64,000 bases of DNA from an uncultured Porphyromonadaceae bacterium (lineage in GTDB: Bacteria; Bacteroidota; Bacteroidia; Bacteroidales; Muribaculaceae). The translations under genes were made by a program, and so were the position numbers. Below are positions 1-64,000 of this stretch, piece after piece; the stretch's first letter is position 1, and every line of letters begins with the position of its first letter. Under the pieces are notes generated by a model. It was not told the origin of the DNA. It saw only the letters and a program-made list of their open reading frames with translations, and did no database searches. The stretch covers positions 1 through 64,000 of the forward strand of contig CAMWIM010000002.1 of the NCBI GenBank assembly GCA_947174335.1. Reading direction: 5' to 3'.

Positions 1-416
1 CAACACCAATCACGGTTGACAACGCAAATATCACATACGCATCTGTCTATCCTCCGGTTACCGAATCCGAGCAGCCCGGTGCTACCGTCGAACAGCCTGA
101 AATAGACCTTTTCATTGCCGATGTTGATGAAACTCCGCAGGTCGAGGTTGAAGAAATCGGGTCAAACGATGATTTTATCCGATTTGATTCATCCGACCCC
201 TATGTTCTTGTGGTCGGTTCGTTTGATTCTTATGCAAAGGCAAAACAATTCATGACATCAAAATCAAATAAAGATTATAAGATGTCGGTTGTTGAGAATG
301 ATGGCAGATATAGAGTTTACGCCGCTACCGGTAAGTCGAAAGATGATGCGGCTTTAGCTCTTAACAATAAAGATTTTGCCAAACGTTTCCCTGACGCTTG
401 GTCGTGTGAAAAATAA
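1..416 (+). CDS. SPOR-domain protein, C-terminal part (5' end outside window)
   Basis: An open frame runs from the window edge (first full codon at position 3) to a stop at 414-416. No start lies inside the window that would make a sensible whole protein, so it is 5'-truncated. The visible part begins with an acidic, Pro/Glu/Val-rich linker and ends with a region of about 70 residues (VVGSF start, AKQF, YRVYAATG) typical of a SPOR domain. SPOR domains bind denuded septal peptidoglycan and often end cell-division or envelope proteins, so a periplasmic role is likely. The N-terminal anchor and exact family cannot be judged. Confidence 0.7.
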   Translation, partial: TPITVDNANITYASVYPPVTESEQPGATVEQPEIDLFIADVDETPQVEVEEIGSNDDFIRFDSSDPYVLVVGSFDSYAKAKQFMTSKSNKDYKMSVVENDGRYRVYAATGKSKDDAALALNNKDFAKRFPDAWSCEK

Positions 417-437
417 TCATATTTAAACATATTTAGA

Positions 438-965
438 ATGGAAAATCTTCACGATCTCCTGATAAATCGTCGAAGCATCAGACGATATACCGATACTCCG
501 ATCGACCCGGACGATGTTAAAACAATTCTTGAAGCCGCTTTGATGGCTCCGACATCAAAAAGTACTCGCGCATGGGAACTCACTGTCGTTGAAGATAAAG
601 AAGCCCTTGAACAAATCAGCGCATGTCGCCCGATGGGAACACTCCCGGTTAAAAACTGTGTATTGGCAGTTGTGGTCGGCGTTGATTCTACTAAATCAGA
701 AGCATGGATTGAGGATGCATCAATTGCCGCCGTATTTATGCAACTTCAGGTTGCAGACCTTGGCTTAGGCTCATGCTGGGTTCAGCTTCGCGGTCGTTTT
801 GCCGAAGATGGAACGCCCTCTGAAGATATTGTACGATCAATTCTCAACATTCCTGAAAATGTCTCGATGGAATGTATCGTGACAATCGGTTACAAAGATG
901 AAATACGCAAGCCAATGGATACTGACAAACTTCTTTGGGAACGCGTTCACATCGGTAAATGGTAA
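438..965 (+). CDS. Nitroreductase family protein
   Basis: A 175-residue protein of the FMN-dependent nitroreductase fold. The N-terminal RRSIRRYTD segment is the usual phosphate and FMN-binding start, followed by the AALMAPTSKSTRAWE region; the middle carries the LGLGSCWVQLRGR segment and the end an IGY strand, both typical of the family. The length is usual for short nitroreductases. Members use NAD(P)H to reduce nitroaromatics, quinones or flavins; the substrate cannot be told from sequence. It sits 21 bp after the SPOR gene and its stop overlaps the next start in the heptamer ATGGTAA, which suggests translational coupling. Confidence 0.85.
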   Translation: MENLHDLLINRRSIRRYTDTPIDPDDVKTILEAALMAPTSKSTRAWELTVVEDKEALEQISACRPMGTLPVKNCVLAVVVGVDSTKSEAWIEDASIAAVFMQLQVADLGLGSCWVQLRGRFAEDGTPSEDIVRSILNIPENVSMECIVTIGYKDEIRKPMDTDKLLWERVHIGKW

Positions 966-1771
966 ATAATAACTCATCTGACGATAGACCTAAAATTGTA
1001 ATGCTCGGTAGCGGAAACGTTGCCGGGCATCTTGCAATTGTGCTGGATAAAATTGGCGATGTCGTTCAGGTTTATAGTCCGACTATCGACCATGCGACCC
1101 AACTTGCCGGCAAACTGAGAAATGCGACACCGGTAAGCAACGCTAACGACATTACCGACAATGCCGACTTCTATATTATTGCTGTAAAAGACGATGTAAT
1201 AGGACAGTTAGCTCGGAAAATTAATATAGATAGCGGAATTTGGGCGCATACGTCGGGAAGCGTTCCCATGTCGGTTTTTGAAGGCGTCAAGAGTCACTAT
1301 GGAGTTTTTTATATGCTCCAGACATTTAATAAATATGACGATGTTGATTTTAAAAACCTGCCTATACTCATCGAGGGGAATGATGCTGAAACAGAGAACT
1401 CGCTCGTCAGTCTCGCTTTAAAAATAAGTAGCGAGGTGAAACGAACATCGAGCGACGATAGGGCAGTCATTCATCGTGCGGCTGTCTTTGCCTGCAATTT
1501 CAGTAACTATATGTGGTGCATTGCCGATGATATTTTGAAAACAAAAGGTTTTGATTTGAAATTGTTGGAGCCGTTGTTGAATACGACATTAAAAAATGCA
1601 CTGAATTCGTCGCCTTACAATTCCCAGACCGGACCTGCCCGACGTGGTGACCGACTTGTCATGGAAAAACATCAGACTCTTTTGGATAGAGACCAAGTCG
1701 AAGTGTATAAACTACTTAGCAATCAGATATTTGAACGATTTAACTCATCAACAAATGAGCAGAATAAATAA
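959..1771 (+). CDS. Rossmann-like/DUF2520 protein
   Basis: This 270-residue protein has an N-terminal NAD(P)-binding Rossmann segment (VMLGSGNVAGHLA, about residues 14-26) and a C-terminal helical half with HRAAVFACNFSNYM and a PARRGD segment near residue 225, the pattern of Rossmann-like plus DUF2520 proteins related to ketopantoate or pyrroline-5-carboxylate reductases. The reaction is not established for the family. The ATG at 959 overlaps the nitroreductase stop. Its 3' end overlaps the next gene by 17 bp, so it is an internal member of an operon. Confidence 0.8.
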   Translation: MVNNNSSDDRPKIVMLGSGNVAGHLAIVLDKIGDVVQVYSPTIDHATQLAGKLRNATPVSNANDITDNADFYIIAVKDDVIGQLARKINIDSGIWAHTSGSVPMSVFEGVKSHYGVFYMLQTFNKYDDVDFKNLPILIEGNDAETENSLVSLALKISSEVKRTSSDDRAVIHRAAVFACNFSNYMWCIADDILKTKGFDLKLLEPLLNTTLKNALNSSPYNSQTGPARRGDRLVMEKHQTLLDRDQVEVYKLLSNQIFERFNSSTNEQNK

Positions 1772-2279
1772 AGACCTTAAAATTATCAAGGCGTTTGTTT
1801 TTGACGTTGACGGCGTATTGTCTCCTTCAACAATACCGATGTTGCCCGATGGTACACCATCACGAATGGTTAACATTAAAGATGGTTACGCTCTTCAGTT
1901 GGCTTGCAAACATGGCTATAAAATCGCTATCATTACCGGTGCTGATACAGAAGCTGTAAAAGTTCGCTACACCAAACTCGGTATTAAAGATGTTTATCTT
2001 AAAGCCGCAATGAAGTTACCGTTATTAAAAAACTGGATTGAGGAAAACGGCTTGAAACCCGAAGAAGTCGTTTATTGTGGCGATGATATACCCGACTTTG
2101 AATGTCTGAATCATGTCGGATTACCTGTTGCTCCTGCTGATGCGGCTGATGAAATTAAAAATATTGCCGCTTACATTTCGCCTGTCAACGGAGGCTATGG
2201 CGTGGCACGTGATGTCATCGAGCAAGTAATGAAGGCTCAGGGTCAGTGGCTCAATTCTGAAAAAGCTTTTGGATGGTAA
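1755..2279 (+). CDS. kdsC: HAD-family phosphatase, KdsC-like (KDO-8-phosphate phosphatase)
   Basis: I chose the ATG at 1755, giving 174 residues; the frame is open further upstream but that part lies inside the preceding gene. Motif I is FDVDGVL (nucleophile Asp), motif II is the ITG segment, and the GDDIPDFE motif is the Mg-binding acidic pair. Size and the lack of a large cap domain match tetrameric KdsC, which dephosphorylates KDO-8-phosphate for LPS inner-core synthesis. General C0-type HAD phosphatases look similar, so substrate is inferred. Its stop overlaps the maf start in ATGGTAA. Confidence 0.8.
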   Translation: MSRINKDLKIIKAFVFDVDGVLSPSTIPMLPDGTPSRMVNIKDGYALQLACKHGYKIAIITGADTEAVKVRYTKLGIKDVYLKAAMKLPLLKNWIEENGLKPEEVVYCGDDIPDFECLNHVGLPVAPADAADEIKNIAAYISPVNGGYGVARDVIEQVMKAQGQWLNSEKAFGW

Positions 2280-2875
2280 ATATGACTTCTCCTATCGAAC
2301 AAATTCTAAAGGGTCGCCATCTTTATCTTGCAAGTGCGTCGCCCCGTCGCCGTCAGCTCATGTCAAATCTTGGCTGCGAGGTAAGACTTATTGAACCGCG
2401 TGAGGTTGACGAATCTTTTCCAACTGGTATGCCCGTTGATGATGCACCCGTTTATATAAGTCGTAAGAAAGCCGAGGCTTATTGTGATGTGATAACTCCC
2501 GATATGATTGTCGTTACGGCTGATACTGTTGTAATTGCCGACAATAAATTGCTTGGTAAACCTCATTCTCCCGAAGATGCGGTAAAAATGCTTGAAACGC
2601 TGTCGGGCAAACGCCATAGGGTAATTACCGGAGTAACCCTTACAACTTTCGACAAGATACACTCATTTAAAACTGTTACCGAGGTTGATTTTGACACTTT
2701 GACAACCCAAGAGATAGCTTATTACATTGATGAATTCAAGCCATTTGACAAAGCAGGAGCATACGGTATTCAGGAATGGATCGGCTATGTCGGAATTCGT
2801 GGAATTTCAGGCGATTACTATAATGTAATGGGACTCCCTGTGCATGATTTATACAAACACCTATGTCAAATCTAA
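2273..2875 (+). CDS. maf: Maf family nucleotide pyrophosphatase
   Basis: A 200-residue protein (197 if the second ATG at 2282 is used) with the Maf signature near the N-terminus, LASASPRRRQLM, then VVTADTVV and GKP(H) motifs, SGKRHRVITGV and a C-terminal KAGAYGIQ. These are the substrate and metal-binding blocks of Maf/YhdE nucleoside triphosphate pyrophosphatases, which hydrolyse dTTP, UTP or modified nucleotides in the cytoplasm. Presence of the AYGIQ block suggests the dTTP/UTP branch. It is the last gene of the plus-strand operon and converges with the exonuclease gene after 4 bp. Confidence 0.92.
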   Translation: MVNMTSPIEQILKGRHLYLASASPRRRQLMSNLGCEVRLIEPREVDESFPTGMPVDDAPVYISRKKAEAYCDVITPDMIVVTADTVVIADNKLLGKPHSPEDAVKMLETLSGKRHRVITGVTLTTFDKIHSFKTVTEVDFDTLTTQEIAYYIDEFKPFDKAGAYGIQEWIGYVGIRGISGDYYNVMGLPVHDLYKHLCQI

Positions 2876-2879
2876 TTCC

Positions 2880-3380
2880 TTATAAAATTATCATTGCAAT
2901 TTTTGCACATGCTTCGGCATCGGCAAGCGCATTATGATGATTATTGAATGGAATCGCAAGGGCTTGACAAAGATTGGGGAGCGAAAATGATTTTGTGATG
3001 TGGCGTGGGATTGTACGACGTGCTGTTGAAAGAGTACAATAAAAATCATAGTCGGGCCAATCAATCTGATAACAACGGCATGCCGCTCTCAAACATTTTT
3101 CGTCAAATGCTTTATTGTGAGCCACTAACGGTAAATTTCCTATAAATTTTTCGAGTCGTTGCCAAACCTTGTCGAATGTATCGGCATTTTCTGTATCTGA
3201 CATACCGATGCCATGGATATTCTCAGTAAAATGACGAAAATAATACTCAGGTTCAGGCTTGACAAGTTCATAAAATTTATCTACAATATACCCTTCGACA
3301 ACTTTTATCGCACCAATAGAACAGATGCTTGTCGGATGATTATTGGCGGTCTCAACATCTATTGCGACAAAATTATCCAT
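2880..3380 (-). CDS. 3'-5' exonuclease domain protein (DnaQ/RNase T fold)
   Basis: 166 residues beginning with the Exo I motif FVAIDVETAN (catalytic Asp and Glu). A central VAHNKAFDEKCL is the Exo II segment and the C-terminal HHNALADAEACAKI is Exo III with the catalytic His/Asp, so all DEDDh residues are present. No polymerase or BRCT part is attached, so this is a stand-alone exonuclease-domain protein, perhaps a proofreading or RNA-processing nuclease. Its ATG overlaps the ispH stop by 8 bp, so it is co-transcribed with cmk and ispH. Confidence 0.85.
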   Translation of the reverse strand: MDNFVAIDVETANNHPTSICSIGAIKVVEGYIVDKFYELVKPEPEYYFRHFTENIHGIGMSDTENADTFDKVWQRLEKFIGNLPLVAHNKAFDEKCLRAACRCYQIDWPDYDFYCTLSTARRTIPRHITKSFSLPNLCQALAIPFNNHHNALADAEACAKIAMIIL

Positions 3381-4245
3381 TTTCAGTCAAATTTTTTACA
3401 TGCTCATAAACATCTTCCATCAACCAGCGTGGAGTCGATGTCGCACCACAAATACCGATTGTCGGTTTATCAACAAGCCATTCAGGTTTTATTTCCGACT
3501 GATTGGAAATCATATATGTAGAAGGGTTGACCGATTTACATTCATCAAACAAGAATCTGCCATTACTGCTTTTCTTTCCCGATACAAAAAGTATTACGCT
3601 GTTTTCTGCCGCAAATTCGCGCAAATGTTCAACTCTGTTGGCTACTTGGCGGCAAATGGTGTCATAACTGTTGAATTTTACCCCGGGAACTATGCGGCGT
3701 TCAATTTCTTTTATAATGTCACTCAAGCCATTAAGCGACATCGTTGTTTGGGAATATAATTCTATATCTTTTGTAAAATCGATTTTGTCAAGATCATTCA
3801 GGTCTTGAACGACAATCGCACGACCATCGGTTTGTCCGACAAGTCCGTTTACCTCGGCGTGTCCCTGTTTGCCATATATAACTATTTGAGCATCAGGGCT
3901 TGTTTCATTGCTATTTTTAATGCGTTTCTGAAGCTGTAGAACTACAGGACAAGTGGCATCGATAATCTCTATATTGTTTTCTTTGGCAATTTGATAGGTC
4001 GATGGTGGTTCGCCATGAGCACGAAGAAGAACTTTTACATCATGAAGATTTTTCAAATCGTCATGAGTGATTGTTTTTAACCCTTTGTTCATAAGTCGTT
4101 GAACTTCATCACTATTATGAACAATATCGCCAAGACAATAAAGCGTACCCGAAGAGTCAAGTTTCTCCTCGGCTTTATGGATTGCGGTCACCACACCAAA
4201 GCAAAATCCCGAACGATCGTCTATTTTGATTACAGGATTACTCAT
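3373..4245 (-). CDS. ispH: 4-hydroxy-3-methylbut-2-enyl diphosphate reductase
   Basis: 290 residues, the normal IspH length. Three conserved cysteines that hold the iron-sulfur cluster are visible in SGFCFGV (near residue 15), DATCPVV (near 98) and TICRQVANR (near 200). The catalytic Glu segment GKQGHAEVNGLVGQT and the substrate His segments are intact. IspH makes IPP and DMAPP in the last step of the methylerythritol phosphate pathway. Its ATG overlaps the cmk stop as ATGA; the cmk-ispH pair suggests a small housekeeping operon. Confidence 0.96.
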   Translation of the reverse strand: MSNPVIKIDDRSGFCFGVVTAIHKAEEKLDSSGTLYCLGDIVHNSDEVQRLMNKGLKTITHDDLKNLHDVKVLLRAHGEPPSTYQIAKENNIEIIDATCPVVLQLQKRIKNSNETSPDAQIVIYGKQGHAEVNGLVGQTDGRAIVVQDLNDLDKIDFTKDIELYSQTTMSLNGLSDIIKEIERRIVPGVKFNSYDTICRQVANRVEHLREFAAENSVILFVSGKKSSNGRFLFDECKSVNPSTYMISNQSEIKPEWLVDKPTIGICGATSTPRWLMEDVYEHVKNLTENG

Positions 4246-4946
4246 CCAAGTCGATTAATGATTTGATTATATAAGTCAAGGAGCAACTTGTTTTGCTCGT
4301 CATGAGTCATATCTGAGTTGTCTATTACAACCGCATCATCAACCTTTCTCAGTGGACTTTCAGCACGGGTACGGTCTATATGGTCGCGTTCAACGACATT
4401 TGCCAATACAGCTTCGTATGACGTCTCAACCCCTTTGTCGGTCAACTCCTTCAAACGTCGCATCGCTCGTTTTTCAGGCGATGCATCGACAAAAATTTTA
4501 AGTTCGGCATCGGGGAACACAGTTGATCCGATATCTCGTCCGTCCATAACGATTCCGCGTTCACGCCCAAATTGCTGTTGAAGCTGAACGAGTCGATGAC
4601 GCACCTCAGGAATAGCGGCAATAGGGGAGACGTGGCTTGAAACAATCATTCCACGTATCTCTTTTTCTACTACTTCGCCATTCAAGGTCGTCAGCTGTTT
4701 GTCTCCGTCAACTTTAAAATCAATTTTAATTGAAGGTAGCTCTTTAATGAGAGTTTCCTTGTCAATTGACCCGTCATCAGCTATCAGATGATTTCTCAAA
4801 GCAAACAATGTCACCGCTCTATACATAGCACCTGAGTCAACATAACGATACCCTATTTTTGACGCAAGTTCTCGAGCCATTGTACTCTTCCCCGATGATG
4901 AATAACCATCGATAGCGATAATTATTTTAGGAGTTGTGTGAGACAT
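4242..4946 (-). CDS. cmk: Cytidylate kinase
   Basis: A 234-residue P-loop kinase. The Walker A segment is GYSSSGKST near residue 15, followed by the YVDSGAMYRA block and the MDGRDIGS(T)VFPDA block typical of CMP kinases; the lid segment has RAMRRL and the C-terminal VIDNSDM ends the fold. It phosphorylates CMP and dCMP to the diphosphates in the cytoplasm. It begins a minus-strand operon with ispH and the DnaQ-like exonuclease, 31 bp after the purT stop. Confidence 0.95.
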   Translation of the reverse strand: MSHTTPKIIIAIDGYSSSGKSTMARELASKIGYRYVDSGAMYRAVTLFALRNHLIADDGSIDKETLIKELPSIKIDFKVDGDKQLTTLNGEVVEKEIRGMIVSSHVSPIAAIPEVRHRLVQLQQQFGRERGIVMDGRDIGSTVFPDAELKIFVDASPEKRAMRRLKELTDKGVETSYEAVLANVVERDHIDRTRAESPLRKVDDAVVIDNSDMTHDEQNKLLLDLYNQIINRLG

Positions 4947-4977
4947 AATATTTGTTTGTCAAATATTTAGAGGTTTA

Positions 4978-6162
4978 TCAATAAACTTTTACTACAAGAT
5001 TATTATATGCTCTTTCGGCTTTAGCTTTTGCTGCTTCAACCGATTCTCCACGAGCAAGAATAACACCCATGCGGCGGTGTCCCTTGATTTCGGGTTTTGC
5101 AAAAATTCTCATTTGAGTTCCCGGTTCTTCAAGAACTTTTTCGAGATTTTCCATGTCAATACAAGTTGAATTTCCTTCAACAACAACAGCGCGTGAAGCC
5201 GATGGACCGTAGAAATCAATAGCCGGAACTGGTAAGCCGAGAATTGCACGTGCGTGTAATGCAAACTCGCTGAGATCTTGTGAAATCATCGTTACCATAC
5301 CTGTATCGTGAGGTCGGGGTGAAACCTCGCTGAAAATTACGTCGTCACCTTTGACAAACAATTCTACACCAAAGATGCCGTAGCCACCAAGCGCACTTGT
5401 TATTTTATGAGCTATATCTTCAGCTTTCAGTAAAGCCTGTGGAGTCATAGGCTGGGGTTGCCAAGAATAACGGTAGTCGCCGTCTACTTGAATATGACCG
5501 ATTGGTTTACAGAACGTTGTACCCGATATAGATCGAACGGTCAACAGTGTAATCTCATAGTCAAAATCTACAAATCCTTCTACAATCACTCGTCCTGCAC
5601 CCGAACGGCCGCCACTTTGTGACTCATTCCATGCAGGTTCGATATCTTCAGGTTTACGGATTGTTGATTGACCGTGACCCGATGAACTCATAACCGGTTT
5701 AACAACACAAGGAATACCGATCTGTTGAACAGCTGCTTCAAATTCTTCTTTGTTTGATGCAAAAACATAGGTTGATGTTGGCAAACCGAGTTCTTCAGCC
5801 GCCAAGCGACGTATTCCTTCACGATTCATTGTCAACCATGTAGCTCGTGCGGTAGGAGTGACATTATATCCCTCTTTTTCTAGTTCAACAAGAGTCGATG
5901 TGGCGATAGCTTCAACTTCAGGAATAATATGATCAGGCTTTTCTTTTTCAACAACTTGACGCAATGCATCGCCATCGAGCATGTCAAAAACATAGGCGCG
6001 ATGAGCAACCTGCATCGCAGGAGCACCTTCATATTTGTCACAAGCAATTACTTCAACGCCCATGCGCTGGAGTTCAATTGCCACTTCTTTACCAAGTTCT
6101 CCACTACCAAGCAATAATGCTTTTTTTCCGGCTGCTGTTTTAATTGTACCGATTTTAGCCAT
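4978..6162 (-). CDS. purT: Formate-dependent phosphoribosylglycinamide formyltransferase
   Basis: 394 residues, the usual PurT length. An N-terminal biotin-carboxylase-like fold starts with [11 protein letters not shown]; the ATP-grasp part shows [16 protein letters not shown] and [15 protein letters not shown], both diagnostic of PurT. It uses ATP and formate to formylate GAR in purine synthesis, an alternative to folate-dependent PurN. A short spacer separates it from cmk, so the two may be co-transcribed. Confidence is high because the glycine-rich loop and SPRPHDTG block are specific. Confidence 0.96.
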
Positions 6163-6249
6163 AAATTTATTTTTATCTGTAATTGTGGTTTTTATTTACA
6201 AAGATAGTGATTTTCTATAAAATAATCGACCTATGTTCATAAATAAAAA

Positions 6250-6274
6250 ACTCCGAACTGTAATAATTCGGAGT
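6250..6274 (-). terminator. Intrinsic terminator after the TlpA-like gene
   Basis: Perfect 8-bp inverted repeat ACTCCGAA/TTCGGAGT with a 9-nt loop. On the minus strand it is followed by a T-rich run (A-rich at 6241-6249 on the plus strand). It lies 34 bp after the TlpA-like stop and before purT. Confidence 0.8.
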
Positions 6275-6307
6275 CTTTTCTAATCATTTTATGTTATTTA
6301 ACCGGCT

Positions 6308-7345
6308 TTATTCGACCTTTGCAGGTTCAAAAATATCAGCTAAGAATGCTTTCAAATCATCACCGCGGCGATCACGTGCTACAATAGTTCCTTCGGGATT
6401 AATTACAATAAGGCATGGGATTGAAGGAATACCATACAGGTCGGTCGCTATATTTTGTGAGTTGATGATCTGTTGCCACGGAAGCTGATGTTGTTCAATG
6501 CCGGCTAATGTATTCTCGGGTTCGTCCCAAACGGCAACACCCAAAACTTCGAGTCCTTTATCTCCGTATTTTTCAAGAACTTCTTTAATAACTTTTGTCT
6601 CACGGATACATGGACCGCACCAACTTGCCCAAAAATCAACCAAGAGATATTTGCCGTTGCCTACATAGTTGCTTAAGCGATAGGTTGAATCATTGTAAAC
6701 AACTTCAAAATCTTTGTAGGGTTTACCTTCTGAAGTTTCAGCTTTTGCGACTTTACCAGACTGAAGTTTTGAAATTCGCTGATAATCACCGAGAGCGGGA
6801 TTATTTTTGATAGCTTCATTCAGTTCATCAAGGCTCATATCGTAAGCCTGCTGTAAAAAGATGTAATATCCTACGGGGTTGTTTGCGTTTGATTTGAAAT
6901 ATTTGTCATATACCTTTTTCTGAGCTTCTTTATATGCTGCTATATCAAAAGGAATACTGTCGGGAATATTGCTGAACGTGCTGTCAACACCGGCAAGGTT
7001 AGCTTCAAGTTCATCCATTAATTGGTTTAATTCGCCACCGACAGCATGACGGTCGGCAACTGTAATTTCACCTTCTTCAAGCACAAATGAGCCTGCACGT
7101 TTGCCATCAACAATGAGTCGTACCAATACAGGTTCATCAATTTCGCCACTGAACGAAGCAACGCCATTGATAATTGCAGTACTATCAATTTTATCACTTG
7201 TGTCATAGTTGATTAGGTAAGCCATTTCGGCTTTTGTTTCAGGGAGCTCGGCTGTAACGATATAGCTTCCACCCTGTTTTTGTTGGTTGGAGCATGCAGC
7301 CAAGAGTGTCAGTACTGCCAATCCGGCAATTTTGTTAATTTTCAT
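6308..7345 (-). CDS. TlpA-like thioredoxin-fold lipoprotein (DUF4369 type)
   Basis: 345 residues. The N-terminus is a lipoprotein signal with lipobox LAAC (Cys18). Residues about 28-115 resemble the beta-rich DUF4369 domain common in Bacteroidota, then a helical linker, then a thioredoxin/AhpC-TSA domain with the redox motif WASWCGPC near residue 245 and the cis-Pro segment YGIPSIPC. This domain order is typical of periplasmic thiol-disulfide oxidoreductases attached to a membrane. The partner protein is unknown. It is a single gene with its own terminator. Confidence 0.9.
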   Translation of the reverse strand: MKINKIAGLAVLTLLAACSNQQKQGGSYIVTAELPETKAEMAYLINYDTSDKIDSTAIINGVASFSGEIDEPVLVRLIVDGKRAGSFVLEEGEITVADRHAVGGELNQLMDELEANLAGVDSTFSNIPDSIPFDIAAYKEAQKKVYDKYFKSNANNPVGYYIFLQQAYDMSLDELNEAIKNNPALGDYQRISKLQSGKVAKAETSEGKPYKDFEVVYNDSTYRLSNYVGNGKYLLVDFWASWCGPCIRETKVIKEVLEKYGDKGLEVLGVAVWDEPENTLAGIEQHQLPWQQIINSQNIATDLYGIPSIPCLIVINPEGTIVARDRRGDDLKAFLADIFEPAKVE

Positions 7346-7553
7346 TTTTAGGAGATTTAATTCTTTGATTGGATTATTTTATCCGCAAATTTAATCAATA
7401 ATTTGGGTTTACGACATATTTTTAATGCTATTTTAATTCAAGTATTTGAATTATAAAATTTCCACCAGGTGTAATACTCTATAAATTAGCAAATTAATAG
7501 ATTATTATATATGTCTTGATGAAAAAAATGACTATAATTTTAAAATTTTAACC

Positions 7554-7561
7554 TATCTTTG
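7554..7561 (+). promoter_or_regulatory. -7 promoter element for the acyl-CoA synthetase gene
   Basis: TATCTTTG matches the Bacteroidota -7 consensus TAnnTTTG exactly, 43 bp before the ATG at 7605. No convincing -33 TTTG is present at the expected distance, so only the -7 box is supported. Confidence 0.6.
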
Positions 7562-7604
7562 TTGTTATAATAATAAACGTAACTTTCAAAAATTATAACT
7601 CGAT

Positions 7605-9254
7605 ATGCCATTAACAAGCATCAACGAGGCGTTAGCCCAAACATTCAAAGTAAATTCTGTTCATCCGGCTCTGTCTGATCACGAAGGTGAAACACTGACA
7701 TACAGCGAGCTTGCACAACGTGTTGTTAAACTTCATTATTTGTTTAAAGGTTCGGGGATCGTTCCAGGCGATCATATAGCTATTTGTGGTAGAAACTCAT
7801 CTCACTGGGCTGCTGTTGCAGTCGCCTCAATTACCTATGGAGCCGTAGCAGTACCTTTGTTGCATGATTTTCAAGCTGATACAATCGAGCATCTTGTAAA
7901 ACATTCTGACGCAAAATTATTCTTTGTTGATGATGTTATTTATCATAAATTAAATGTCGAAAATCTTGAAACTACGGTTGGTGTTCTCTCTTTAACCGAC
8001 TATGGCGTTCTTCTTGATAAAGACGGAATCATTGCAAAATCGAAAGAGGGTATCGACAAATTTATGTCAGAAAATTATCCTGACGGATTCACAACTTCCA
8101 AGTTGTCTTTTTATAAGGAAGAGCCCGATCAACTTGCGTTAATCAACTATACATCAGGCTCTACCGGTTTTTCAAAGGGTGTAATGGTAACCTATGGAAA
8201 TATCGCGAGCAACGAACGCTTTTCGGTTGAGAATATCCCGTTTCTTCATCCCGGAGACGGCTCTGTTTCTATGTTGCCGATGGCTCACATGTTCGGCTTG
8301 ATTATCGAACTGTTCTTCCCGCTTCTCAAAGGATGCCATATACATTTCCTTTCACGCGTACCGGCTCCGTCAATCATCCTTAAGGCGTTTGCCGAAGTCA
8401 AACCCAAACTGGTTATTGCCGTTCCGTTGATTTTGGAAAAAATCATTAAAAATAAAATTTTCCCTGAGTTGGAAAAACAGCCGTTAAAAACGCTTATCAA
8501 AATTCCGGGAGTAAATAAAATCATATATAAGAAAATCAAAACAAAACTGTTGGATGCATTTGGCGGTCAGTTGGTGCAGATAATTGTTGGCGGAGCTGCA
8601 TTTGACCCAACGGTTGAAACATTCCTGAACAAAATAAAATTCCCTTATACAGTCGGTTATGGTATGACTGAGTGTGCGCCTTTGATAGCCTATGATGTTT
8701 GGTCAACCTATCACAAAGGTTCTGTTGGTAAAGTCGTTGACCGAATGGAGTTTAAGATTGATTCTCCCGATCCTCTGACAATACCCGGAGAGCTGTGGGT
8801 AAAAGGAGCAAACGTCATGAAAGGGTATTACAAGAATTCCGAAGCCACCGAAGCTGTATTTCGTGACGGTTGGATGAACACCGGCGACGTTTGCCAAATT
8901 GATAAAGACGGTTATATCTATATTCGCGGACGCAACAAGTCAATGATTCTCGGACCGTCAGGGCAAAATATCTACCCCGAAGAAATCGAGGCTAAACTTA
9001 ACAACTTACCCTTGGTAGCCGAGTCAATTGTTGTTGACCGCGAGGGCAAACTTGTGGCGTTGATTCATCCCGACTATGAAAAAGCAAAGACATTGAAGCT
9101 TGATGATTCGGCAATTGAAAATCAGATGGTCAAGAATATTGCCGATCTCAACACTCAGGTCGCTCCATACGAAAAAGTCGCTTCGATGGAAATCATGCAC
9201 GACGAATTTGAGAAGACTCCAAAACGCTCGATAAAACGTTTTATGTATAAGTAG
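7605..9254 (+). CDS. AMP-binding long-chain acyl-CoA synthetase family protein
   Basis: 549 residues of the adenylate-forming (ANL) superfamily. The P-loop is YTSGSTGFSKGV (near residue 182), with YGMTECAPL (near 350) as the A5 motif, NTGDV as A7 and GRNKSMILGPSGQNIYPEEIE as the A8 hinge; the C-terminal KTPKRSIKR carries the catalytic Lys. This is closest in pattern to FadD/long-chain fatty acyl-CoA ligases, which activate fatty acids with ATP and CoA. It may serve phospholipid or exogenous fatty-acid use. It is monocistronic, with a promoter in front and a separate promoter after it. Confidence 0.88.
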   Translation: MPLTSINEALAQTFKVNSVHPALSDHEGETLTYSELAQRVVKLHYLFKGSGIVPGDHIAICGRNSSHWAAVAVASITYGAVAVPLLHDFQADTIEHLVKHSDAKLFFVDDVIYHKLNVENLETTVGVLSLTDYGVLLDKDGIIAKSKEGIDKFMSENYPDGFTTSKLSFYKEEPDQLALINYTSGSTGFSKGVMVTYGNIASNERFSVENIPFLHPGDGSVSMLPMAHMFGLIIELFFPLLKGCHIHFLSRVPAPSIILKAFAEVKPKLVIAVPLILEKIIKNKIFPELEKQPLKTLIKIPGVNKIIYKKIKTKLLDAFGGQLVQIIVGGAAFDPTVETFLNKIKFPYTVGYGMTECAPLIAYDVWSTYHKGSVGKVVDRMEFKIDSPDPLTIPGELWVKGANVMKGYYKNSEATEAVFRDGWMNTGDVCQIDKDGYIYIRGRNKSMILGPSGQNIYPEEIEAKLNNLPLVAESIVVDREGKLVALIHPDYEKAKTLKLDDSAIENQMVKNIADLNTQVAPYEKVASMEIMHDEFEKTPKRSIKRFMYK

Positions 9255-9297
9255 TTTCTGATTGGAAGAAACTTTTAAGTGTCAGTTGAAGATTTAT

Positions 9298-9328
9298 TTT
9301 GTCATCTTTATAAAATGTCGTACCTTTG
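9298..9328 (+). promoter_or_regulatory. Promoter for the Yip1-smpB-ftsY-rimO-menF unit
   Basis: A -33 TTTG at 9298-9301 and a -7 TACCTTTG at 9321-9328 with exactly 19 bp between them match the Bacteroidota consensus TTTG-N19/21-TAnnTTTG. A leader of about 45 nt is predicted before the ATG at 9379. Confidence 0.8.
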
Positions 9329-9378
9329 TATAATATTTTATAATTAAGGTAAAATTAATTCTACAACTGCGCTTTTTC

Positions 9379-9957
9379 ATGCTAAGTTTTCTAAAATATA
9401 TGATTCAGCTTGTTTTGTCACCTGTCAACGGGTGGGAAGACATCGCCAAGTCAGACATTCCGGTAAAACGTCTGTTATCCAAAGGGCTATATCCTTTGAT
9501 GATAGTAGCCGCCATTACCTCTTTCTGTGCACTCTTTTACAGCGTTGATGCAACCTTTGTCAGTTGTCTCCAATCAGCTGTAATAATTTTCATCAGCTTT
9601 TTTGTAACATATTTTTTTGCAAATATAATTTTCATGACCTTTGGGTCAAACATTTTGAATCCGGCAAACGAGCCTGAAGAATCAAGCACTTATAATATTG
9701 ATTCAAACCGAGCCTCGATTTTTATCATTTACAATATGGGGGTGCTCGAAGTTTTGGCTATACTCACAAATCTTTTGCCGGTCAAACATTCTTTACTGCA
9801 ATTTTTTCCTTTTCTTGTTGCACTTTTAATGTGGAAAGGAGCTGACTTTATGGATATTGCACCTAACCGGGTAGGGCATTTCACTTTCTTGTCGGTGTTC
9901 TCGATCCTTGTCCCGATTTATTTGTTGCAATACTTCTTCTCTATGCTTTTGTCATGA
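9379..9957 (+). CDS. Yip1-like multi-pass membrane protein
   Basis: A 192-residue hydrophobic protein with about five membrane segments (near residues 32-52, 58-82, 112-130, 135-152, 168-190). The first 30 residues carry a short [19 protein letters not shown] segment common at the start of bacterial Yip1/DUF1282 proteins. The biochemical role of bacterial members is unknown. It overlaps smpB by 4 bp (ATGA), so the two are translationally coupled. Confidence 0.7.
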
Positions 9958-10406
9958 ATGCTAAAGATATAAACATAAAAAACCGCAGAGCGACATTTGA
10001 CTATGCCATTTCTGAGACCTTTACCGCCGGAATCGTACTCACCGGTACCGAAATAAAGTCTATCAGAAACGGTAAGGCAAGTCTTGTTGACTCATTTTGT
10101 TATGTTGCCAACAACGAAGTTTGGGTGAAAAACATGTATATCGCCGAATATTTCTATGGCACATATAACAATCATGCCGAGCGTCGTGACCGTAAACTTC
10201 TGTTGAAGAAAAAGGAAATCGTGCGTCTCGAAAAAAATGGTAAGGAAGCCGGATTCTCTATCATTCCGATGCGTCTTTTTATTAATGACCGCGGACTCGC
10301 CAAACTTGTAATCGGTATTGGACGCGGTAAGAAGGAATATGATAAACGCCAGTCAATCAAAGAACGTGAAGACAAACGTTCGATGGCTCGTATGTTTGAA
10401 AAATAA
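9954..10406 (+). CDS. smpB: SsrA-binding protein SmpB
   Basis: 150 residues, standard SmpB length. The N-terminal [20 protein letters not shown] and [14 protein letters not shown] are the tmRNA-binding OB-fold core, and the C-terminal tail is basic ([14 protein letters not shown]), as needed to act in the ribosomal A-site path. SmpB delivers tmRNA to stalled ribosomes in trans-translation. No tmRNA gene is seen in the window, which is not unusual. Confidence 0.97.
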
Positions 10407-10431
10407 ATTTGAAACGATAAATAAATATTTA

Positions 10432-11409
10432 ATGGGATTTTTTGACTTATTCTCATCAAGCGAAAAAAAGAAACAAGAAAAAGAAACTCTTGACAAAGGT
10501 CTTGACCGCACAAAACAAGGTTTCTTCTCTAAAATAACTCGTGCCGTTGCCGGAAAATCAGCAATAGACGATGATATTCTTGACAATCTTGAGGAAGTAT
10601 TTTTGACTTCGGATGTCGGTGTTGAGACAACACTCAAAATTCTTGACCGTATTCAAGAACGTGTTAAACGTGACAAATATGTCGGTACTGACGAGTTGAA
10701 TAAAATGCTGTGTGAAGAAATCACCGAAATGCTTGCCGAAGATGCTCCCGCAAGCTCTTCACTTGAAGATTTTACAGTTCCTGAAGGTCATAAACCACAC
10801 GTTATCATGGTTGTTGGCGTAAACGGTGTCGGTAAAACGACAACTATCGGTAAACTTGCTTTCCGTTTCAAGGAAGCTGGCAACAAGGTTATGCTCGGTG
10901 CAGCCGACACATTCCGTGCCGCTGCCGTTGAGCAACTTGAGGAATGGGGTAAACGAGCTGATGTGCCAGTTATTAAACAAAAACTTGGTGCCGACCCCGC
11001 TGCCGTTGCTTTTGACACCCTGTCATCGGCAAAAGCCAATGATATTGATGTCGTAATTATTGATACGGCAGGTCGTCTCCACAATAAGAAGGGGCTTATG
11101 GACGAGTTGACAAAAATTCGCAAAGTCATGCAAAAGGTTGTTCCCGATGCGCCCCATGAAGTCCTTCTTGTACTTGACGGTTCGACAGGTCAAAATGCGT
11201 TTGAACAGGCACGCCAGTTTGTCGCCGCCACCGAAGTCAATGAACTTGCAGTCACAAAACTTGACGGTACAGCCAAAGGTGGCGTTGTAATTGGAATCAG
11301 TGACCAATTCAAAATTCCGGTAAAATATATCGGACTTGGTGAAGGCATTTCAGATCTTCAGGTTTTCCATAAAAAAGAATTTGTTGAATCGCTCTTTGGC
11401 AATAAATAA
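10432..11409 (+). CDS. ftsY: Signal recognition particle receptor FtsY
   Basis: I start at the ATG at 10432 (MGFFDLFSSSEKKK), giving 325 residues; the longer open frame overlaps smpB. After a short charged, amphipathic N-terminus come the helical N domain and the GTPase G domain: G1 GVNGVGKTTT, the DTFRAAAVEQL insertion, G3 DTAGR and G4 TKLDGTAKGG. The long acidic A domain of enterobacterial FtsY is missing, as in many Bacteroidota. FtsY receives SRP-bound ribosomes at the inner membrane. It is 25 bp after smpB and 8 bp before rimO. Confidence 0.97.
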   Translation: MGFFDLFSSSEKKKQEKETLDKGLDRTKQGFFSKITRAVAGKSAIDDDILDNLEEVFLTSDVGVETTLKILDRIQERVKRDKYVGTDELNKMLCEEITEMLAEDAPASSSLEDFTVPEGHKPHVIMVVGVNGVGKTTTIGKLAFRFKEAGNKVMLGAADTFRAAAVEQLEEWGKRADVPVIKQKLGADPAAVAFDTLSSAKANDIDVVIIDTAGRLHNKKGLMDELTKIRKVMQKVVPDAPHEVLLVLDGSTGQNAFEQARQFVAATEVNELAVTKLDGTAKGGVVIGISDQFKIPVKYIGLGEGISDLQVFHKKEFVESLFGNK

Positions 11410-11417
11410 AATATCTG

Positions 11418-12707
11418 ATGACAAACAAAGTCATTGAAGTTATTTCACTTGGTTGCTCAAAAAATCTTGTTGACTCTGAGCGTTTGATGAAAATGCTCGA
11501 CAATGCGGGCTATAAGCTTGCCAAATCGGGCGATAAACGCGACATTGTTGTGATAAATACGTGCGGTTTCATTGGCGATGCCAAAGAAGAGTCAATCGAG
11601 GAGATTCTGAAAGCCGTAAAAATTAAAGAAGCGGGTGAAATAAAATCGGTATATGTGATGGGATGTCTTTCTCAGCGATATGCCGATGATCTCAAATCAG
11701 AAATCCCTGAAGTTGACCGTTGGTATGGAAAATTTGATTGGACGGCATTGGTAAATGATATTTCTGACAAACAATATAACAATCAGTTATATGACCGCAA
11801 GATAACAACCGGACCCTCGAATGCCTACGTTAAAATAGCCGAAGGGTGCAACAGATTTTGTTCTTTTTGTGCTATTCCTTTGATTACCGGACGATTTAAA
11901 TCACGCGAGATTGAAGAAATTCTCGATGAAGTCAAATCGCTGGTTGAACGAGGGATAACCGAATTTAACATTATCGCTCAAGATTTATCGAGTTATGGTC
12001 TTGACATTTACAATCGTCATGCGCTTGCCGAACTGATTGACCGTATGGCATCTATCGAAGGGGTAAAGTGGATTAGACTTCATTATGCTTATCCGGCGGA
12101 CTTCCCCTATGATATATTGCCCGTTATGGCGCGTCATACAAACGTCTGCAAATATCTTGACATTGCCTTGCAGCATATAAGCGACAAGGTTCTCAAAAAT
12201 ATGCGTCGTCATTTTGACGGTAAGCAAACTCGGGAACTGATATCCCGTATTCGTCGTGAAGTTCCCGGCATACATATCCGCACAACCCTTATGGTCGGTT
12301 TTCCCGGTGAAGGAGAAGATGAGTTTGAAGAGCTGATGCAGTTTGTAAAAGAGACCCGATTTGAACGCATGGGCGCGTTTGCCTACTGCGAAGAGGAGGG
12401 AACTTATGGGGCAGAACACTTCAAGGATTCGATTCCTGAAGAAGTCAAGCAGGAACGACTTGACCGCTTGATGAATCTGCAACAAGAAATTTCACTTGAA
12501 TTGCAAGAAGCTAAAATAGGGCAGACCTTCTCGGTTGTAATTGACCGCGAGGAAGATGATTACTATATCGGTCGCACTGAATTTGATTCGCCCGAAGTTG
12601 ACCCCGAAGTCTTGATTTCCAAGACTGAGAAATTGACGCTTGGTCAATATGTCGATGTGAAGATCACCGGTGCAATGCCATTTGAACTCACTGCTGAAAT
12701 ATGTTAA
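11418..12707 (+). CDS. rimO: Ribosomal protein S12 methylthiotransferase RimO
   Basis: 429 residues with the three parts of the family: an N-terminal UPF0004 domain with cysteines in SLGCSKNLVDSE, NTCGFI and VMGCLSQ; a radical-SAM domain with CNRFCSFCAIP holding the second cluster; and a C-terminal TRAM domain from about residue 365. The SLGCSKNLVDSE block separates RimO from MiaB. It adds a methylthio group to the conserved Asp of ribosomal protein S12. Its stop overlaps the next start. Confidence 0.96.
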   Translation: MTNKVIEVISLGCSKNLVDSERLMKMLDNAGYKLAKSGDKRDIVVINTCGFIGDAKEESIEEILKAVKIKEAGEIKSVYVMGCLSQRYADDLKSEIPEVDRWYGKFDWTALVNDISDKQYNNQLYDRKITTGPSNAYVKIAEGCNRFCSFCAIPLITGRFKSREIEEILDEVKSLVERGITEFNIIAQDLSSYGLDIYNRHALAELIDRMASIEGVKWIRLHYAYPADFPYDILPVMARHTNVCKYLDIALQHISDKVLKNMRRHFDGKQTRELISRIRREVPGIHIRTTLMVGFPGEGEDEFEELMQFVKETRFERMGAFAYCEEEGTYGAEHFKDSIPEEVKQERLDRLMNLQQEISLELQEAKIGQTFSVVIDREEDDYYIGRTEFDSPEVDPEVLISKTEKLTLGQYVDVKITGAMPFELTAEIC

Positions 12708-13768
12708 ACGAAATGGATAATATAGATAACATAAAAGCTGTAATTCATTGTTTAAGCTATAATATCCCGTTTGTATTCTACATTTTGCCGGGCGAGACTC
12801 AAGGCTGTTTTTTTGCCAATCCGTCAATGCCGGGCAATTGCCGCAGTCTATCCCACCGCAAATTCATAATCAGTCCGTGGCTCAGTCGCTTTGAGCAGGC
12901 AATCACAATTTGTGATGAGATAAACGCAAGTCAAATACTTGATTTCAAGCCTGAAAAGATGCCCGAAGGTCTTAAACCATTTGATAAATCAACGGGATAC
13001 GACCAATATATTGAACGTTTGTCAATCTTGATTAAACATCTTGCAAATCGTAATGGCAAAACTGTAATTTCACGAACGATATGTGGTGATATGAGTAACG
13101 TTGATATTCAATCTCTTATCAAAAAGCAGTTTGAATCGTTTCCTAAAACATTCCGTTATATCTATTTTACACCTCAAACCGGTGCGTGGCTCGGTACAAG
13201 TCCTGAAATTTTACTGGAATACAATTATAAAAGTGAGACATTCCGCACGATGGCACTTGCCGGTACCCGACCTAGTGATGATACAACTCCGTGGGACGAC
13301 AAGACCATTGAAGAACAGGATATTGTGACACGATTTATCAGTTCAGAACTTGATAAATCGGGAGTCAAATATACTGTCAAAAGGATGGATGACTATATTT
13401 TCCCTCCGGTAAAACATATCTGTGATATTTTTACAGGGAAACTTCAGGCAAAATCACTCCCTGAAATTATCAATCGTATTAATCCGACGCCTGCGCTTGG
13501 CGGATACCCTGTCGATAATGCGGTGGAAGATATCAATCGCTTTGAACTGCATCCCCGCAGATGTTACGGTGGTTTTGTAGCAGTCGGTGATGATAAAGAC
13601 TTCAAGGCATACGTCAATTTGAGATGTATGAATTTCTCATCTACTCATTATTGCATTTATACAGGCGGAGGAATTACATCATCATCCGATCCTAATGCAG
13701 AATGGGTTGAAACCGAAAATAAATCAGATTTATTAAGACGAAATATCGCTATTTCTACAAGAGTTTAA
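12701..13768 (+). CDS. menF: Isochorismate synthase (chorismate-binding enzyme)
   Basis: 355 residues of the chorismate-binding (anthranilate/isochorismate synthase) fold. The C-terminal half has the expected active-site blocks: GTSPEILLEY, ALAGTRP, EEQDIVTRF, PTPALGGYP and GYCGGFVA-like CYGGFVAVG. The PTPAxGGxP pattern and short N-terminus fit isochorismate synthase of menaquinone synthesis rather than anthranilate synthase. The start ATG at 12701 overlaps the rimO stop. No other men genes follow, so it is either detached from the pathway cluster or serves another isochorismate need. Confidence 0.82.
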   Translation: MLNEMDNIDNIKAVIHCLSYNIPFVFYILPGETQGCFFANPSMPGNCRSLSHRKFIISPWLSRFEQAITICDEINASQILDFKPEKMPEGLKPFDKSTGYDQYIERLSILIKHLANRNGKTVISRTICGDMSNVDIQSLIKKQFESFPKTFRYIYFTPQTGAWLGTSPEILLEYNYKSETFRTMALAGTRPSDDTTPWDDKTIEEQDIVTRFISSELDKSGVKYTVKRMDDYIFPPVKHICDIFTGKLQAKSLPEIINRINPTPALGGYPVDNAVEDINRFELHPRRCYGGFVAVGDDKDFKAYVNLRCMNFSSTHYCIYTGGGITSSSDPNAEWVETENKSDLLRRNIAISTRV

Positions 13769-13772
13769 ATCT

Positions 13773-15290
13773 ATGGCAAAAAATAAGAAAATTAATAAAA
13801 AAAATAAGGCGACACCCGAGAAAAAAGAGCCGGGATATCCACTGTTGATTCTTTCAATGGCAATTGTAATCTTGATTCTTGTCTCGTTTGCTCCGCTTTC
13901 AACAAAGTCAAACGGACTTCTTAAAGATTTTGATCTTTTTGCCGATCTATCAGACAAACAAGAGGAAATTGAAAGCCATACCGAGTCTTATGTCGACCCC
14001 GACCTGCTGGCTATTGACTTTGAAAACATTGAAGAGTCATTTCCCCAAAAAGAACAAACACCTAATGTCAAGGTTCTTAACGAGATGACACAACCTGTCG
14101 TTGAAGAGAGCAATGATGAAAACGAAGATAGTGAAATTCAGGAAGAAAATAATGAAGAAGCTCAGATTACAGAAGAATATGAGCTGACTCCCGAACCGCC
14201 TGCCGTGAAACCCGGTAACGGTCAAATTGAAGATTACACACCTTGGCAAGTCGGACTGACAAATCTCAGACGCGCACTAAATCAAGGTCGTTTGGCACGT
14301 ATTGCTGTTATCGGTGATTCTTATATTGAAGGTGATATTTTCACACAAGATGTCAGAGAAAAACTTCAGGAAATGTATGGAGGTGGAGGAGTAGGGTATG
14401 TTCCTGCTTCAAGCAAGCTCACCGGTTTCAGAACTTCAGTCAATCAATCGTGCACAGGTTGGAAAGAATTTGATTTCCGTACAACCGGTAAACAATATCC
14501 TACATTACAAGGCTTTTACTATTCACCGTCGGGCAATGCCGTAACCACAATCAAAGGTTCTAACAGAAAGCCTGAAGCCGAGACGTGGGCAAAAAGCCGA
14601 ATGTTGTTTATTGCACCTCACGACATGACAATTTCGGTATCAACCGATAGCGACCAACAGATATTTGATGTTACAGGGTCGGAAGATGTACAGCAAATTT
14701 TACTTGAGGGAACGACTTCATCGTTTAAGGTATCGGCGTCAGACCCGGCTTTGATTGTACTTGGAATGTATGTCGACGGAGTTTCGGGCGTCGCCCTTGA
14801 CAATATGTCGATCAGAGGATATTCGGGTATCAAACATGGTAATATATCAAAACAGCTTGCCGACCAGATGCGTCAATATGTTGATTATGACCTTATTGTA
14901 ATTGAATATGGTACAAACGCACTGTCATCAAAACAAACCGATTACTCGGGATATATCAAAATAATGACACATGTCATCGAACACATCCGAGAATGTTATC
15001 CGATGGCTGATATCTTGATAATGGGTATTGGTGATAGAGGTGAGAAAGCCGGCACTTCAATACGCTCAATGCCGGTAGTTCAGACTATGATTGACGATCA
15101 ACGCAGCATGGCGCGCAACCTTGGTGTGCTGTTCTGGGATACACGAGCAGCTATGGGTGGTGAAAATTCAGTTGTAGATTGGGCTAAAACAGGACATATT
15201 AACAAAGATTATATTCATTTATCCGGTAAAGGTGGTGAACGACTTAGCCGTTTATTTGTTGAATCTTTAAACAAGGCTTTAAATGATTAG
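13773..15290 (+). CDS. Membrane-anchored SGNH/GDSL hydrolase-like protein 1
   Basis: 505 residues. A lysine/asparagine-rich cytoplasmic start is followed by one membrane helix (about residues 29-50), then an acidic Glu/Asn-rich linker to about 150, then an SGNH domain. Block I is VIGDSYIEGD with the catalytic Ser, block III is IEYGTNA, and the C-terminal DYIHLS supplies the Asp-x-x-His pair. The domain therefore faces the periplasm. SGNH proteins next to MBOAT proteins usually pass acyl groups onto or off polysaccharides. It is 4 bp after menF and overlaps the next SGNH gene by 8 bp. Confidence 0.82.
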   Translation: MAKNKKINKKNKATPEKKEPGYPLLILSMAIVILILVSFAPLSTKSNGLLKDFDLFADLSDKQEEIESHTESYVDPDLLAIDFENIEESFPQKEQTPNVKVLNEMTQPVVEESNDENEDSEIQEENNEEAQITEEYELTPEPPAVKPGNGQIEDYTPWQVGLTNLRRALNQGRLARIAVIGDSYIEGDIFTQDVREKLQEMYGGGGVGYVPASSKLTGFRTSVNQSCTGWKEFDFRTTGKQYPTLQGFYYSPSGNAVTTIKGSNRKPEAETWAKSRMLFIAPHDMTISVSTDSDQQIFDVTGSEDVQQILLEGTTSSFKVSASDPALIVLGMYVDGVSGVALDNMSIRGYSGIKHGNISKQLADQMRQYVDYDLIVIEYGTNALSSKQTDYSGYIKIMTHVIEHIRECYPMADILIMGIGDRGEKAGTSIRSMPVVQTMIDDQRSMARNLGVLFWDTRAAMGGENSVVDWAKTGHINKDYIHLSGKGGERLSRLFVESLNKALND

Positions 15291-16611
15291 GAGAACACAT
15301 CTTCTTTTAGCCGGGGTAATTGCTACATTTGGAGCATTCTGCTTTGTCCCTGACCTTAGCAACGACGATAATCAAGCCGCTGTCAGGGAGAATACTGTCG
15401 ATATTTCAGGTAGCACGACCGACTTTGATGTTTCTCAATATTCATTTATTAAAGCTGATTCAAATTATATCGACCTTAATGGCGACGACTGGTCATCTCT
15501 TGCCCAAAGTCTTAAAGAGAGTTCATATCGCCCGTTCAGCGTGGTTCACATTGGCGATTCTCACATACAGGCTGACGTCTCAACCGGTCGAATAAGGAAG
15601 AATTTTCAAAATAAATTCGGTAGTGGCGGTCGTGGATTGATAACTCCTTTAAAAATAGCCGGAACAAATGAGCCTTATAATTATAGATTTGAGACAACAG
15701 CCGCCAACACATCGGCTAAATTGCTTAAAATGCCTTGGATGACCGATATGGGCTTTACCGGGGTGGCTTTTACTCCAACTCCTTTGAAATTTGACCTGAA
15801 ACTGTCTACACTTGTACAAAGTAATCCCGAAGGTGAAGAATTTAACCGTGTAAGGATATTTACCAATGGCAAAATATTTATTGACCGAGTTCTAAACGAG
15901 TCAAATCAAGATGTCAAATTCACTGCATCGGCAATTGATGATGAAGACTATGTTGACATAAAGCTCGAATCGATGGAACCGTCCATAACTATCAACGCCC
16001 ATAGCTTTGAACCTGTTACAATTTTCGGTGCCGAGCTGATCGGGAACGATAACGGAGTGCGTTATCATGCAATTGGCAATAACGGAGCCACATATTCATC
16101 ATATAACCGCTTGGGGTCGATGGGTTGTGACATTTCAAGGCTTAATCCCGATCTTGTTGTCATCAGCCTGGGGACAAATGAAAGCTTCAGCAATATGGAG
16201 CCTGATATGCTTGAGGCTGAAATTGATTACCTTGTAAAAGATATAAAACGAAATAATCCGTCGGCAAAAATTCTGTTGACAACGCCGATGGAATGTCAAA
16301 AAGCTCAGCGAGTATCACGAACCAAACGATCTCGTTCGGGACAACGTCGCACGGTTTATTCTGTCACTAAGAACTATGTCATCAACGACAAAGTGAAAAT
16401 AATGAGAGATGCCATCATCAAATATGGCAACAATCATTCGATTCCTGTTTATGACTGGTATAATATTGCCGGAGGTGATGGTGCTTCAAACAAATGGCTT
16501 GATGCCGGATTGATGAGCAAAGACCGTATTCATGACACATTCCTTGGGTATGAAGTGACAGGCGACCTGACCTATAACGCAATTATAAACGCAATCACAT
16601 CCTCGATATAG
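15283..16611 (+). CDS. Exported SGNH/GDSL hydrolase-like protein 2
   Basis: 442 residues beginning with a hydrophobic signal or anchor (about residues 5-22). The SGNH domain has block I VVHIGDSHIQAD, block III VISLGTNES and a C-terminal KDRIHDTF with the Asp-x-x-His pair. A beta-rich insertion occupies about residues 120-260, as in AlgX- and DltD-like acyltransferases with a carbohydrate-binding part; that comparison is by pattern only. It overlaps protein 1 and stands 16 bp before the MBOAT gene, so the three probably form one complex or pathway. Confidence 0.8.
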   Translation: MIRRTHLLLAGVIATFGAFCFVPDLSNDDNQAAVRENTVDISGSTTDFDVSQYSFIKADSNYIDLNGDDWSSLAQSLKESSYRPFSVVHIGDSHIQADVSTGRIRKNFQNKFGSGGRGLITPLKIAGTNEPYNYRFETTAANTSAKLLKMPWMTDMGFTGVAFTPTPLKFDLKLSTLVQSNPEGEEFNRVRIFTNGKIFIDRVLNESNQDVKFTASAIDDEDYVDIKLESMEPSITINAHSFEPVTIFGAELIGNDNGVRYHAIGNNGATYSSYNRLGSMGCDISRLNPDLVVISLGTNESFSNMEPDMLEAEIDYLVKDIKRNNPSAKILLTTPMECQKAQRVSRTKRSRSGQRRTVYSVTKNYVINDKVKIMRDAIIKYGNNHSIPVYDWYNIAGGDGASNKWLDAGLMSKDRIHDTFLGYEVTGDLTYNAIINAITSSI

Positions 16612-16627
16612 TTATCACATATAAATT

Positions 16628-18112
16628 ATGATTGATCATACTGACGATACACTTCTCAAAATATTAAAATTTGACCCGGCAAGTCCACTTTTATTCAACA
16701 CCGGGTTATTTCTGATCTTGTTCTTTGGCTTCCTTGTCATTTATTCGATTCTGAGACGATCGCAGGGTCTGAAAATGATTTTTGTCATATTATTCTCGCT
16801 CTATTTCTATTATAAATCGAGTGCAGAATACTGCTTTATCTTGTTGGGAGTATGTTTGTTTGACTATGTACTCGGTTCGACTCTCGGAAACACGGCCAAG
16901 CAATGGGTTCGCAAACTTCTGGTGGCAATAAATGTGATTGTCAATGTCGGTATGTTGGTATATTTCAAATATTTCAATCTATTGTTTGAGGCATTTGCCA
17001 ATATTACTTCAACTCGATTTGACCCGCTTGACATAATACTTCCGGCAGGTATCTCATTCTTCACATTCCGATCAATCAGCTACATCGTCGATATTTACCG
17101 ACGTGAAATAGAACCGTGCCAGAGCTTCTTGCAATATACATTTTTCCTGACATTCTTCCCTCCGCTTCTTGCCGGACCGGTTGTGAGAGCAAAAGATATG
17201 CTTCCACAAATAAAGGAGAATCCGGTAGCTGACCGATGGATGACCGGGGGTGGATTCTTCCTGATTATCTGCGGACTTGTAAAGAAAGTTGTTATCGCCG
17301 ACTATATCAGTGGTAACTTTGTCGACCGAATATTTGATAATCCTTCGCTTTATACCGGATTTGAGAATCTGATGGGAGTTTATGGTTTTACACTCCAGCT
17401 ATATTGTGATTTCTCGGGTTACTCTGATATGGCAATCGGTATCGCGCTCCTTCTCGGATTCAGATTTAAAGACAATTTTGATTCGCCATTCAAATCTCAA
17501 AGCCCGACAGAGTTCTGGCATCGATGGCACATATCGCTTTCAACGTGGTTGCGTGACTACCTGTATATTCCGCTCGGCGGCAGCCGTACCAAAACCAAGA
17601 TACAATCTCACGCCAATCTTGTGACGACAATGGCTCTCGGCGGTTTGTGGCACGGTGCATCGTGGATGTATGTAATCTGGGGATTTTGGAACGGACTATT
17701 GCTTGTTTTCCACAAAATCTATGTCAAAATTTTCAAAATCAATAAAGATGACAAGCCAAGCAAAATACGTCGAATCATAAACATCTTCATCACGTTCAAT
17801 CTAATGGCATTCGGATTTATGTTTTTCCGTTCTGATTCAATGGAAAAAGTTGAACAGATGACTCATCAGATTTTACACGATTTTCACCCCGAAGTTGTTC
17901 CTCAGTTCCTCGACGGCTATTTCTTGATTGTAGTTGCGATTATTGTAGGATTTGTACTCCATTTCTCGCCAAAGCATTGGACTGAAAAACTAAAACATAG
18001 ATTCTCGGCATCGCCGTTAATTATACAGGCAATAATCCTTGCCGCAGCTATATTCCTCATTATTCAGGTCAGACAAAGCGAAATTGTTCCGTTTATCTAC
18101 CTTCAATATTAG
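16628..18112 (+). CDS. MBOAT-family O-acyltransferase (AlgI/PatA-like)
   Basis: 494 residues, strongly hydrophobic with about ten or more membrane segments. Diagnostic MBOAT blocks are present: YFKYFN near residue 105, LPAGISFFTFRSISYIVDIYR, FFPPLLAGPVVRA, and the QLYCDFSGYSDMAIGIA block near residue 258. FWHRWHISLSTWLRDYLYIPLGG contains one conserved His and GGLWHGASW the catalytic His. AlgI/PatA proteins move an acyl group, usually acetyl, across the inner membrane to a periplasmic SGNH partner that modifies exopolysaccharide, peptidoglycan or other glycans. The two SGNH genes immediately upstream fit that scheme. Confidence 0.93.
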   Translation: MIDHTDDTLLKILKFDPASPLLFNTGLFLILFFGFLVIYSILRRSQGLKMIFVILFSLYFYYKSSAEYCFILLGVCLFDYVLGSTLGNTAKQWVRKLLVAINVIVNVGMLVYFKYFNLLFEAFANITSTRFDPLDIILPAGISFFTFRSISYIVDIYRREIEPCQSFLQYTFFLTFFPPLLAGPVVRAKDMLPQIKENPVADRWMTGGGFFLIICGLVKKVVIADYISGNFVDRIFDNPSLYTGFENLMGVYGFTLQLYCDFSGYSDMAIGIALLLGFRFKDNFDSPFKSQSPTEFWHRWHISLSTWLRDYLYIPLGGSRTKTKIQSHANLVTTMALGGLWHGASWMYVIWGFWNGLLLVFHKIYVKIFKINKDDKPSKIRRIINIFITFNLMAFGFMFFRSDSMEKVEQMTHQILHDFHPEVVPQFLDGYFLIVVAIIVGFVLHFSPKHWTEKLKHRFSASPLIIQAIILAAAIFLIIQVRQSEIVPFIYLQY

Positions 18113-18114
18113 TT

Positions 18115-18648
18115 TCAGGCTGCCAAAATATCGGGGAGCGCATGGCGGAAAAGTCCGATAAATGAAGTCAGTTTTGTGATTTCATTGACTCGATTATTCC
18201 TAATCACCCATTCACGGAAGTGACACATCAGTTCAACAACATTGCGGTCGGCCGGAATGTCGACACGTTCAGTCAGCCCGCGTGTAAGTGCTAAATAAGC
18301 CATAAATCCATCAAAAATGTGAAGTGCCGGATTTTTTAGATATTCCATAGCGGTTTCCTCATTCAATTCGGGCATTTTTACGTCTAAAACATTAGTTTGA
18401 GCTTTTTCTTTTTCAGCTTTAAGTTTCTTTTCTTCACGGCGTTGGCGAGTTTTCTCACGATTAATCTCAGCCTTTTTCAAATCATTTTCAACGAGTTTAA
18501 GCAAATCACGAAGTTCGTTATCATCAGGGTAGGGATTAGTACCATTCATAACTAATTCATAAACATAAACAATTGCAACATGACGTTTTTCAGGTGCCAT
18601 TTCAGAGATACAATCATTCCATTTTTTGCGAAAAGTAAAAGATTTCAT
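18115..18648 (-). CDS. Hypothetical protein with charged coiled-coil middle
   Basis: 177 residues, not recognised. An N-terminal helical part (to about residue 55), a Lys/Glu/Arg-rich coiled coil at about 58-85 (EKTRQRREEKKLKAEKEKA) and a C-terminal part of about 80 residues with LTRGLTERVDIP and MCHFREWVIRNN. No signal or membrane segment, so it is probably cytoplasmic. The front part loosely recalls small proteins linked to phage replication but I cannot support that. It converges with the MBOAT gene with only 2 bp between stops and stands alone otherwise. Confidence 0.6.
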   Translation of the reverse strand: MKSFTFRKKWNDCISEMAPEKRHVAIVYVYELVMNGTNPYPDDNELRDLLKLVENDLKKAEINREKTRQRREEKKLKAEKEKAQTNVLDVKMPELNEETAMEYLKNPALHIFDGFMAYLALTRGLTERVDIPADRNVVELMCHFREWVIRNNRVNEITKLTSFIGLFRHALPDILAA

Positions 18649-18740
18649 ATTATTTTAAGATTAAGAGGTTTATTGATTGTTTTTGCAAAGATACAATTAA
18701 AATTGGCATATTGTCAATATATACCACGTTAAAAAGAGTT

Positions 18741-18773
18741 AAGCTGTAGATTACAATAAAGAATCTACAGCTT
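18741..18773 (-). terminator. Intrinsic terminator after nrdDG
   Basis: Perfect 12-bp inverted repeat AAGCTGTAGATT/AATCTACAGCTT with a 9-nt loop, 33 bp past the nrdG stop. On the minus strand it is followed by a T-run (AAAAA at 18731-18735 on the plus strand). Confidence 0.85.
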
Positions 18774-18806
18774 AAATTCCAATATTAATATTCTATATAT
18801 CAGCTT

Positions 18807-19289
18807 TTAAAATAATTCGGCAAAAACGACTTTACCTGATTCAATTGAAGCCGGAACATCAATGATGCGTTGGTTTGATGACCCACGGAAAATCAATTCG
18901 GTATCTTTTAACGACTCCACAAATAATCCATCGACAACCACATCAATATAGGGGAGCAGCTTTGACATTTCGGGTGACGACAATATTTCCTCAAACAAAA
19001 AACCGGTATAACACCAAATTGTCTTACCCATTGACTTTATTTGCTTGGCAAGAGGAATAATATCAGAGGACTGATACATCGGATCTCCGCCTGAGAAAGT
19101 AACATCAAAGTCATTTTCAACAATATGATCAATAATCTCTTGTTGATTCATATCTCTTCCGGCATCAAAACTCCATGTCTGTGGATTATGACAACCGGGA
19201 CAATGGTGTTTGCAACCGGCAAAATATATTGTCGTTCGTAATCCCGGACCATCGACCGAAGTACCGTCAACAATATCGACGACTCTCAT
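18807..19289 (-). CDS. nrdG: Anaerobic ribonucleotide reductase activating protein
   Basis: 160 residues, a short radical-SAM enzyme. The cluster motif is FAGCKHHCPGCHNPQTW near residue 30 with CxxxCxxC spacing, followed by TFSGGDPM (SAM-binding GGE-like block). NrdG uses SAM to make the glycyl radical on NrdD. The nrdD stop is directly followed by this ATG with no spacer, so translation is coupled and the two products are made in proportion. Confidence 0.95.
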   Translation of the reverse strand: MRVVDIVDGTSVDGPGLRTTIYFAGCKHHCPGCHNPQTWSFDAGRDMNQQEIIDHIVENDFDVTFSGGDPMYQSSDIIPLAKQIKSMGKTIWCYTGFLFEEILSSPEMSKLLPYIDVVVDGLFVESLKDTELIFRGSSNQRIIDVPASIESGKVVFAELF

Positions 19290-21497
19290 TTATTTATGAA
19301 TTACTCGATCATTGAGTTCGGCAAGTTTGGCACTGTTCCAACGGTCGGTTGTTCCGACGAGATAACCGGTGATACGTTGAAGTTTATCGATGTGTTTGCT
19401 TTGGCATTTAGGACATTGGTCGAGAGAGTCAGATGCGTCTTCATATCCACAATCCATACAACGATTACGGTTATGGTTAACTGAGCAATAACCGATGTTG
19501 TGAGTGTGCATCAAGTCAACAATGTCGCTGATAGCCTTTGGATTATGAGTGGCATCACCATCAATTTCAACATAGAAAATATGACCGCCGCGAGTCAGGT
19601 CGTGATATGGAGCTTCGATTTTTGCTTTATGGCGAGGAGAGCAGTGGTAATATACCGGAACATGGTTTGAATTGGTATAATATGCTCGGTCGGTAATTCC
19701 GGGTAAAACACCAAATGCTTTACGGTCTTTAGCGGTGAATTTTCCGGCAAGACCTTCGGCGGGTGTCGCGAGAATAGAGTAGTTGTGGTTATATTTTTCA
19801 GAAAATTCAACAGCACGATCACGCATGTGTGAAATTATTTTCAAGCCAAGTTTTTGAGATTCAGCATCTTCGCCATGATGTTTGCCGGTCAATGCAACGA
19901 GACATTCGGCGAGTCCGATAAATCCGATACCAAGTGTCCCTTGATTTATAACAGGTTCAATTGTGTCGTTAGCTCCGAGATTTTCACCACCATTCCACAA
20001 TCGGGTCATCAATAATGGGAATTGTTTTGCGAGTGCTGTTTTTTGGAATTGGAAACGATCGTTGAGCTGACGAGCAGTCAACTCGAGTACATCATCAAGT
20101 TTAGTAAAGAAATGTTCAATTCGCTCTTCTTTGTTAAGATAGCTCATACATTCGATTGCGAGACGAACGATATTTATTGTTGTGAAGCTTAGATTTCCGC
20201 GTCCGATCGAAGTTTTTTCACCATATCGGTTTTCAAAAACACGGGTACGACAACCCATTGTCGCCACTTCATATTTATAGCGTTCCGGATCTTTTTCATC
20301 CCATTTTTCATGAACATTGAATGTAGCATCCAAGTTGACAAAATTCGGGAAGAATCGACGGGCTGTTACTTTGCAAGCCTCTTTATATAAATCATAGTTA
20401 CGATCTTGAGGGTCATAGTTTACACCTTTCTTCACTTTCCAAATTTGGATAGGAAAAATTGCCGTAGCACCATTACCAACACCGTGATAAGTAGTCTTTA
20501 AAAGCTCGCGGATGATACATCTGCCTTCAGCCGAAGTGTCTGTTCCATAATTGATTGACGAGAATACGACCTGATTACCGCCACGCGAATGGATTGAATT
20601 CATATTATGTACAAATGCCTCCATTGCCTGATGAACGCGGGCAACGGTTCGGTTCATTGCATGCTGGCGATAACGGTCATGACCTTTAAGACCATCTACA
20701 GGGGCTGACAAAAAGTCATCAACAGGTTCATCATACATTGATTTTAAATTTTCTCCGGTCATTGCCTCAATATTTTTCAGTTCTTCAACATAGGAAGATC
20801 TGACGTATGGAGCCAGATAAAAATCAAATGCCGGGATTGCCTGTCCGCCATGCATTTCATTTTGGGCTGTCTCAAGCGAAATACATCCGATTACACTGGC
20901 TGTCTCGATACGTTTTGCCGGACGAGATTCGCCATGTCCAGCAATAAAGCCGCCTTTTAATATGCGATCAAGAGGATGTTGAACACAGGTCAGACTCTTG
21001 GTAGGGTAGTAGTCCTTGTCATGAATATGGATATATGATGATTTAACGGCATCACGTGCTTCCTGCGAGATTAAATAATCGTCAACAAAGGGTTTTGTCG
21101 TCTCGCTTGCAAACTTCATCATCATTCCTGCCGGAGAATCGGTGTTCATGTTTGCGTTTTCACGGGTCACATCATTGTTTTTAGCTTCAATGATTTCAAG
21201 AAAAACTTCTCGAGTCTTGGCACGACGCGCAATGCTACGTTGGTCGCGATAGGCAATATAGCGTTTTGCCACCTCTTTACGAGGGCTTTTCATCAATTCA
21301 TATTCAACTCTATCTTGAATTTCTTCAACAGTCATTTGTTCTGAACCGGTAACACCGATTCGATCGGTGATTTTACCAATTAGAGACTCATCTTCACCCA
21401 TTGAAGTCTGAAGCATAGCTTTGCGAATTGCCGCTTTAATTTTTTCTTCGTTGTATCCGACAATTCGTCCGTCACGTTTAACAACTGTTTGAATCAT
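19290..21497 (-). CDS. nrdD: Anaerobic ribonucleoside-triphosphate reductase
   Basis: 735 residues. The N-terminus (to about 90) is an ATP-cone that senses ATP/dATP (VVKRDGRIVGYNEEKI). The catalytic barrel follows, and the C-terminus has a zinc ribbon with two Cys pairs (CMDCG and CPKC) and the glycyl-radical site RITGYLVG. This is class III reductase, active only without oxygen, reducing ribonucleoside triphosphates with formate or thioredoxin as donor. With nrdG it indicates an anaerobic lifestyle. The promoter region upstream contains three inverted repeats. Confidence 0.97.
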   Translation of the reverse strand: MIQTVVKRDGRIVGYNEEKIKAAIRKAMLQTSMGEDESLIGKITDRIGVTGSEQMTVEEIQDRVEYELMKSPRKEVAKRYIAYRDQRSIARRAKTREVFLEIIEAKNNDVTRENANMNTDSPAGMMMKFASETTKPFVDDYLISQEARDAVKSSYIHIHDKDYYPTKSLTCVQHPLDRILKGGFIAGHGESRPAKRIETASVIGCISLETAQNEMHGGQAIPAFDFYLAPYVRSSYVEELKNIEAMTGENLKSMYDEPVDDFLSAPVDGLKGHDRYRQHAMNRTVARVHQAMEAFVHNMNSIHSRGGNQVVFSSINYGTDTSAEGRCIIRELLKTTYHGVGNGATAIFPIQIWKVKKGVNYDPQDRNYDLYKEACKVTARRFFPNFVNLDATFNVHEKWDEKDPERYKYEVATMGCRTRVFENRYGEKTSIGRGNLSFTTINIVRLAIECMSYLNKEERIEHFFTKLDDVLELTARQLNDRFQFQKTALAKQFPLLMTRLWNGGENLGANDTIEPVINQGTLGIGFIGLAECLVALTGKHHGEDAESQKLGLKIISHMRDRAVEFSEKYNHNYSILATPAEGLAGKFTAKDRKAFGVLPGITDRAYYTNSNHVPVYYHCSPRHKAKIEAPYHDLTRGGHIFYVEIDGDATHNPKAISDIVDLMHTHNIGYCSVNHNRNRCMDCGYEDASDSLDQCPKCQSKHIDKLQRITGYLVGTTDRWNSAKLAELNDRVIHK

Positions 21498-21558
21498 AAT
21501 AGTGCTAAAAGTTTTCTTGGAATATTAATAATGATAAATGAAAGGACTGAAAGTGTGT

Positions 21559-21621
21559 CCTGTTTCTAACAGGATTTACTTTGCAAAGTAAATGATTATT
21601 TTCTTATTCTGCAAGAAAATA
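21559..21621. promoter_or_regulatory. nrdDG promoter with three adjacent inverted repeats
   Basis: On the minus strand a -7-like box (plus CAAAGTAA, 21584-21591, one mismatch to CAAAnnTA) and a -33 TTG (plus CAA, 21612-21614) are 20 bp apart. The -7 box lies inside a perfect 20-bp palindrome at 21574-21593. The -33 lies in a 9-bp inverted repeat TATTTTCTT/AAGAAAATA (21597-21605 with 21613-21621). A third repeat, CCTGTT/AACAGG at 21559-21573, falls near the predicted RNA start. The overlap of palindrome and promoter suggests an operator, but the regulator is unknown. Confidence 0.55.
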
Positions 21622-21747
21622 AGCCGAATTTATCAATAAATATTTTCGTTTTGGAAAACTTTTAACTCTTATAAATATTTTATATAATTGATTATCAACT
21701 AAATAAAAATTAAAATGGAAAACTTTTAAAACTTGCTAATTTTTATT

Positions 21748-23436
21748 TTATTCAATACCGAGTTTTTGTAGATACTCTTTATCAATATTTGGGAAGTGCA
21801 TATCTTTTAATGTATAGCACTCATTTCGGTCACTGACATATTTAAATTTAAAGGGCAATAAGTCGGCTGATGTGAGGGATTCATCATCTTGCAAAGAGGG
21901 CATTTCAAGTCCGGCAAGCGTACAAATTGTATGGAATAATGCGACTGTTGACCCTACGGTCTTAGAGGTATTATTTTCCAATCCTTCTCTAAATGACGGA
22001 TTGATTTGATCAAGCGCCTTGGATGTCCATACAAGCATCGGCACATGTAACTGATAGCTTGTCGGGATAGGAGACGCGTGGAGAAATCTCTTACGTTTGT
22101 CGTCATAGATATCTTCACCGTGATCGGCGGCATAGACAAGCGCGGCCGGACAATTAAGTGAATCAAGCGAATTGATTGCGTCGGCAAGATACGAATCTAT
22201 ATATCTAATCGTGTTGTCAAAGGCATTAATCAAATTATCGCGAGCCTCCATAGTGGCATTGTCATACCTGTCGGGAGTAAAATAAGCTAACTCAGCAGGG
22301 TAACGGTCAAGATAATTGAAATGAGATCCGTATGTATGAAGAACAAAGAATTTTTTCTTATTAATCGTGTCATTAACCACTACGTCATTCATCATCTTAA
22401 TCAATTCGTGATCGTATGTGAGCGCATTAGTATAATCAGGCACATAATAGATTGAATCCGCTTCATTGCTAAAGAATTCAGTATATGATCTGTTACGTTT
22501 TTGGTTAGAGAAGAAATATGTTTTATATCCGGCTTCTTTAAAAGCGGTAAGGATACTCTTGTGTGACTCAACACTTTCAAAACACGTAGCATCAAGGTCT
22601 GACATAATCATCGGGACACTCTTATGGGTCGTATTTGATTCGGTAATTGCCTTTGGATAGAATACCACGCCTTCTGTTTCAGACAATCGGGGATTGGTCG
22701 GCCGATCATAACCTGCCAATTGCCAGTTGTTACCGCGTGATGTCTCTCCTACAACCATCACATATACTTCAGGGATAGAATCGGAACGTGTAGATACGGC
22801 ATTATAGGCGTAATCGCGCGATTTTGCCTCATAGTTTTTGAGGTCATTAACTCTGTCAAGAGCAAGTTCAAAGTTTTTGAAAACATTGATAGGGAACAGA
22901 TAGTTTTTCACAGTATAATCTTTTACAAATATACTGCAACAAATTGTCAGAAAGAATGATAAGCTGAAGCATACAGCCGCAACCTTGCGGTATTTTCTGA
23001 TAAATTTCTGCGTGAGATTCATCCGGCGACTGACCGCAAGGAAAGCAAAGAACAGAGCCGGTAAATATATTATGAGTATAAAACCGATTGCAGTCAAAAG
23101 GCTTCCTAGAAGTTCGCTCGCCTCGCTAACACTTGTTGTCGCAACATTCAGGAACATATCCACGCCGATTATCGACCCTCCGTACAAGAAGAGCAGCACA
23201 ATCTGAAATGCAGCCAGACACATTAGCGGTATGGTTAAGAATGTGGTGAGACCAACCCGGCGCCACAGCGAGAACAAGAACGCGTAAACCGACAGTGGTA
23301 AAAAAATGTTTACAATGTTAGCTATCCACGACATATGCTCTGTTATATCCAAAGCAATATTTGGAACAATTAGCAAAAATGGCATTACTAATGCCAATAT
23401 TACCGGAATTCTGAAATAATTTTTAGAATGCTTCAT
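21748..23436 (-). CDS. Phosphoethanolamine transferase (EptA-like, sulfatase fold)
   Basis: 562 residues. Five membrane helices occupy about residues 1-170 and the remainder is a periplasmic alkaline-phosphatase/sulfatase-fold domain. The nucleophile block VVGETSRGNNWQLAGYDRPT (Thr in GET), LHTYGSHFNYLDRYP and YAADHGED supply the metal and substrate ligands. Such enzymes move phosphoethanolamine from phosphatidylethanolamine to lipid A or other glycans, which can lower the negative charge of the surface and affect cationic-peptide resistance. It overlaps the upstream barrel gene by 14 bp and ends an operon with mlaE and mlaF. Confidence 0.88.
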   Translation of the reverse strand: MKHSKNYFRIPVILALVMPFLLIVPNIALDITEHMSWIANIVNIFLPLSVYAFLFSLWRRVGLTTFLTIPLMCLAAFQIVLLFLYGGSIIGVDMFLNVATTSVSEASELLGSLLTAIGFILIIYLPALFFAFLAVSRRMNLTQKFIRKYRKVAAVCFSLSFFLTICCSIFVKDYTVKNYLFPINVFKNFELALDRVNDLKNYEAKSRDYAYNAVSTRSDSIPEVYVMVVGETSRGNNWQLAGYDRPTNPRLSETEGVVFYPKAITESNTTHKSVPMIMSDLDATCFESVESHKSILTAFKEAGYKTYFFSNQKRNRSYTEFFSNEADSIYYVPDYTNALTYDHELIKMMNDVVVNDTINKKKFFVLHTYGSHFNYLDRYPAELAYFTPDRYDNATMEARDNLINAFDNTIRYIDSYLADAINSLDSLNCPAALVYAADHGEDIYDDKRKRFLHASPIPTSYQLHVPMLVWTSKALDQINPSFREGLENNTSKTVGSTVALFHTICTLAGLEMPSLQDDESLTSADLLPFKFKYVSDRNECYTLKDMHFPNIDKEYLQKLGIE

Positions 23437-24595
23437 TTATTTGGAATACAAATCCCGACTGACCACGACCAAAGCCATAATCAAGTCGTACGTTTACTCT
23501 ATTTTTAAATTCCCATCTATAACCGATGCCATAGTTGGGTAGTATCTGTTTAAATTTTATAGACGAAAATTTAGGGAAAACCGATCCTGCACCTGCCCAG
23601 ACAACAGCTCCGTTTCGATGATAGATATGTTGACGCAGTTCCAGTGTTACGTCAATCTCGCTTTTATCGCGATAGCGACCTTCAAAATAACCGCGCATTG
23701 ATTCACTTCCACCAAGCTCGGCAAGCATACTCCAAGGGGTATTGCCGTATGTGATTTCACCATGAATCTGTGCTGCCAAGACTCCACCTTTCCAAATTCG
23801 GTGATAGGTGTTGGCAGTCAATTCGGTTCTCGAAAATGCATACTTATTAAACAGGAATCGGGGGAAGAAGCGTTGTTCGATTGAAACAAATTGCCCGCGA
23901 TAAGCATTCGAGATATTGTCACGAGTATCATAAGACGCCTTAAAACCAACGCCATAAGATCTTGTTACCAACGCCTCATTTTGCCAGAGTTCGAGATGAT
24001 CTTTAATTTTTTTACCGTCAACAAAGGCAAATTCGGCTGCCGGTCCAAGATACAGGGCCGGAGCCAATTTAAACATAAAATCAGCCTCAAACTTAGCCTG
24101 CAGACGATTATATTTTGTTTCATTCAGATTGTTATAGCCGTTTTCATATCCGATCCCCCAGAATTTACTTGGGAAAGAATAGAAATATACCTTGTAATTG
24201 ATTCGATATTTATCAGCCGGGAAAATATGATAGCCTTTTATGCCAACCATTACAAAACCGATTGTTGAGACATCGGCATATATTGACAAATTACTTGGAG
24301 TGATGAGCGAATCGGCAAGACTTGTGCGGTATAATCCGGCAGCAACAAGTCCTAATGCAAATTTCGTATCAGATGAGTAGTGCGGTCCACCGATGATACT
24401 GAAATTGATTTTTTTACCGATTTTATCTTCGTTTGATTCCTTGAAATAATTGACGACTTTGGTTATGATATTATTTTTGTGTACAACCGTGGCCGTATCG
24501 GACGATAAATTCACATCGACCGAGTCAACCGGCATGGCTTTGACCATAGCGGTTGAGAGCAATAAAACAGTTGAAACAAAAACTTTAAAATACAT
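23423..24595 (-). CDS. Omp85/BamA-TamA family outer-membrane barrel without POTRA domains
   Basis: 390 residues with a signal peptide (cleavage near VKA, residue 20). After a short acidic linker almost the whole protein is alternating beta strands ending in a C-terminal Phe (INEAF), as in outer-membrane barrels. ESMRGYFEGRYRD carries the RGY loop motif of Omp85 proteins. At this size there is space for a 16-strand barrel but no POTRA repeats, so it is unlike BamA. Its position between mlaF and the phosphoethanolamine transferase gene suggests a lipid-related outer-membrane role; function is inferred only. Confidence 0.82.
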   Translation of the reverse strand: MYFKVFVSTVLLLSTAMVKAMPVDSVDVNLSSDTATVVHKNNIITKVVNYFKESNEDKIGKKINFSIIGGPHYSSDTKFALGLVAAGLYRTSLADSLITPSNLSIYADVSTIGFVMVGIKGYHIFPADKYRINYKVYFYSFPSKFWGIGYENGYNNLNETKYNRLQAKFEADFMFKLAPALYLGPAAEFAFVDGKKIKDHLELWQNEALVTRSYGVGFKASYDTRDNISNAYRGQFVSIEQRFFPRFLFNKYAFSRTELTANTYHRIWKGGVLAAQIHGEITYGNTPWSMLAELGGSESMRGYFEGRYRDKSEIDVTLELRQHIYHRNGAVVWAGAGSVFPKFSSIKFKQILPNYGIGYRWEFKNRVNVRLDYGFGRGQSGFVFQINEAF

Positions 24596-24620
24596 CTTGG
24601 AATATGTTGGTTATGAGGCT

Positions 24621-25421
24621 TTAATCATTTGTATCATTAGCATTGGGACGCTTTGTTGTGCCGTGACTTACAATATAATCTTTCACTTCTTGGAAAAGAC
24701 GGGTAGCAAACACAAAATCGTTCAATGCTTCATTTGTCGATGCAAAGATAGCTTCTTTATCGCCGACCCACTCACGATAGCCCTTGTTTATGAAAATGAT
24801 GTTTTCACCGATACCAAGCACCGAGTTCATGTCGTGGGTATTTATAATAGTTGTAATGTTATATTCGTGGGTAATGTCGCTCAAGAGCTCATCAATCAAT
24901 ATCGATGTCTTGGGATCCAAGCCTGAGTTCGGTTCGTCACAAAACAGATATTTGGGATTGAGAGCGATAGCGCGGGCGATTGCAACACGCTTTTGCATAC
25001 CGCCTGAAATCTCAGAAGGATATTTATTTTCGGCGCCCTTAAGATTTACTCGGTCAAGACAAAAATTGGCACGTTCAAGAATCTTGTCGTAAGGGTCGTC
25101 GGTAAACATGACAAGTGGAAACATAACGTTACCCAATACAGTTTCAGAATCAAACAGAGCAGACCCTTGGAAAAGCATACCGATTTCCTTCCTGATTGCC
25201 TTAATCTGTTTCATATCCATTTTCATCATGTCTCTTCCGTCATAGAGTATCTCACCCTTTTCAGGTCTGACAAGTCCGACTATTGATTTCATCAGCACTG
25301 TTTTACCCGAACCACTCTGACCAATTATCAAATTGGTTTTGCCGGTATAGAATGTTGCCGACACATCATGAAGAATTGTCTTGCCGTCAAACGACTTTGT
25401 TATATTCTTGACTTCGATCAT
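24621..25421 (-). CDS. mlaF: Mla-type ABC transporter ATP-binding protein
   Basis: 266 residues, a complete ABC ATPase: Walker A GQSGSGKTVLMKS, signature SGGMQKRVAIARA, Walker B FCDEPNSGLDP and switch His in NTHDMNS. The NSGLDP form is typical of MlaF/Ttg2A rather than general importers. MlaF powers phospholipid movement between the two membranes together with MlaE. Its ATG overlaps the mlaE stop (ATGA). A C-terminal tail of about 30 residues after the fold may bind MlaB-like partners. Confidence 0.93.
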   Translation of the reverse strand: MIEVKNITKSFDGKTILHDVSATFYTGKTNLIIGQSGSGKTVLMKSIVGLVRPEKGEILYDGRDMMKMDMKQIKAIRKEIGMLFQGSALFDSETVLGNVMFPLVMFTDDPYDKILERANFCLDRVNLKGAENKYPSEISGGMQKRVAIARAIALNPKYLFCDEPNSGLDPKTSILIDELLSDITHEYNITTIINTHDMNSVLGIGENIIFINKGYREWVGDKEAIFASTNEALNDFVFATRLFQEVKDYIVSHGTTKRPNANDTND

Positions 25422-26161
25422 TGCAACAAAAGTTTAGTGAGAATGACATCAAATAAAAGAATGGCAATAGAGCTGATGACAACAGCGTTTGTGCTCGCTT
25501 TACCAACTTCAAGCGCTCCACCTTTGACATAGTATCCAAAGAAAGAAGATACTGATGCTATGATATACGCAAAAATAAACGATTTGATGATACCATACCA
25601 AACGTACCATTCATTAAAGAATGACTGTAGACCATAGGTATATTTGGTAACACTTATTAAATCAGTAACTAAGGCTACAGTTAAACCGCCGAACAAAGAT
25701 GTCGTCTGACAAAACACAACCAACACCGGCATAATCAATACAAATCCCACGATTTTGGGAAGCACGAGATATGAACATGAATTGATACCCATAATATCAA
25801 GTGCGTCAATCTGTTCGGTAACTCTCATTGTACCGATTTCAGAGGCGATATTTGAGCCGACCTTTCCGGCAAGAATCAAACACAAAATAGAGTTTGAAAA
25901 TTCGAGCAATACAATATCTCTGGTTGCCAACCCAACTGTATAGGACGGCATCAGCGGGGATGTCGTGTTAATTTGCATCTGAATTGCACAAACCGCACCA
26001 ATAAAGAGAGATATGATGATTACAAGAGGAATAGAATCTATTCCAAGTTTTGACACCTCGATGAGTGTACGCTTAAAAAAGACTTTCCACTTCTCCGGCT
26101 TTGAAAATGCCCTCCGTGTGAAAATACAATAGCGTCCGAAAGAAGCGACTGAAAATACCAT
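25418..26161 (-). CDS. mlaE: Mla-type ABC transporter permease
   Basis: 247 residues with about five membrane helices. LIVIISLFIGAV-like segments, the LTKLL end and the central EIGTMRVTEQIDALDIMGI block are the MlaE family core; the last contacts the ATPase. MlaE is the inner-membrane part of the Mla system that keeps outer-membrane lipid asymmetry. mlaF follows directly, but mlaD, the MCE component, is not seen in this operon or elsewhere in the window. Confidence 0.93.
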   Translation of the reverse strand: MVFSVASFGRYCIFTRRAFSKPEKWKVFFKRTLIEVSKLGIDSIPLVIIISLFIGAVCAIQMQINTTSPLMPSYTVGLATRDIVLLEFSNSILCLILAGKVGSNIASEIGTMRVTEQIDALDIMGINSCSYLVLPKIVGFVLIMPVLVVFCQTTSLFGGLTVALVTDLISVTKYTYGLQSFFNEWYVWYGIIKSFIFAYIIASVSSFFGYYVKGGALEVGKASTNAVVISSIAILLFDVILTKLLLQ

Positions 26162-26500
26162 TTTATATTAAAAAATTTGCTTAGACATAATGTGATTAGT
26201 CAGGTGCAGGCATAACGTGACTGCCCACTAAAACTATATAACAAAATTTACGACTACAAAGTTAATGTATTTTTGCCACATTTAAACATAATCTCAATTT
26301 TGTTTTACAAAAATACCAACTTTGATGACAAAAAGCCCAATTTATGAAATATTATGACATGATATTTTGATGAAAAGTAATATTTCTGTATCTTTGCAGA
26401 AAATTGTAGGGCATTAAAGATTATTTTGCCTGATTTTTTAATTAACTTATTGTATTAATTCAAAACTTTCATTTAAGTTTTATCAATTCAGACGTTTACC
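26162..26500. promoter_or_regulatory. Divergent intergenic region between mlaE and the small acidic gene
   Basis: 339 bp without a gene. For mlaE, a minus-strand -7 box TAACTTTG (plus CAAAGTTA, 26257-26264) lies 96 bp before the ATG. For the rightward genes, a separate promoter lies at 26366-26396. An imperfect inverted repeat AGTCA/TGACT sits near 26200-26222. Nothing else recognisable was seen. Confidence 0.5.
26366..26396 (+). promoter_or_regulatory. Promoter for the small acidic protein and agmatine deiminase
   Basis: TTTG at 26366-26369 and TATCTTTG at 26389-26396 are exactly 19 bp apart, a full match to the Bacteroidota promoter consensus. The predicted leader before the ATG at 26501 is about 100 nt. 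Confidence 0.8.
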
Positions 26501-26734
26501 ATGACAGACTTTAACGAGCTGATTCAAAATATTTTGACTCAAACAGGGGCTCTCGACATGGCTCTTTCAGAATTTAAACGAATGATTGCTGACGACCCGG
26601 AGTTAAAAGCCGAATATAAAGAATGGTGTGAACACATGGGCTATTCTGAACGAACCGGATTTTCAGATTATGCCGAAGAGCTGATTCAATCTCAGGAAGA
26701 AAAGTGGGATTCTCTCACTGACTATGACTCATAA
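26501..26734 (+). CDS. Small acidic hypothetical protein
   Basis: 77 residues, strongly acidic, mostly helical in appearance (ALSEFKRMIADDPELKAEYKEW, then YAEELIQSQEEKWDS). No signal, membrane segment or metal motif. The function is not recognised. It sits behind a strong promoter and overlaps the agmatine deiminase start by 11 bp, so the two are co-expressed. It is supported by promoter position, coding-like composition and this coupling. Confidence 0.7.
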   Translation: MTDFNELIQNILTQTGALDMALSEFKRMIADDPELKAEYKEWCEHMGYSERTGFSDYAEELIQSQEEKWDSLTDYDS

Positions 26735-27776
26735 AATGTCATCCAAGAATCTGTATTTTCCTGCCGAATGGGAGCCGTCAAGAGCTGTTTTGATGGCGTG
26801 GCCTCATAAAGACACCGACTGGAACTATATGCTTGACGATGTTCAGCAATGTTTTGTCGAGATTTCAAAAGCAATTGTTCAACATTCATCAATGATTATT
26901 GTTGCTCCCGACTTGTCAGAACCAACCGAAAAGTTGACTAAAGCTCTTGGGAAAGATGTTGACAAAATCAAGTTTGTTCAATTACCGACTAACGACACAT
27001 GGGCTCGTGATTTCGGACCTGTTTCGTTGATTGATAGGACAGAGCCGTTTGGAAATCCGACCTATCTTGACTTTAAATTTAACGGATGGGGGCTGAAGTT
27101 TGCTTCTGACAAGGATAATCTTGTGACCTCACGTCTCTTTGAAGATAAAATACTCAAGGGCACTTATGTCAATCGTCTCGGATTTGTACTCGAAGGCGGT
27201 TCAATCGAAACAGACGGCAAAGGCACACTATTGACAACCTCAAAATGTTTGCTGTCGCCCAATCGAAACGGTCAGATGTCACGTTCCGAGATTGAGGAAT
27301 ATCTCAAAGAGACTTTGAATATCAATCATATACTTTGGCTTGAGCACGGTTATCTTGCCGGTGATGACACTGACAGTCATACAGATACGCTTGCTCGACT
27401 TGCTCCGGACAACACAATTGTCTATGTGAGATGTGATAATCCCGGTGATGAGCATTATTCTGATTTAAAGGCGATGGAAGACGAGCTGAAAGCGATGCGT
27501 TCTGCCGACGGTCAGCCATTTAATCTTGTCGCGCTCCCGATGCCCGATCCTATATATGATGAAGCCGGGGAGCGATTGCCAGCTACTTATGCCAACTATC
27601 TGGTTGTAAACAATGCAGTCCTGATGCCGGTTTACGGTCAGAAAGCCAACGACTTGCTGGCATCTCAGATCATCAAAATCGCTTTTCCCGAACATCAGAT
27701 TATCACGATCGACTGTAACGCTCTCATTCGTCAACATGGTTCACTCCATTGTATGACAATGCAAATTCCATCTTAA
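26724..27776 (+). CDS. aguA: Agmatine deiminase
   Basis: 350 residues of the peptidyl-arginine deiminase/agmatine deiminase fold. Visible catalytic blocks are PAEWEPSRAVLMAWP near the start, NDTWARDFGP (Asp), LEGGSIETDG, WLEHGYLAGDDTDSHTD (His and Asp), and the C-terminal nucleophile Cys in GSLHCMTMQIP. It turns agmatine into N-carbamoylputrescine in polyamine synthesis. Two starts are possible, 26724 or 26736; the first overlaps the previous gene. No carbamoylputrescine amidase (aguB) neighbour is present. Confidence 0.94.
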   Translation: MTHKMSSKNLYFPAEWEPSRAVLMAWPHKDTDWNYMLDDVQQCFVEISKAIVQHSSMIIVAPDLSEPTEKLTKALGKDVDKIKFVQLPTNDTWARDFGPVSLIDRTEPFGNPTYLDFKFNGWGLKFASDKDNLVTSRLFEDKILKGTYVNRLGFVLEGGSIETDGKGTLLTTSKCLLSPNRNGQMSRSEIEEYLKETLNINHILWLEHGYLAGDDTDSHTDTLARLAPDNTIVYVRCDNPGDEHYSDLKAMEDELKAMRSADGQPFNLVALPMPDPIYDEAGERLPATYANYLVVNNAVLMPVYGQKANDLLASQIIKIAFPEHQIITIDCNALIRQHGSLHCMTMQIPS

Positions 27777-27793
27777 AGATTTCATTCTTATAA

Positions 27794-27827
27794 AATAAGT
27801 GCCGAAACAGATGTTTCGGCACTTATT
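27794..27827. terminator. Bidirectional terminator between aguA and prs
   Basis: A perfect 15-bp stem (27794-27808 with 27813-27827) with loop AGAT; core GCCGAAAC/GTTTCGGC. It lies between converging genes with T-rich or A-rich flanks on both sides. Confidence 0.9.
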
Positions 27828-27849
27828 ATTTTGTATTGTTATCTATTTA

Positions 27850-28782
27850 TTAGATGAGATATTGAGACGAGATTGACTGATTTTCGTGAACTCGACGTAT
27901 TGTGTCGGCGATGAGATGGGCAACAGAAAGAATTGTTGCTTTCTTGCAATTCTTTTTAAATGGAATTGAGTTTGTGAAAATCATTTCAGTGAGACCGCAA
28001 TTATCAACACGTTCTGAAGCCGGGTCGCTCATAATTGCGTGTGAAGCGAGAGCTCTAACGCTCTTGGCACCGTTGGCAATCATCAAGTCGGCAGCTTTGG
28101 TGATTGTACCTGCAGTATCAACCATGTCGTCAATAAGAATCACATTCTTATCTTTAACATCACCGATAACGGTCATTGTTGCAACAACATTTGCTTTTGC
28201 ACGTTGTTTATGGCAAAGCACCAAGGGAACGTTAAAGTATTTTGCGTATGTATTTGCACGTTTTGCGCCACCTACGTCGGGAGTTGCGATTACGAGATCA
28301 GGTAAGTTGAGTGACTGGATGTAGGGAATGAATACCGATGAAGCATAGAGGTGGTCAACCGGTACATTGAAGAAACCCTGAATCTGGTCAGCATGCAAGT
28401 CCATTGTGATAACACGGTTTACACCGGCTGTTGACAAAAGATCGGCAACAAGTTTGGCTGCAATTGAAACGCGAGGTTTGTCTTTGCGGTCTTGACGAGC
28501 CCATCCAAAGTAGGGGATTACTGCGATAATTGATTGGGCTGAAGCACGTTTAGCCGCATCAATCATCAGGAGAAGCTCCATCAAATTGTCACTTGTCGGG
28601 AAAGTTGACTGAACAAGGAAAACTTCGCATCCACGAATTGATTCTTCAAACGAAACTTCAAACTCGCCATCGGCAAAATGCTGAATATTCATTTGACCAA
28701 GTTCAACCCCGAGGTCTTTACAAATCTCTTCTGCCATGTAACGTGAATTTGTACCGGCAAAAATCTTAAACGGTGGTAACAT
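27850..28782 (-). CDS. prs: Ribose-phosphate pyrophosphokinase
   Basis: 310 residues, the usual class I PRPP synthetase length. ATP and ribose-phosphate blocks are intact: FGWARQDRKD (flexible ATP loop), TMDLHADQIQGFF with the catalytic His/Asp and the VILIDDMVDTAGT PRPP loop. It makes PRPP from ribose-5-phosphate for purine, pyrimidine, His, Trp and NAD synthesis. A minus-strand -7 box TAACTTTG (plus CAAAGTTA 28858-28865) lies 75 bp before its ATG. Confidence 0.97.
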   Translation of the reverse strand: MLPPFKIFAGTNSRYMAEEICKDLGVELGQMNIQHFADGEFEVSFEESIRGCEVFLVQSTFPTSDNLMELLLMIDAAKRASAQSIIAVIPYFGWARQDRKDKPRVSIAAKLVADLLSTAGVNRVITMDLHADQIQGFFNVPVDHLYASSVFIPYIQSLNLPDLVIATPDVGGAKRANTYAKYFNVPLVLCHKQRAKANVVATMTVIGDVKDKNVILIDDMVDTAGTITKAADLMIANGAKSVRALASHAIMSDPASERVDNCGLTEMIFTNSIPFKKNCKKATILSVAHLIADTIRRVHENQSISSQYLI

Positions 28783-28898
28783 AAGTGTAATGGTTGGTTT
28801 AAACCTATAGTTTATATTTTAACGGACAATATTAAATTGAGTCGCTTAATTTTTTTGCAAAGTTACACAATTTGTTTCGTCTAATTGTAATTTGAACG

Positions 28899-30599
28899 TT
28901 ACTTTTTATTGTTGTCGGGTCGCTTTTTTTTAGAAACTTTCCAAATCACAGCACTATGAGAGGCGACAAATGTATTGAAAGGCTGTTCTGAACTGAAATA
29001 TTTTACAGCTTTATTATCTGACAAAAGCTCGACAGCATCATATTTTCCCTCTTTGAAACCCGACATGTTTATAGCCAATTGTGGAATATTTATCATTAAA
29101 TCACACGAATTTGAGCTAAAGTTCACAGCAATTACAAGTAATGAATCTTTGTCATATCTCATATAGACATATTGACGATGGGGATCTAACGTTTTGTTTT
29201 GATAATTGACATACATCAAATCAAAAAACTTGCCGTTGCTGATTGCCTTTTCTTTGTTACACAGGCTGAGAATTTTAGAATATTGATTTCTAAGCCATAT
29301 CTCTCGGTCGGTTAGCTTTTCGGTTGAAGGTTTTCCCGAATTTAACCAGTGTCTCAGAGTTGACAAACTCCAGTAATCAAAAATTGTGGTTCTACCATCC
29401 TTACCACTAAAACCTTCAGCTTCATTGGCAGGTTCGCCAAGTTCTTGCCCGGCATAAATCATCACCGGACCATTTGAAAGAGTCGAACTAACGACCAGAG
29501 AGGGGATTACCAATGCCGGATCGGTTGCATAAAACTCTGAGGCAAAACGTTGTTCATCATGATTTTCGAGGAAGTTTAACATTTTATCTTTCACAGAATC
29601 AATGCGTTGCCAACAATCTGTAATCTGAGCGGCTGAAACGTTGCTACATTCAATCGCACGTAATGTGTCATAAAGGTTTACCTTGTCATACAGGTAATCA
29701 AAACCGGCATCAAGGAAATCTTTATATATGTTGACATCATAAATCTCACCGATGAAAATCAAATCGGGATAGTCTTTCTTTACAGCCGGAATTGCCCATC
29801 GCCAAAATTCAAGAGGCACCATAAAGACCATATCACATCTGAAACCGTCAATACCTTTTGATGCCCAGTATCGAAGAATATGCAACATCTTGAACCAGAC
29901 AGGCGGTATGGGGTCAAAGTGACGGGAATTATCGCTGTAATCAACTCCATAATTGAGCTTTACGGTCTCATACCAATCATTTTTATCGGGAAATGCCGAA
30001 AAACAATCGTTACCCGATGCCTTTGCCGGAAATTCGACATACGCATCATCCCCCTGACCAAGGTCTATCGAGGGTGAAAATTGTTGACGGGTTATGTAAT
30101 AGAAATCATTTAATGGTGAGAAAAAATTGGAATTATCGTCATTTTCGCCAAAATCGCTGATGCCAACCGGCTTTGCATCAGAAGAATAGCGGCGGGCAAC
30201 ATGATTAGGCACGAAGTCTATTATCACTTTCATCCCGGCTGCATGAGTCCGTTCTACAAGTGCTTCAAATTCTTCACGGCGTTTCGGAACATTGACAGCA
30301 ATATCGGGGTCTATGTCATAATAGTCGCTGATTGCGTATGGCGAACCGGCTTTACCTTTGACAACGTGTGGATTATCAGGCGTAATACCATATTTTGAAT
30401 AGTCGGTAGCGTGGGCGTGCTCAATGACTCCGGTGTACCATATATGCGTAACTCCCAACTCTTTAATTGAATTGAGAACTTGCGGCGTAAAGCCGTTCAT
30501 TTTTCCACAACCGTTCTGTTCAATCGATCCGTTGCTGACACAAGTATTGTTATAGTTGGTAAACCAACGTGGAAAAAGCTGATAAATAATTGGTTTCAT
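28899..30599 (-). CDS. GH13 alpha-amylase family enzyme, cytoplasmic
   Basis: 566 residues with a GH13 (beta/alpha)8 barrel. Region I is VIIDFVPNHVARR, region II GIDGFRCDMV with the nucleophile Asp, region III FIGEIYD with the acid/base Glu, and region IV FLENHDEQRF with the third Asp. No signal peptide is present, so it should act in the cytoplasm on imported oligosaccharides or glycogen. The C-terminal beta domain ends in a Lys/Asn-rich tail. Maltogenic or neopullulanase-like activity cannot be told apart by eye. Confidence 0.9.
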   Translation of the reverse strand: MKPIIYQLFPRWFTNYNNTCVSNGSIEQNGCGKMNGFTPQVLNSIKELGVTHIWYTGVIEHAHATDYSKYGITPDNPHVVKGKAGSPYAISDYYDIDPDIAVNVPKRREEFEALVERTHAAGMKVIIDFVPNHVARRYSSDAKPVGISDFGENDDNSNFFSPLNDFYYITRQQFSPSIDLGQGDDAYVEFPAKASGNDCFSAFPDKNDWYETVKLNYGVDYSDNSRHFDPIPPVWFKMLHILRYWASKGIDGFRCDMVFMVPLEFWRWAIPAVKKDYPDLIFIGEIYDVNIYKDFLDAGFDYLYDKVNLYDTLRAIECSNVSAAQITDCWQRIDSVKDKMLNFLENHDEQRFASEFYATDPALVIPSLVVSSTLSNGPVMIYAGQELGEPANEAEGFSGKDGRTTIFDYWSLSTLRHWLNSGKPSTEKLTDREIWLRNQYSKILSLCNKEKAISNGKFFDLMYVNYQNKTLDPHRQYVYMRYDKDSLLVIAVNFSSNSCDLMINIPQLAINMSGFKEGKYDAVELLSDNKAVKYFSSEQPFNTFVASHSAVIWKVSKKKRPDNNKK

Positions 30600-30622
30600 A
30601 TAAAAAAGTTATTGCCGGAATG

Positions 30623-31456
30623 TTATTCTTTCATTTCGGCCTGTAATTCAGACAGCCAGTCAACCTCTTTCAAGGCTTTTTTCATAGTGGCATATCCACT
30701 TATAAAGACTTTGTTTATTTCTTTTAGGTTAAACACCTTATATTTAGCTAATTGGGGAGTCTCAACCGCGAGGTCGCACATATCCATGTCAAACGCCTGA
30801 TTGGCTTTAGCCATAAGATTATAGGCTCTCATTGCAATTTCAAGCAATGAATCGTTTGACGTGTCGGTTGACAACAACGGACTGCAGTTTACACCAATCA
30901 GACGGCGGCAACGGCTTCGTATAATCCATGAAGGCATATTTCTGAGTACACCTCCGTCAACATAAGAAGTCCCGTTTATTATCTGAGGTCTGAAACAGAT
31001 AGGAATACTACATGATGCGGCAACTGCATCGGCTATATTGCCGGTATGAAATTCAGTTGGAACTCCGTGGTCAAAATCTGTAACTCCAATAAAAGTCGGA
31101 ATAGGTAAGTCTTCCAGATTAACGTATGGAGCAACCATTTCAGACATGAAATTTTTAAATTTGCTAAAATCAAACAAAGCCTGATTGGCATTTATTCGAA
31201 TATTGACATTAGCAAAATCAGAGAACTTACGATCGGTAAATGCCGACATAATGTCATCAATGGGTACACCGGCACCATAAAGTACCGCCACCACAGATCC
31301 GGCACTGACACCGGCTACAATATCAGGCTTTAAACCAATTTCTTCAAGAGCCCTGATTGCACCGAGGTGAGCAAATCCGCGTGCACCTCCGCCACTCAAT
31401 GCCAAGCCAAGTTTATGATCTTGTTCTATAATTGGGGTTACATCTTGTTGTTTCAT
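30623..31456 (-). CDS. Patatin-like phospholipase family protein
   Basis: I use the ATG at 31456 (277 residues). The frame also runs upstream to a TTG at 31522, but the ATG is preceded by a promoter box. Domain: GLALSGGGARGFAHLG is the oxyanion hole, GVSAGS the catalytic Ser motif and DGG in YVDGGVLRN the catalytic Asp, so the dyad is complete. It is likely a cytoplasmic or membrane-associated lipid acyl hydrolase of the RssA type, as there is no signal peptide. The -7 box TATATTTG ends only 5 nt before the ATG, which suggests a leaderless RNA. Confidence 0.88.
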   Translation of the reverse strand: MKQQDVTPIIEQDHKLGLALSGGGARGFAHLGAIRALEEIGLKPDIVAGVSAGSVVAVLYGAGVPIDDIMSAFTDRKFSDFANVNIRINANQALFDFSKFKNFMSEMVAPYVNLEDLPIPTFIGVTDFDHGVPTEFHTGNIADAVAASCSIPICFRPQIINGTSYVDGGVLRNMPSWIIRSRCRRLIGVNCSPLLSTDTSNDSLLEIAMRAYNLMAKANQAFDMDMCDLAVETPQLAKYKVFNLKEINKVFISGYATMKKALKEVDWLSELQAEMKE

Positions 31457-31461
31457 TGTTG

Positions 31462-31469
31462 CAAATATA
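31462..31469 (-). promoter_or_regulatory. -7 promoter box directly before the patatin ATG
   Basis: The minus strand reads TATATTTG, an exact TAnnTTTG match, with only CAACA between it and the ATG. A weak -33 TTG (plus CAA at 31492-31494) is 22 bp away. This would place the RNA start at or within a few bases of the start codon. Confidence 0.6.
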
Positions 31470-31518
31470 ATGAATTTTGATAAATTAATTACAATTTCAG
31501 ATACATTTGTTGAATATA

Positions 31519-31929
31519 TCAATCAACTACATTACCTTCTACGGCTATATGACTGTCATTAAAATATATGGCACGGATATCTATAATCGGCAGAAGCTCT
31601 TTAAGCTTGGGAATAAGTCCCATATTAATGGTAATCAAACGATTAGCCCCTCCAATCATATACGGCTCGGTTTGACGTGCCTGAATACGGTTTAAAACGG
31701 TTTTACCTATGAGATTTATAAATCGATTACCTGAGTATTCCAACGTCAACAACACTCCTTTAATCTCAACAATCTTGATTTTAATCTCAGGATTATAATC
31801 AAAAACAGAAAGATTTATTTTGGTTGTAATGCTAACGGTCGATGAATCAATGCGGTTAAATGTTAACATTCTACCCGTCTGATTCTTAATGAGTTTCGAC
31901 AGTTCGTCGTATGTAAGAGTAAGTAGCAT
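31519..31929 (-). CDS. Conserved-looking hypothetical protein, 136 residues
   Basis: The sequence looks like alternating beta strands throughout (VSITTKINLSVFDYNPEIKIKIVEIKG, then RAIYFNDSHIAVEG), with a helix-rich start. No signal peptide, membrane helix or catalytic motif is visible, so it is probably a cytoplasmic binding or scaffold protein. It begins at a clear ATG and lies 62 bp upstream of the patatin ATG in the same direction. Function not recognised. Confidence 0.65.
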   Translation of the reverse strand: MLLTLTYDELSKLIKNQTGRMLTFNRIDSSTVSITTKINLSVFDYNPEIKIKIVEIKGVLLTLEYSGNRFINLIGKTVLNRIQARQTEPYMIGGANRLITINMGLIPKLKELLPIIDIRAIYFNDSHIAVEGNVVD

Positions 31930-31973
31930 AATTTTTTATTATCGTGATGCAAAAATAACAATATTTCTATAAT

Positions 31974-32291
31974 TTATCCCGCCTCGTTATGAGGGAAAGA
32001 CTCAATATCTTTTAACTTCAAAATTATATATGGCAAATCATCGGTTCGGGTTGCGTCAAGATCAATTGTATAATGGGGTTCTGACAACTTTTCAACCTTT
32101 TTAATCTTGACACATCGATTGATTAACAAATCGTTAACAATCTGTTCGACATCGTTTTTATTGTATGAAGACAAAGAAACGACACGATTATCTGCATCAG
32201 AGTTTGCACCATCTATATAAATAAATGATTCATATAGCGGAGCATCCTCTTCGACAGTACATTTAATATATGTATTATGTTGCGTTTTCAT
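31974..32291 (-). CDS. Hypothetical protein, 105 residues
   Basis: A small soluble protein with a beta-rich first half (YIKCTVEEDAPLYESFIYIDG) and a helical segment DVEQIVNDLLINRC, then a C-terminal strand-helix part. Nothing in it indicates a known enzyme. It is 44 bp upstream of the 136-residue gene, same strand, and may be in the same transcript. The role is unknown. Confidence 0.6.
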   Translation of the reverse strand: MKTQHNTYIKCTVEEDAPLYESFIYIDGANSDADNRVVSLSSYNKNDVEQIVNDLLINRCVKIKKVEKLSEPHYTIDLDATRTDDLPYIILKLKDIESFPHNEAG

Positions 32292-32384
32292 CTTACACTA
32301 TATTTATATAATATAAGACAACACAAAGAGCCATTTGGTTCATAAATTTAGAGACAAATATTTTATTAAGAAAATAGTTGTTAT

Positions 32385-32392
32385 TAACTTTG
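32385..32392 (+). promoter_or_regulatory. -7 promoter box for the chromate transporter pair
   Basis: TAACTTTG matches TAnnTTTG and lies 23 bp before the ATG at 32416. The -33 element is not clear. Confidence 0.55.
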
Positions 32393-32415
32393 CACTGAAA
32401 TAACATATCACGCAA

Positions 32416-32988
32416 ATGAAACAATTATTTCAACTGTTTTCAACATTCTTTAAAATAGGAGCCTTCACTTTTGGTGGCGGTTGGGCTATGATTTCTATTA
32501 TCGAGAAAGAAATTGTAGATAAACATCACTGGATCGAGCGATCGGAATTCCTTGATTTGCTTGCAGTTGCACAATCGCTTCCGGGTATTTTGGCTGTTAA
32601 TATTTCAGTAGCGGTAGGTGATCGCCTTAAAGGAATGAAAGGCAGCTTGTCGGCAGCTCTCGGAACAATTCTTCCATCGTTCCTGATTATCCTTGCTATT
32701 GCCATATTTCTGACCCCTGACATAATCAAAAATAATGAGGTAATCAGCTCAATTTTCAAAGGAATACGTCCGGCTGTTGTTGCGTTGATTATCGCTCCGG
32801 TAATCACATCGGCTAAAGCAGCTAAACTTACATGGAAAACTGTAATTATCCCCATTGCGGTTGCCATTTTGATTTGGTCACGCATTCCCGTGTTATCCAA
32901 CCCGATTCTATACATTGTTTTAGGCGGAATCGGTGGCTATGTTTGGTTTACCCGTAACGAACTTAAACAGAAGGAGGGAACAAAATGA
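32416..32988 (+). CDS. chrA: Chromate transporter family protein, N-type half
   Basis: 190 residues. The CHR-domain signature FGGGWAMISIIEKEIVDKHHW lies near residue 22, followed by LAVAQSLPGILAVNISVAVGDRLKG and four to six hydrophobic segments. Family members export chromate or act on related oxyanions, often as a split pair of half-size subunits as here. The following gene begins inside its stop (ATGA) behind an AAGGAGGG Shine-Dalgarno sequence at 32971-32978. Natural substrate is unproven. Confidence 0.88.
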   Translation: MKQLFQLFSTFFKIGAFTFGGGWAMISIIEKEIVDKHHWIERSEFLDLLAVAQSLPGILAVNISVAVGDRLKGMKGSLSAALGTILPSFLIILAIAIFLTPDIIKNNEVISSIFKGIRPAVVALIIAPVITSAKAAKLTWKTVIIPIAVAILIWSRIPVLSNPILYIVLGGIGGYVWFTRNELKQKEGTK

Positions 32989-33548
32989 TTTACCTCAAAC
33001 TAATATGGAGCTATCTCAAAATCGGATTATTTGGTTTTGGCGGTGGATATGCCATGCTGGCACTCATCGAGCGTGAAATTGTCGGACCGGGTTGGATTAC
33101 CGAACAAATGTTTACCGACATTGTTGCCATCTCTCAGATGACTCCCGGTCCAATTGGTATTAACTCAGCGACTTATATCGGATATGTAGCACCCGGGCAT
33201 GCCGGATTTAACGGCATTATCTGGGGCTTACTCGGTTCGATTATCTGCACCTTGGTTGTCGTTTTACCATCGTTTTTCCTTGTTACCTATACAAGTCACT
33301 TTATCACACGCCACAAAGAGAGCGCATTAATCAAAGGTGTTTTTGCGGGCTTACGTCCTGTTGTTGTGGGGCTCATCGCCTCGGCAGCTCTATTGCTGAT
33401 GAATACAGCCAACTTTGGCAGCGAGACTGACGATATAATAAAATCGGTAATCATTTGCCTTGCATCGTTTTGTATCGTCTTTTTTACTAAAATACATCCT
33501 ATTTTAGTAATTATTTTAGCTGGAATTACGGGATTGATTATTTTCTGA
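32985..33548 (+). CDS. chrA: Chromate transporter family protein, C-type half
   Basis: 187 residues, the second CHR half. FGFGGGYAMLALIEREIVG and the AISQMTPGPIGINSATYIGY block are the family core, with several membrane helices. It overlaps the first half by 4 bp, so the two are made together and probably form a heterodimer. An unusually strong Shine-Dalgarno sequence precedes it, rare for this phylum. folC follows after 3 bp. Confidence 0.88.
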   Translation: MIYLKLIWSYLKIGLFGFGGGYAMLALIEREIVGPGWITEQMFTDIVAISQMTPGPIGINSATYIGYVAPGHAGFNGIIWGLLGSIICTLVVVLPSFFLVTYTSHFITRHKESALIKGVFAGLRPVVVGLIASAALLLMNTANFGSETDDIIKSVIICLASFCIVFFTKIHPILVIILAGITGLIIF

Positions 33549-33551
33549 TTT

Positions 33552-34826
33552 ATGACCTACGACGAAGCTGTAAAATTCCTATATGACGCCACACCCCAAT
33601 TCCAGCAGATTGGGGCGGCTGCCTATAAACCGGGGCTCGACTCAACTCATACGCTTGACCTGGCATTTGGTCATCCCCACCGTAAATTTCGTGCAATCCA
33701 TGTTGCCGGAACTAACGGCAAAGGATCTACAGCCCACACCATAGCGGCTATTCTTCAAAGTCAGGGATATAAAATCGGACTTTACACGTCGCCCCATCTT
33801 GTCGATTTCAGAGAACGAATCAGAGTGAACGGTCAAAAGATTGAAAAACAAGCCGTTGTCGATTTCATCAAACGCTACCAGTCAATAGAAAACATGCCAT
33901 ATGTCTCATTTTTTGAACTGACAACAATCATGGCGTTTGACTATTTCGCCTCGCAAAGCGTTGATTTTGCAGTGATTGAGGTCGGACTTGGCGGACGACT
34001 TGACAGTACAAACATCATCTCACCAATTCTATCGGTTATAACAAACATATCAAAAGACCATGTCGCCCAACTTGGTGATTCTATCGCCGGAATTGCAGCT
34101 GAAAAAGCCGGAATTATAAAACCCGGAATACCGGTTGTGATAGGCGAATCAAATGATATAACCCGTCCGGTGTTTCTCTCGGTTGCAGCCCGAAATGAAT
34201 CTCCTATATTTTTTGCGCCGCCACTCTACGGCTATCACGTTGATAATAACGGCGATATGATTTATCCCGAAACTTCGGTAGGGGAGATCACATCTGTTTT
34301 ATCGGGTGATTGTCAGCCTAAAAATGCCGCAACTATCTTAACCGCAGTTAATTGCCTACGCACTTTAGGAATTAAAATCTCAAATGAGGCGATAAAAAGC
34401 GGATTCCTGAAGGTTTGCGAGTTGACCGGATTGATGGGGCGTTGGATGAAACTGTCATCTAATCCCACGGTTATTTGTGATACAGGGCACAATGTCGGTG
34501 GCTGGGAATACCTGTCAAAACGACTCGCGTCGTTTGGCGACAAGCTGAAAATGGTAATCGGTTTTGTCAACGACAAGGATATCAGATCGATAATGCAGAT
34601 GATGCCAACCGACGCCGAATACTATTTCACTCGTGCCTCAATTCCTCGCGCCCTTGATGAGAAAGAAGTAAAGCGCGTTGCCGCGGAATATGGCTTAAAA
34701 GGGGAGTGCTACGGATCTGTAAAAGAAGCTTATACAGCAGCAAAAGCTACAGCATTGAGCGATGACACAATATTTGTTGGCGGAAGCACTTTTGTAGTTG
34801 CCGACCTGCTATCGTTCAACTCATAA
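33552..34826 (+). CDS. folC: Bifunctional folylpolyglutamate/dihydrofolate synthase
   Basis: 424 residues. The Mur-ligase-like ATP site is VAGTNGKGST near residue 57, with YTSPHLVDFRERIRVNG and VEVGLGGRLDSTN (substrate and metal loop), KDHVAQLG and a C-terminal Rossmann-like part with CDTGHNVGG. FolC joins glutamate to dihydropteroate and extends folate with polyglutamate. It follows the chromate genes after 3 bp, so expression may be shared. Confidence 0.96.
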   Translation: MTYDEAVKFLYDATPQFQQIGAAAYKPGLDSTHTLDLAFGHPHRKFRAIHVAGTNGKGSTAHTIAAILQSQGYKIGLYTSPHLVDFRERIRVNGQKIEKQAVVDFIKRYQSIENMPYVSFFELTTIMAFDYFASQSVDFAVIEVGLGGRLDSTNIISPILSVITNISKDHVAQLGDSIAGIAAEKAGIIKPGIPVVIGESNDITRPVFLSVAARNESPIFFAPPLYGYHVDNNGDMIYPETSVGEITSVLSGDCQPKNAATILTAVNCLRTLGIKISNEAIKSGFLKVCELTGLMGRWMKLSSNPTVICDTGHNVGGWEYLSKRLASFGDKLKMVIGFVNDKDIRSIMQMMPTDAEYYFTRASIPRALDEKEVKRVAAEYGLKGECYGSVKEAYTAAKATALSDDTIFVGGSTFVVADLLSFNS

Positions 34827-34831
34827 CATAT

Positions 34832-34862
34832 TTTGTTAACTCAAAAATAATTAGTAATTTTG
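34832..34862 (+). promoter_or_regulatory. Promoter for the candidate structured RNA
   Basis: TTTG at 34832-34835 and TAATTTTG at 34855-34862, 19 bp apart, match the Bacteroidota promoter consensus fully. It lies just after folC and is followed within about 6 nt by the first base pair of the RNA fold. Confidence 0.8.
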
Positions 34863-34867
34863 CATAA

Positions 34868-35203
34868 GAGCTCACGCTGGAGCCGTCATTTTTAACATTA
34901 AGAGACGGAGAATGGGTGGGTTTTATTTAGCTATAGCGCCTATTGGCGTCTTGGCACGACATAAAATAAAAGAAGCGTTATTGGCGCTTGGTTTCTGACT
35001 TCATGAAACTTCGAACACTTCAAAACATCAGGAAACCTTGCAATGATGATGCTCATGGGTATGTAATATCTGTATGTTCCGTGACGGAATATGCTGTGTA
35101 TATTCATACGGCGTGAGGTCTCGTTGCTCGTTTCGATGTTTGGGCAGTTCGAAGGCCTCATGAAGTGTAACGAGCAACAGTATGGCTCTCACGCTCTTTT
35201 TTT
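34868..35203 (+). ncRNA. Candidate structured non-coding RNA of about 330 nt with a kissing-loop fold
   Basis: No convincing ORF. Directly seen: ends pair as GAGC/GCTC (34868-34871 with 35193-35196) and GAGCC/GGCTC (34880-34884 with 35184-35188). Internal helices: CCGTC/GACGG (34883-34887 with 34904-34908, sharing two bases with the previous helix), TTTTATTT/AAATAAAA (34921-34928 with 34964-34971) capped by CGCC/GGCG, AAGCG/CGCTT (34973-34977 with 34985-34989), GGTTTCTGA with 35028-35037, a long hairpin 35059-35109 tipped by TTCCG/CGGAA, and GTTGCTCGTT/AACGAGCAAC (35123-35132 with 35169-35178). Loop bases 34999-35016 and 35147-35165 are complementary over 8+8 bp, a kissing loop. A T-run ends it. 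Not recognised as RNase P, tmRNA, SRP or 6S RNA. It could instead be a long leader of the next gene. Confidence 0.72.
35184..35203 (+). terminator. Terminator-like 3' end of the structured RNA
   Basis: The 3' strand of the closing helix (GGCTC, GCTC) runs directly into seven T residues at 35197-35203. The stem partner is distant (34868-34884), so termination may rely on the complete fold or on a local alternative hairpin. Confidence 0.5.
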
Positions 35204-35261
35204 CTAAATTAAAAACCAATCTAATGCTGATGTTGTGAGCCCTGAAGCAAAGTTAAATATT

Positions 35262-36896
35262 ATGAAACATTTTAAATTTTCACTAAAGCTTTTAATTGCT
35301 TTAATCGGGCTTTACACTACAACAGCCTGTTCTGACAAAAATGATGGACCGGACATTCCCGATATCAATTACAACAAATTGAAAATCGGACGCATGGACC
35401 TATCAGGTGCTGTGTCGGTCGGACTCAAAAACGAAGACAATTCGCGTGCTATCAATGGCGAATACCTCTCTGCCGGGATGTATAAGATTGATACCGATGG
35501 CAAAATCTATGCCGTAGCGGTTTATTTCACTACCGATACGCTCGGCAATCGATTGGATCATGAAGAACGACTTCGTATTGTTCCAAAAAATCTTGAAAAC
35601 ATCTCAAAAGACTATCTTTTGGTCATTGATTGCTCATATTACGACCGCGAGGGCGACAAAGTCTCTGATAAATGGGAATTTAATGAAGAAACCGAAGAGG
35701 GTCGTTGGATTAAACAAGATGTGCCGTATAAACACCTTCTTGTTAGAAAATCTGACGGTAAAATTTGGTGCGTTGATAACATTAAAGACAACATTGTCAA
35801 GTATTCAAGACTAAACGGTCAATTTATCGAATCAAACCGAGGTGATTTATATTTCGTTAATGCCGATTCTGATGCGGCTTTCAAATTCAACTTGTCATCT
35901 GATGAAGCCTCTTTTGAGCAGATTACCACCGGTGATGGAACGATTTATGATGGTGATTACTTCGTCACCGACAACGGAATAATAGGGCAAGCGAATAATG
36001 AATCTATATATTTTGGTTGGCCCCATTCAGGTTTCACAAATATTAATGGCGTACGGGATATAATGGATGCAGATCTCAAAGAGGAAATTCCAATTGAAGG
36101 CCTTGAATTGGGTAAGTACAAGGAATTCAAATGGAGCAAGTATACAAAGAGATGTCAAACTTTTGTATTTGAGAATAATATTTACATACTTGCGTTGCAA
36201 AGTTACAATTTATTTTGTAAAAACAAATACAATAATTGGGATTTTAAAACTTACGATGCTTCTGAAAGGGAAACAATAGAAAAAATCGTCTTTGAAAATG
36301 AAGCGCTAAGACCTGTAATATACAAAATAACCCCCGGAAATAATCCCGGAGAATACTCCTTTACAAACCTTACAAATCTTGAAGTTAATAAAGATTTCGA
36401 AACTGTTCAGGTTGATTATTATTCCAGAATATATACATTTGGATATAAAGGTTCTTATCATTTTATTTCTGATGATAAAATTTATCTACTACTAAGAGAA
36501 TCTTATGCTAATTTAACTTCTTATTATTCTTGGCTTACTCGATATAATTTCAAAGACAATAAATGGCAAGTGATTAAAAAATTAGAATTTGATTTAAATT
36601 ATTATAACATTGAGTATCAAGATAAGCTTTGGTTTTTCGATAAAAAAAATAATAAAATAAATCCCGGTATCTATTGGTTAGACCTTAATGCCGAAGATTC
36701 CGGCTTCATCAAATTTAACACACTCCCCGACTTCGTTAAGTACAAGGAATATGAAAACGGCGTCATAACATACTCAGGAGTGGATCCCTCTACAAGCAAT
36801 ACAGTAAATATCTATATTGATATCACTACCGGTGAAGCCGTTAATGAAGTAAATACTCCCGAAATGATTTTCAATACATTAATTCCATTAAACTAA
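35262..36896 (+). CDS. Unknown lipoprotein, 544 residues
   Basis: I start at the ATG at 35262; the open frame also allows a GTG at 35235. The N-terminus is a lipoprotein signal ending in TTAC (lipobox Cys near residue 24). The mature part is Asp/Lys/Tyr-rich with many repeated beta-strand-like stretches (for example KIYAVAVYF, KLWFFDKKN, GIYWLDLN), which would suit a beta-propeller-like surface protein. No enzyme motif recognised. The middle, around 36100-36700, is clearly more AT-rich than neighbouring genes, a sign of possible horizontal origin. It follows the structured RNA by 58 bp with no clear promoter between. Confidence 0.7.
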   Translation: MKHFKFSLKLLIALIGLYTTTACSDKNDGPDIPDINYNKLKIGRMDLSGAVSVGLKNEDNSRAINGEYLSAGMYKIDTDGKIYAVAVYFTTDTLGNRLDHEERLRIVPKNLENISKDYLLVIDCSYYDREGDKVSDKWEFNEETEEGRWIKQDVPYKHLLVRKSDGKIWCVDNIKDNIVKYSRLNGQFIESNRGDLYFVNADSDAAFKFNLSSDEASFEQITTGDGTIYDGDYFVTDNGIIGQANNESIYFGWPHSGFTNINGVRDIMDADLKEEIPIEGLELGKYKEFKWSKYTKRCQTFVFENNIYILALQSYNLFCKNKYNNWDFKTYDASERETIEKIVFENEALRPVIYKITPGNNPGEYSFTNLTNLEVNKDFETVQVDYYSRIYTFGYKGSYHFISDDKIYLLLRESYANLTSYYSWLTRYNFKDNKWQVIKKLEFDLNYYNIEYQDKLWFFDKKNNKINPGIYWLDLNAEDSGFIKFNTLPDFVKYKEYENGVITYSGVDPSTSNTVNIYIDITTGEAVNEVNTPEMIFNTLIPLN

Positions 36897-36902
36897 ATAA
36901 CA

Positions 36903-37664
36903 ATGAAGTTTTTAAAAACAAAAAAGAACTACACTCATCAGGAAAATGATCAAATTCTCAAAGAATGGGAAAAACTCTCAATTAAGAAAGGCGCCGGCAA
37001 GATTGAAACAGACGGTGTTGCATATAAAGGTGGAATGAATCCCAAAATTGCAGAACGATTAGAAGGTAACGAAGTAACTATTTGGAACAATTCCGACAAG
37101 AGAATACTCTTTGTCGCGAAAGAACTCAATGATCCAAACAATTCCTACGATTCTCGTGTGGTTGTAAGACATGACCCTGATAAGGGCATTTACCTTACCA
37201 ACAAATTTCTCAAGGCAATGCTTTTTATTACTTCGGGATTGCTCAACTCAACAGAAAAGCACGCTGCCGAGTTTAATCGCTATGAATCAATGGAAAAACT
37301 CATGGCTGACTGGGACGAAGCAGCAGTAGCAAAAATCAATGTCAAGAAACAGCCCGGCGGCTCAACATCGAGTTTTGCCGAGATCTCAAAAGCAATGGAA
37401 GACTACAAGGAGTTTCTTGTTAGACAGGTAAAACTTCTCAACGCCAACATCATTGTTTGTTGCGACGGCCGTGGCGTGATATTGAACGCAATCAAAGATT
37501 GGGTCTATCCCAATGCCAAGCAGGTAAATGACTACGTCTGGTATGACAAAGACTCTGAAACGTTGTTGATAAACAGCTATCATCTGAGTGCCCGCAAGTC
37601 ATATCAAAGTCTCTATGATCGAGTGATTTCAAGCTATGTTGATGCCCTCGCTAAACTGAAATAA
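36903..37664 (+). CDS. Hypothetical protein, possible uracil-DNA-glycosylase fold
   Basis: 253 residues, soluble. ILFVAKELNDPNNSYD near residue 68, NIIVCCDGRG near 180 and LLINSYHLSARKSYQSLYD near 220 resemble in order the motif A, central strand and motif B positions of UDG-superfamily proteins, where a motif-B His or Ser is expected. The match is by eye and weak; the classical GQDPYH motif is absent. Function is therefore not assigned. It starts 6 bp after the lipoprotein stop, so the two are probably co-transcribed. Confidence 0.6.
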   Translation: MKFLKTKKNYTHQENDQILKEWEKLSIKKGAGKIETDGVAYKGGMNPKIAERLEGNEVTIWNNSDKRILFVAKELNDPNNSYDSRVVVRHDPDKGIYLTNKFLKAMLFITSGLLNSTEKHAAEFNRYESMEKLMADWDEAAVAKINVKKQPGGSTSSFAEISKAMEDYKEFLVRQVKLLNANIIVCCDGRGVILNAIKDWVYPNAKQVNDYVWYDKDSETLLINSYHLSARKSYQSLYDRVISSYVDALAKLK

Positions 37665-37696
37665 AGTTTTAAAAATTTCATAATATCATATATCCT

Positions 37697-37731
37697 ATAA
37701 GGACTGTTTCTGTAAAAGAAGCAGTCCTTAT
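37697..37731 (+). terminator. Terminator after the possible UDG-fold gene
   Basis: ATAAGGACTG/CAGTCCTTAT (37697-37706 with 37722-37731), a 10-bp perfect stem with partial pairing in the loop, followed by a T-rich ATTTTATT run. It lies 32 bp after the stop. Confidence 0.85.
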
Positions 37732-37794
37732 CATTTTATTAATACATCGTCAACTCCGTTGACTCCTCGTTCTACTGTTCCCCTGTCAAAAATC

Positions 37795-37840
37795 GGACGC
37801 AAAGACCTTGCGTCCCTACAAGGCGCTGTTAATCAGTCGG
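37795..37840. repeat. Palindromic intergenic repeat, copy 1
   Basis: A stem GGACGCAA/TTGCGTCC with loop AGACC (37795-37815) followed by a conserved tail through 37840 (CCTACAA, then AATCAGTCGG). The same 46-nt unit recurs at 38123. REP/BIME-like elements have this appearance. Confidence 0.8.
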
Positions 37841-38036
37841 ATGAACAGGATATCTTAATTATTGGTCGAAGACCATATACTCTTTTTAACCCTGCCATCG
37901 AGCCGGTAGGCTCGTTGGTAGGGTGGATTAGCAACCTCTCACTCATACATCTTCGACAGATGATGAACTTACAGGCGCACGAGCCGGACCAACATGGCGA
38001 AGGTTTGTCCCTGCAAATCAACGTATTATATTTTCT

Positions 38037-38074
38037 ATTCCGAATTTACTGCAAATTTACAGTATTTTCGGAAT
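38037..38074. repeat. Long inverted repeat (two-part hairpin)
   Basis: ATTCCGAA/TTCGGAAT (38037-38044 with 38067-38074) encloses TACTG/CAGTA (38047-38051 with 38060-38064), separated by a TT/TT mismatch pair and an 8-nt loop. It lies between the repeat copies and has no adjacent gene end, so it is not obviously a terminator. Confidence 0.7.
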
Positions 38075-38122
38075 AGGAGGTCTTTCGCACTGATAGACAA
38101 GCGTTTCTCATATCAAAATATT

Positions 38123-38168
38123 GGACGCAAAGACCTTGCGTCCCTACAAAACGCTGCTAATCAATCGG
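38123..38168. repeat. Palindromic intergenic repeat, copy 2
   Basis: Same unit as 37795-37840 with about four substitutions; the stem-loop GGACGCAA-AGACC-TTGCGTCC is identical. Confidence 0.8.
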
Positions 38169-38207
38169 CTGCACCAGGGTACAGCCCTACAAACATGGTG
38201 ATATGAC

Positions 38208-38253
38208 GGACGCACGAGCTGTGCGCCCATACAAGACATTGGGAATCAATTGG
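38208..38253. repeat. Palindromic intergenic repeat, diverged copy 3
   Basis: GGACGCAC-GAGCT-GTGCGCCC followed by ATACAA and AATCAATTGG. The arrangement and tail match copies 1 and 2 while the stem bases have changed in pairs except one (A to C opposite), keeping most of the hairpin. Confidence 0.65.
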
Positions 38254-38267
38254 ATAGGCGGAATATT

Positions 38268-39080
38268 TTAACCGAATTGTTTGCGGTGGAAGATGAAGTC
38301 GCGGCCGAGATATTTTTCTCTAACGACGGGATTTTCAGCCAATTCTTCTGATGTTCCCTGAAAAAGGATTTTACCTTCAAACAAAAGATAGGCGCGGTCG
38401 GTGATGTTAAGCGTTTCGTGAGCGTTGTGGTCGGTAATCAAAATACCGATGTTCTTCTCTTTCAGCTTGTAAACGACCTCCTGGATGTCTTCGACAGCGA
38501 TAGGGTCAACGCCGGCAAACGGTTCGTCAAGCATGATGAACTTAGGACTAATTGCCAGACAGCGGGCGATTTCGGTGCGTCGGCGTTCGCCACCCGAGAG
38601 ACGGTCACCGAGGTTCTTTCTAACCTTTTCAAGTCGGAATTCAGCGATTAGGCTTTCAAGTTTCTCTTTTTGTTGTTCATCGGTTAAGTTTGTCATTTGA
38701 AGAACAGAACGGATGTTGTCTTCAACGCTCATTTTGCGGAAAACCGAAGCTTCCTGAGCAAGATAACCGATGCCGTTTTGAGCACGTTTATAGACAGGAT
38801 ATTTGGTGATGTTCAAGTCGTTAAGATAGATTTCGCCTTCGTTCGGTGTAATCAATCCTACGGTCATATAAAAAGTAGTGGTTTTACCGGCACCGTTAGG
38901 TCCGAGCAATCCGACAATTTCACCCTGAGTCACATTGATTGAAACGTGGTTAACGACCGTACGTTTACCATATTTTTTCACCAGATTATCGGTGCGCAAT
39001 ATGCCTTTTGTTTCTGATGAAGTAACATCGGGCGTTGCGGTTGATTCGGGAATTATGATTTCTTCTTCAACGATTTCCAT
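38268..39080 (-). CDS. lptB: LPS export ABC transporter ATP-binding protein
   Basis: I use the ATG at 39080 (270 residues) directly after the udk stop; a TTG further up would overlap udk. The N-terminal 30 residues are an acidic extension absent from enterobacterial LptB. ATPase parts: Walker [18 protein letters not shown]-loop [12 protein letters not shown], signature [13 protein letters not shown] and Walker [12 protein letters not shown]. The [12 protein letters not shown] segment is typical of LptB. It powers LPS extraction from the inner membrane. Confidence 0.94.
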
Positions 39081-39084
39081 AACT

Positions 39085-39708
39085 TCAGATTTTTTTTGCT
39101 TTAGCCAAACGACCGTCAATATAGTCAGTTAACAATCCGATAGCGACAGTATTGGTTCCGCCTTGGGGAATAATAAGGTCGGCAAAGCGTTTACAGGGAT
39201 TGATATATTGCATGTGCATCGGTTTCAAGACGTTTTGATAACGGTCGATAACCATCTGGGGAGTGCGACCTCGCTCGATGCAGTCGCGTGCAATAACTCT
39301 GATCAGACGCTCGTCGTCGTCGGCATCAACATAACATTTAACATCCATCATTTCTCTCAAAATAGACTCCGTCAACACGAGGATGCCCTCGACGATGACA
39401 ACGTCAGTAGGTTTGACCGTAACGGTTGCGTCCTGACGGGTACATGTGAGATAGGAATAGGTCGGCATCTGGATTGTCTCACCGTTTTTCAAACGTTTGA
39501 GATGATCAACAAGAAGAGTCCATTCGATTGCCGTCGGTTCGTCAAAATTAACTTTCTGACGATCTTCAAGAGGCATGTAACTCAAATCCTTATAATAAGA
39601 ATCTTGAGGGATAACAGCAACTTCACCGGCAGGGAGACTGTCAATGATTTTACGAACTACGGTTGTTTTACCTGAACCGGTACCTCCGGCAATTCCTATA
39701 ATAAGCAT
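39085..39708 (-). CDS. udk: Uridine kinase
   Basis: 207 residues. P-loop [17 protein letters not shown] at the start, then [28 protein letters not shown] and RDCIERGRT, all characteristic of Udk. It phosphorylates uridine and cytidine in pyrimidine salvage. lptB begins 4 bp past its stop, so the two share a transcript. Confidence 0.96.
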
Positions 39709-39790
39709 GACCTTTGTTATTATATTATGTTGATTTATGCCACGAAATTACAATTTTTTTTTGAATTCAAGAAGTATAACGCCTATAAAT

Positions 39791-39822
39791 AAAAATGGCT
39801 CCATTTTCATAGAGCCATTTTT
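39791..39822 (-). terminator. Terminator after clpC
   Basis: AAAAATGGCTC/GAGCCATTTTT (39791-39801 with 39812-39822), an 11-bp perfect stem, 17 bp past the clpC stop on the minus strand. Ends in T-rich sequence in that direction. Confidence 0.85.
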
Positions 39823-39838
39823 ACTGGTTTTAAATTAT

Positions 39839-42391
39839 TTATTCCGAGTCGTTCTCGGGTTGATTGATATGGATGATTGATGACTTGATTTTGTTCTCAT
39901 CCTTGTCGAAATCAACTTTTATAGTGTCACCGGGAAGTAGTTTTGAATTGATAATCATCTCAGCCAATTCATCTTCGAGATATTTTTGGATTGCTCGTTT
40001 GAGAGGACGGGCACCATATTGCTGGTCATATCCTTTTTCGGCAATAAATGTTTTGGCTTCTTCTGATATTTCAAGCTCATATCCGAGGTCTGAAATACGT
40101 TTGAGGAATCCGCTCAACTCTATATCAATGATCTTGAATATCGCTTCCTTGTCGAGACTTTCAAACATTATTATATCATCGATACGATTAAGGAATTCAG
40201 GTGCAAACGCCTTGTTAAGAGCCTTTTGCAAAACGCCGTGAGAGTATTCCTTATCGGCTGCCGAGGGAGTGGCAAAACCAACGCCTGAACCAAAGTCTTT
40301 AAGTTGACGTGTACCGATATTTGAGGTCATGATAATCAACGTATTCTTGAAGTCGATGCGACGTCCGAGACTGTCGGTCAAACGACCTTCGTCCATCACC
40401 TGCAACAAGAGGTTAAAGACATCAGGGTGAGCCTTCTCGATTTCGTCAAGAAGCACTACCGAATAGGGACGACGACGCACTTTTTCAGTGAGCTGACCGC
40501 CTTCTTCATAGCCAACATATCCCGGAGGTGCACCAACAAGACGGCTGACGGTAAATTTCTCCATATATTCGCTCATATCTATTCTAATCAACGCATCGGT
40601 TGAGTCAAAAAGATATTCTGATAACTTCTTAGCCAAGTGGGTTTTACCAACACCGGTCGGACCGAGGAACATAAACGTGCCAATCGGCTTGTTAGGGTCT
40701 TTCAAACCGACACGGTTACGCTGGATTGCCTTGACAATCTTTTCAATAGCGTTATCCTGACCGATAATCTGACCTTGAAGAACGGGTGTCATTTCGCGAA
40801 GTCGGCTTCCCTCGGCTTTGGCAATACGCTGAACCGGTACTCCGGTCATCATTGCAACCACTTCAGCAACCTTGTCTTCGTCAACAGGTACTCTCATTTT
40901 AGAAAGCTGTTCTTCCCATTTTTCCTTTTCTTCTTCCAGCTTGGTTTTCAGCTTTTTCTCCTTATCATATAAAGAGGCTGCGTTTTCAAAGTTCTGCTCT
41001 CGAACAGCCTTCTGCTTTTCAGCTTCAACGTCGCGAACTTCTTCTTCAAGTCGTTCAATATCTTCGGGAACAGAAATATTGGTGATATGAGCGCGTGAAC
41101 CGGCTTCATCGAGAGCGTCAATAGCTTTGTCGGGGAAGTTGCGATCGCTTAAATACCTGTCGGTCAACTTAACACAAGCTTCGAGAGCCTCGGGGGTGTA
41201 GTTGACATTATGGTGAGACTCATATTTATCCTTAATGTTATTAAGAATAGTCAAAGTTTCCTCGGCAGTTGTCGGTTCGACCATAACTTTTTGGAAACGA
41301 CGTTCAAGCGCACCATCTTTTTCAATGTTTTTTCGATATTCATCGAGGGTTGTCGCGCCGATACATTGAACTTCGCCACGAGCAAGAGCAGGTTTGAGCA
41401 AGTTTGCCGCATCCATCGACCCGGCGGCATTGCCGGCACCTACGATTGTATGTATCTCATCGATAAACAAGATGACATTTTTATTTTTTGAGAGTTCGTC
41501 AAGTATTCCTTTGATACGTTCCTCAAACTGACCACGATATTTTGTACCGGCAACAAGAGATGCCATATCAAGCGAGACGACACGTTTGTCAAATAACACG
41601 CGTGAAACCTTACGCTGAACGATTCGGTTTGCAAGTCCTTCAACTATAGCTGATTTACCGACCCCCGGCTCTCCAATCAGCACGGGGTTGTTCTTTTTAC
41701 GGCGGCTAAGAATCTGGGCGACACGTTCGATTTCTACATCACGACCGACGACAGGGTCAAGGCGACCTTCTTCAGCAGCCTTTGTCATATCATTGCCAAA
41801 TTTGTCAAGAAGGGGAGTATCACCGATGTTTGCCGATTTGGGAGACTGAGGTCGAGGCTGTCTGAAGCGTGAACCTGAATTTTGTTGTGGTTCTTCATCA
41901 TCGTCATCTTCTACGTCGTCATCGGTGTCTTCGTATGAATCGCCGACTTCTTCCGGCGCATTTGACAATATACGATAAATGGCTTCGTAGGTCAAACCGG
42001 CATCAAAGAACGGCTTCATGAAGTCAAGCATCTGAACTTCAGAGTTATGAAAAATTGCCAAAAGAAGATGTTCGACATCGACAATATTTTTTTTCAGATT
42101 TTTTGCTTCAAGAACGCTGAGTTTTATGATTCTGTTTGACAGGTCACTAACCGTGATATCGCCTTCGGGCTGACGGTCAGCAGCCAAAGCCTCTGAAAGT
42201 TTCACTCTAAGTTCATAGAGCGCAACATCATCAGCAATTTTGCCAAGAACGGCCGCACCCTTTCCGTGAGTGTCAGTCATAATGGCAAGCAACATGTGTC
42301 CCGGGGTAATCACGCGATTGTAAAGCCTCATGGCTTCACGACGACTGCGATTAAGGACAAGTTTAAATTCTTCTGAATAGTTTGTATCCAT
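39839..42391 (-). CDS. clpC: ATP-dependent Clp protease ATP-binding subunit ClpC
   Basis: 850 residues. Two N-terminal Clp repeat units (about 1-150) are followed by an acidic, Asp/Glu-rich linker at about 155-175, then AAA+ domain 1 (Walker [10 protein letters not shown]), a UVR-like coiled middle (about 430-500), AAA+ domain 2 ([14 protein letters not shown]) and the small D2 domain. The short middle and UVR segment favour ClpC over ClpB. GVGF in domain 2 is a possible ClpP-binding loop. A minus-strand -7 box TAATTTTG (plus CAAAATTA 42445-42452) precedes it. Confidence 0.92.
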
Positions 42392-42570
42392 ATATTTAAT
42401 GAGAAAATAATGTCAGTTTACTATTATTTTTGTCAAAAGCACTGCAAAATTAGAGTGTCTTATTGATTATAATGCAATAACTGTGCCAAAAAGTTCGTAG
42501 TACTGTTAATTTTTTAATAAAAAAACAAATCAAAGTGTCGAAAGTTGCCGATTTTTTTGAAAAAAATTTG

Positions 42571-42578
42571 TATCTTTG
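42571..42578 (+). promoter_or_regulatory. -7 promoter box for gyrA
   Basis: TATCTTTG, an exact TAnnTTTG match, 71 bp before the ATG. A TTG 23 bp upstream (42545-42547) is a loose -33. The leader is AT-rich. Confidence 0.6.
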
Positions 42579-42649
42579 CATAATATTATGATAGAATATC
42601 ATATTCACATTTCAGCAAAAAATTGAATTATTAATTTTTAAAACCACAC

Positions 42650-45235
42650 ATGATAGAAGAAGACCGCATTTTAAAAATCAATATTGAGAATGAAATGAAG
42701 TCGGCCTACATCGATTATTCGATGTCGGTAATTGTTTCACGTGCCTTACCCGATGTTCGTGACGGACTAAAACCTGTACACCGTCGCGTATTGTTCGGTA
42801 TGAACGAAACCGGCAACACTTCAGACAAGCCACACCGTAAATCGGCTAACTGTGTTGGCGAGGTAATGGCTAAATATCACCCCCACGGCGACTCGTCAAT
42901 ATATTATACACTTGTCAGAATGGCTCAGGACTGGTCACTCAGAAATACACTGGTTGACGGTCACGGAAACTTCGGTTCAATTGACGGCGATAGCCCTGCG
43001 GCAATGCGTTATACCGAAGCCCGCTTGTCAAAAATCGGTGAAGAAATGCTTGCCGATATTGACAGCGATACTGTAGATTTCCAGCCTAACTATGATAACT
43101 CAAAACAAGAACCGGTTGTTCTTCCTACACGATTCCCCAACCTTCTTGTAAACGGCGCATCAGGTATTGCGGTAGGTATGGCAACCAATATGCCCACCCA
43201 CAACTTGACTGAATGTATCAACGGCTGTGTTGCTCTTATCGACAACCCTGAAATGAGTATCGATGAGTTGATGACTTACATCACAGCTCCCGACTTCCCC
43301 ACCGGTGGTACAATCTATGGTTATCAAGGTGTTAAGGAAGCATATCATACAGGTCGCGGACGCATTGTAATTCGTGCGAAAGCTGAAATCGAGCAGGAAA
43401 AAGACCACGAACTGATCGTTGTCAAGGAAATTCCTTATGGTGTCAACAAAGCCGAACTCATTAAATATATAGCGAATCTTGTAAAAGATAAAAAACTTGA
43501 CGGTATCGCCGATCTTAATGACGAGAGCGACTATAAAGGTATGCGTATCGTTATAAAGCTGAAATCAGATGCCAACGCTAATGTTGTGCTCAACAAGCTT
43601 TATAAGATGTCGCAGATGCAGTCTTCTTTCTCGGTTAACAATGTTGCACTTGTCAACGGTCGCCCGCAAACTCTTAATCTAAAGGAGCTTATCGAGGCGT
43701 TCTTGAAACACCGTCATGAAATTGTTATACGTCGTACACAGTTTGAACTCGGAAAAGCTCGTGACCGTGCCCACATTCTTGAGGGATTGATCATCGCTTC
43801 TCAAAATATCGACGAAGTCATCAGTATAATTCGTGGAGCAGAATCAACCGAAGACGCACGTGCAAAACTCGCCGAACGTTTTGAACTCACTGACGCCCAG
43901 ACAGCCGCAATCGTTGAAATGCGACTCAAACAGCTCACCGGACTTGAACAGGAAAAACTTAAAGAGTCTTACGATGAGCTTTGTGAACAGATTCGTCGTC
44001 TTGAAGAAATTCTTAACAATGACCATGTTTGTCGTGAGCTTATAAAATCAGAACTCATTGAAATCAGAGACCGTTATGGTGATGCACGTCGCACCGATAT
44101 TGACTATACAGCCGGCGACTTCAACGCAATGGACTTCTATGCCGATGATGATATGATCATCACAATTTCTCACTTTGGTTATATCAAACGTACCGCACTC
44201 GCTGAATTCCGCGCTCAAAACCGTGGCGGTGTAGGTGCCCGCGGTTCAAATATCCGTGAGGAAGACTTCATCGAATATATCTATCCGGCTTCAATGCACA
44301 ACGATCTTCTTTTCTTCACACAGAAAGGTCTCGTTTATAAACTCAAAGTGTTTGAATTGCCTGAAGGCGGTAAAAACACAAAAGGACGCGCAATTCAAAA
44401 CCTTCTCAACATCGAGCAGGGTGATGCGGTTAATGCAGTTATCAGCTGCAAAGAGCTTGAAAATCCCGAATTTACAGCATCTCACAATCTTGTATTTGCG
44501 ACCCGCCGCGGTCTCATCAAGAAAACTTCACTTGCTGAATATGCGCGCGTAAATGTCAAAGGTAAAAAAGCAATCATCATTCGTGAAGGCGACCAAGTTA
44601 TCGGCGTAGGCATGACCGATGGCGATTCTGAAATACTTCTTGCAAACCGCAATGGTCGTGCAATTCGTTTCCACGAGTCTAAGGTTAGACAAATGGGACG
44701 TGTTTCAACCGGTGTTAATGCAATGAAACTTGACAATGAAGAAGATGAAATCATCGGTCTTGTTTTGATGCACAACAACGACGGAAACAACGTTATGGTA
44801 ATCTCTGAAAAAGGATATGGTAAACGTTCGCTTCTTGATGACTACCGTGTAACCAACCGTGGTGGTAAAGGCGTGAAGACCATGAATGTTTCAGAACGTA
44901 CCGGACGTTTGGTTTCGCTTCTTAGCGTCAACGATGATAACGACCTTGTAATCATCAACAAGAGCGGTATCACACTTCGACTCCACGTTGCTGACCTGCG
45001 AGTTATGGGTCGTGCTACTCAGGGAGTTCGCCTTATCAACCTTGACAAGCGTGGCGATGAAATCGCATCGGTATGCTGCGTGACAGTTGATGAAGAAGCT
45101 GAAACTGAAGAAGTTGAAACTAATCCCGAAGAATTACCCATGATGGAGGATTCAGATGCCGAACCTGAAATCGATGAAATTGACATCGAAATTGAGGAAG
45201 AATCAGATGAAGAAACTCCTGAAGATAACGAATAA
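42650..45235 (+). CDS. gyrA: DNA gyrase subunit A
   Basis: 861 residues. The breakage-reunion domain has the catalytic Tyr in AAMRYTEARL near residue 124 and the quinolone-determining region HPHGDSSIYYTLVRMAQ. The C-terminal half is the beta-pinwheel wrapping domain of repeated blades, including the GyrA-box-like QNRGGVGARG. An acidic tail (EEESDEETPEDNE) ends it. At the position equivalent to E. coli Asp87 this protein has Tyr. Gyrase introduces negative supercoils with GyrB, which is not in the window. Confidence 0.96.
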   Translation: MIEEDRILKINIENEMKSAYIDYSMSVIVSRALPDVRDGLKPVHRRVLFGMNETGNTSDKPHRKSANCVGEVMAKYHPHGDSSIYYTLVRMAQDWSLRNTLVDGHGNFGSIDGDSPAAMRYTEARLSKIGEEMLADIDSDTVDFQPNYDNSKQEPVVLPTRFPNLLVNGASGIAVGMATNMPTHNLTECINGCVALIDNPEMSIDELMTYITAPDFPTGGTIYGYQGVKEAYHTGRGRIVIRAKAEIEQEKDHELIVVKEIPYGVNKAELIKYIANLVKDKKLDGIADLNDESDYKGMRIVIKLKSDANANVVLNKLYKMSQMQSSFSVNNVALVNGRPQTLNLKELIEAFLKHRHEIVIRRTQFELGKARDRAHILEGLIIASQNIDEVISIIRGAESTEDARAKLAERFELTDAQTAAIVEMRLKQLTGLEQEKLKESYDELCEQIRRLEEILNNDHVCRELIKSELIEIRDRYGDARRTDIDYTAGDFNAMDFYADDDMIITISHFGYIKRTALAEFRAQNRGGVGARGSNIREEDFIEYIYPASMHNDLLFFTQKGLVYKLKVFELPEGGKNTKGRAIQNLLNIEQGDAVNAVISCKELENPEFTASHNLVFATRRGLIKKTSLAEYARVNVKGKKAIIIREGDQVIGVGMTDGDSEILLANRNGRAIRFHESKVRQMGRVSTGVNAMKLDNEEDEIIGLVLMHNNDGNNVMVISEKGYGKRSLLDDYRVTNRGGKGVKTMNVSERTGRLVSLLSVNDDNDLVIINKSGITLRLHVADLRVMGRATQGVRLINLDKRGDEIASVCCVTVDEEAETEEVETNPEELPMMEDSDAEPEIDEIDIEIEEESDEETPEDNE

Positions 45236-45275
45236 GAAAAATCAAATATAAACAACTCAATTTTACATTAAAATC

Positions 45276-46487
45276 ATGAGAACAATTACATTTTTAGGAC
45301 TTTGTGTTGCCGCTTCTGTTGCTGCAAATGCCCAGACCGGTGTAGTTAAAGAAGCTGAACAGCAGGCTAAAAACGGCAAATATCTTGAAGCTATTGCTAC
45401 TATTCAGCCAGCCCTTACAAATCCCGAAACTTCACAAGTTGTAACCACTTGGTTTATTCCCGGTAAAGCAGGTTTAGACTATTATAAAGAACAGTACCTT
45501 AACAAGACCATTGGTAAAAATGTCGATGGTGCAAAAATGGGACACGCTCTTATTGACGGTTATAACTATCTTCTCACCGCACTTCCTCTTGACTCGGTTC
45601 CCGACGCTAAAGGTAAAGTAAAACCCAAATATTCAAAAGAGATTGTTAAGTTGATCAAAGAAAACTATGATCACTTCAACAATGCAGCTGTATTCCTTTG
45701 GGATGCACAGGATTATAAAGGTGCTTACGACGCATGGGATATTGTTATCAATGCTCCGTCAAATCCGGTTCTCGGTATGAATGCACCTAAAGCATATCCC
45801 GATTCAACTTTGGGTGATATAATCTTCAACCAAGGTCTTGCAGCATGGCAAATGGACAGCATCAAGATGTCGCTTGCTTCATTTGAAAAAGCTATGGCAA
45901 TTGGTTATGACAAATCACAGATCTATGATTATGCTATCAGCCACGCAGCCCGTCTTGGTGACAATGACAAAGTTTATGCGTTAGCTGAAGAAGCATTCCA
46001 GAAATTTGGTAATGCAAATCCTCTTTACCTTCAGCTTATGATTAACGGTCGCATCGAAAAGGAACAGTATGAAGAAGCTGCAAAAATGCTTGACGATGCA
46101 ATTGCTGTTTCACCTAATGATGCACAGCTTTACAACATCAAAGGTGTACTCTATGAAAGCATGAAGGACAATGATAAAGCTCGCGAACTTTATCTACAGG
46201 CTGTTCAAATCGACCCGACAAGTGCACAAGCCCAGTATAACTATGGTCGTCAGCTTTGCACCGAAGCTTATTCAATCAATGATAAAGCTCAAGAGTCAAA
46301 TATGCCAAATGCTGAATATCAGAAACTTCGTGAAGAGAAACTTAATCCTCTCTTCCGTCAAGCAGCTGAACACCTTGAAGCAGCACTCAAAGCTGATCCC
46401 GAAAACCACGACGTTAAAACATATCTCCGCAACGTATATTATAACCTCGGAGATGATGAAAACCTCAAACGTATCGAAAATATGTAA
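45276..46487 (+). CDS. Exported tetratricopeptide-repeat protein
   Basis: 403 residues. A signal peptide (cleavage near ANAQ, residue 20) precedes an all-helical protein with TPR units, for example NPLYLQLMINGRIEKEQYEEAAKMLDD and DAQLYNIKGVLYESMKDNDKA at residues 245-310 and another near the end. It is probably a periplasmic scaffold. The gene begins 40 bp after gyrA and ends in a strong terminator, so it may be read together with gyrA. No specific partner can be named. Confidence 0.85.
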   Translation: MRTITFLGLCVAASVAANAQTGVVKEAEQQAKNGKYLEAIATIQPALTNPETSQVVTTWFIPGKAGLDYYKEQYLNKTIGKNVDGAKMGHALIDGYNYLLTALPLDSVPDAKGKVKPKYSKEIVKLIKENYDHFNNAAVFLWDAQDYKGAYDAWDIVINAPSNPVLGMNAPKAYPDSTLGDIIFNQGLAAWQMDSIKMSLASFEKAMAIGYDKSQIYDYAISHAARLGDNDKVYALAEEAFQKFGNANPLYLQLMINGRIEKEQYEEAAKMLDDAIAVSPNDAQLYNIKGVLYESMKDNDKARELYLQAVQIDPTSAQAQYNYGRQLCTEAYSINDKAQESNMPNAEYQKLREEKLNPLFRQAAEHLEAALKADPENHDVKTYLRNVYYNLGDDENLKRIENM

Positions 46488-46513
46488 TTCCTGATTAAGG
46501 ATAAAATTAATAG

Positions 46514-46543
46514 TGAGCGGAGCAGTTCAAGCTGTTCCGCTCA
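46514..46543 (+). terminator. Terminator after the TPR gene
   Basis: TGAGCGGA/TCCGCTCA (46514-46521 with 46536-46543) with further CAG/CTG pairing inside, followed by TTTTT at 46544-46548. Confidence 0.9.
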
Positions 46544-46579
46544 TTTTTATATAATATGACAACAAAACTCAAAAAAAAA

Positions 46580-46610
46580 TTGTAATAATGAGAGTTGTTG
46601 ATTACCTTTG
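46580..46610 (+). promoter_or_regulatory. Promoter directly before trkH (leaderless candidate)
   Basis: TTG at 46580-46582 and TACCTTTG at 46603-46610, 20 bp apart, match the promoter consensus. The trkH ATG is at 46616, only 5 nt after the -7 box, so RNA may start at or near the start codon. Confidence 0.7.
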
Positions 46611-46615
46611 CTATT

Positions 46616-48493
46616 ATGACAGAAAATTTTGACATAAATTCTATAATCAAAATTTTAAGACAATATAGATCACGCTTTAACGTGGGCTATAATCGTTTTT
46701 TACGTCATTTCACTTCTTCACTGCGAATAGCGGGAAGTTCACTTAATATCCTGACAGTTATAGGTTCATTATTATGTATTATCGCAATGATAATATATAT
46801 CGGTTTTGAACATTCAGCCGATGAAACACGCTTGATTGCACGTTTATTGAGGTCTTCACAGATTGTTTTTATCATAGCAGTTGTTTTCAATCTGATATTT
46901 AACTTTAAAGAGACTGTCAGAAATACGCGTCCAATAAAATGGATTGCTGATATTTTAATTTTAATAACGGCTATTCCTCTGATATATCCAGAACCTAATC
47001 ATCCGTGGCTCCCTTGGCTCGGGCATATACTTTATAGCAAACGGTTCATCTATCCTGTGTTAGGGCTTTATTCGATATTAAGCATGTCGTACAGTGTGTT
47101 GCGTGTGCTCGGAAAGCGAACGAATCCCTCGATGATCATGTCGTGCAGTTTCATTGTCTTGATATTGGCAGGGTCATTCCTTTTGATGATGCCACGTTGC
47201 ACATATAACGGAATAAGTTATATTGATTCATTGTTTGTCTCGACAAGTGCTGTTTGTATAACAGGATTGACACCTATCGATATAAGTGCAACGTTTACGC
47301 CGTTCGGAATTTTGATTGTCGGTATTTTGGCACAGATAGGCGGACTTGGCGTAATGACCTTTACATATTTATTTGCGCTTTTTTTCAGCGGGTCAGCATC
47401 AGTTTACAGCCAGTTGATGGTTAAAGACATGATTTATACCAAGACTATCAACGCATTGTGGCCCACATTGTTATATATTCTCGGTTTTACTCTGACAATA
47501 GAGGCGATCGGAGCCGTCGCTTTTTTCTTTACAATTGATGGAACGATAGGCGAGAGCCTAAATGATGAAATAATATTTTCAATATTCCACGCCATGTCTT
47601 CATTTTGTAATTTAGGATTCTCTAATGTCGATGGCGGATTTTCAAATCAGGCACTTTTGCATGGCAATCAATCGGTTTATATTGTTGCATCCATCCTTAT
47701 TTTTGCAGGTGGAATCGGATTTCCCGTCCTTGTCAACTTCAGGGATGCATTTTTTAGAAAATGTCGAAAAATTTGGGCATCGATCTTTAGAAAAGAAGAT
47801 GTTGTAGAACCTGTTCATTCTTTTGATATGAATACAAAAATCGCGCTGGTTACTACAACTACCATACTTGTAGTCAGTGTTATTTTGTTTCTGACATTTG
47901 AGTATAACAACTCTTTGGCAGGAATGTCGTTCTATCAAAAGGTTGTGCAATCGATTTTTAATGCCTTGGCACCACGCAGTTCGGGGTTTGCATCGGTCAA
48001 TCCCGGTTCATTTTTGAATATTACAATCTTGATGTTGATATTTTTAATGTGGATTGGAGGTGCGTCACAATCAACTGCCGGTGGTATAAAAGTCAATACA
48101 TTTGCCACCATGCTGTTAAACCTGAGAGCAATCATTACCGGCAGCAACCATGTTGTCGCATTTAAGCGCAGGGTATCAATGAACTCAATCAGACATGCAA
48201 ATGCTATAATCGGTATATCAATACTGACTTATTTTATTTTTTCAATGACTTTAGTCGCTTTTGAGCCGTCACTGGGTGTAAAGGAATTGCTTTTTGAATC
48301 GGCATCAGCTCTATTTACTGTTGGTTCATCATTAGGCGTAACACCTTTATTGTCAGTCTCATCAAAAATTCTTCTTTGCGTTGCAATGTTTATCGGTAGG
48401 GTAGGACTTTTAGCTCTTCTCATTGGATTTTATGGCGAAACAGGTCAAAAAAATAATGTAACTTTCCCTTCTGACAATATAATAATCAATTAA
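46616..48493 (+). CDS. trkH: TrkH-family potassium uptake protein
   Basis: I start at ATG 46616 (625 residues); an upstream TTG lies in the promoter. After a cytoplasmic N-terminus come membrane helices and four selectivity-filter-type loops, for example TSAVCITGLTP near residue 210, SSFCNLGFSN near 330, ALAPRSSGFAS near 450 and SALFTVGSSLGVTP near 565. This is the K+ channel-like superfamily fold. The N-terminal extension of about 160 residues with extra membrane helices is longer than in most TrkH. It pairs with the TrkA-type gene that follows 13 bp later. Confidence 0.92.
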   Translation: MTENFDINSIIKILRQYRSRFNVGYNRFLRHFTSSLRIAGSSLNILTVIGSLLCIIAMIIYIGFEHSADETRLIARLLRSSQIVFIIAVVFNLIFNFKETVRNTRPIKWIADILILITAIPLIYPEPNHPWLPWLGHILYSKRFIYPVLGLYSILSMSYSVLRVLGKRTNPSMIMSCSFIVLILAGSFLLMMPRCTYNGISYIDSLFVSTSAVCITGLTPIDISATFTPFGILIVGILAQIGGLGVMTFTYLFALFFSGSASVYSQLMVKDMIYTKTINALWPTLLYILGFTLTIEAIGAVAFFFTIDGTIGESLNDEIIFSIFHAMSSFCNLGFSNVDGGFSNQALLHGNQSVYIVASILIFAGGIGFPVLVNFRDAFFRKCRKIWASIFRKEDVVEPVHSFDMNTKIALVTTTTILVVSVILFLTFEYNNSLAGMSFYQKVVQSIFNALAPRSSGFASVNPGSFLNITILMLIFLMWIGGASQSTAGGIKVNTFATMLLNLRAIITGSNHVVAFKRRVSMNSIRHANAIIGISILTYFIFSMTLVAFEPSLGVKELLFESASALFTVGSSLGVTPLLSVSSKILLCVAMFIGRVGLLALLIGFYGETGQKNNVTFPSDNIIIN

Positions 48494-48506
48494 AATTCAG
48501 ATAAAT

Positions 48507-49205
48507 ATGAGGTATCTTGTTATTGGACTCGGAATATATGGCACAAACTTGGCAATGGAACTCTCTGCGATGGGGCACGAAGTTATTGGAGCCGATAATA
48601 AACATTCAAATGTTGAAGCCATAAAAGACTATGTATCGACAGCATACGTTATCGATTCGACCGATGAGCAAGCGTTGAGCGTTTTGCCATTAAAAAATGT
48701 CGATTTGGTTATTGTGGCTATAGGAGAGAACTTCGGAGCAAGTGTAAGAACAGTTGCCTTGTTGAAGAAACTCGGTGTTAAACATCTGTATGCACGAGCT
48801 ATTGACAAAATTCACGAGGCAATTCTTGAAGGATTTAACATTGACCGAATAATAACACCCGAACAACGTGCGGCACGAGATCTTGCTCACGAGCTTGAAC
48901 TTGGAACTGCAGTTGATATATTGAAAATCGATAATGAAAACTATGTAATGAAATTTATGGCTCCTGACATTTTCATCGGGTCGTTATATTCTGATCTTGG
49001 GTTGACACGGGACTATGGATTACAGTTCATCACAGCAAGCCGACCCGAAGAAAAAGAAAATATCATGGGTATAACCAATATTATTCAACGAGTTATTTTC
49101 CATGATAATAATTATGGAACCGAGAAGGTCGAACATGGAGATGTTTTCACGGTATTTGGCTCAATCAAAGCCTTTAAAACGCTCTATGAGTCGGTAAAGA
49201 ATTAA
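48507..49205 (+). CDS. trkA: TrkA/KtrA-type potassium channel regulatory subunit
   Basis: 232 residues. The N-terminal RCK_N Rossmann domain begins VIGLGIYGTNLAMEL, binding NAD(H) or ATP, with ADNKHSNVEAIKD and VIVAIGENFGAS; a C-terminal RCK_C ligand domain fills residues about 140-225. One RCK pair instead of two makes it KtrA-like. It gates the TrkH channel in the cytoplasm. Its position directly after trkH supports the pairing. Confidence 0.92.
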   Translation: MRYLVIGLGIYGTNLAMELSAMGHEVIGADNKHSNVEAIKDYVSTAYVIDSTDEQALSVLPLKNVDLVIVAIGENFGASVRTVALLKKLGVKHLYARAIDKIHEAILEGFNIDRIITPEQRAARDLAHELELGTAVDILKIDNENYVMKFMAPDIFIGSLYSDLGLTRDYGLQFITASRPEEKENIMGITNIIQRVIFHDNNYGTEKVEHGDVFTVFGSIKAFKTLYESVKN

Positions 49206-49208
49206 TAA

Positions 49209-50477
49209 TCAATCTTTTTTAGGACGATGATAATATCGTTTTTTATTGGATTGCTTATTGTTAGAATTGTTATTGCGATAGACGCTACTTTTGCGTTTAC
49301 CCCTAAACTTGCCTTTCACAGGATTGGGTTGATAGGGCGGCACCTCTCCTAATTCTTCAGGGACAACTTCTTTGATTACTTCGTAGCCGAGGAAACGCTC
49401 TATGCGGCCAAATTTAACCTGGTCTTTTTCATTTACAAAAGTTACAGCTTTACCGTCGGCATTAGCACGAGCCGTACGTCCAATGCGATGAATATAATCT
49501 TCGGCTTCACGCGGAACATCATAATTGACAACCATTTTAATATCATCAATATCAATTCCGCGAGCAACAATATCTGTTGCGATTAAAATGCTTGTCCTAC
49601 CCGATGAAAAATTAAACATAGCTTCCTCTCGTTTTGATTGATCGAGATCGCTATGCATTTCTCCGGCTTTCCATCCACGGCTACGAATTTGTTGAGTTAA
49701 CTCCCTGACTTTCAACTTTGATGATGCAAAGACAATAACTTTCTCATTAAATCCTCGGTTAATGTAATTGCACAAAATATCAAACTTTTGTTTTTCATAA
49801 CAGATGACAGCCGATTGAGCAATTTTATCGGTCGGGCAGGATACCGCAATCTTAACTTCAACCGGATTAATTAAAATAGAGGAAGCCAACTGCTGTATTT
49901 TTGAGGGCATTGTAGCCGAGAAAAGCAATGTCTGACGGTCAGTCGGCAGTTGTCTGACAATCTGCATAATATCCTCATAAAAGCCCATGTCAAGCATGCG
50001 ATCGGCTTCATCGAGGATGAAGAACTCGACGTCATCAAGTTTTATTTTGCCCATTTTTAAATGGGCGAGTAGTCGTCCCGGAGTTGCAGTAACAATATCA
50101 GCTCCCATTCTCAGTCCTCGTTGCTGGCGTGCGAACTCGACTCCGTCACTACCGCCATGAATTGCCAAAGAACTGATATCGGTATAATAAGAAAAGCCGG
50201 CAAGCCGGCTGTCTATCTGTTTTGCAAGCTCATGAGTGGGAACCATTACGATACATCTTATTCCGTCGCCTCGACGTTGAATATCGCCTAATAAACTCAG
50301 AACGGGTAACAGATATGCTGCAGTTTTACCGGTACCGGTCTGTGCAACCGCAATTACATCATTTCCGTCAAGAATATGTCCGATTGCACCCTCTTGAACA
50401 GGGGTACAATCGGTGAAATTCATCTCATCAAGAGCGTCGAGAATATCGTCATTAAGGTCAAATTCATCGAATCTCAT
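49209..50477 (-). CDS. DEAD-box RNA helicase
   Basis: 422 residues. All core motifs are present: Q motif FTDCTPVQ, I AQTGTGKT, II DEAD, III SAT, IV VIVFASS, V ATDIVARGIDID and VI HRIGRTARA. The C-terminal tail of about 50 residues is basic and Asn/Lys-rich (KGKFRGKRKSS onwards), common in RhlE-type helicases for RNA binding. Likely roles are ribosome assembly or cold adaptation. It converges with trkA (3 bp) and starts 27 bp past the DUF3127 gene. Confidence 0.94.
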   Translation of the reverse strand: MRFDEFDLNDDILDALDEMNFTDCTPVQEGAIGHILDGNDVIAVAQTGTGKTAAYLLPVLSLLGDIQRRGDGIRCIVMVPTHELAKQIDSRLAGFSYYTDISSLAIHGGSDGVEFARQQRGLRMGADIVTATPGRLLAHLKMGKIKLDDVEFFILDEADRMLDMGFYEDIMQIVRQLPTDRQTLLFSATMPSKIQQLASSILINPVEVKIAVSCPTDKIAQSAVICYEKQKFDILCNYINRGFNEKVIVFASSKLKVRELTQQIRSRGWKAGEMHSDLDQSKREEAMFNFSSGRTSILIATDIVARGIDIDDIKMVVNYDVPREAEDYIHRIGRTARANADGKAVTFVNEKDQVKFGRIERFLGYEVIKEVVPEELGEVPPYQPNPVKGKFRGKRKSSVYRNNNSNNKQSNKKRYYHRPKKD

Positions 50478-50504
50478 GAAAACTTGCTCTCTCTTAACTA
50501 ATTG

Positions 50505-50900
50505 TTAGAAAGGTAAATCGTCGTTTGGTTCAGACTGATTCAGATCGGTAGGAGGAACAGCTTGGAAATCAGGAGCTGCTGGTGTAGCCGGGGGATCAAG
50601 CGGGTTTGAAGAAGGAGCACCTGTAGCTGCAACAGTCGCAGGTTCAGCTTTCCAGCCACTAATGCTTGTAAACCATCGACCGTTATACTCGCGACTATCA
50701 ATGTCAAAGCTAAGTTTAATCATTTGACCGGCTGCAAGTTTATATTGGTCTGCTTTATCGCCGAAAAAATCAAAATGAACTTTTCGAGGATAAGATTCCT
50801 GTGTTTCGAGGACATATTCATGTTTTTTCCACTCGCGTCCGGCTTTAGAAGTTCCGGAAGTTTCACCAAGATCAAATATAATCTTACCGATAATTTCCAT
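50505..50900 (-). CDS. DUF3127 protein with SSB-like acidic tip
   Basis: 131 residues. Residues 1-86 have the pattern of the DUF3127 family, an OB-fold-like domain (EIIGKIIFDLGETSGTSKAGREWKKHEYV; VHFDFFGDKAD). A Pro/Ala/Thr-rich linker follows and the end is NDDLPF, matching the tip of single-stranded DNA-binding proteins that recruits repair partners. DUF3127 proteins are common in Bacteroidales; their role is not established. It is encoded just upstream of the DEAD-box helicase in the same direction, so nucleic-acid binding is a reasonable inference. Confidence 0.8.
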   Translation of the reverse strand: MEIIGKIIFDLGETSGTSKAGREWKKHEYVLETQESYPRKVHFDFFGDKADQYKLAAGQMIKLSFDIDSREYNGRWFTSISGWKAEPATVAATGAPSSNPLDPPATPAAPDFQAVPPTDLNQSEPNDDLPF

Positions 50901-51076
50901 TGTTGTATGAATTATTTATGAATTATTTTTGTTATTAAGCTACAAATTTAGTCATAGATTTTGAGCGTCGCAAATTAAATAATAGAATTTTATTAACATT
51001 TTCGTTTTTTTGAAAAAATAGTTAACTTTGAAGCCGTAAAGTTTAATGAAAATATATACACATACACAAAATATAT

Positions 51077-51541
51077 ATGGAAAAATCTCCCAAAAATAAA
51101 TCAGTCGAATATGGTGACTGGTGGACGGCACCGGCAGAAAGTGAAACGGGCAATTTAATTATGGTTACCGGTCGCAGAGATATATCAAAATATAAAGATA
51201 ATCCCAAGTTTAAAATCAGAGTGGAAGCTACTTGGAAATATGAGAGTAAAAACGGAGGGATGCCTGATGTCGCGACATCGCAACTGATGGATGAAGCCGA
51301 TACAGCTCTCAGAGAATGTTTCAGAAAAGATCCTATAGCTGTTTTGACCGGTGTTTATACAGGTGACGGCGAACGTAATTGGGTATTTTATACATTAAGT
51401 TTGAATATTTTCTGCCGAAAATTTAATGAAGCACTCTCGTCTATGGAACTATTACCCATCACTTTGAGTGCAGAAGAAGACCCTGATTGGCTTGAATATC
51501 AAGAAATGAAAGAAGCGACAGAGATAAAAGGGGAGGACTGA
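51077..51541 (+). CDS. DUF695-like protein
   Basis: 154 residues, soluble. The layout of an early RVEATWKYESKNGGMPD segment, then RNWVFYTLSLNIFCRKFNEAL, then LPITLSAEEDPDWLEYQ near the end fits the DUF695 family (a short WxFY strand and a DPxW-Y end). The role of the family is unknown. A -7 box TAACTTTG at 51023-51030 precedes it by 46 bp. It stands alone and converges with the EF-G paralog gene. Confidence 0.65.
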   Translation: MEKSPKNKSVEYGDWWTAPAESETGNLIMVTGRRDISKYKDNPKFKIRVEATWKYESKNGGMPDVATSQLMDEADTALRECFRKDPIAVLTGVYTGDGERNWVFYTLSLNIFCRKFNEALSSMELLPITLSAEEDPDWLEYQEMKEATEIKGED

Positions 51542-51570
51542 CAAGAATAAACACTATCAGATATAAATGA

Positions 51571-51606
51571 AAAGGCTGTGCTATAAACAACTATAACACA
51601 GCCTTT
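51571..51606. terminator. Bidirectional terminator between the DUF695-like and EF-G paralog genes
   Basis: AAAGGCTGTG/CACAGCCTTT (51571-51580 with 51597-51606), a 10-bp stem extended by TATA/TATA pairing inside. It lies between converging genes and has T-rich flank on the right. Confidence 0.88.
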
Positions 51607-51627
51607 TATAATCATGGATATAGATAA

Positions 51628-53784
51628 TTATTCTTCTTTATTTGTTTCGGCATATTCTTTAAGGAGTTTTTCCTGAACATCGCCCGGAACAAGTTCATAA
51701 GATGCAAATTTCATTGAAAAAGAAGATCGTCCGCCTGTAATTGAACTTAGAGCAGTTGAGTAGCTCGACATTTCTTTCAACGGAACTTTTGCCGTGATTT
51801 TCTCAAACCCATTTTCGCTCGACATACCCATAATGACAGCTCGACGTGATTGTAAGTCGCTCATGACGTCCCCCATTACATCGGCGGGAACCATTACTTC
51901 GACATCGTATACAGGTTCAAGAATCTTTGGATTAGCATTGCGGAATGCTTCAGAGAAGGCATTACGTCCGGCAAGACGGAATGAAATTTCGTTTGAATCT
52001 ACCGGGTGCATCTTTCCATCATAGATACATACTCTGACATCACGTGCATAACTACCGGTCAATGGTCCTTGCTCCATGCGATCCATAAGTCCTTTGACAA
52101 TCGCCGGTATGAAACGAGCATCAATAGCACCGCCCACGATACAGTTATGAACTACTAATTTACCACCCCAATCCAATGGAATTTCTTGAGTATCACGAAT
52201 ATTCATTTTATATTCCTGATTACCGAACTTATATGTATCGGGGAGGGGACTGCCTTCAACATAGGGTTCGATTATAAGATGAACTTCACCAAATTGTCCG
52301 GCACCTCCTGACTGTTTTTTGTGGCGATAGTCGGCACGTGAAGCTTTAGTGATTGTTTCGCGATAGGGGATACGCGGCTCTTCAAAAATGATTGGGAGTT
52401 TATCGTTGTTTTCAACACGCCATTTGAGAGTGCGGAGATGGAATTCACCTTGTCCCGAAAGGATTGTTTGCTTAAGTTCTTTTGACTGAACGATTTCCCA
52501 GGTCGGATCTTCTTCGTGCATACGAGTCAATATACTCATAAGTTTCTCGGCATCACTTTCAGTGACAGGTCGAATGGCACGCTGATATTTTGGAGCGGGA
52601 TATTTAATGAAGTCAAAGTTGTAGTTACAACCCTTGGCGTCGAGCGTGTTACCGGTGCGTACATCTTTAAGTTTGACTGTTGCACCAATATCGCCTGCAC
52701 ACAATTTGTCGACCTGAGTTTTGATTTGACCGCAAACACAATAAATCTGAGCGATACGTTCTTTTGATTCACGATTGACATTATCAAGGTCAACTCCGGT
52801 TGTCAGAGTACCTGACATAACTTTAAAGTACTGAACTTCACCGATATGTGGTTCAACTGTTGTTTTAAACATAAAGATGCTTAGCGGACCGTCAGAGTCG
52901 GGTTTTACTTCATTACCGTTTACATCAACCGGAGCGGGCATGTCATTAACAAACGGGACAACGTTACCGAGGAATTCCATCATACGTCTAACACCCATGT
53001 CCTTTAATGCGCTAACACAGAAGACAGGATATATTGAACGGTCAACCAAACCTTTACGGATTCCTTCGCGCATCTCATCCTCGGTTAGAGACCCTTGTTC
53101 AAAGAATTTTTCCATCAAAGTCTCGTCATTTTCAGCAGCGGCTTCGACGAGTTTTTGATTGAGTTCACGCGCTTTATCCAATTGATCGGCAGGAATTTCT
53201 TCAATCACAGGTACGCCACCTTCGGGACCCCATGAGTATTTCTTCATCAAAAGAACATCAATCATTGAATTGAAGCCGGGACCGGAGGTAATAGGATATT
53301 GAATTTGTACAATCTTTGGGCCGAAAATGTCTCGCATTTGCTCTATAACATTTTCAAAGTCAGCCTTTTCGCCATCAAGCTGATTTACAGCAAAAATAAT
53401 AGGTTTTTTCAAAGAAGTTGCCGTTCTGAAAATGTTTTGAGTACCAACTTCAACACCATATTGAGCATCAACGAGGATAACTCCAGTATCGGTTACATTT
53501 AGAGCAGTGATTGCATTGCCAACAAAGTCGTCGGCTCCCGGACAATCTATTACGTTAAGTTTCTTATTAAGAAATTCGGCATAAAAAACGGTTGAAAAGA
53601 CAGAATATCCATATTCCTTTTCAACAGGGAAATAGTCACTTACAGTGTTTTTCCCTTCAATAGTTCCGCGACGTTTTATAACTCCACACTCGTAGAGCAT
53701 AGCTTCAGCGAGCGTGGTTTTACCTGATCCTTTGCTTCCAAGCAAAGCGATGTTTTTAATTTCGTTAGTCTGATATATCTTCAT
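51628..53784 (-). CDS. fusA2: EF-G paralog with divergent GTPase motifs (EF-G2-like)
   Basis: 718 residues, all five EF-G domains by length and order. The nucleotide site is altered. The P-loop is GSKGSGKT (16-23) and switch I ends in EKEYGYSV where EF-G has ERGITI, so the conserved Thr is Ser61. Switch II is DCPGADDF (80-87) with Ala84 in place of the catalytic His, and NKxD is NQLD (134-137). Loss of the His should abolish efficient GTP hydrolysis. A Bacteroides EF-G2 lacking GTPase activity is known and supports starvation or gut fitness; I infer this is its counterpart. The gene is divergent from lon. Confidence 0.9.
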   Translation of the reverse strand: MKIYQTNEIKNIALLGSKGSGKTTLAEAMLYECGVIKRRGTIEGKNTVSDYFPVEKEYGYSVFSTVFYAEFLNKKLNVIDCPGADDFVGNAITALNVTDTGVILVDAQYGVEVGTQNIFRTATSLKKPIIFAVNQLDGEKADFENVIEQMRDIFGPKIVQIQYPITSGPGFNSMIDVLLMKKYSWGPEGGVPVIEEIPADQLDKARELNQKLVEAAAENDETLMEKFFEQGSLTEDEMREGIRKGLVDRSIYPVFCVSALKDMGVRRMMEFLGNVVPFVNDMPAPVDVNGNEVKPDSDGPLSIFMFKTTVEPHIGEVQYFKVMSGTLTTGVDLDNVNRESKERIAQIYCVCGQIKTQVDKLCAGDIGATVKLKDVRTGNTLDAKGCNYNFDFIKYPAPKYQRAIRPVTESDAEKLMSILTRMHEEDPTWEIVQSKELKQTILSGQGEFHLRTLKWRVENNDKLPIIFEEPRIPYRETITKASRADYRHKKQSGGAGQFGEVHLIIEPYVEGSPLPDTYKFGNQEYKMNIRDTQEIPLDWGGKLVVHNCIVGGAIDARFIPAIVKGLMDRMEQGPLTGSYARDVRVCIYDGKMHPVDSNEISFRLAGRNAFSEAFRNANPKILEPVYDVEVMVPADVMGDVMSDLQSRRAVIMGMSSENGFEKITAKVPLKEMSSYSTALSSITGGRSSFSMKFASYELVPGDVQEKLLKEYAETNKEE

Positions 53785-53857
53785 GATATCCGTTTTTATA
53801 TGATTATTAAATTTGTCGCAAAATAGTTATTTATTTTGACATAAAACCAAAATTATT

Positions 53858-53875
53858 ATATGTTATAAAACATAT
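53858..53875. promoter_or_regulatory. Inverted repeat between EF-G paralog and lon
   Basis: ATATGTT/AACATAT with a 4-nt spacer (ATAA) in the 226-bp divergent intergenic region. It could be a binding site for a dimeric regulator of either gene; no family is assigned. Confidence 0.35.
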
Positions 53876-53940
53876 TTTTAATAAAACTGAAAATTATCAT
53901 GTTTTAATCCTAAAAATTTTACCATAAAATGATTTATTAG

Positions 53941-53948
53941 TAACTTTG
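53941..53948 (+). promoter_or_regulatory. -7 promoter box for lon
   Basis: TAACTTTG matches TAnnTTTG, 62 bp before the ATG at 54011; a second near-match TAACTTTTG follows at 53952-53960. A clear -33 is missing. Confidence 0.5.
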
Positions 53949-54010
53949 GCATAACTTTTGCTATAACTGGTAAAAGAAATCTATATTGACAAATATTTCA
54001 CATATATTAT

Positions 54011-56446
54011 ATGAAAGATTTTAAAAAGGAGGATAGTGGAACTACACGCATCGTTCAAATTGGTCAGGTCGAGATTGACCCGTCAAAACGACACTTTAAT
54101 CCTGATTGTGTAGCTGTTCTCCCAACACGAAATTTGATTTTATTTCCGGGAGTTACAAGTCCTATAACGATTGTTCGTCCGACATCATTGAAGACTGCTC
54201 AACTGGCAATGGATAACAAGATGTCAATTGTTGTTTTTTGCCAGAAAGATGCTAAAATAGATGCTCCGACAGTCAATGACTTGTATAAATATGGTGTTAT
54301 TGCTGATATTCTCCAGATTATAAATTTGCCTGACGGGGGAAAGGCGGCGATTGTGCATGCTTTTGACAAGGTGAAACTTATAGGCGAATCAACGGAAAGC
54401 CTTGGCAATGATATTTTGACTGCAAATGTTAAGACCATCAAAGATTCTCTCAGTCCTAAATATCTGTCACATTTTGAGTTACAGCTTTCAACAATCAAAG
54501 AGTCGCTATCGGCTCTAATCAGTTTAACCGGAATAGAGGGCGCAAATGAATTTATGGCGTCGGTTGAAAACTTGCCGTCGCCTCAGATGCAGCTCGACAT
54601 GATAGCGACAAATTTTCCTGTTGATCCTCAACTTAAGATTCAGCTTTTAGCTACAAATAAATATCAAGAACGTGCAACAATGCTTCTTGAAGAAGTAGAA
54701 CGTCAACTTTGGATTGCACGACAAAAAGAGGATATTCAAACTCGCGCACGTCAATCGATGGAGGAGCAGAGTCGAAATGCATTCCTCCAATCTCAAATGG
54801 AAACAATCCGCCAAGAACTTTATGGCGACGGCGATGATGCCGATATTCTCGAAGAAAAAGCAAAGAATGTTGCATTTACAGATGACGTCCGTAAAACATT
54901 TGAGCGCGAGATTGCGAAACTTCGCAGATTGAATCCTCAGTCGCCCGACTACTCGGTTCTTTACAGCTATCTTGAAACCTTGACCGACCTCCCTTGGCAA
55001 AATTTGGGTAAATTGAATACTGATTTCCCTAAAGCCGCAAAGGTTCTTGACGAAGATCATTATGGTTTGAAAAAAGTTAAAGAGCGAATCCTTGAAGAGT
55101 TTGCAATGATGTTAAACAATCCCGAGGGAAAATCTCCAATAATTTGCTTGGTTGGACCTCCTGGAGTCGGTAAAACATCAATCGGACGTTCTGTCGCATC
55201 GGCTCTCGGACGCGAATATCAGCGTATTTCGCTTGGCGGTCTTCACGATGAATCGGAAATCAGAGGTCATCGCCGTACTTATATCGGCGCAATGCCGGGA
55301 CGTATTATCGATGCTCTCAAACGATGCAAGACTTCAAATCCGGTGCTTCTGTTAGATGAAATCGATAAGATTGGGAAAGACTTTAAAGGTGACCCTTCAG
55401 CAGCGTTGCTTGAAGTACTCGACCCTGCACAAAACTGTCGATTCCATGATAATTACATTGATGTTGACTATGACCTATCAAATGTTTTGTTCATAGCTAC
55501 CGCCAATACGCTGTCAACAATTGCGCAGCCATTGCTTGACAGAATGGAGATCATCGAAATTCCGGGTTATCTGATTGAGGAAAAAATCGAGATAGCCAAA
55601 CGCCATCTTATTCCCCGATTAATCTCTGAAGCAGGTCCTAACTCACCTAAAATGGAAGTTTGTAATGACGCTCTTAGATTTATCATTGAGAAGTATACAT
55701 CGGAGAGCGGTGTCAGATTGTTTGAAAAAACACTTTCATCAATTCTAAGGAAACTTGTTCTCAAAAAGCTTCAAGGTAAAGAAGTTAATTGTAAAATCTC
55801 AGTTGAAGACGTCAAGGAGCTTCTCGGTGCTGAAAAATATATCAAAGACATATATGAGGGTAACGAGTTTGCAGGCGTTGTTGCCGGACTTGCATGGACC
55901 GCTGTCGGAGGCGAGATACTTTTTATTGAGTCATCGCTGACTCCGTCTAAAGAAGGAGCATCAAAACTCACGTTGACAGGTAATCTTGGCGATGTGATGA
56001 AAGAGTCGGCAATGATTGCGTTACAGTATGTCAAAGCTCACGCAATAGAATTGGGAATTGACTCAAGCCTATTTGATCGGTATTCAATACATATCCATGT
56101 TCCGGAAGGGGCAGTACCCAAAGATGGACCATCGGCAGGTATTACAATGGCTACCTCAATTGTATCGGCGTTTACACAAAAACGTGTTAAAAACCGATTG
56201 GCAATGACCGGAGAAATAACATTGCGAGGTAAAGTACTCCCTGTTGGAGGAATCAGAGAAAAGATTCTTGCCGCCAAACGAGCAGGAATAACTGATATAA
56301 TTCTTTCCGAGCAAAATAAAAAAGATATTGAAGAAATCGAAAAGCAGTTTATTAAAGGTGTTAAATTCCACTTTGTAGAAACCGTTAAGGACGTTATTAA
56401 ACTTGCCATAACCAAGACACCTGCAGCTGATGCCATTAAACTGTAA
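54011..56446 (+). CDS. lon: ATP-dependent protease Lon
   Basis: 811 residues, standard LonA. The N-terminal substrate-binding domain (PTRNLILFPGVTSPITI) covers about 30-230, a coiled-coil region follows to about 300, then AAA+ with Walker A GPPGVGKTSIGRS near 375 and Walker B LLLDEIDKIG, and the C-terminal serine protease with catalytic Ser in PKDGPSAGI and the downstream Lys of the dyad. It degrades damaged and regulatory proteins in the cytoplasm. It is single and ends at a terminator. Confidence 0.97.
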   Translation: MKDFKKEDSGTTRIVQIGQVEIDPSKRHFNPDCVAVLPTRNLILFPGVTSPITIVRPTSLKTAQLAMDNKMSIVVFCQKDAKIDAPTVNDLYKYGVIADILQIINLPDGGKAAIVHAFDKVKLIGESTESLGNDILTANVKTIKDSLSPKYLSHFELQLSTIKESLSALISLTGIEGANEFMASVENLPSPQMQLDMIATNFPVDPQLKIQLLATNKYQERATMLLEEVERQLWIARQKEDIQTRARQSMEEQSRNAFLQSQMETIRQELYGDGDDADILEEKAKNVAFTDDVRKTFEREIAKLRRLNPQSPDYSVLYSYLETLTDLPWQNLGKLNTDFPKAAKVLDEDHYGLKKVKERILEEFAMMLNNPEGKSPIICLVGPPGVGKTSIGRSVASALGREYQRISLGGLHDESEIRGHRRTYIGAMPGRIIDALKRCKTSNPVLLLDEIDKIGKDFKGDPSAALLEVLDPAQNCRFHDNYIDVDYDLSNVLFIATANTLSTIAQPLLDRMEIIEIPGYLIEEKIEIAKRHLIPRLISEAGPNSPKMEVCNDALRFIIEKYTSESGVRLFEKTLSSILRKLVLKKLQGKEVNCKISVEDVKELLGAEKYIKDIYEGNEFAGVVAGLAWTAVGGEILFIESSLTPSKEGASKLTLTGNLGDVMKESAMIALQYVKAHAIELGIDSSLFDRYSIHIHVPEGAVPKDGPSAGITMATSIVSAFTQKRVKNRLAMTGEITLRGKVLPVGGIREKILAAKRAGITDIILSEQNKKDIEEIEKQFIKGVKFHFVETVKDVIKLAITKTPAADAIKL

Positions 56447-56461
56447 AATTCCACATTAAAT

Positions 56462-56497
56462 AATAAGCGCCGATTGGGAAACCAGTCGGCGCTTATT
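56462..56497. terminator. Bidirectional terminator between lon and the DUF5606 gene
   Basis: A long stem AATAAGCGCCGA (from 56462) with TCGGCGCTTATT (to 56497), extended inward by a G-T and an A-T pair, loop about 8 nt. It lies between converging genes. Confidence 0.88.
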
Positions 56498-56515
56498 GTC
56501 TATGTTTTATAATTA

Positions 56516-56935
56516 TTAAGCTTTTTCTTCGTCAGAGGCTTCCTCTTTTGAAACAAAGTCAGTCATTCCGGCTTCGGTCAAAATATTATACCAGCTGAAA
56601 ACTTTCTTAATGTCATTGGTGTAAACACGTTCTTCGTCAAACTTGGGAAGAATTTCCTTGAAATAAGAACGTATGGCTGTATCATTACCCAAAGCTTTTA
56701 CATCAACTGTTTTACCTTCGTTTTTTTCTTTGATTGCCTGGAAAACATTACCGAGGGGTACATCTTCGTCTTCGGTATATATTGCGATATCACCCAAAGA
56801 AACTACTTTGTCAGTAGCGTAAGCCGGCATTCTTTTGCCATTTTGGAGTGATTCAACAATAAGCATATTTTTACCTTGGTTGACCAAGCGAAACAATCCG
56901 GGACGCCCCGAAATTGAGAGGATTCTTTTCAACAT
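56516..56935 (-). CDS. DUF5606-type hypothetical protein
   Basis: 139 residues. The opening MLKRILSISGRPGLFRLVNQ, then MLIVESLQNGKRMPAYATDKVVSLGDIAIYTE, fits the Bacteroidota family DUF5606: a small beta-barrel-like front part and a helical end. The C-terminal tail is acidic (VSKEEASDEEKA). Function is unknown; no signal peptide, so it acts in the cytoplasm. It is a single gene between the lon terminator and the amylase gene. Confidence 0.75.
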   Translation of the reverse strand: MLKRILSISGRPGLFRLVNQGKNMLIVESLQNGKRMPAYATDKVVSLGDIAIYTEDEDVPLGNVFQAIKEKNEGKTVDVKALGNDTAIRSYFKEILPKFDEERVYTNDIKKVFSWYNILTEAGMTDFVSKEEASDEEKA

Positions 56936-57030
56936 TGTATTTTATATTTTAGTTTATTCAAGTTTGAGGTTACAAAATTAAATAAAATATTCAAAATAAA
57001 CCTCGAGCAATGATTATTTTTTACAACTTA

Positions 57031-58464
57031 TCAATATAAGAGATATGATGTGAGAGGGGAGAGGTTGCCCTTGATTTTGCCATTTTTAACCCTAAATTCT
57101 TGATTATGGATGCTGTCTATGTATTCTCCGTCAGGTAATGATGTTGACATATCGATTTTCTTTTTGCTATCTGAAATATTGATTAATGCCACACCTTTAT
57201 TTCCACGCTCTATTTCGATTACGGCACCGTCAGCAGATGTGAGAATTTTATCAGGTTGTCCAGCCATCTTGTGGCGGAATTCATTAACAGCAACCACTTC
57301 GGGATGGAAAAATTCGTCATTACCGCGATTGCCAACACGATTATTACCCCAATAGTTTTCACGAGAGCTTCCTGCAGGGCGGCTATAGAAGAGGGGAGTT
57401 CCGTCTTTACGAGCAGCTAAAACAATCCAGCCCATTCTTATCTGTTCATCAGTTAAACCGGCTGATTCATGGGCATTACAATATGTGTCGTGAGATTCAA
57501 CCCAAGTTACGAGTTTAGAAGGATCGGCTGGGTGATTCCATTCTTTAAGAGCCTGAGCATCAACTTCTTGTTTTTCAAGAGCTTCTCTTAGTTTATGACC
57601 GAAACTACTTGCCGTAAGACCGATATATTCAGCATATTCAGCCTCCTTAACATTCTTATCCTGAAGGACTTCACCATAAATATAAATACTGTCAGGCATC
57701 AACATTGATAATCCTTTGGCTGCTTCACGTCCGGTAGCAACCAACCAAAAATTATTTACTTTAGCATTAGGATCGAGCGGGTCAGAGGGGAGTCCGATAT
57801 GTTTTGCCGTGTCATATCTGAATCCACGAGCACCCAAATTGATCAAGTCATTGACATATTGCATGTAATAATACTGAAAATCAGGATTTTCGGTGTTTAC
57901 ATCAGGAAGTCCGCCCATTTCACCGGTTGTACATTCCAAGCGGTCATTCCATTTGGTGATTGGCTTGAAACCATTAGCATGGAAAAGATTTTCGTGTCCA
58001 CCGACAGCGTTATCAAGATCAGGCAAAACGGCTGTATGATCTACGGCTGTATGATTTGGGAGTACATCTACAATAACTTTCACACTATATTTATATGCGC
58101 TATCACACATCGATTTAAATTCGTCTCTTGTGCCTAATAAATAGTTTCCGACTTTCCAATCAGTTGGCTGATAATAATAGTACCATTTACCTTTAACAGA
58201 GTCAGTTGGCGTACTAAACAAAGCTAATCCGCCATCTTCACCAACATAGCAGGTTTGAGCAGGGGAGGTCTGGACAAAATCATATCCTGCATCTGCAATT
58301 TTTTTCATATTTTCGGCAATGGTATTAAACGACCATGACCAAGCGTGTAAAATAACTTTATCAGGAGCTGATGACTTTGAATACTGAGCCGAAGATTCAG
58401 CATAAATATTACAAAAGCAAGAGCCAAGCAACAATAAAGAAGCTAAAACAAAATTTTTTTTCAT
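57031..58464 (-). CDS. Exported alpha-amylase (GH13)
   Basis: 477 residues. An N-terminal signal region ends near NIYA-ES; a weaker lipobox-like LGSC (residue 16) also exists, so either a periplasmic or lipid-anchored enzyme is possible. GH13 blocks: VIVDVLPNHTA, GARGFRYDTAKH (nucleophile Asp), IYGEVLQDK (acid/base Glu) and WVESHDTYCN (third Asp). This small single-barrel layout is typical of alpha-amylases that cut starch. No SusC/SusD genes are next to it, so it is not in a polysaccharide utilisation locus here. Confidence 0.92.
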   Translation of the reverse strand: MKKNFVLASLLLLGSCFCNIYAESSAQYSKSSAPDKVILHAWSWSFNTIAENMKKIADAGYDFVQTSPAQTCYVGEDGGLALFSTPTDSVKGKWYYYYQPTDWKVGNYLLGTRDEFKSMCDSAYKYSVKVIVDVLPNHTAVDHTAVLPDLDNAVGGHENLFHANGFKPITKWNDRLECTTGEMGGLPDVNTENPDFQYYYMQYVNDLINLGARGFRYDTAKHIGLPSDPLDPNAKVNNFWLVATGREAAKGLSMLMPDSIYIYGEVLQDKNVKEAEYAEYIGLTASSFGHKLREALEKQEVDAQALKEWNHPADPSKLVTWVESHDTYCNAHESAGLTDEQIRMGWIVLAARKDGTPLFYSRPAGSSRENYWGNNRVGNRGNDEFFHPEVVAVNEFRHKMAGQPDKILTSADGAVIEIERGNKGVALINISDSKKKIDMSTSLPDGEYIDSIHNQEFRVKNGKIKGNLSPLTSYLLY

Positions 58465-59691
58465 TGTAAAGTTATGATATTGATTTATAGATAAACAAAA
58501 TTTTTTTCGTAAAGGTAATAATTTTGAGATAATAAAGCAATAATTCAGCTTAAATATTAAGTCATTTTAAGAAGCCTTTTCGATATACATATTAATCCCA
58601 TAATCAATATTATGTAAAATAGAGTGTCGAGAATAATAAAAAGGCTCTTAGATATAATGGAATATAACTCCCCTTTTGTTATTTAACGACCATGGTTTAC
58701 CACATGGCTATACAAATATAATTATGGAAGAATAAAAGAATCAAGAGGATTTACCGAATTATATCAAGAATTATCGAGACTTGTCGGGTGTATTAAGATT
58801 AATCGCGATTGATCAGGAATTCTCGAGATTTAACTTGATTTATCTTGATTAACCATGGCTTATTGAAAATTTTTCGGAATTAATCATGATAATAATAATC
58901 GAATAAATGAAATTAAGCAAATTAATCGACTAAATTCCGGGAATTTCTATTTTAAACGAGATTCAAACAAGGATAAAATGGGGCATATGGCATTAAAGAT
59001 AACTTAGTGTCAGGTATTTGAGTGTTAAATTAGTGCAAAAAATGAACAAATTAAGCCTTTTAGAATGTTATATTTACAAACAGCGGACATACAGGCGAGA
59101 AAATTTAAAATTTGAGTAAAACAAGAGAACGTACCAAAATTTGAGAAAAAAAGAAGATTTGAAAAATCCACAAGAATTTAGAAAGATTTACAAATCTAAT
59201 TTAATTAATCAAATTCAAGCTATATCAAAGTATGTTCCACGGCTTAAATCTAAAAGCAGATTTTATATTTTGAATTACCTAAAATTCACAAATGTAAAAG
59301 CAAATTAATTCAATCAATATCAGACAAGTTTGTAAACAAAGGGTGAAATTCTATGTTTACATATTTTTACATTTTATCCATCTACCAGCATATCATCTAC
59401 TTACATAAAATATTTAAATTAACACTTTGAAATAATTAGTATTTTGCATGGATATTATTCTTATTTTGCAACAACAACCAAATGCCTACATACTAATACT
59501 TGATATACAAATACTTATTCTACTTTTAAGAAGTACTACTCACCTACCCGTTTTTAAACAGGAACTCCCCTATTTATGTTTGCAAACACACCGATTTATT
59601 ACCTTAATTCTGAAATTTCTATTTTAAAATTTGTTGTTTACAAATATATTAATTACATTTGCACATCGAATTTAAAAACATAAATAGTCAT
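58465..59691. other. 1.2-kb AT-rich gene-free region
   Basis: No ORF of useful length in either strand. Visible content: an inverted repeat AGCCTTTT/AAAAGGCT (58573-58580 with 58639-58646); degenerate GATTAATC and ATCAAGAATTATCGAGA-like units between about 58730 and 58860; a 15-nt direct repeat AATTTCTATTTTAAA at 58942-58956 and 59614-59628; and the promoter at 59630-59661. The remainder is AT-rich sequence with no feature I can support. It could be a regulatory zone or decayed DNA. Confidence 0.5.
59630..59661 (+). promoter_or_regulatory. Promoter for the HTH regulator
   Basis: TTTG at 59630-59633 and TACATTTG at 59654-59661, 20 bp apart, match the Bacteroidota consensus. It leads directly to the ATG at 59692 with a short leader of about 25 nt. 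Confidence 0.8.
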
Positions 59692-60252
59692 ATGGATATT
59701 GTTTCACGCTTAAAAACGTTCCTCGACACCTATAATATCTCTAATTCACAGTTTGCCGATAACTGTGGAATACCTCGTCCAACTTTATCTCAATTACTAA
59801 CCGGACGAAATAAAAAAATAAGTGACGAGATTATATCCAAAATTCACTCACGCTACCCTGCTCTTTCAGTCATGTGGCTTTTATTTAATGAAGGTCCGAT
59901 GGTTAATGATACAAATTTTCAATTCTCAGAGCCTCAAACTGCCCCTCAAAAAGGTAATTTTAAAGAGCAATTTACTGATTATAAGGATGAAAACAACAAT
60001 CCGGAGCCGAATATTTTTGAACAGGATTTAACCATAGAAAATTCTCAGAACGAATCTCAGCCACAAAAATTGCAAAATACGATAGATTTTTCAGCCGCCA
60101 ACCTTCAGGCTGAGATGTTTGAGAATCAAAATGAATCAACGACTACTTCGTCATCGATATCTGTACCAACTGACGGACTAAAAAAGATTACAAATATTGT
60201 GGTATTCTATAGCGACAATAGTTTTCAGTCATTCCAACCGACACGCAATTAA
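59692..60252 (+). CDS. Helix-turn-helix transcriptional regulator
   Basis: I start at the ATG 59692 (186 residues); an upstream TTG overlaps the promoter. Residues about 1-65 form an XRE-type HTH (SRLKTFLDTYNISNSQFADNCGIPRPTLSQLLTGRNKKIS). The remainder is a Glu/Gln/Asn-rich low-complexity linker and a short C-terminal strand segment (TNIVVFYSDNSFQSF). DNA binding is well supported; the ligand or partner is unknown. It lies just before the hydrogenase genes with its own terminator, so it may control them or itself. Confidence 0.82.
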   Translation: MDIVSRLKTFLDTYNISNSQFADNCGIPRPTLSQLLTGRNKKISDEIISKIHSRYPALSVMWLLFNEGPMVNDTNFQFSEPQTAPQKGNFKEQFTDYKDENNNPEPNIFEQDLTIENSQNESQPQKLQNTIDFSAANLQAEMFENQNESTTTSSSISVPTDGLKKITNIVVFYSDNSFQSFQPTRN

Positions 60253-60272
60253 AAATTCGATTATATATAATT

Positions 60273-60300
60273 AATGTGGACTTGATTTCAAGCCCACATT
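60273..60300 (+). terminator. Terminator after the HTH gene
   Basis: AATGTGG-A-CTTG with CAAG-C-CCACATT (60273-60284 with 60289-60300), one mismatch, loop ATTT, followed by TTATTTTCTT. Confidence 0.85.
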
Positions 60301-60358
60301 TTATTTTCTTAGAATAGTTAAAAGGGGCATGCCATAGTGTATATTCATAAAAAATGCG

Positions 60359-60366
60359 TACCTTTG
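60359..60366 (+). promoter_or_regulatory. -7 promoter box for the hydrogenase operon
   Basis: TACCTTTG, a TAnnTTTG match, 39 bp before the ATG at 60406. A -33 is not obvious. Confidence 0.55.
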
Positions 60367-60405
60367 CATCATAAACCTTGATTGTGTTCATTATCACTAA
60401 ATTTT

Positions 60406-61878
60406 ATGGCGATAAAAAATAACATTATGATAGTCCGCCATCGCTTATTGGCAGAACTTGTCAAGCTATGGAAGGATGGCTTATTAGAAGAAAAAATCGA
60501 TAGACTACCAATAGAATTAAGCCCCAAACAATCAAAGCATCCCGGCCGTTGTTGTATTCACAAAGAACGTGCGGTCTGGCGTTACAAATCACTGCCATTG
60601 CTTGGACTTGATATGAGTAACGAAACAGACGAACTCACTCCACTCTCAGAATATGTCAGAATGGCGCTTCAACGCCATGACACAAAAGAAGTCAAAGAGA
60701 ATATAATGTGTGTGATTGACGAGGCTTGTTCATCATGTGTCCATACAAACTATGAAGTTACATCGCTTTGTCGTGGATGTGTAGCGCGCAGCTGTATCCA
60801 CAACTGCCCTAAAAACGCAGTCCATATAGATACCGAAACGAGTAAGGCAAAGATTGACCACGACAAGTGTATCAGTTGTGGAATCTGTCATAACAGCTGT
60901 CCATATCATGCAATTGTATATATTCCCGTACCATGTGAGGAAGCATGTCCGGTAAAGGCGATCTCTAAAGATGATAATGGAATTGAGCATATTGATGAGA
61001 CAAAATGTATTTATTGCGGTAAGTGCATGAATTCATGTCCGTTTGGAGCTATTTTTGAAATTTCACAGGCATTTGATGTACTAAATGACATACGTCAAGG
61101 TGAAAAAGTCATTGCAATTGTCGCACCCTCAATTCTCGGACAATTTGATGCTCCAACCGATCGTGTTTATGGAGCATTAAAAGAAATCGGATTTCATGAC
61201 GTTGTTGAAGTCGCTCAAGGCGCAATGGAGACTGTTGAACGCGAAGGAGCCGAACTTCTTGAAAAGATTGAGGAAGGTCAGTCATTTATGACTACTTCAT
61301 GTTGCCCGTCATATATCGAGCTGGTTAACAAACATATACCGGCAATGCAGCCGTTTGTATCGACTACTCGTTCTCCTATGTACTACACCGCCCGAATCGT
61401 GCGCGAGAAATATCCCGATTCTAAGATTGTGTTTGTCGGACCGTGTGTGGCAAAGCGTAAAGAAGCACGTCGAGATGAAAATGTAGATTATGTGATGACA
61501 TTTGAAGAAATAGCATCAGTGTTTGATGGCTACGAAATTCAAATACCAATGAGTGAGCCACATACACTTGATTTCATTTCGGTTAAAGAAGCTCATGGTT
61601 TTGGAGCATCGGGAGGTGTTGCGGGCGCTGTAAAATCATACTTAAAGCTTGATGAAGAGAAACTTAAGGAGATTAATGCTCTTGAAGTATCCAATCTTGA
61701 TAAAAAGAATATTGCTTTATTATCGTCATACGCAAAAACAGGTAAAGCACCAGGACGATTTATCGAAGTAATGGCTTGTGAAGGTGGCTGTATAACCGGT
61801 CCAAGCTCCGCTACTATTGCCAAAGATGGTAAAAGACGCTTTGATAAAGAACTTGGCAAACAGGAAAAAACATATTGA
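60406..61878 (+). CDS. [FeFe] hydrogenase, group B-like, with ferredoxin domains
   Basis: I use the ATG at 60406 (490 residues); an upstream TTG is also open. N-terminal cysteine-rich parts include CRGCVARSC, CISCGICHNSCPYHAI and CIYCGKCMNSCPFGAI, binding [4Fe-4S] clusters. The H-cluster domain shows L1 TTSCCPSY, L2 GPCVAKRKE and L3 EVMACEGGCITGPS. L1 ends in Tyr instead of the usual Trp, and L3 reads GPS rather than GGGQP, which fits group B. It would produce or oxidise H2 with ferredoxin. Maturase genes follow directly. Confidence 0.92.
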   Translation: MAIKNNIMIVRHRLLAELVKLWKDGLLEEKIDRLPIELSPKQSKHPGRCCIHKERAVWRYKSLPLLGLDMSNETDELTPLSEYVRMALQRHDTKEVKENIMCVIDEACSSCVHTNYEVTSLCRGCVARSCIHNCPKNAVHIDTETSKAKIDHDKCISCGICHNSCPYHAIVYIPVPCEEACPVKAISKDDNGIEHIDETKCIYCGKCMNSCPFGAIFEISQAFDVLNDIRQGEKVIAIVAPSILGQFDAPTDRVYGALKEIGFHDVVEVAQGAMETVEREGAELLEKIEEGQSFMTTSCCPSYIELVNKHIPAMQPFVSTTRSPMYYTARIVREKYPDSKIVFVGPCVAKRKEARRDENVDYVMTFEEIASVFDGYEIQIPMSEPHTLDFISVKEAHGFGASGGVAGAVKSYLKLDEEKLKEINALEVSNLDKKNIALLSSYAKTGKAPGRFIEVMACEGGCITGPSSATIAKDGKRRFDKELGKQEKTY

Positions 61879-62930
61879 GTTTGAATAATCACGAGCTCAT
61901 AGACAAGCTTGAAAAGACTCATTCGCTTGATGAGACCGAATATTTCCAACTTCTATCAAACCAATTACAATCAGTAGAAGTAGAATACCTCAGGCAACGT
62001 GCGAGAATCGTAACCGACCAATATTTTGGAAGAAATGTCAGGATACGAGGATTAATTGAAATCACAAATGTTTGCCGAAACGACTGCTATTATTGTGGAC
62101 TGAGACACAGCAATCAAAGTCTGAAACGATATACATTATCTAAAGATCAGATTTTAGACTGTTGCCGATATGGATACGAGATAGGATTCAGAACATTTGT
62201 CCTTCAAGGTGGTGAAAATCCTTCACTCTCAGTTGAAAAAGTTGAAGAAATCGTTAAGCTCATTCATTGTGAATTTCCAGACTCGGCAATTACACTTTCA
62301 CTTGGCGAATGGAGTGATGAAGCATTCGAAAAATTCAAAAAAGCAGGTGCTACAAGATATTTGCTTCGTCAGGAATCGATAACGCCCGATCACTATGGCA
62401 AATTACATCCCGATTTTATGTCGCTTGAGAATCGCATCAGATGTCTTAAAACGCTTAAACGTCTTGGTTATCAGACAGGTACCGGAATTATGGTCGGTTC
62501 CCCTTTTCAATCAGTCGAGGATATTGTCAGAGACCTGATTTTCATGGAAAAATTGCAGCCCGAAATGATTGGTATCGGTCCATTTCTTCCTCATAAAGAC
62601 ACTCCGTTTGGCAATTATCACCCGGGGGAACTTGAGATGACACTCAAACTCATTTCTATTTTAAGACTGATGTTTCCCCATGCAAATATACCGGCGACAA
62701 CAGCACTCGCAACGCTTCATCCTCAAGGCCGAATTTTAGGGCTTAAAGCCGGTGCAAATGTTGTTATGCCTAATCTTACAATCGAAGACTACCGCAACCA
62801 ATATTCACTATACAACAATAAGGTTGCATTTGGCGTAGAATCGGCTGAAGGGCTTGAATTGCTTAAACAAGAACTGGGAACTGCTGATTTATATGTAACA
62901 ACAGAAAAAGGAGATTTTTCAAATGTATAA
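61875..62930 (+). CDS. hydE: [FeFe] hydrogenase maturase HydE
   Basis: 351 residues beginning with a TTG at 61875 that overlaps the hydrogenase stop as TTGA; no early ATG exists. Radical-SAM motif NVCRNDCYYCGLR (CxxxCxxC) near residue 62, with VLQGGEN (SAM-binding GGE) and LGLKAGANVVMPN near the end, both typical of HydE. It takes part in building the diiron site of the H-cluster. It overlaps hydG by 8 bp at its stop. Confidence 0.93.
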   Translation: MSLNNHELIDKLEKTHSLDETEYFQLLSNQLQSVEVEYLRQRARIVTDQYFGRNVRIRGLIEITNVCRNDCYYCGLRHSNQSLKRYTLSKDQILDCCRYGYEIGFRTFVLQGGENPSLSVEKVEEIVKLIHCEFPDSAITLSLGEWSDEAFEKFKKAGATRYLLRQESITPDHYGKLHPDFMSLENRIRCLKTLKRLGYQTGTGIMVGSPFQSVEDIVRDLIFMEKLQPEMIGIGPFLPHKDTPFGNYHPGELEMTLKLISILRLMFPHANIPATTALATLHPQGRILGLKAGANVVMPNLTIEDYRNQYSLYNNKVAFGVESAEGLELLKQELGTADLYVTTEKGDFSNV

Positions 62931-64000
62931 TTCGAAATCAGAAAAAGCTACTGAATTTATAGATCATAATGAGATTCTTGACACAATTAAGTTTGCCGAT
63001 AAAAAGGTAAATGACGTTGACTATATCGAATCAATTCTTGATAAAGCAGCTAAAGCACAAGGACTCACTCACCGCGAAGCTGCAACATTGCTGCAATGTG
63101 AAGACACGGCAATTGTTAGCCGTATCTTTGAACTTGCCAATAAAATCAAGCACCAGTTTTATGGCAATCGCATCGTAATGTTTGCGCCATTGTATCTCTC
63201 AAACTATTGTATAAATAGCTGTGTATATTGTCCTTATCATGTTAAGAACCGCACTATTCCCCGTTTGAAATTAACACAGGAGCAGATTAGACAAGAGGTT
63301 ATCGCACTTCAAGATATGGGGCACAAACGACTTGCGATTGAGGCAGGTGAAGACCCGAAAAATAATCCCCTCGAATATATTCTTGAGTCGATAGATACCA
63401 TTTACTCGACTAATCATAAAAATGGAGCAATCAGACGAGTAAATGTGAATATTGCAGCTACAACGGTTGAAGAATACAAACGACTTCATGATGCAAAAAT
63501 AGGGACATATATTCTTTTTCAGGAGACTTATCACAAAGAGAACTATGAACATTTGCATCCATGCGGTCCCAAAAGCGATTATGCATGGCATACCGAAGCA
63601 ATGGACCGTGCGATGCTTGGGGGTATCGATGATGTCGGTCTCGGTGTATTATATGGTTTAAATACATATAGATATGATTTTGTCGGACTATTGATGCACG
63701 CTGAACACCTTGAAGCACGCTTTGGAGTTGGACCTCACACAATTAGTGTACCCCGCATATGTCCGGCTGACGATATTTCCACTACCGATTTCCCCAATAC
63801 AATCAGTGATGAGCTGTTTTGTCGAATTGTTGCGGTCTTGAGATTGGCAGTCCCCTATACCGGTTTGATTATATCAACCAGAGAAAGTCCGGCTGTACGT
63901 GCAAAAGTGCTTGACTTGGGCGTTTCCCAACTAAGTGGAGGCTCACGCACATCGGTTGGCGGATATACTGATAATACTAACATAAACAATGATTCGGCTC
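62923..64000 (+). CDS. hydG: [FeFe] hydrogenase maturase HydG (3' end outside window)
   Basis: Begins ATG at 62923 with an SD-like AAAAAGGAGA at 62905-62914; the frame stays open to the window end (about 359 codons seen). Radical-SAM motif YCINSCVYCPYHVKN near residue 95, with the EAGEDPKNN and IGTYILFQETYHKENYE blocks expected of HydG. HydG cleaves tyrosine to make CO and cyanide ligands for the H-cluster. It overlaps hydE by 8 bp. hydF is not seen and may lie beyond the window. Confidence 0.93.
   Translation, partial: MYNSKSEKATEFIDHNEILDTIKFADKKVNDVDYIESILDKAAKAQGLTHREAATLLQCEDTAIVSRIFELANKIKHQFYGNRIVMFAPLYLSNYCINSCVYCPYHVKNRTIPRLKLTQEQIRQEVIALQDMGHKRLAIEAGEDPKNNPLEYILESIDTIYSTNHKNGAIRRVNVNIAATTVEEYKRLHDAKIGTYILFQETYHKENYEHLHPCGPKSDYAWHTEAMDRAMLGGIDDVGLGVLYGLNTYRYDFVGLLMHAEHLEARFGVGPHTISVPRICPADDISTTDFPNTISDELFCRIVAVLRLAVPYTGLIISTRESPAVRAKVLDLGVSQLSGGSRTSVGGYTDNTNINNDSA

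Follow-up and report, generated by a model that had tools for sequence, protein, structure and literature searches.

Between folC, which ends at position 34826, and the start codon of a lipoprotein gene, the window (the entire 64,000-nt stretch of DNA analyzed) contains a promoter and a T-run separated by about 330 nt of structured sequence (Table 1). This structured sequence belongs to a new family of RNA whose fold is unusual and whose kind of location is already known. Judging from the sequences of its many copies, it is probably a large cis-acting leader (attenuator) of the Bacteroidales gene downstream and not a free-standing RNA, and its likeliest role is that of an on/off switch at the start of the messages of its downstream genes. 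A first-pass annotation of this DNA had noted the promoter, some 330 nt without a credible open reading frame (ORF), a seven-T run, and two hairpins, all of which are present as described, and the element (positions 34868 to 35203) folds far better than shuffled sequences (folding energy z-score, -8.55).

Table 1. Features of the RNA and its surroundings in the window. For a1, a2, and a3, paired fractions and double-changed cells were counted over 187 nonredundant copies.
Feature	Position	Strand	Basis or remark
Bacteroidota-type promoter, TTTG-N19-TAATTTTG	34832..34862 (TTTG 34832-34835; TAATTTTG 34855-34862)	+	sequence
5' domain	34868..34970	+	alignments; covariation weaker than in core
P1 hairpin	34974..34988 (34974-34978/34984-34988)	+	98% of cells paired
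Hairpin A	34990..35037; stem 34990-34997/35029-35037	+	stem 94-96% paired
Hairpin A upper stem	35005-35007/35019-35021	+	91-92% paired, double changes; apical loop carries a2
Kissing strand a1	34998..35006, partner 35158-35166, 9 bp	+	98.7% paired, 542 double-changed cells
Kissing strand a2 (apical loop)	35009..35015, partner 35148-35154, 7 bp	+	98.8% paired, 319 double-changed cells
Kissing strand a3	35023..35029, partner 35135-35141	+	91.8% paired, 419 double-changed cells
GTATG/CATAC stem	35059..35109 (35059-35063/35105-35109)	+	sequence and alignment; 73% paired as aligned
Variable hairpin carried by GTATG/CATAC stem	35077-35081/35085-35089	+	
S1, terminator lower stem	35111..35194; GCGTGAG 35111-35117/CTCACGC 35188-35194	+	98.4% of cells paired
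Hairpin B inside terminator	35123..35178; stem 35123-35132/35169-35178	+	99.5% paired; holds a3', a2', a1'
Hairpin B upper stem	GGGC 35142-35145/GCCU 35155-35158	+	99.2% paired, nearly invariant
S2, inner end of terminator 3' arm	GGCTC 35184..35188; pairs with 35237-35241	+	downstream complement kept in variants
T-run, intrinsic-terminator-like	35197..35203, seven T	+	
Downstream hairpin	35225..35249 (35225-35228/35246-35249)	+	loop GAGCC 35237-35241 pairs with S2
Lipoprotein gene after the RNA	35262..36896	+	ORF; Pfam gives weak, sub-cutoff Kelch-like matches only

The source genome (G000), a Bacteroidales MAG of 2.4 Mb in 102 contigs, contains eight copies detectable by BLAST and 14 places matched by R1, a covariance model built on the 3' module with the S1 terminator stem as its core; the R1 matches occupy 18 rows, four of which are mirror images of palindromic copies, and reverse-strand matches were rejected as extra copies because they mirror the palindromic hairpin. 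Homologues in relatives, on which the first-pass annotation had made its proposal depend, were found by BLAST (36 of 99 relatives), by R1 (57 of 295 Bacteroidales genomes), and by a pattern scan of named genomes, which yielded Muribaculaceae and related Bacteroidales, both MAGs and isolates. Three of the 392 genomes in a phylum-wide sample matched R1: two are Bacteroidales, one of these being the window's own, and the third (G678) gave a single weak hit (E = 5.9e-4) of a kind that chance could give. Altogether, 196 distinct copies from Bacteroidales, mostly Muribaculaceae, were analyzed. The number of copies in one gut Bacteroidales genome reaches about a dozen, each about 300 to 330 nt long as far as the terminator stem. 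The canonical family consensus is GCGTTTACT...AACGGTAGATGCC...GCGTGAGGC...TTGCTCGTTC...CTCACGC, with a 5' domain of the form GCAGACCGCAT..GCCCGGTCA..GGGC, from which the window copy departs as a member of a divergent subfamily. Searches of plasmid and phage collections gave no copies, and one copy was found on a viral contig in IMG/VR (L241:5897). Behind it lies an ORF (L241:6290-7153) resembling window positions 36903-37664, the gene that follows the lipoprotein gene and that is uracil-DNA-glycosylase-like by eye with no Pfam hit. The viral contig, 10.8 kb in length, carries terminase-like and BspA-like genes and is perhaps a prophage edge.

The first-pass annotation recognized no known RNA family, and our searches agree. 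The Rfam 15 covariance models gave no match in the window at the gathering cutoff, only chance-level hits with the element alone at E values up to 10, and none with seven canonical copies at E ≤ 0.1; among six more loci, the only match was to a tRNA. No known riboswitch model matches, and the RNA has a conserved unpaired core. No published description was found in the open-access literature searched. A conserved reading frame over the region, which the annotation had set against its own reading, is absent: each of the six frames is open across the core in only 3 to 11 of 190 copies, and lengths are spread over all three residues modulo 3. The core does not behave as a protein-coding gene.

The center of the fold is a pair of hairpins, A and B, joined by three helices (9, 7, and 8 bp) in which 92 to 99% of cells are paired across the 187 nonredundant copies. 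Strands a2 and a2' lie in the apical loops above both upper stems; the internal loops beneath are occupied by a1/a1' and a3/a3'. The annotation had proposed a loop-loop interaction of 8 plus 8 bp; the pairing itself is upheld by covariation, but its size is not, since there are three helices (a3 measures 7 bp in the window copy and 8 bp in most copies), and both the third helix and the location of a2 in the apical loop had been overlooked. When 61 copies were aligned, 97.7% of the cells in a 47-pair structure comprising stem A, stem B, P1, S1, and the kissing helices were paired, with 431 double-sided changes compared with 124 ± 11 in shuffles and 36 to 76 in slid controls, bearing out the earlier view that such complementarity is hard to get by chance. 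In the same 61 copies, both partners vary in 22 of the 24 kissing pairs. The alignments were made by sequence and the pairs counted afterwards; the copies are related, so these counts are not independent events, a caveat tempered by the slid controls, which retain the relatedness yet stay low. In an unbiased analysis of mutual information over the 187 copies, the kissing helices rank first, with paired fractions of 0.88 to 1.00. The covariation sought by the annotation is thus present in the stems as well as in the loop partners, and it extends to upper stem A and to a pseudoknot in which, in canonical copies, the P1 loop pairs with a downstream GGTA (97% paired, with CG/UA exchange).

Each copy has a private pairing code. 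The three helices score 0.99, 0.98, and 0.89 when strands of the same copy are paired, compared with 0.63, 0.74, and 0.60 between copies of one genome, and none of these cross pairs reaches 0.95 over a1 plus a3. The copies within a genome differ in helix sequence, and the pairing is therefore intramolecular. As read from the alignment, the linkers joining stem A, stem B, a1, and a3 are 0 to 1 nt long, as in a four-way junction, and such near-zero linkers seem to fit a junction better than a two-state model with mutually exclusive loop-loop duplex and stems. Docked in this way, hairpins A and B would resemble the double-crossover of designed RNA nanostructures, and the RNA provides an instance from nature of a fold better known from designed molecules. 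An RNA of about 300 nt with three kissing helices and further pseudoknots is present in many copies in a major group of gut bacteria and has no Rfam entry.

Hairpin B sits inside what looks like an intrinsic terminator. At least seven T residues fall within the first 9 nt past S1 in 163 of 196 copies, a signature suggesting termination ahead of the gene. Two copies with a poor T-tail, L165 and L090, have a second hairpin and T-run a few tens of nucleotides further on, as though these had taken the terminator's place. Pairing continues beyond this point. The inner 3' arm of the terminator (S2; GGCTC in most copies) has a complement 25 to 45 nt past S1, and in the 78 copies in which the arm has another sequence, 59% match at a score of at least 6, compared with 19% when downstream sequences are swapped (for example, TGGTTCTC/GAGAACCG in L046 and GAATTCC/GGAATTC in L117). 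The complement is presented as a hairpin loop, with flanking stems scoring at least 5 in 52% of cases versus 14% at control positions. A covarying partner past the T-run implies that the conserved RNA includes sequence present only in read-through transcripts. The promoter-to-terminator extent given in the annotation therefore holds for the promoter and the T-run, but not for an RNA end at the T-run, and the pairing beyond it had been missed.

The RNA and the gene behind it lie at a constrained spacing. At the 5' end of the RNA, the TAnnTTTG box lies at the corresponding distance in 139 of 182 copies, accompanied in 116 by a -33-like box, and about a quarter of copies have no clear promoter box at the expected place. 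The first ATG-initiated ORF of at least 80 amino acids starts 50 to 70 nt past S1 in 105 of 178 copies and outside this range in the other 73; the gap from S1 to the start codon has a median of 60 nt (interquartile range, 56 to 68), and the peak is lacking for the divergent upstream ORFs that served as control, of which 5 of 172 fall in those bins. Within the gap, TAnnTTTG was found in 1 of 158 copies and never with a -33 box. Promoter, RNA, and gene are thus co-oriented at constrained spacing, with no complete promoter between RNA and gene. The annotation, which had not remarked on the fixed distance, allowed that the RNA might act alone or as a leader; of these, a cis-acting leader is the best reading of the fixed start-codon distance, the gap without a promoter, and the structure past the T-run together, and action alone is unlikely. 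Weighing against the leader reading are the 73 copies with the first ORF outside the usual range, the copies without a clear promoter box, and downstream genes with no obvious pathway in common. Matches to the promoter only, in G005, G010, and G024, were rejected as RNA copies, being similar strong promoters before other genes. In relatives, a near-identical strong promoter, AAAAATAATTAGTAAnTTTGCA, precedes two probable sugar-phosphate gene copies and a tRNA (L252, L253, and L254).

The same observations bear on other explanations. A free-standing, multicopy trans-acting RNA (an sRNA or RNP scaffold) whose 3' end is the T-run, with the genes as mere neighbors, would account for the RNA's own promoter, good T-tail, large conserved core, and many paralogues per genome. 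It is nevertheless unlikely, given the covarying S2 partner past the T-run, the start codon at a fixed distance across a gap without a promoter, and a linkage of RNA and gene that is kept between genera: orthologous downstream genes in different genera have the RNA in front of them, with different flanks. A self-processing ribozyme, for which the downstream hairpin would serve as a substrate docked by loop pairing and which would release an mRNA with a new 5' end by cutting near the T-run, would suit the large invariant core with several pseudoknots and the recognition of a hairpin loop through covarying pairing, but we consider it very unlikely, as no invariant cleavage-site motif was seen from S1 to the hairpin, the T-tail is terminator-like, and no Rfam ribozyme matches.

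Comparison of the copies shows that the RNA has its own promoter, that hairpins A and B dock lengthwise through the apical loop-loop helix a2 and the internal-loop helices a1 and a3, and that hairpin B forms the upper part of the intrinsic terminator. The action of a cis-acting leader is inferred from this fold. The downstream gene, apparently without a promoter of its own, would be expressed only if RNA polymerase passes the terminator, and the upstream domain, which the kissing helices connect with the terminator hairpin, would set the frequency of termination. In read-through transcripts, S1 and S2 could stack as a pseudoknot by the start codon and may affect translation too; part of S2 falls inside the terminator arm and its partner is transcribed only past the T-run, so S2 cannot act in the decision to terminate. 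Candidates for shifting the balance are a small molecule, a protein, or transcription speed, and the presence of many leaders before unrelated accessory genes in one genome suggests a common signal. More tentatively, the RNA may represent a new class of gene-control RNA whose terminator hairpin is physically part of the sensor, with A and B zipped by the kissing helices, the pseudoknot bridging terminator and start codon, and one global signal switching surface and defense genes. The covariation provides exact compensatory mutants.

The folC locus is the only place where real exchange or absence was seen. The folC-proximal promoter is identical in G000 and its congeners G004 and G007, followed in G004 (C125) by an almost identical RNA and a related lipoprotein and in G007 (C5) by a canonical RNA and a different gene; in G006 (C4) RNA and gene are absent, and folC adjoins the ABC ATPase gene found at window positions 38268-39119. 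Exchange and absence among relatives indicate that the RNA together with its gene acts as one accessory unit. Window positions 34832 to 38200, flanked by folC and the ABC ATPase gene, form a variable island. In loci with homologous downstream genes, homology lost at the RNA 5' end and past the gene was considered as a sign of cassette mobility and rejected, since diverged intergenic DNA of different genera looks alike in the group inspected. A DNA-level element (a recombination site or mobile cassette end carrying accessory genes) would fit the accessory genes downstream and the folC congeners with a common promoter followed by different RNA and gene or nothing, but it is the least probable of these explanations, for G-U pairs, expected of RNA and not of folded DNA, are common in stem A and P1, the promoter, T-tail, and gene spacing are strand specific, plasmid and phage records gave no hits, and no 3' boundary is common to the compared group. 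An integron attC or other folded-DNA recombination site, with no G-T pairs and a position downstream of cassette genes, does not fit those many G-U pairs or the position upstream of genes.

Terminating riboswitches and leader attenuators likewise consist of a 5' structured domain, an intrinsic terminator, and a controlled gene, and one genome can carry many of them ahead of different genes; this RNA differs in being much larger, in lacking an Rfam match, in having a terminator hairpin that three variable helices dock to the upstream domain, and in pairing past the T-run. FopS of Bacteroides thetaiotaomicron is reportedly a paralogous sRNA family and so resembles this RNA in forming paralogues within one Bacteroidales genome. 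It is reported to act in polysaccharide-utilization control via the protein RbpB (PMC11697453). GOLLD, ROOL, and OLE (PMC12286853) are also large bacterial RNAs with elaborate folds and functions unknown or partly known, whereas this RNA has no Rfam match, kisses intramolecularly with a private code, and is tied to a downstream start codon. The Bacteroidales-1, Bacteroides-1, and Bacteroid-trp motifs (PMC2864571) are structured and come from the same bacterial order or phylum, but they are in Rfam and do not match this RNA at the thresholds used.

The proteins encoded downstream include BspA-type LRR proteins, DUF4988, DUF4595, and BACON lipoproteins, and caspase-like, SNF2/DrmD-like, and type III methyltransferase proteins; a paralogue of the window's lipoprotein also lies behind an RNA copy (G000:C11). 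By a simple, rough heuristic, 59% have signal-peptide-like (secreted-type) N termini, compared with 26% of control ORFs, and no obvious common pathway was seen among the genes examined. As a leader, the RNA would define a regulon in Muribaculaceae and their kin made up of secreted, surface, and defense genes. Defense-like downstream genes (SNF2/DrmD-like, PLD-helicase, and type III methyltransferase, resembling restriction or DISARM systems) occur, for example, at L125:3-1427 (-) and L089:513-1973 (+), surface proteins being commoner.
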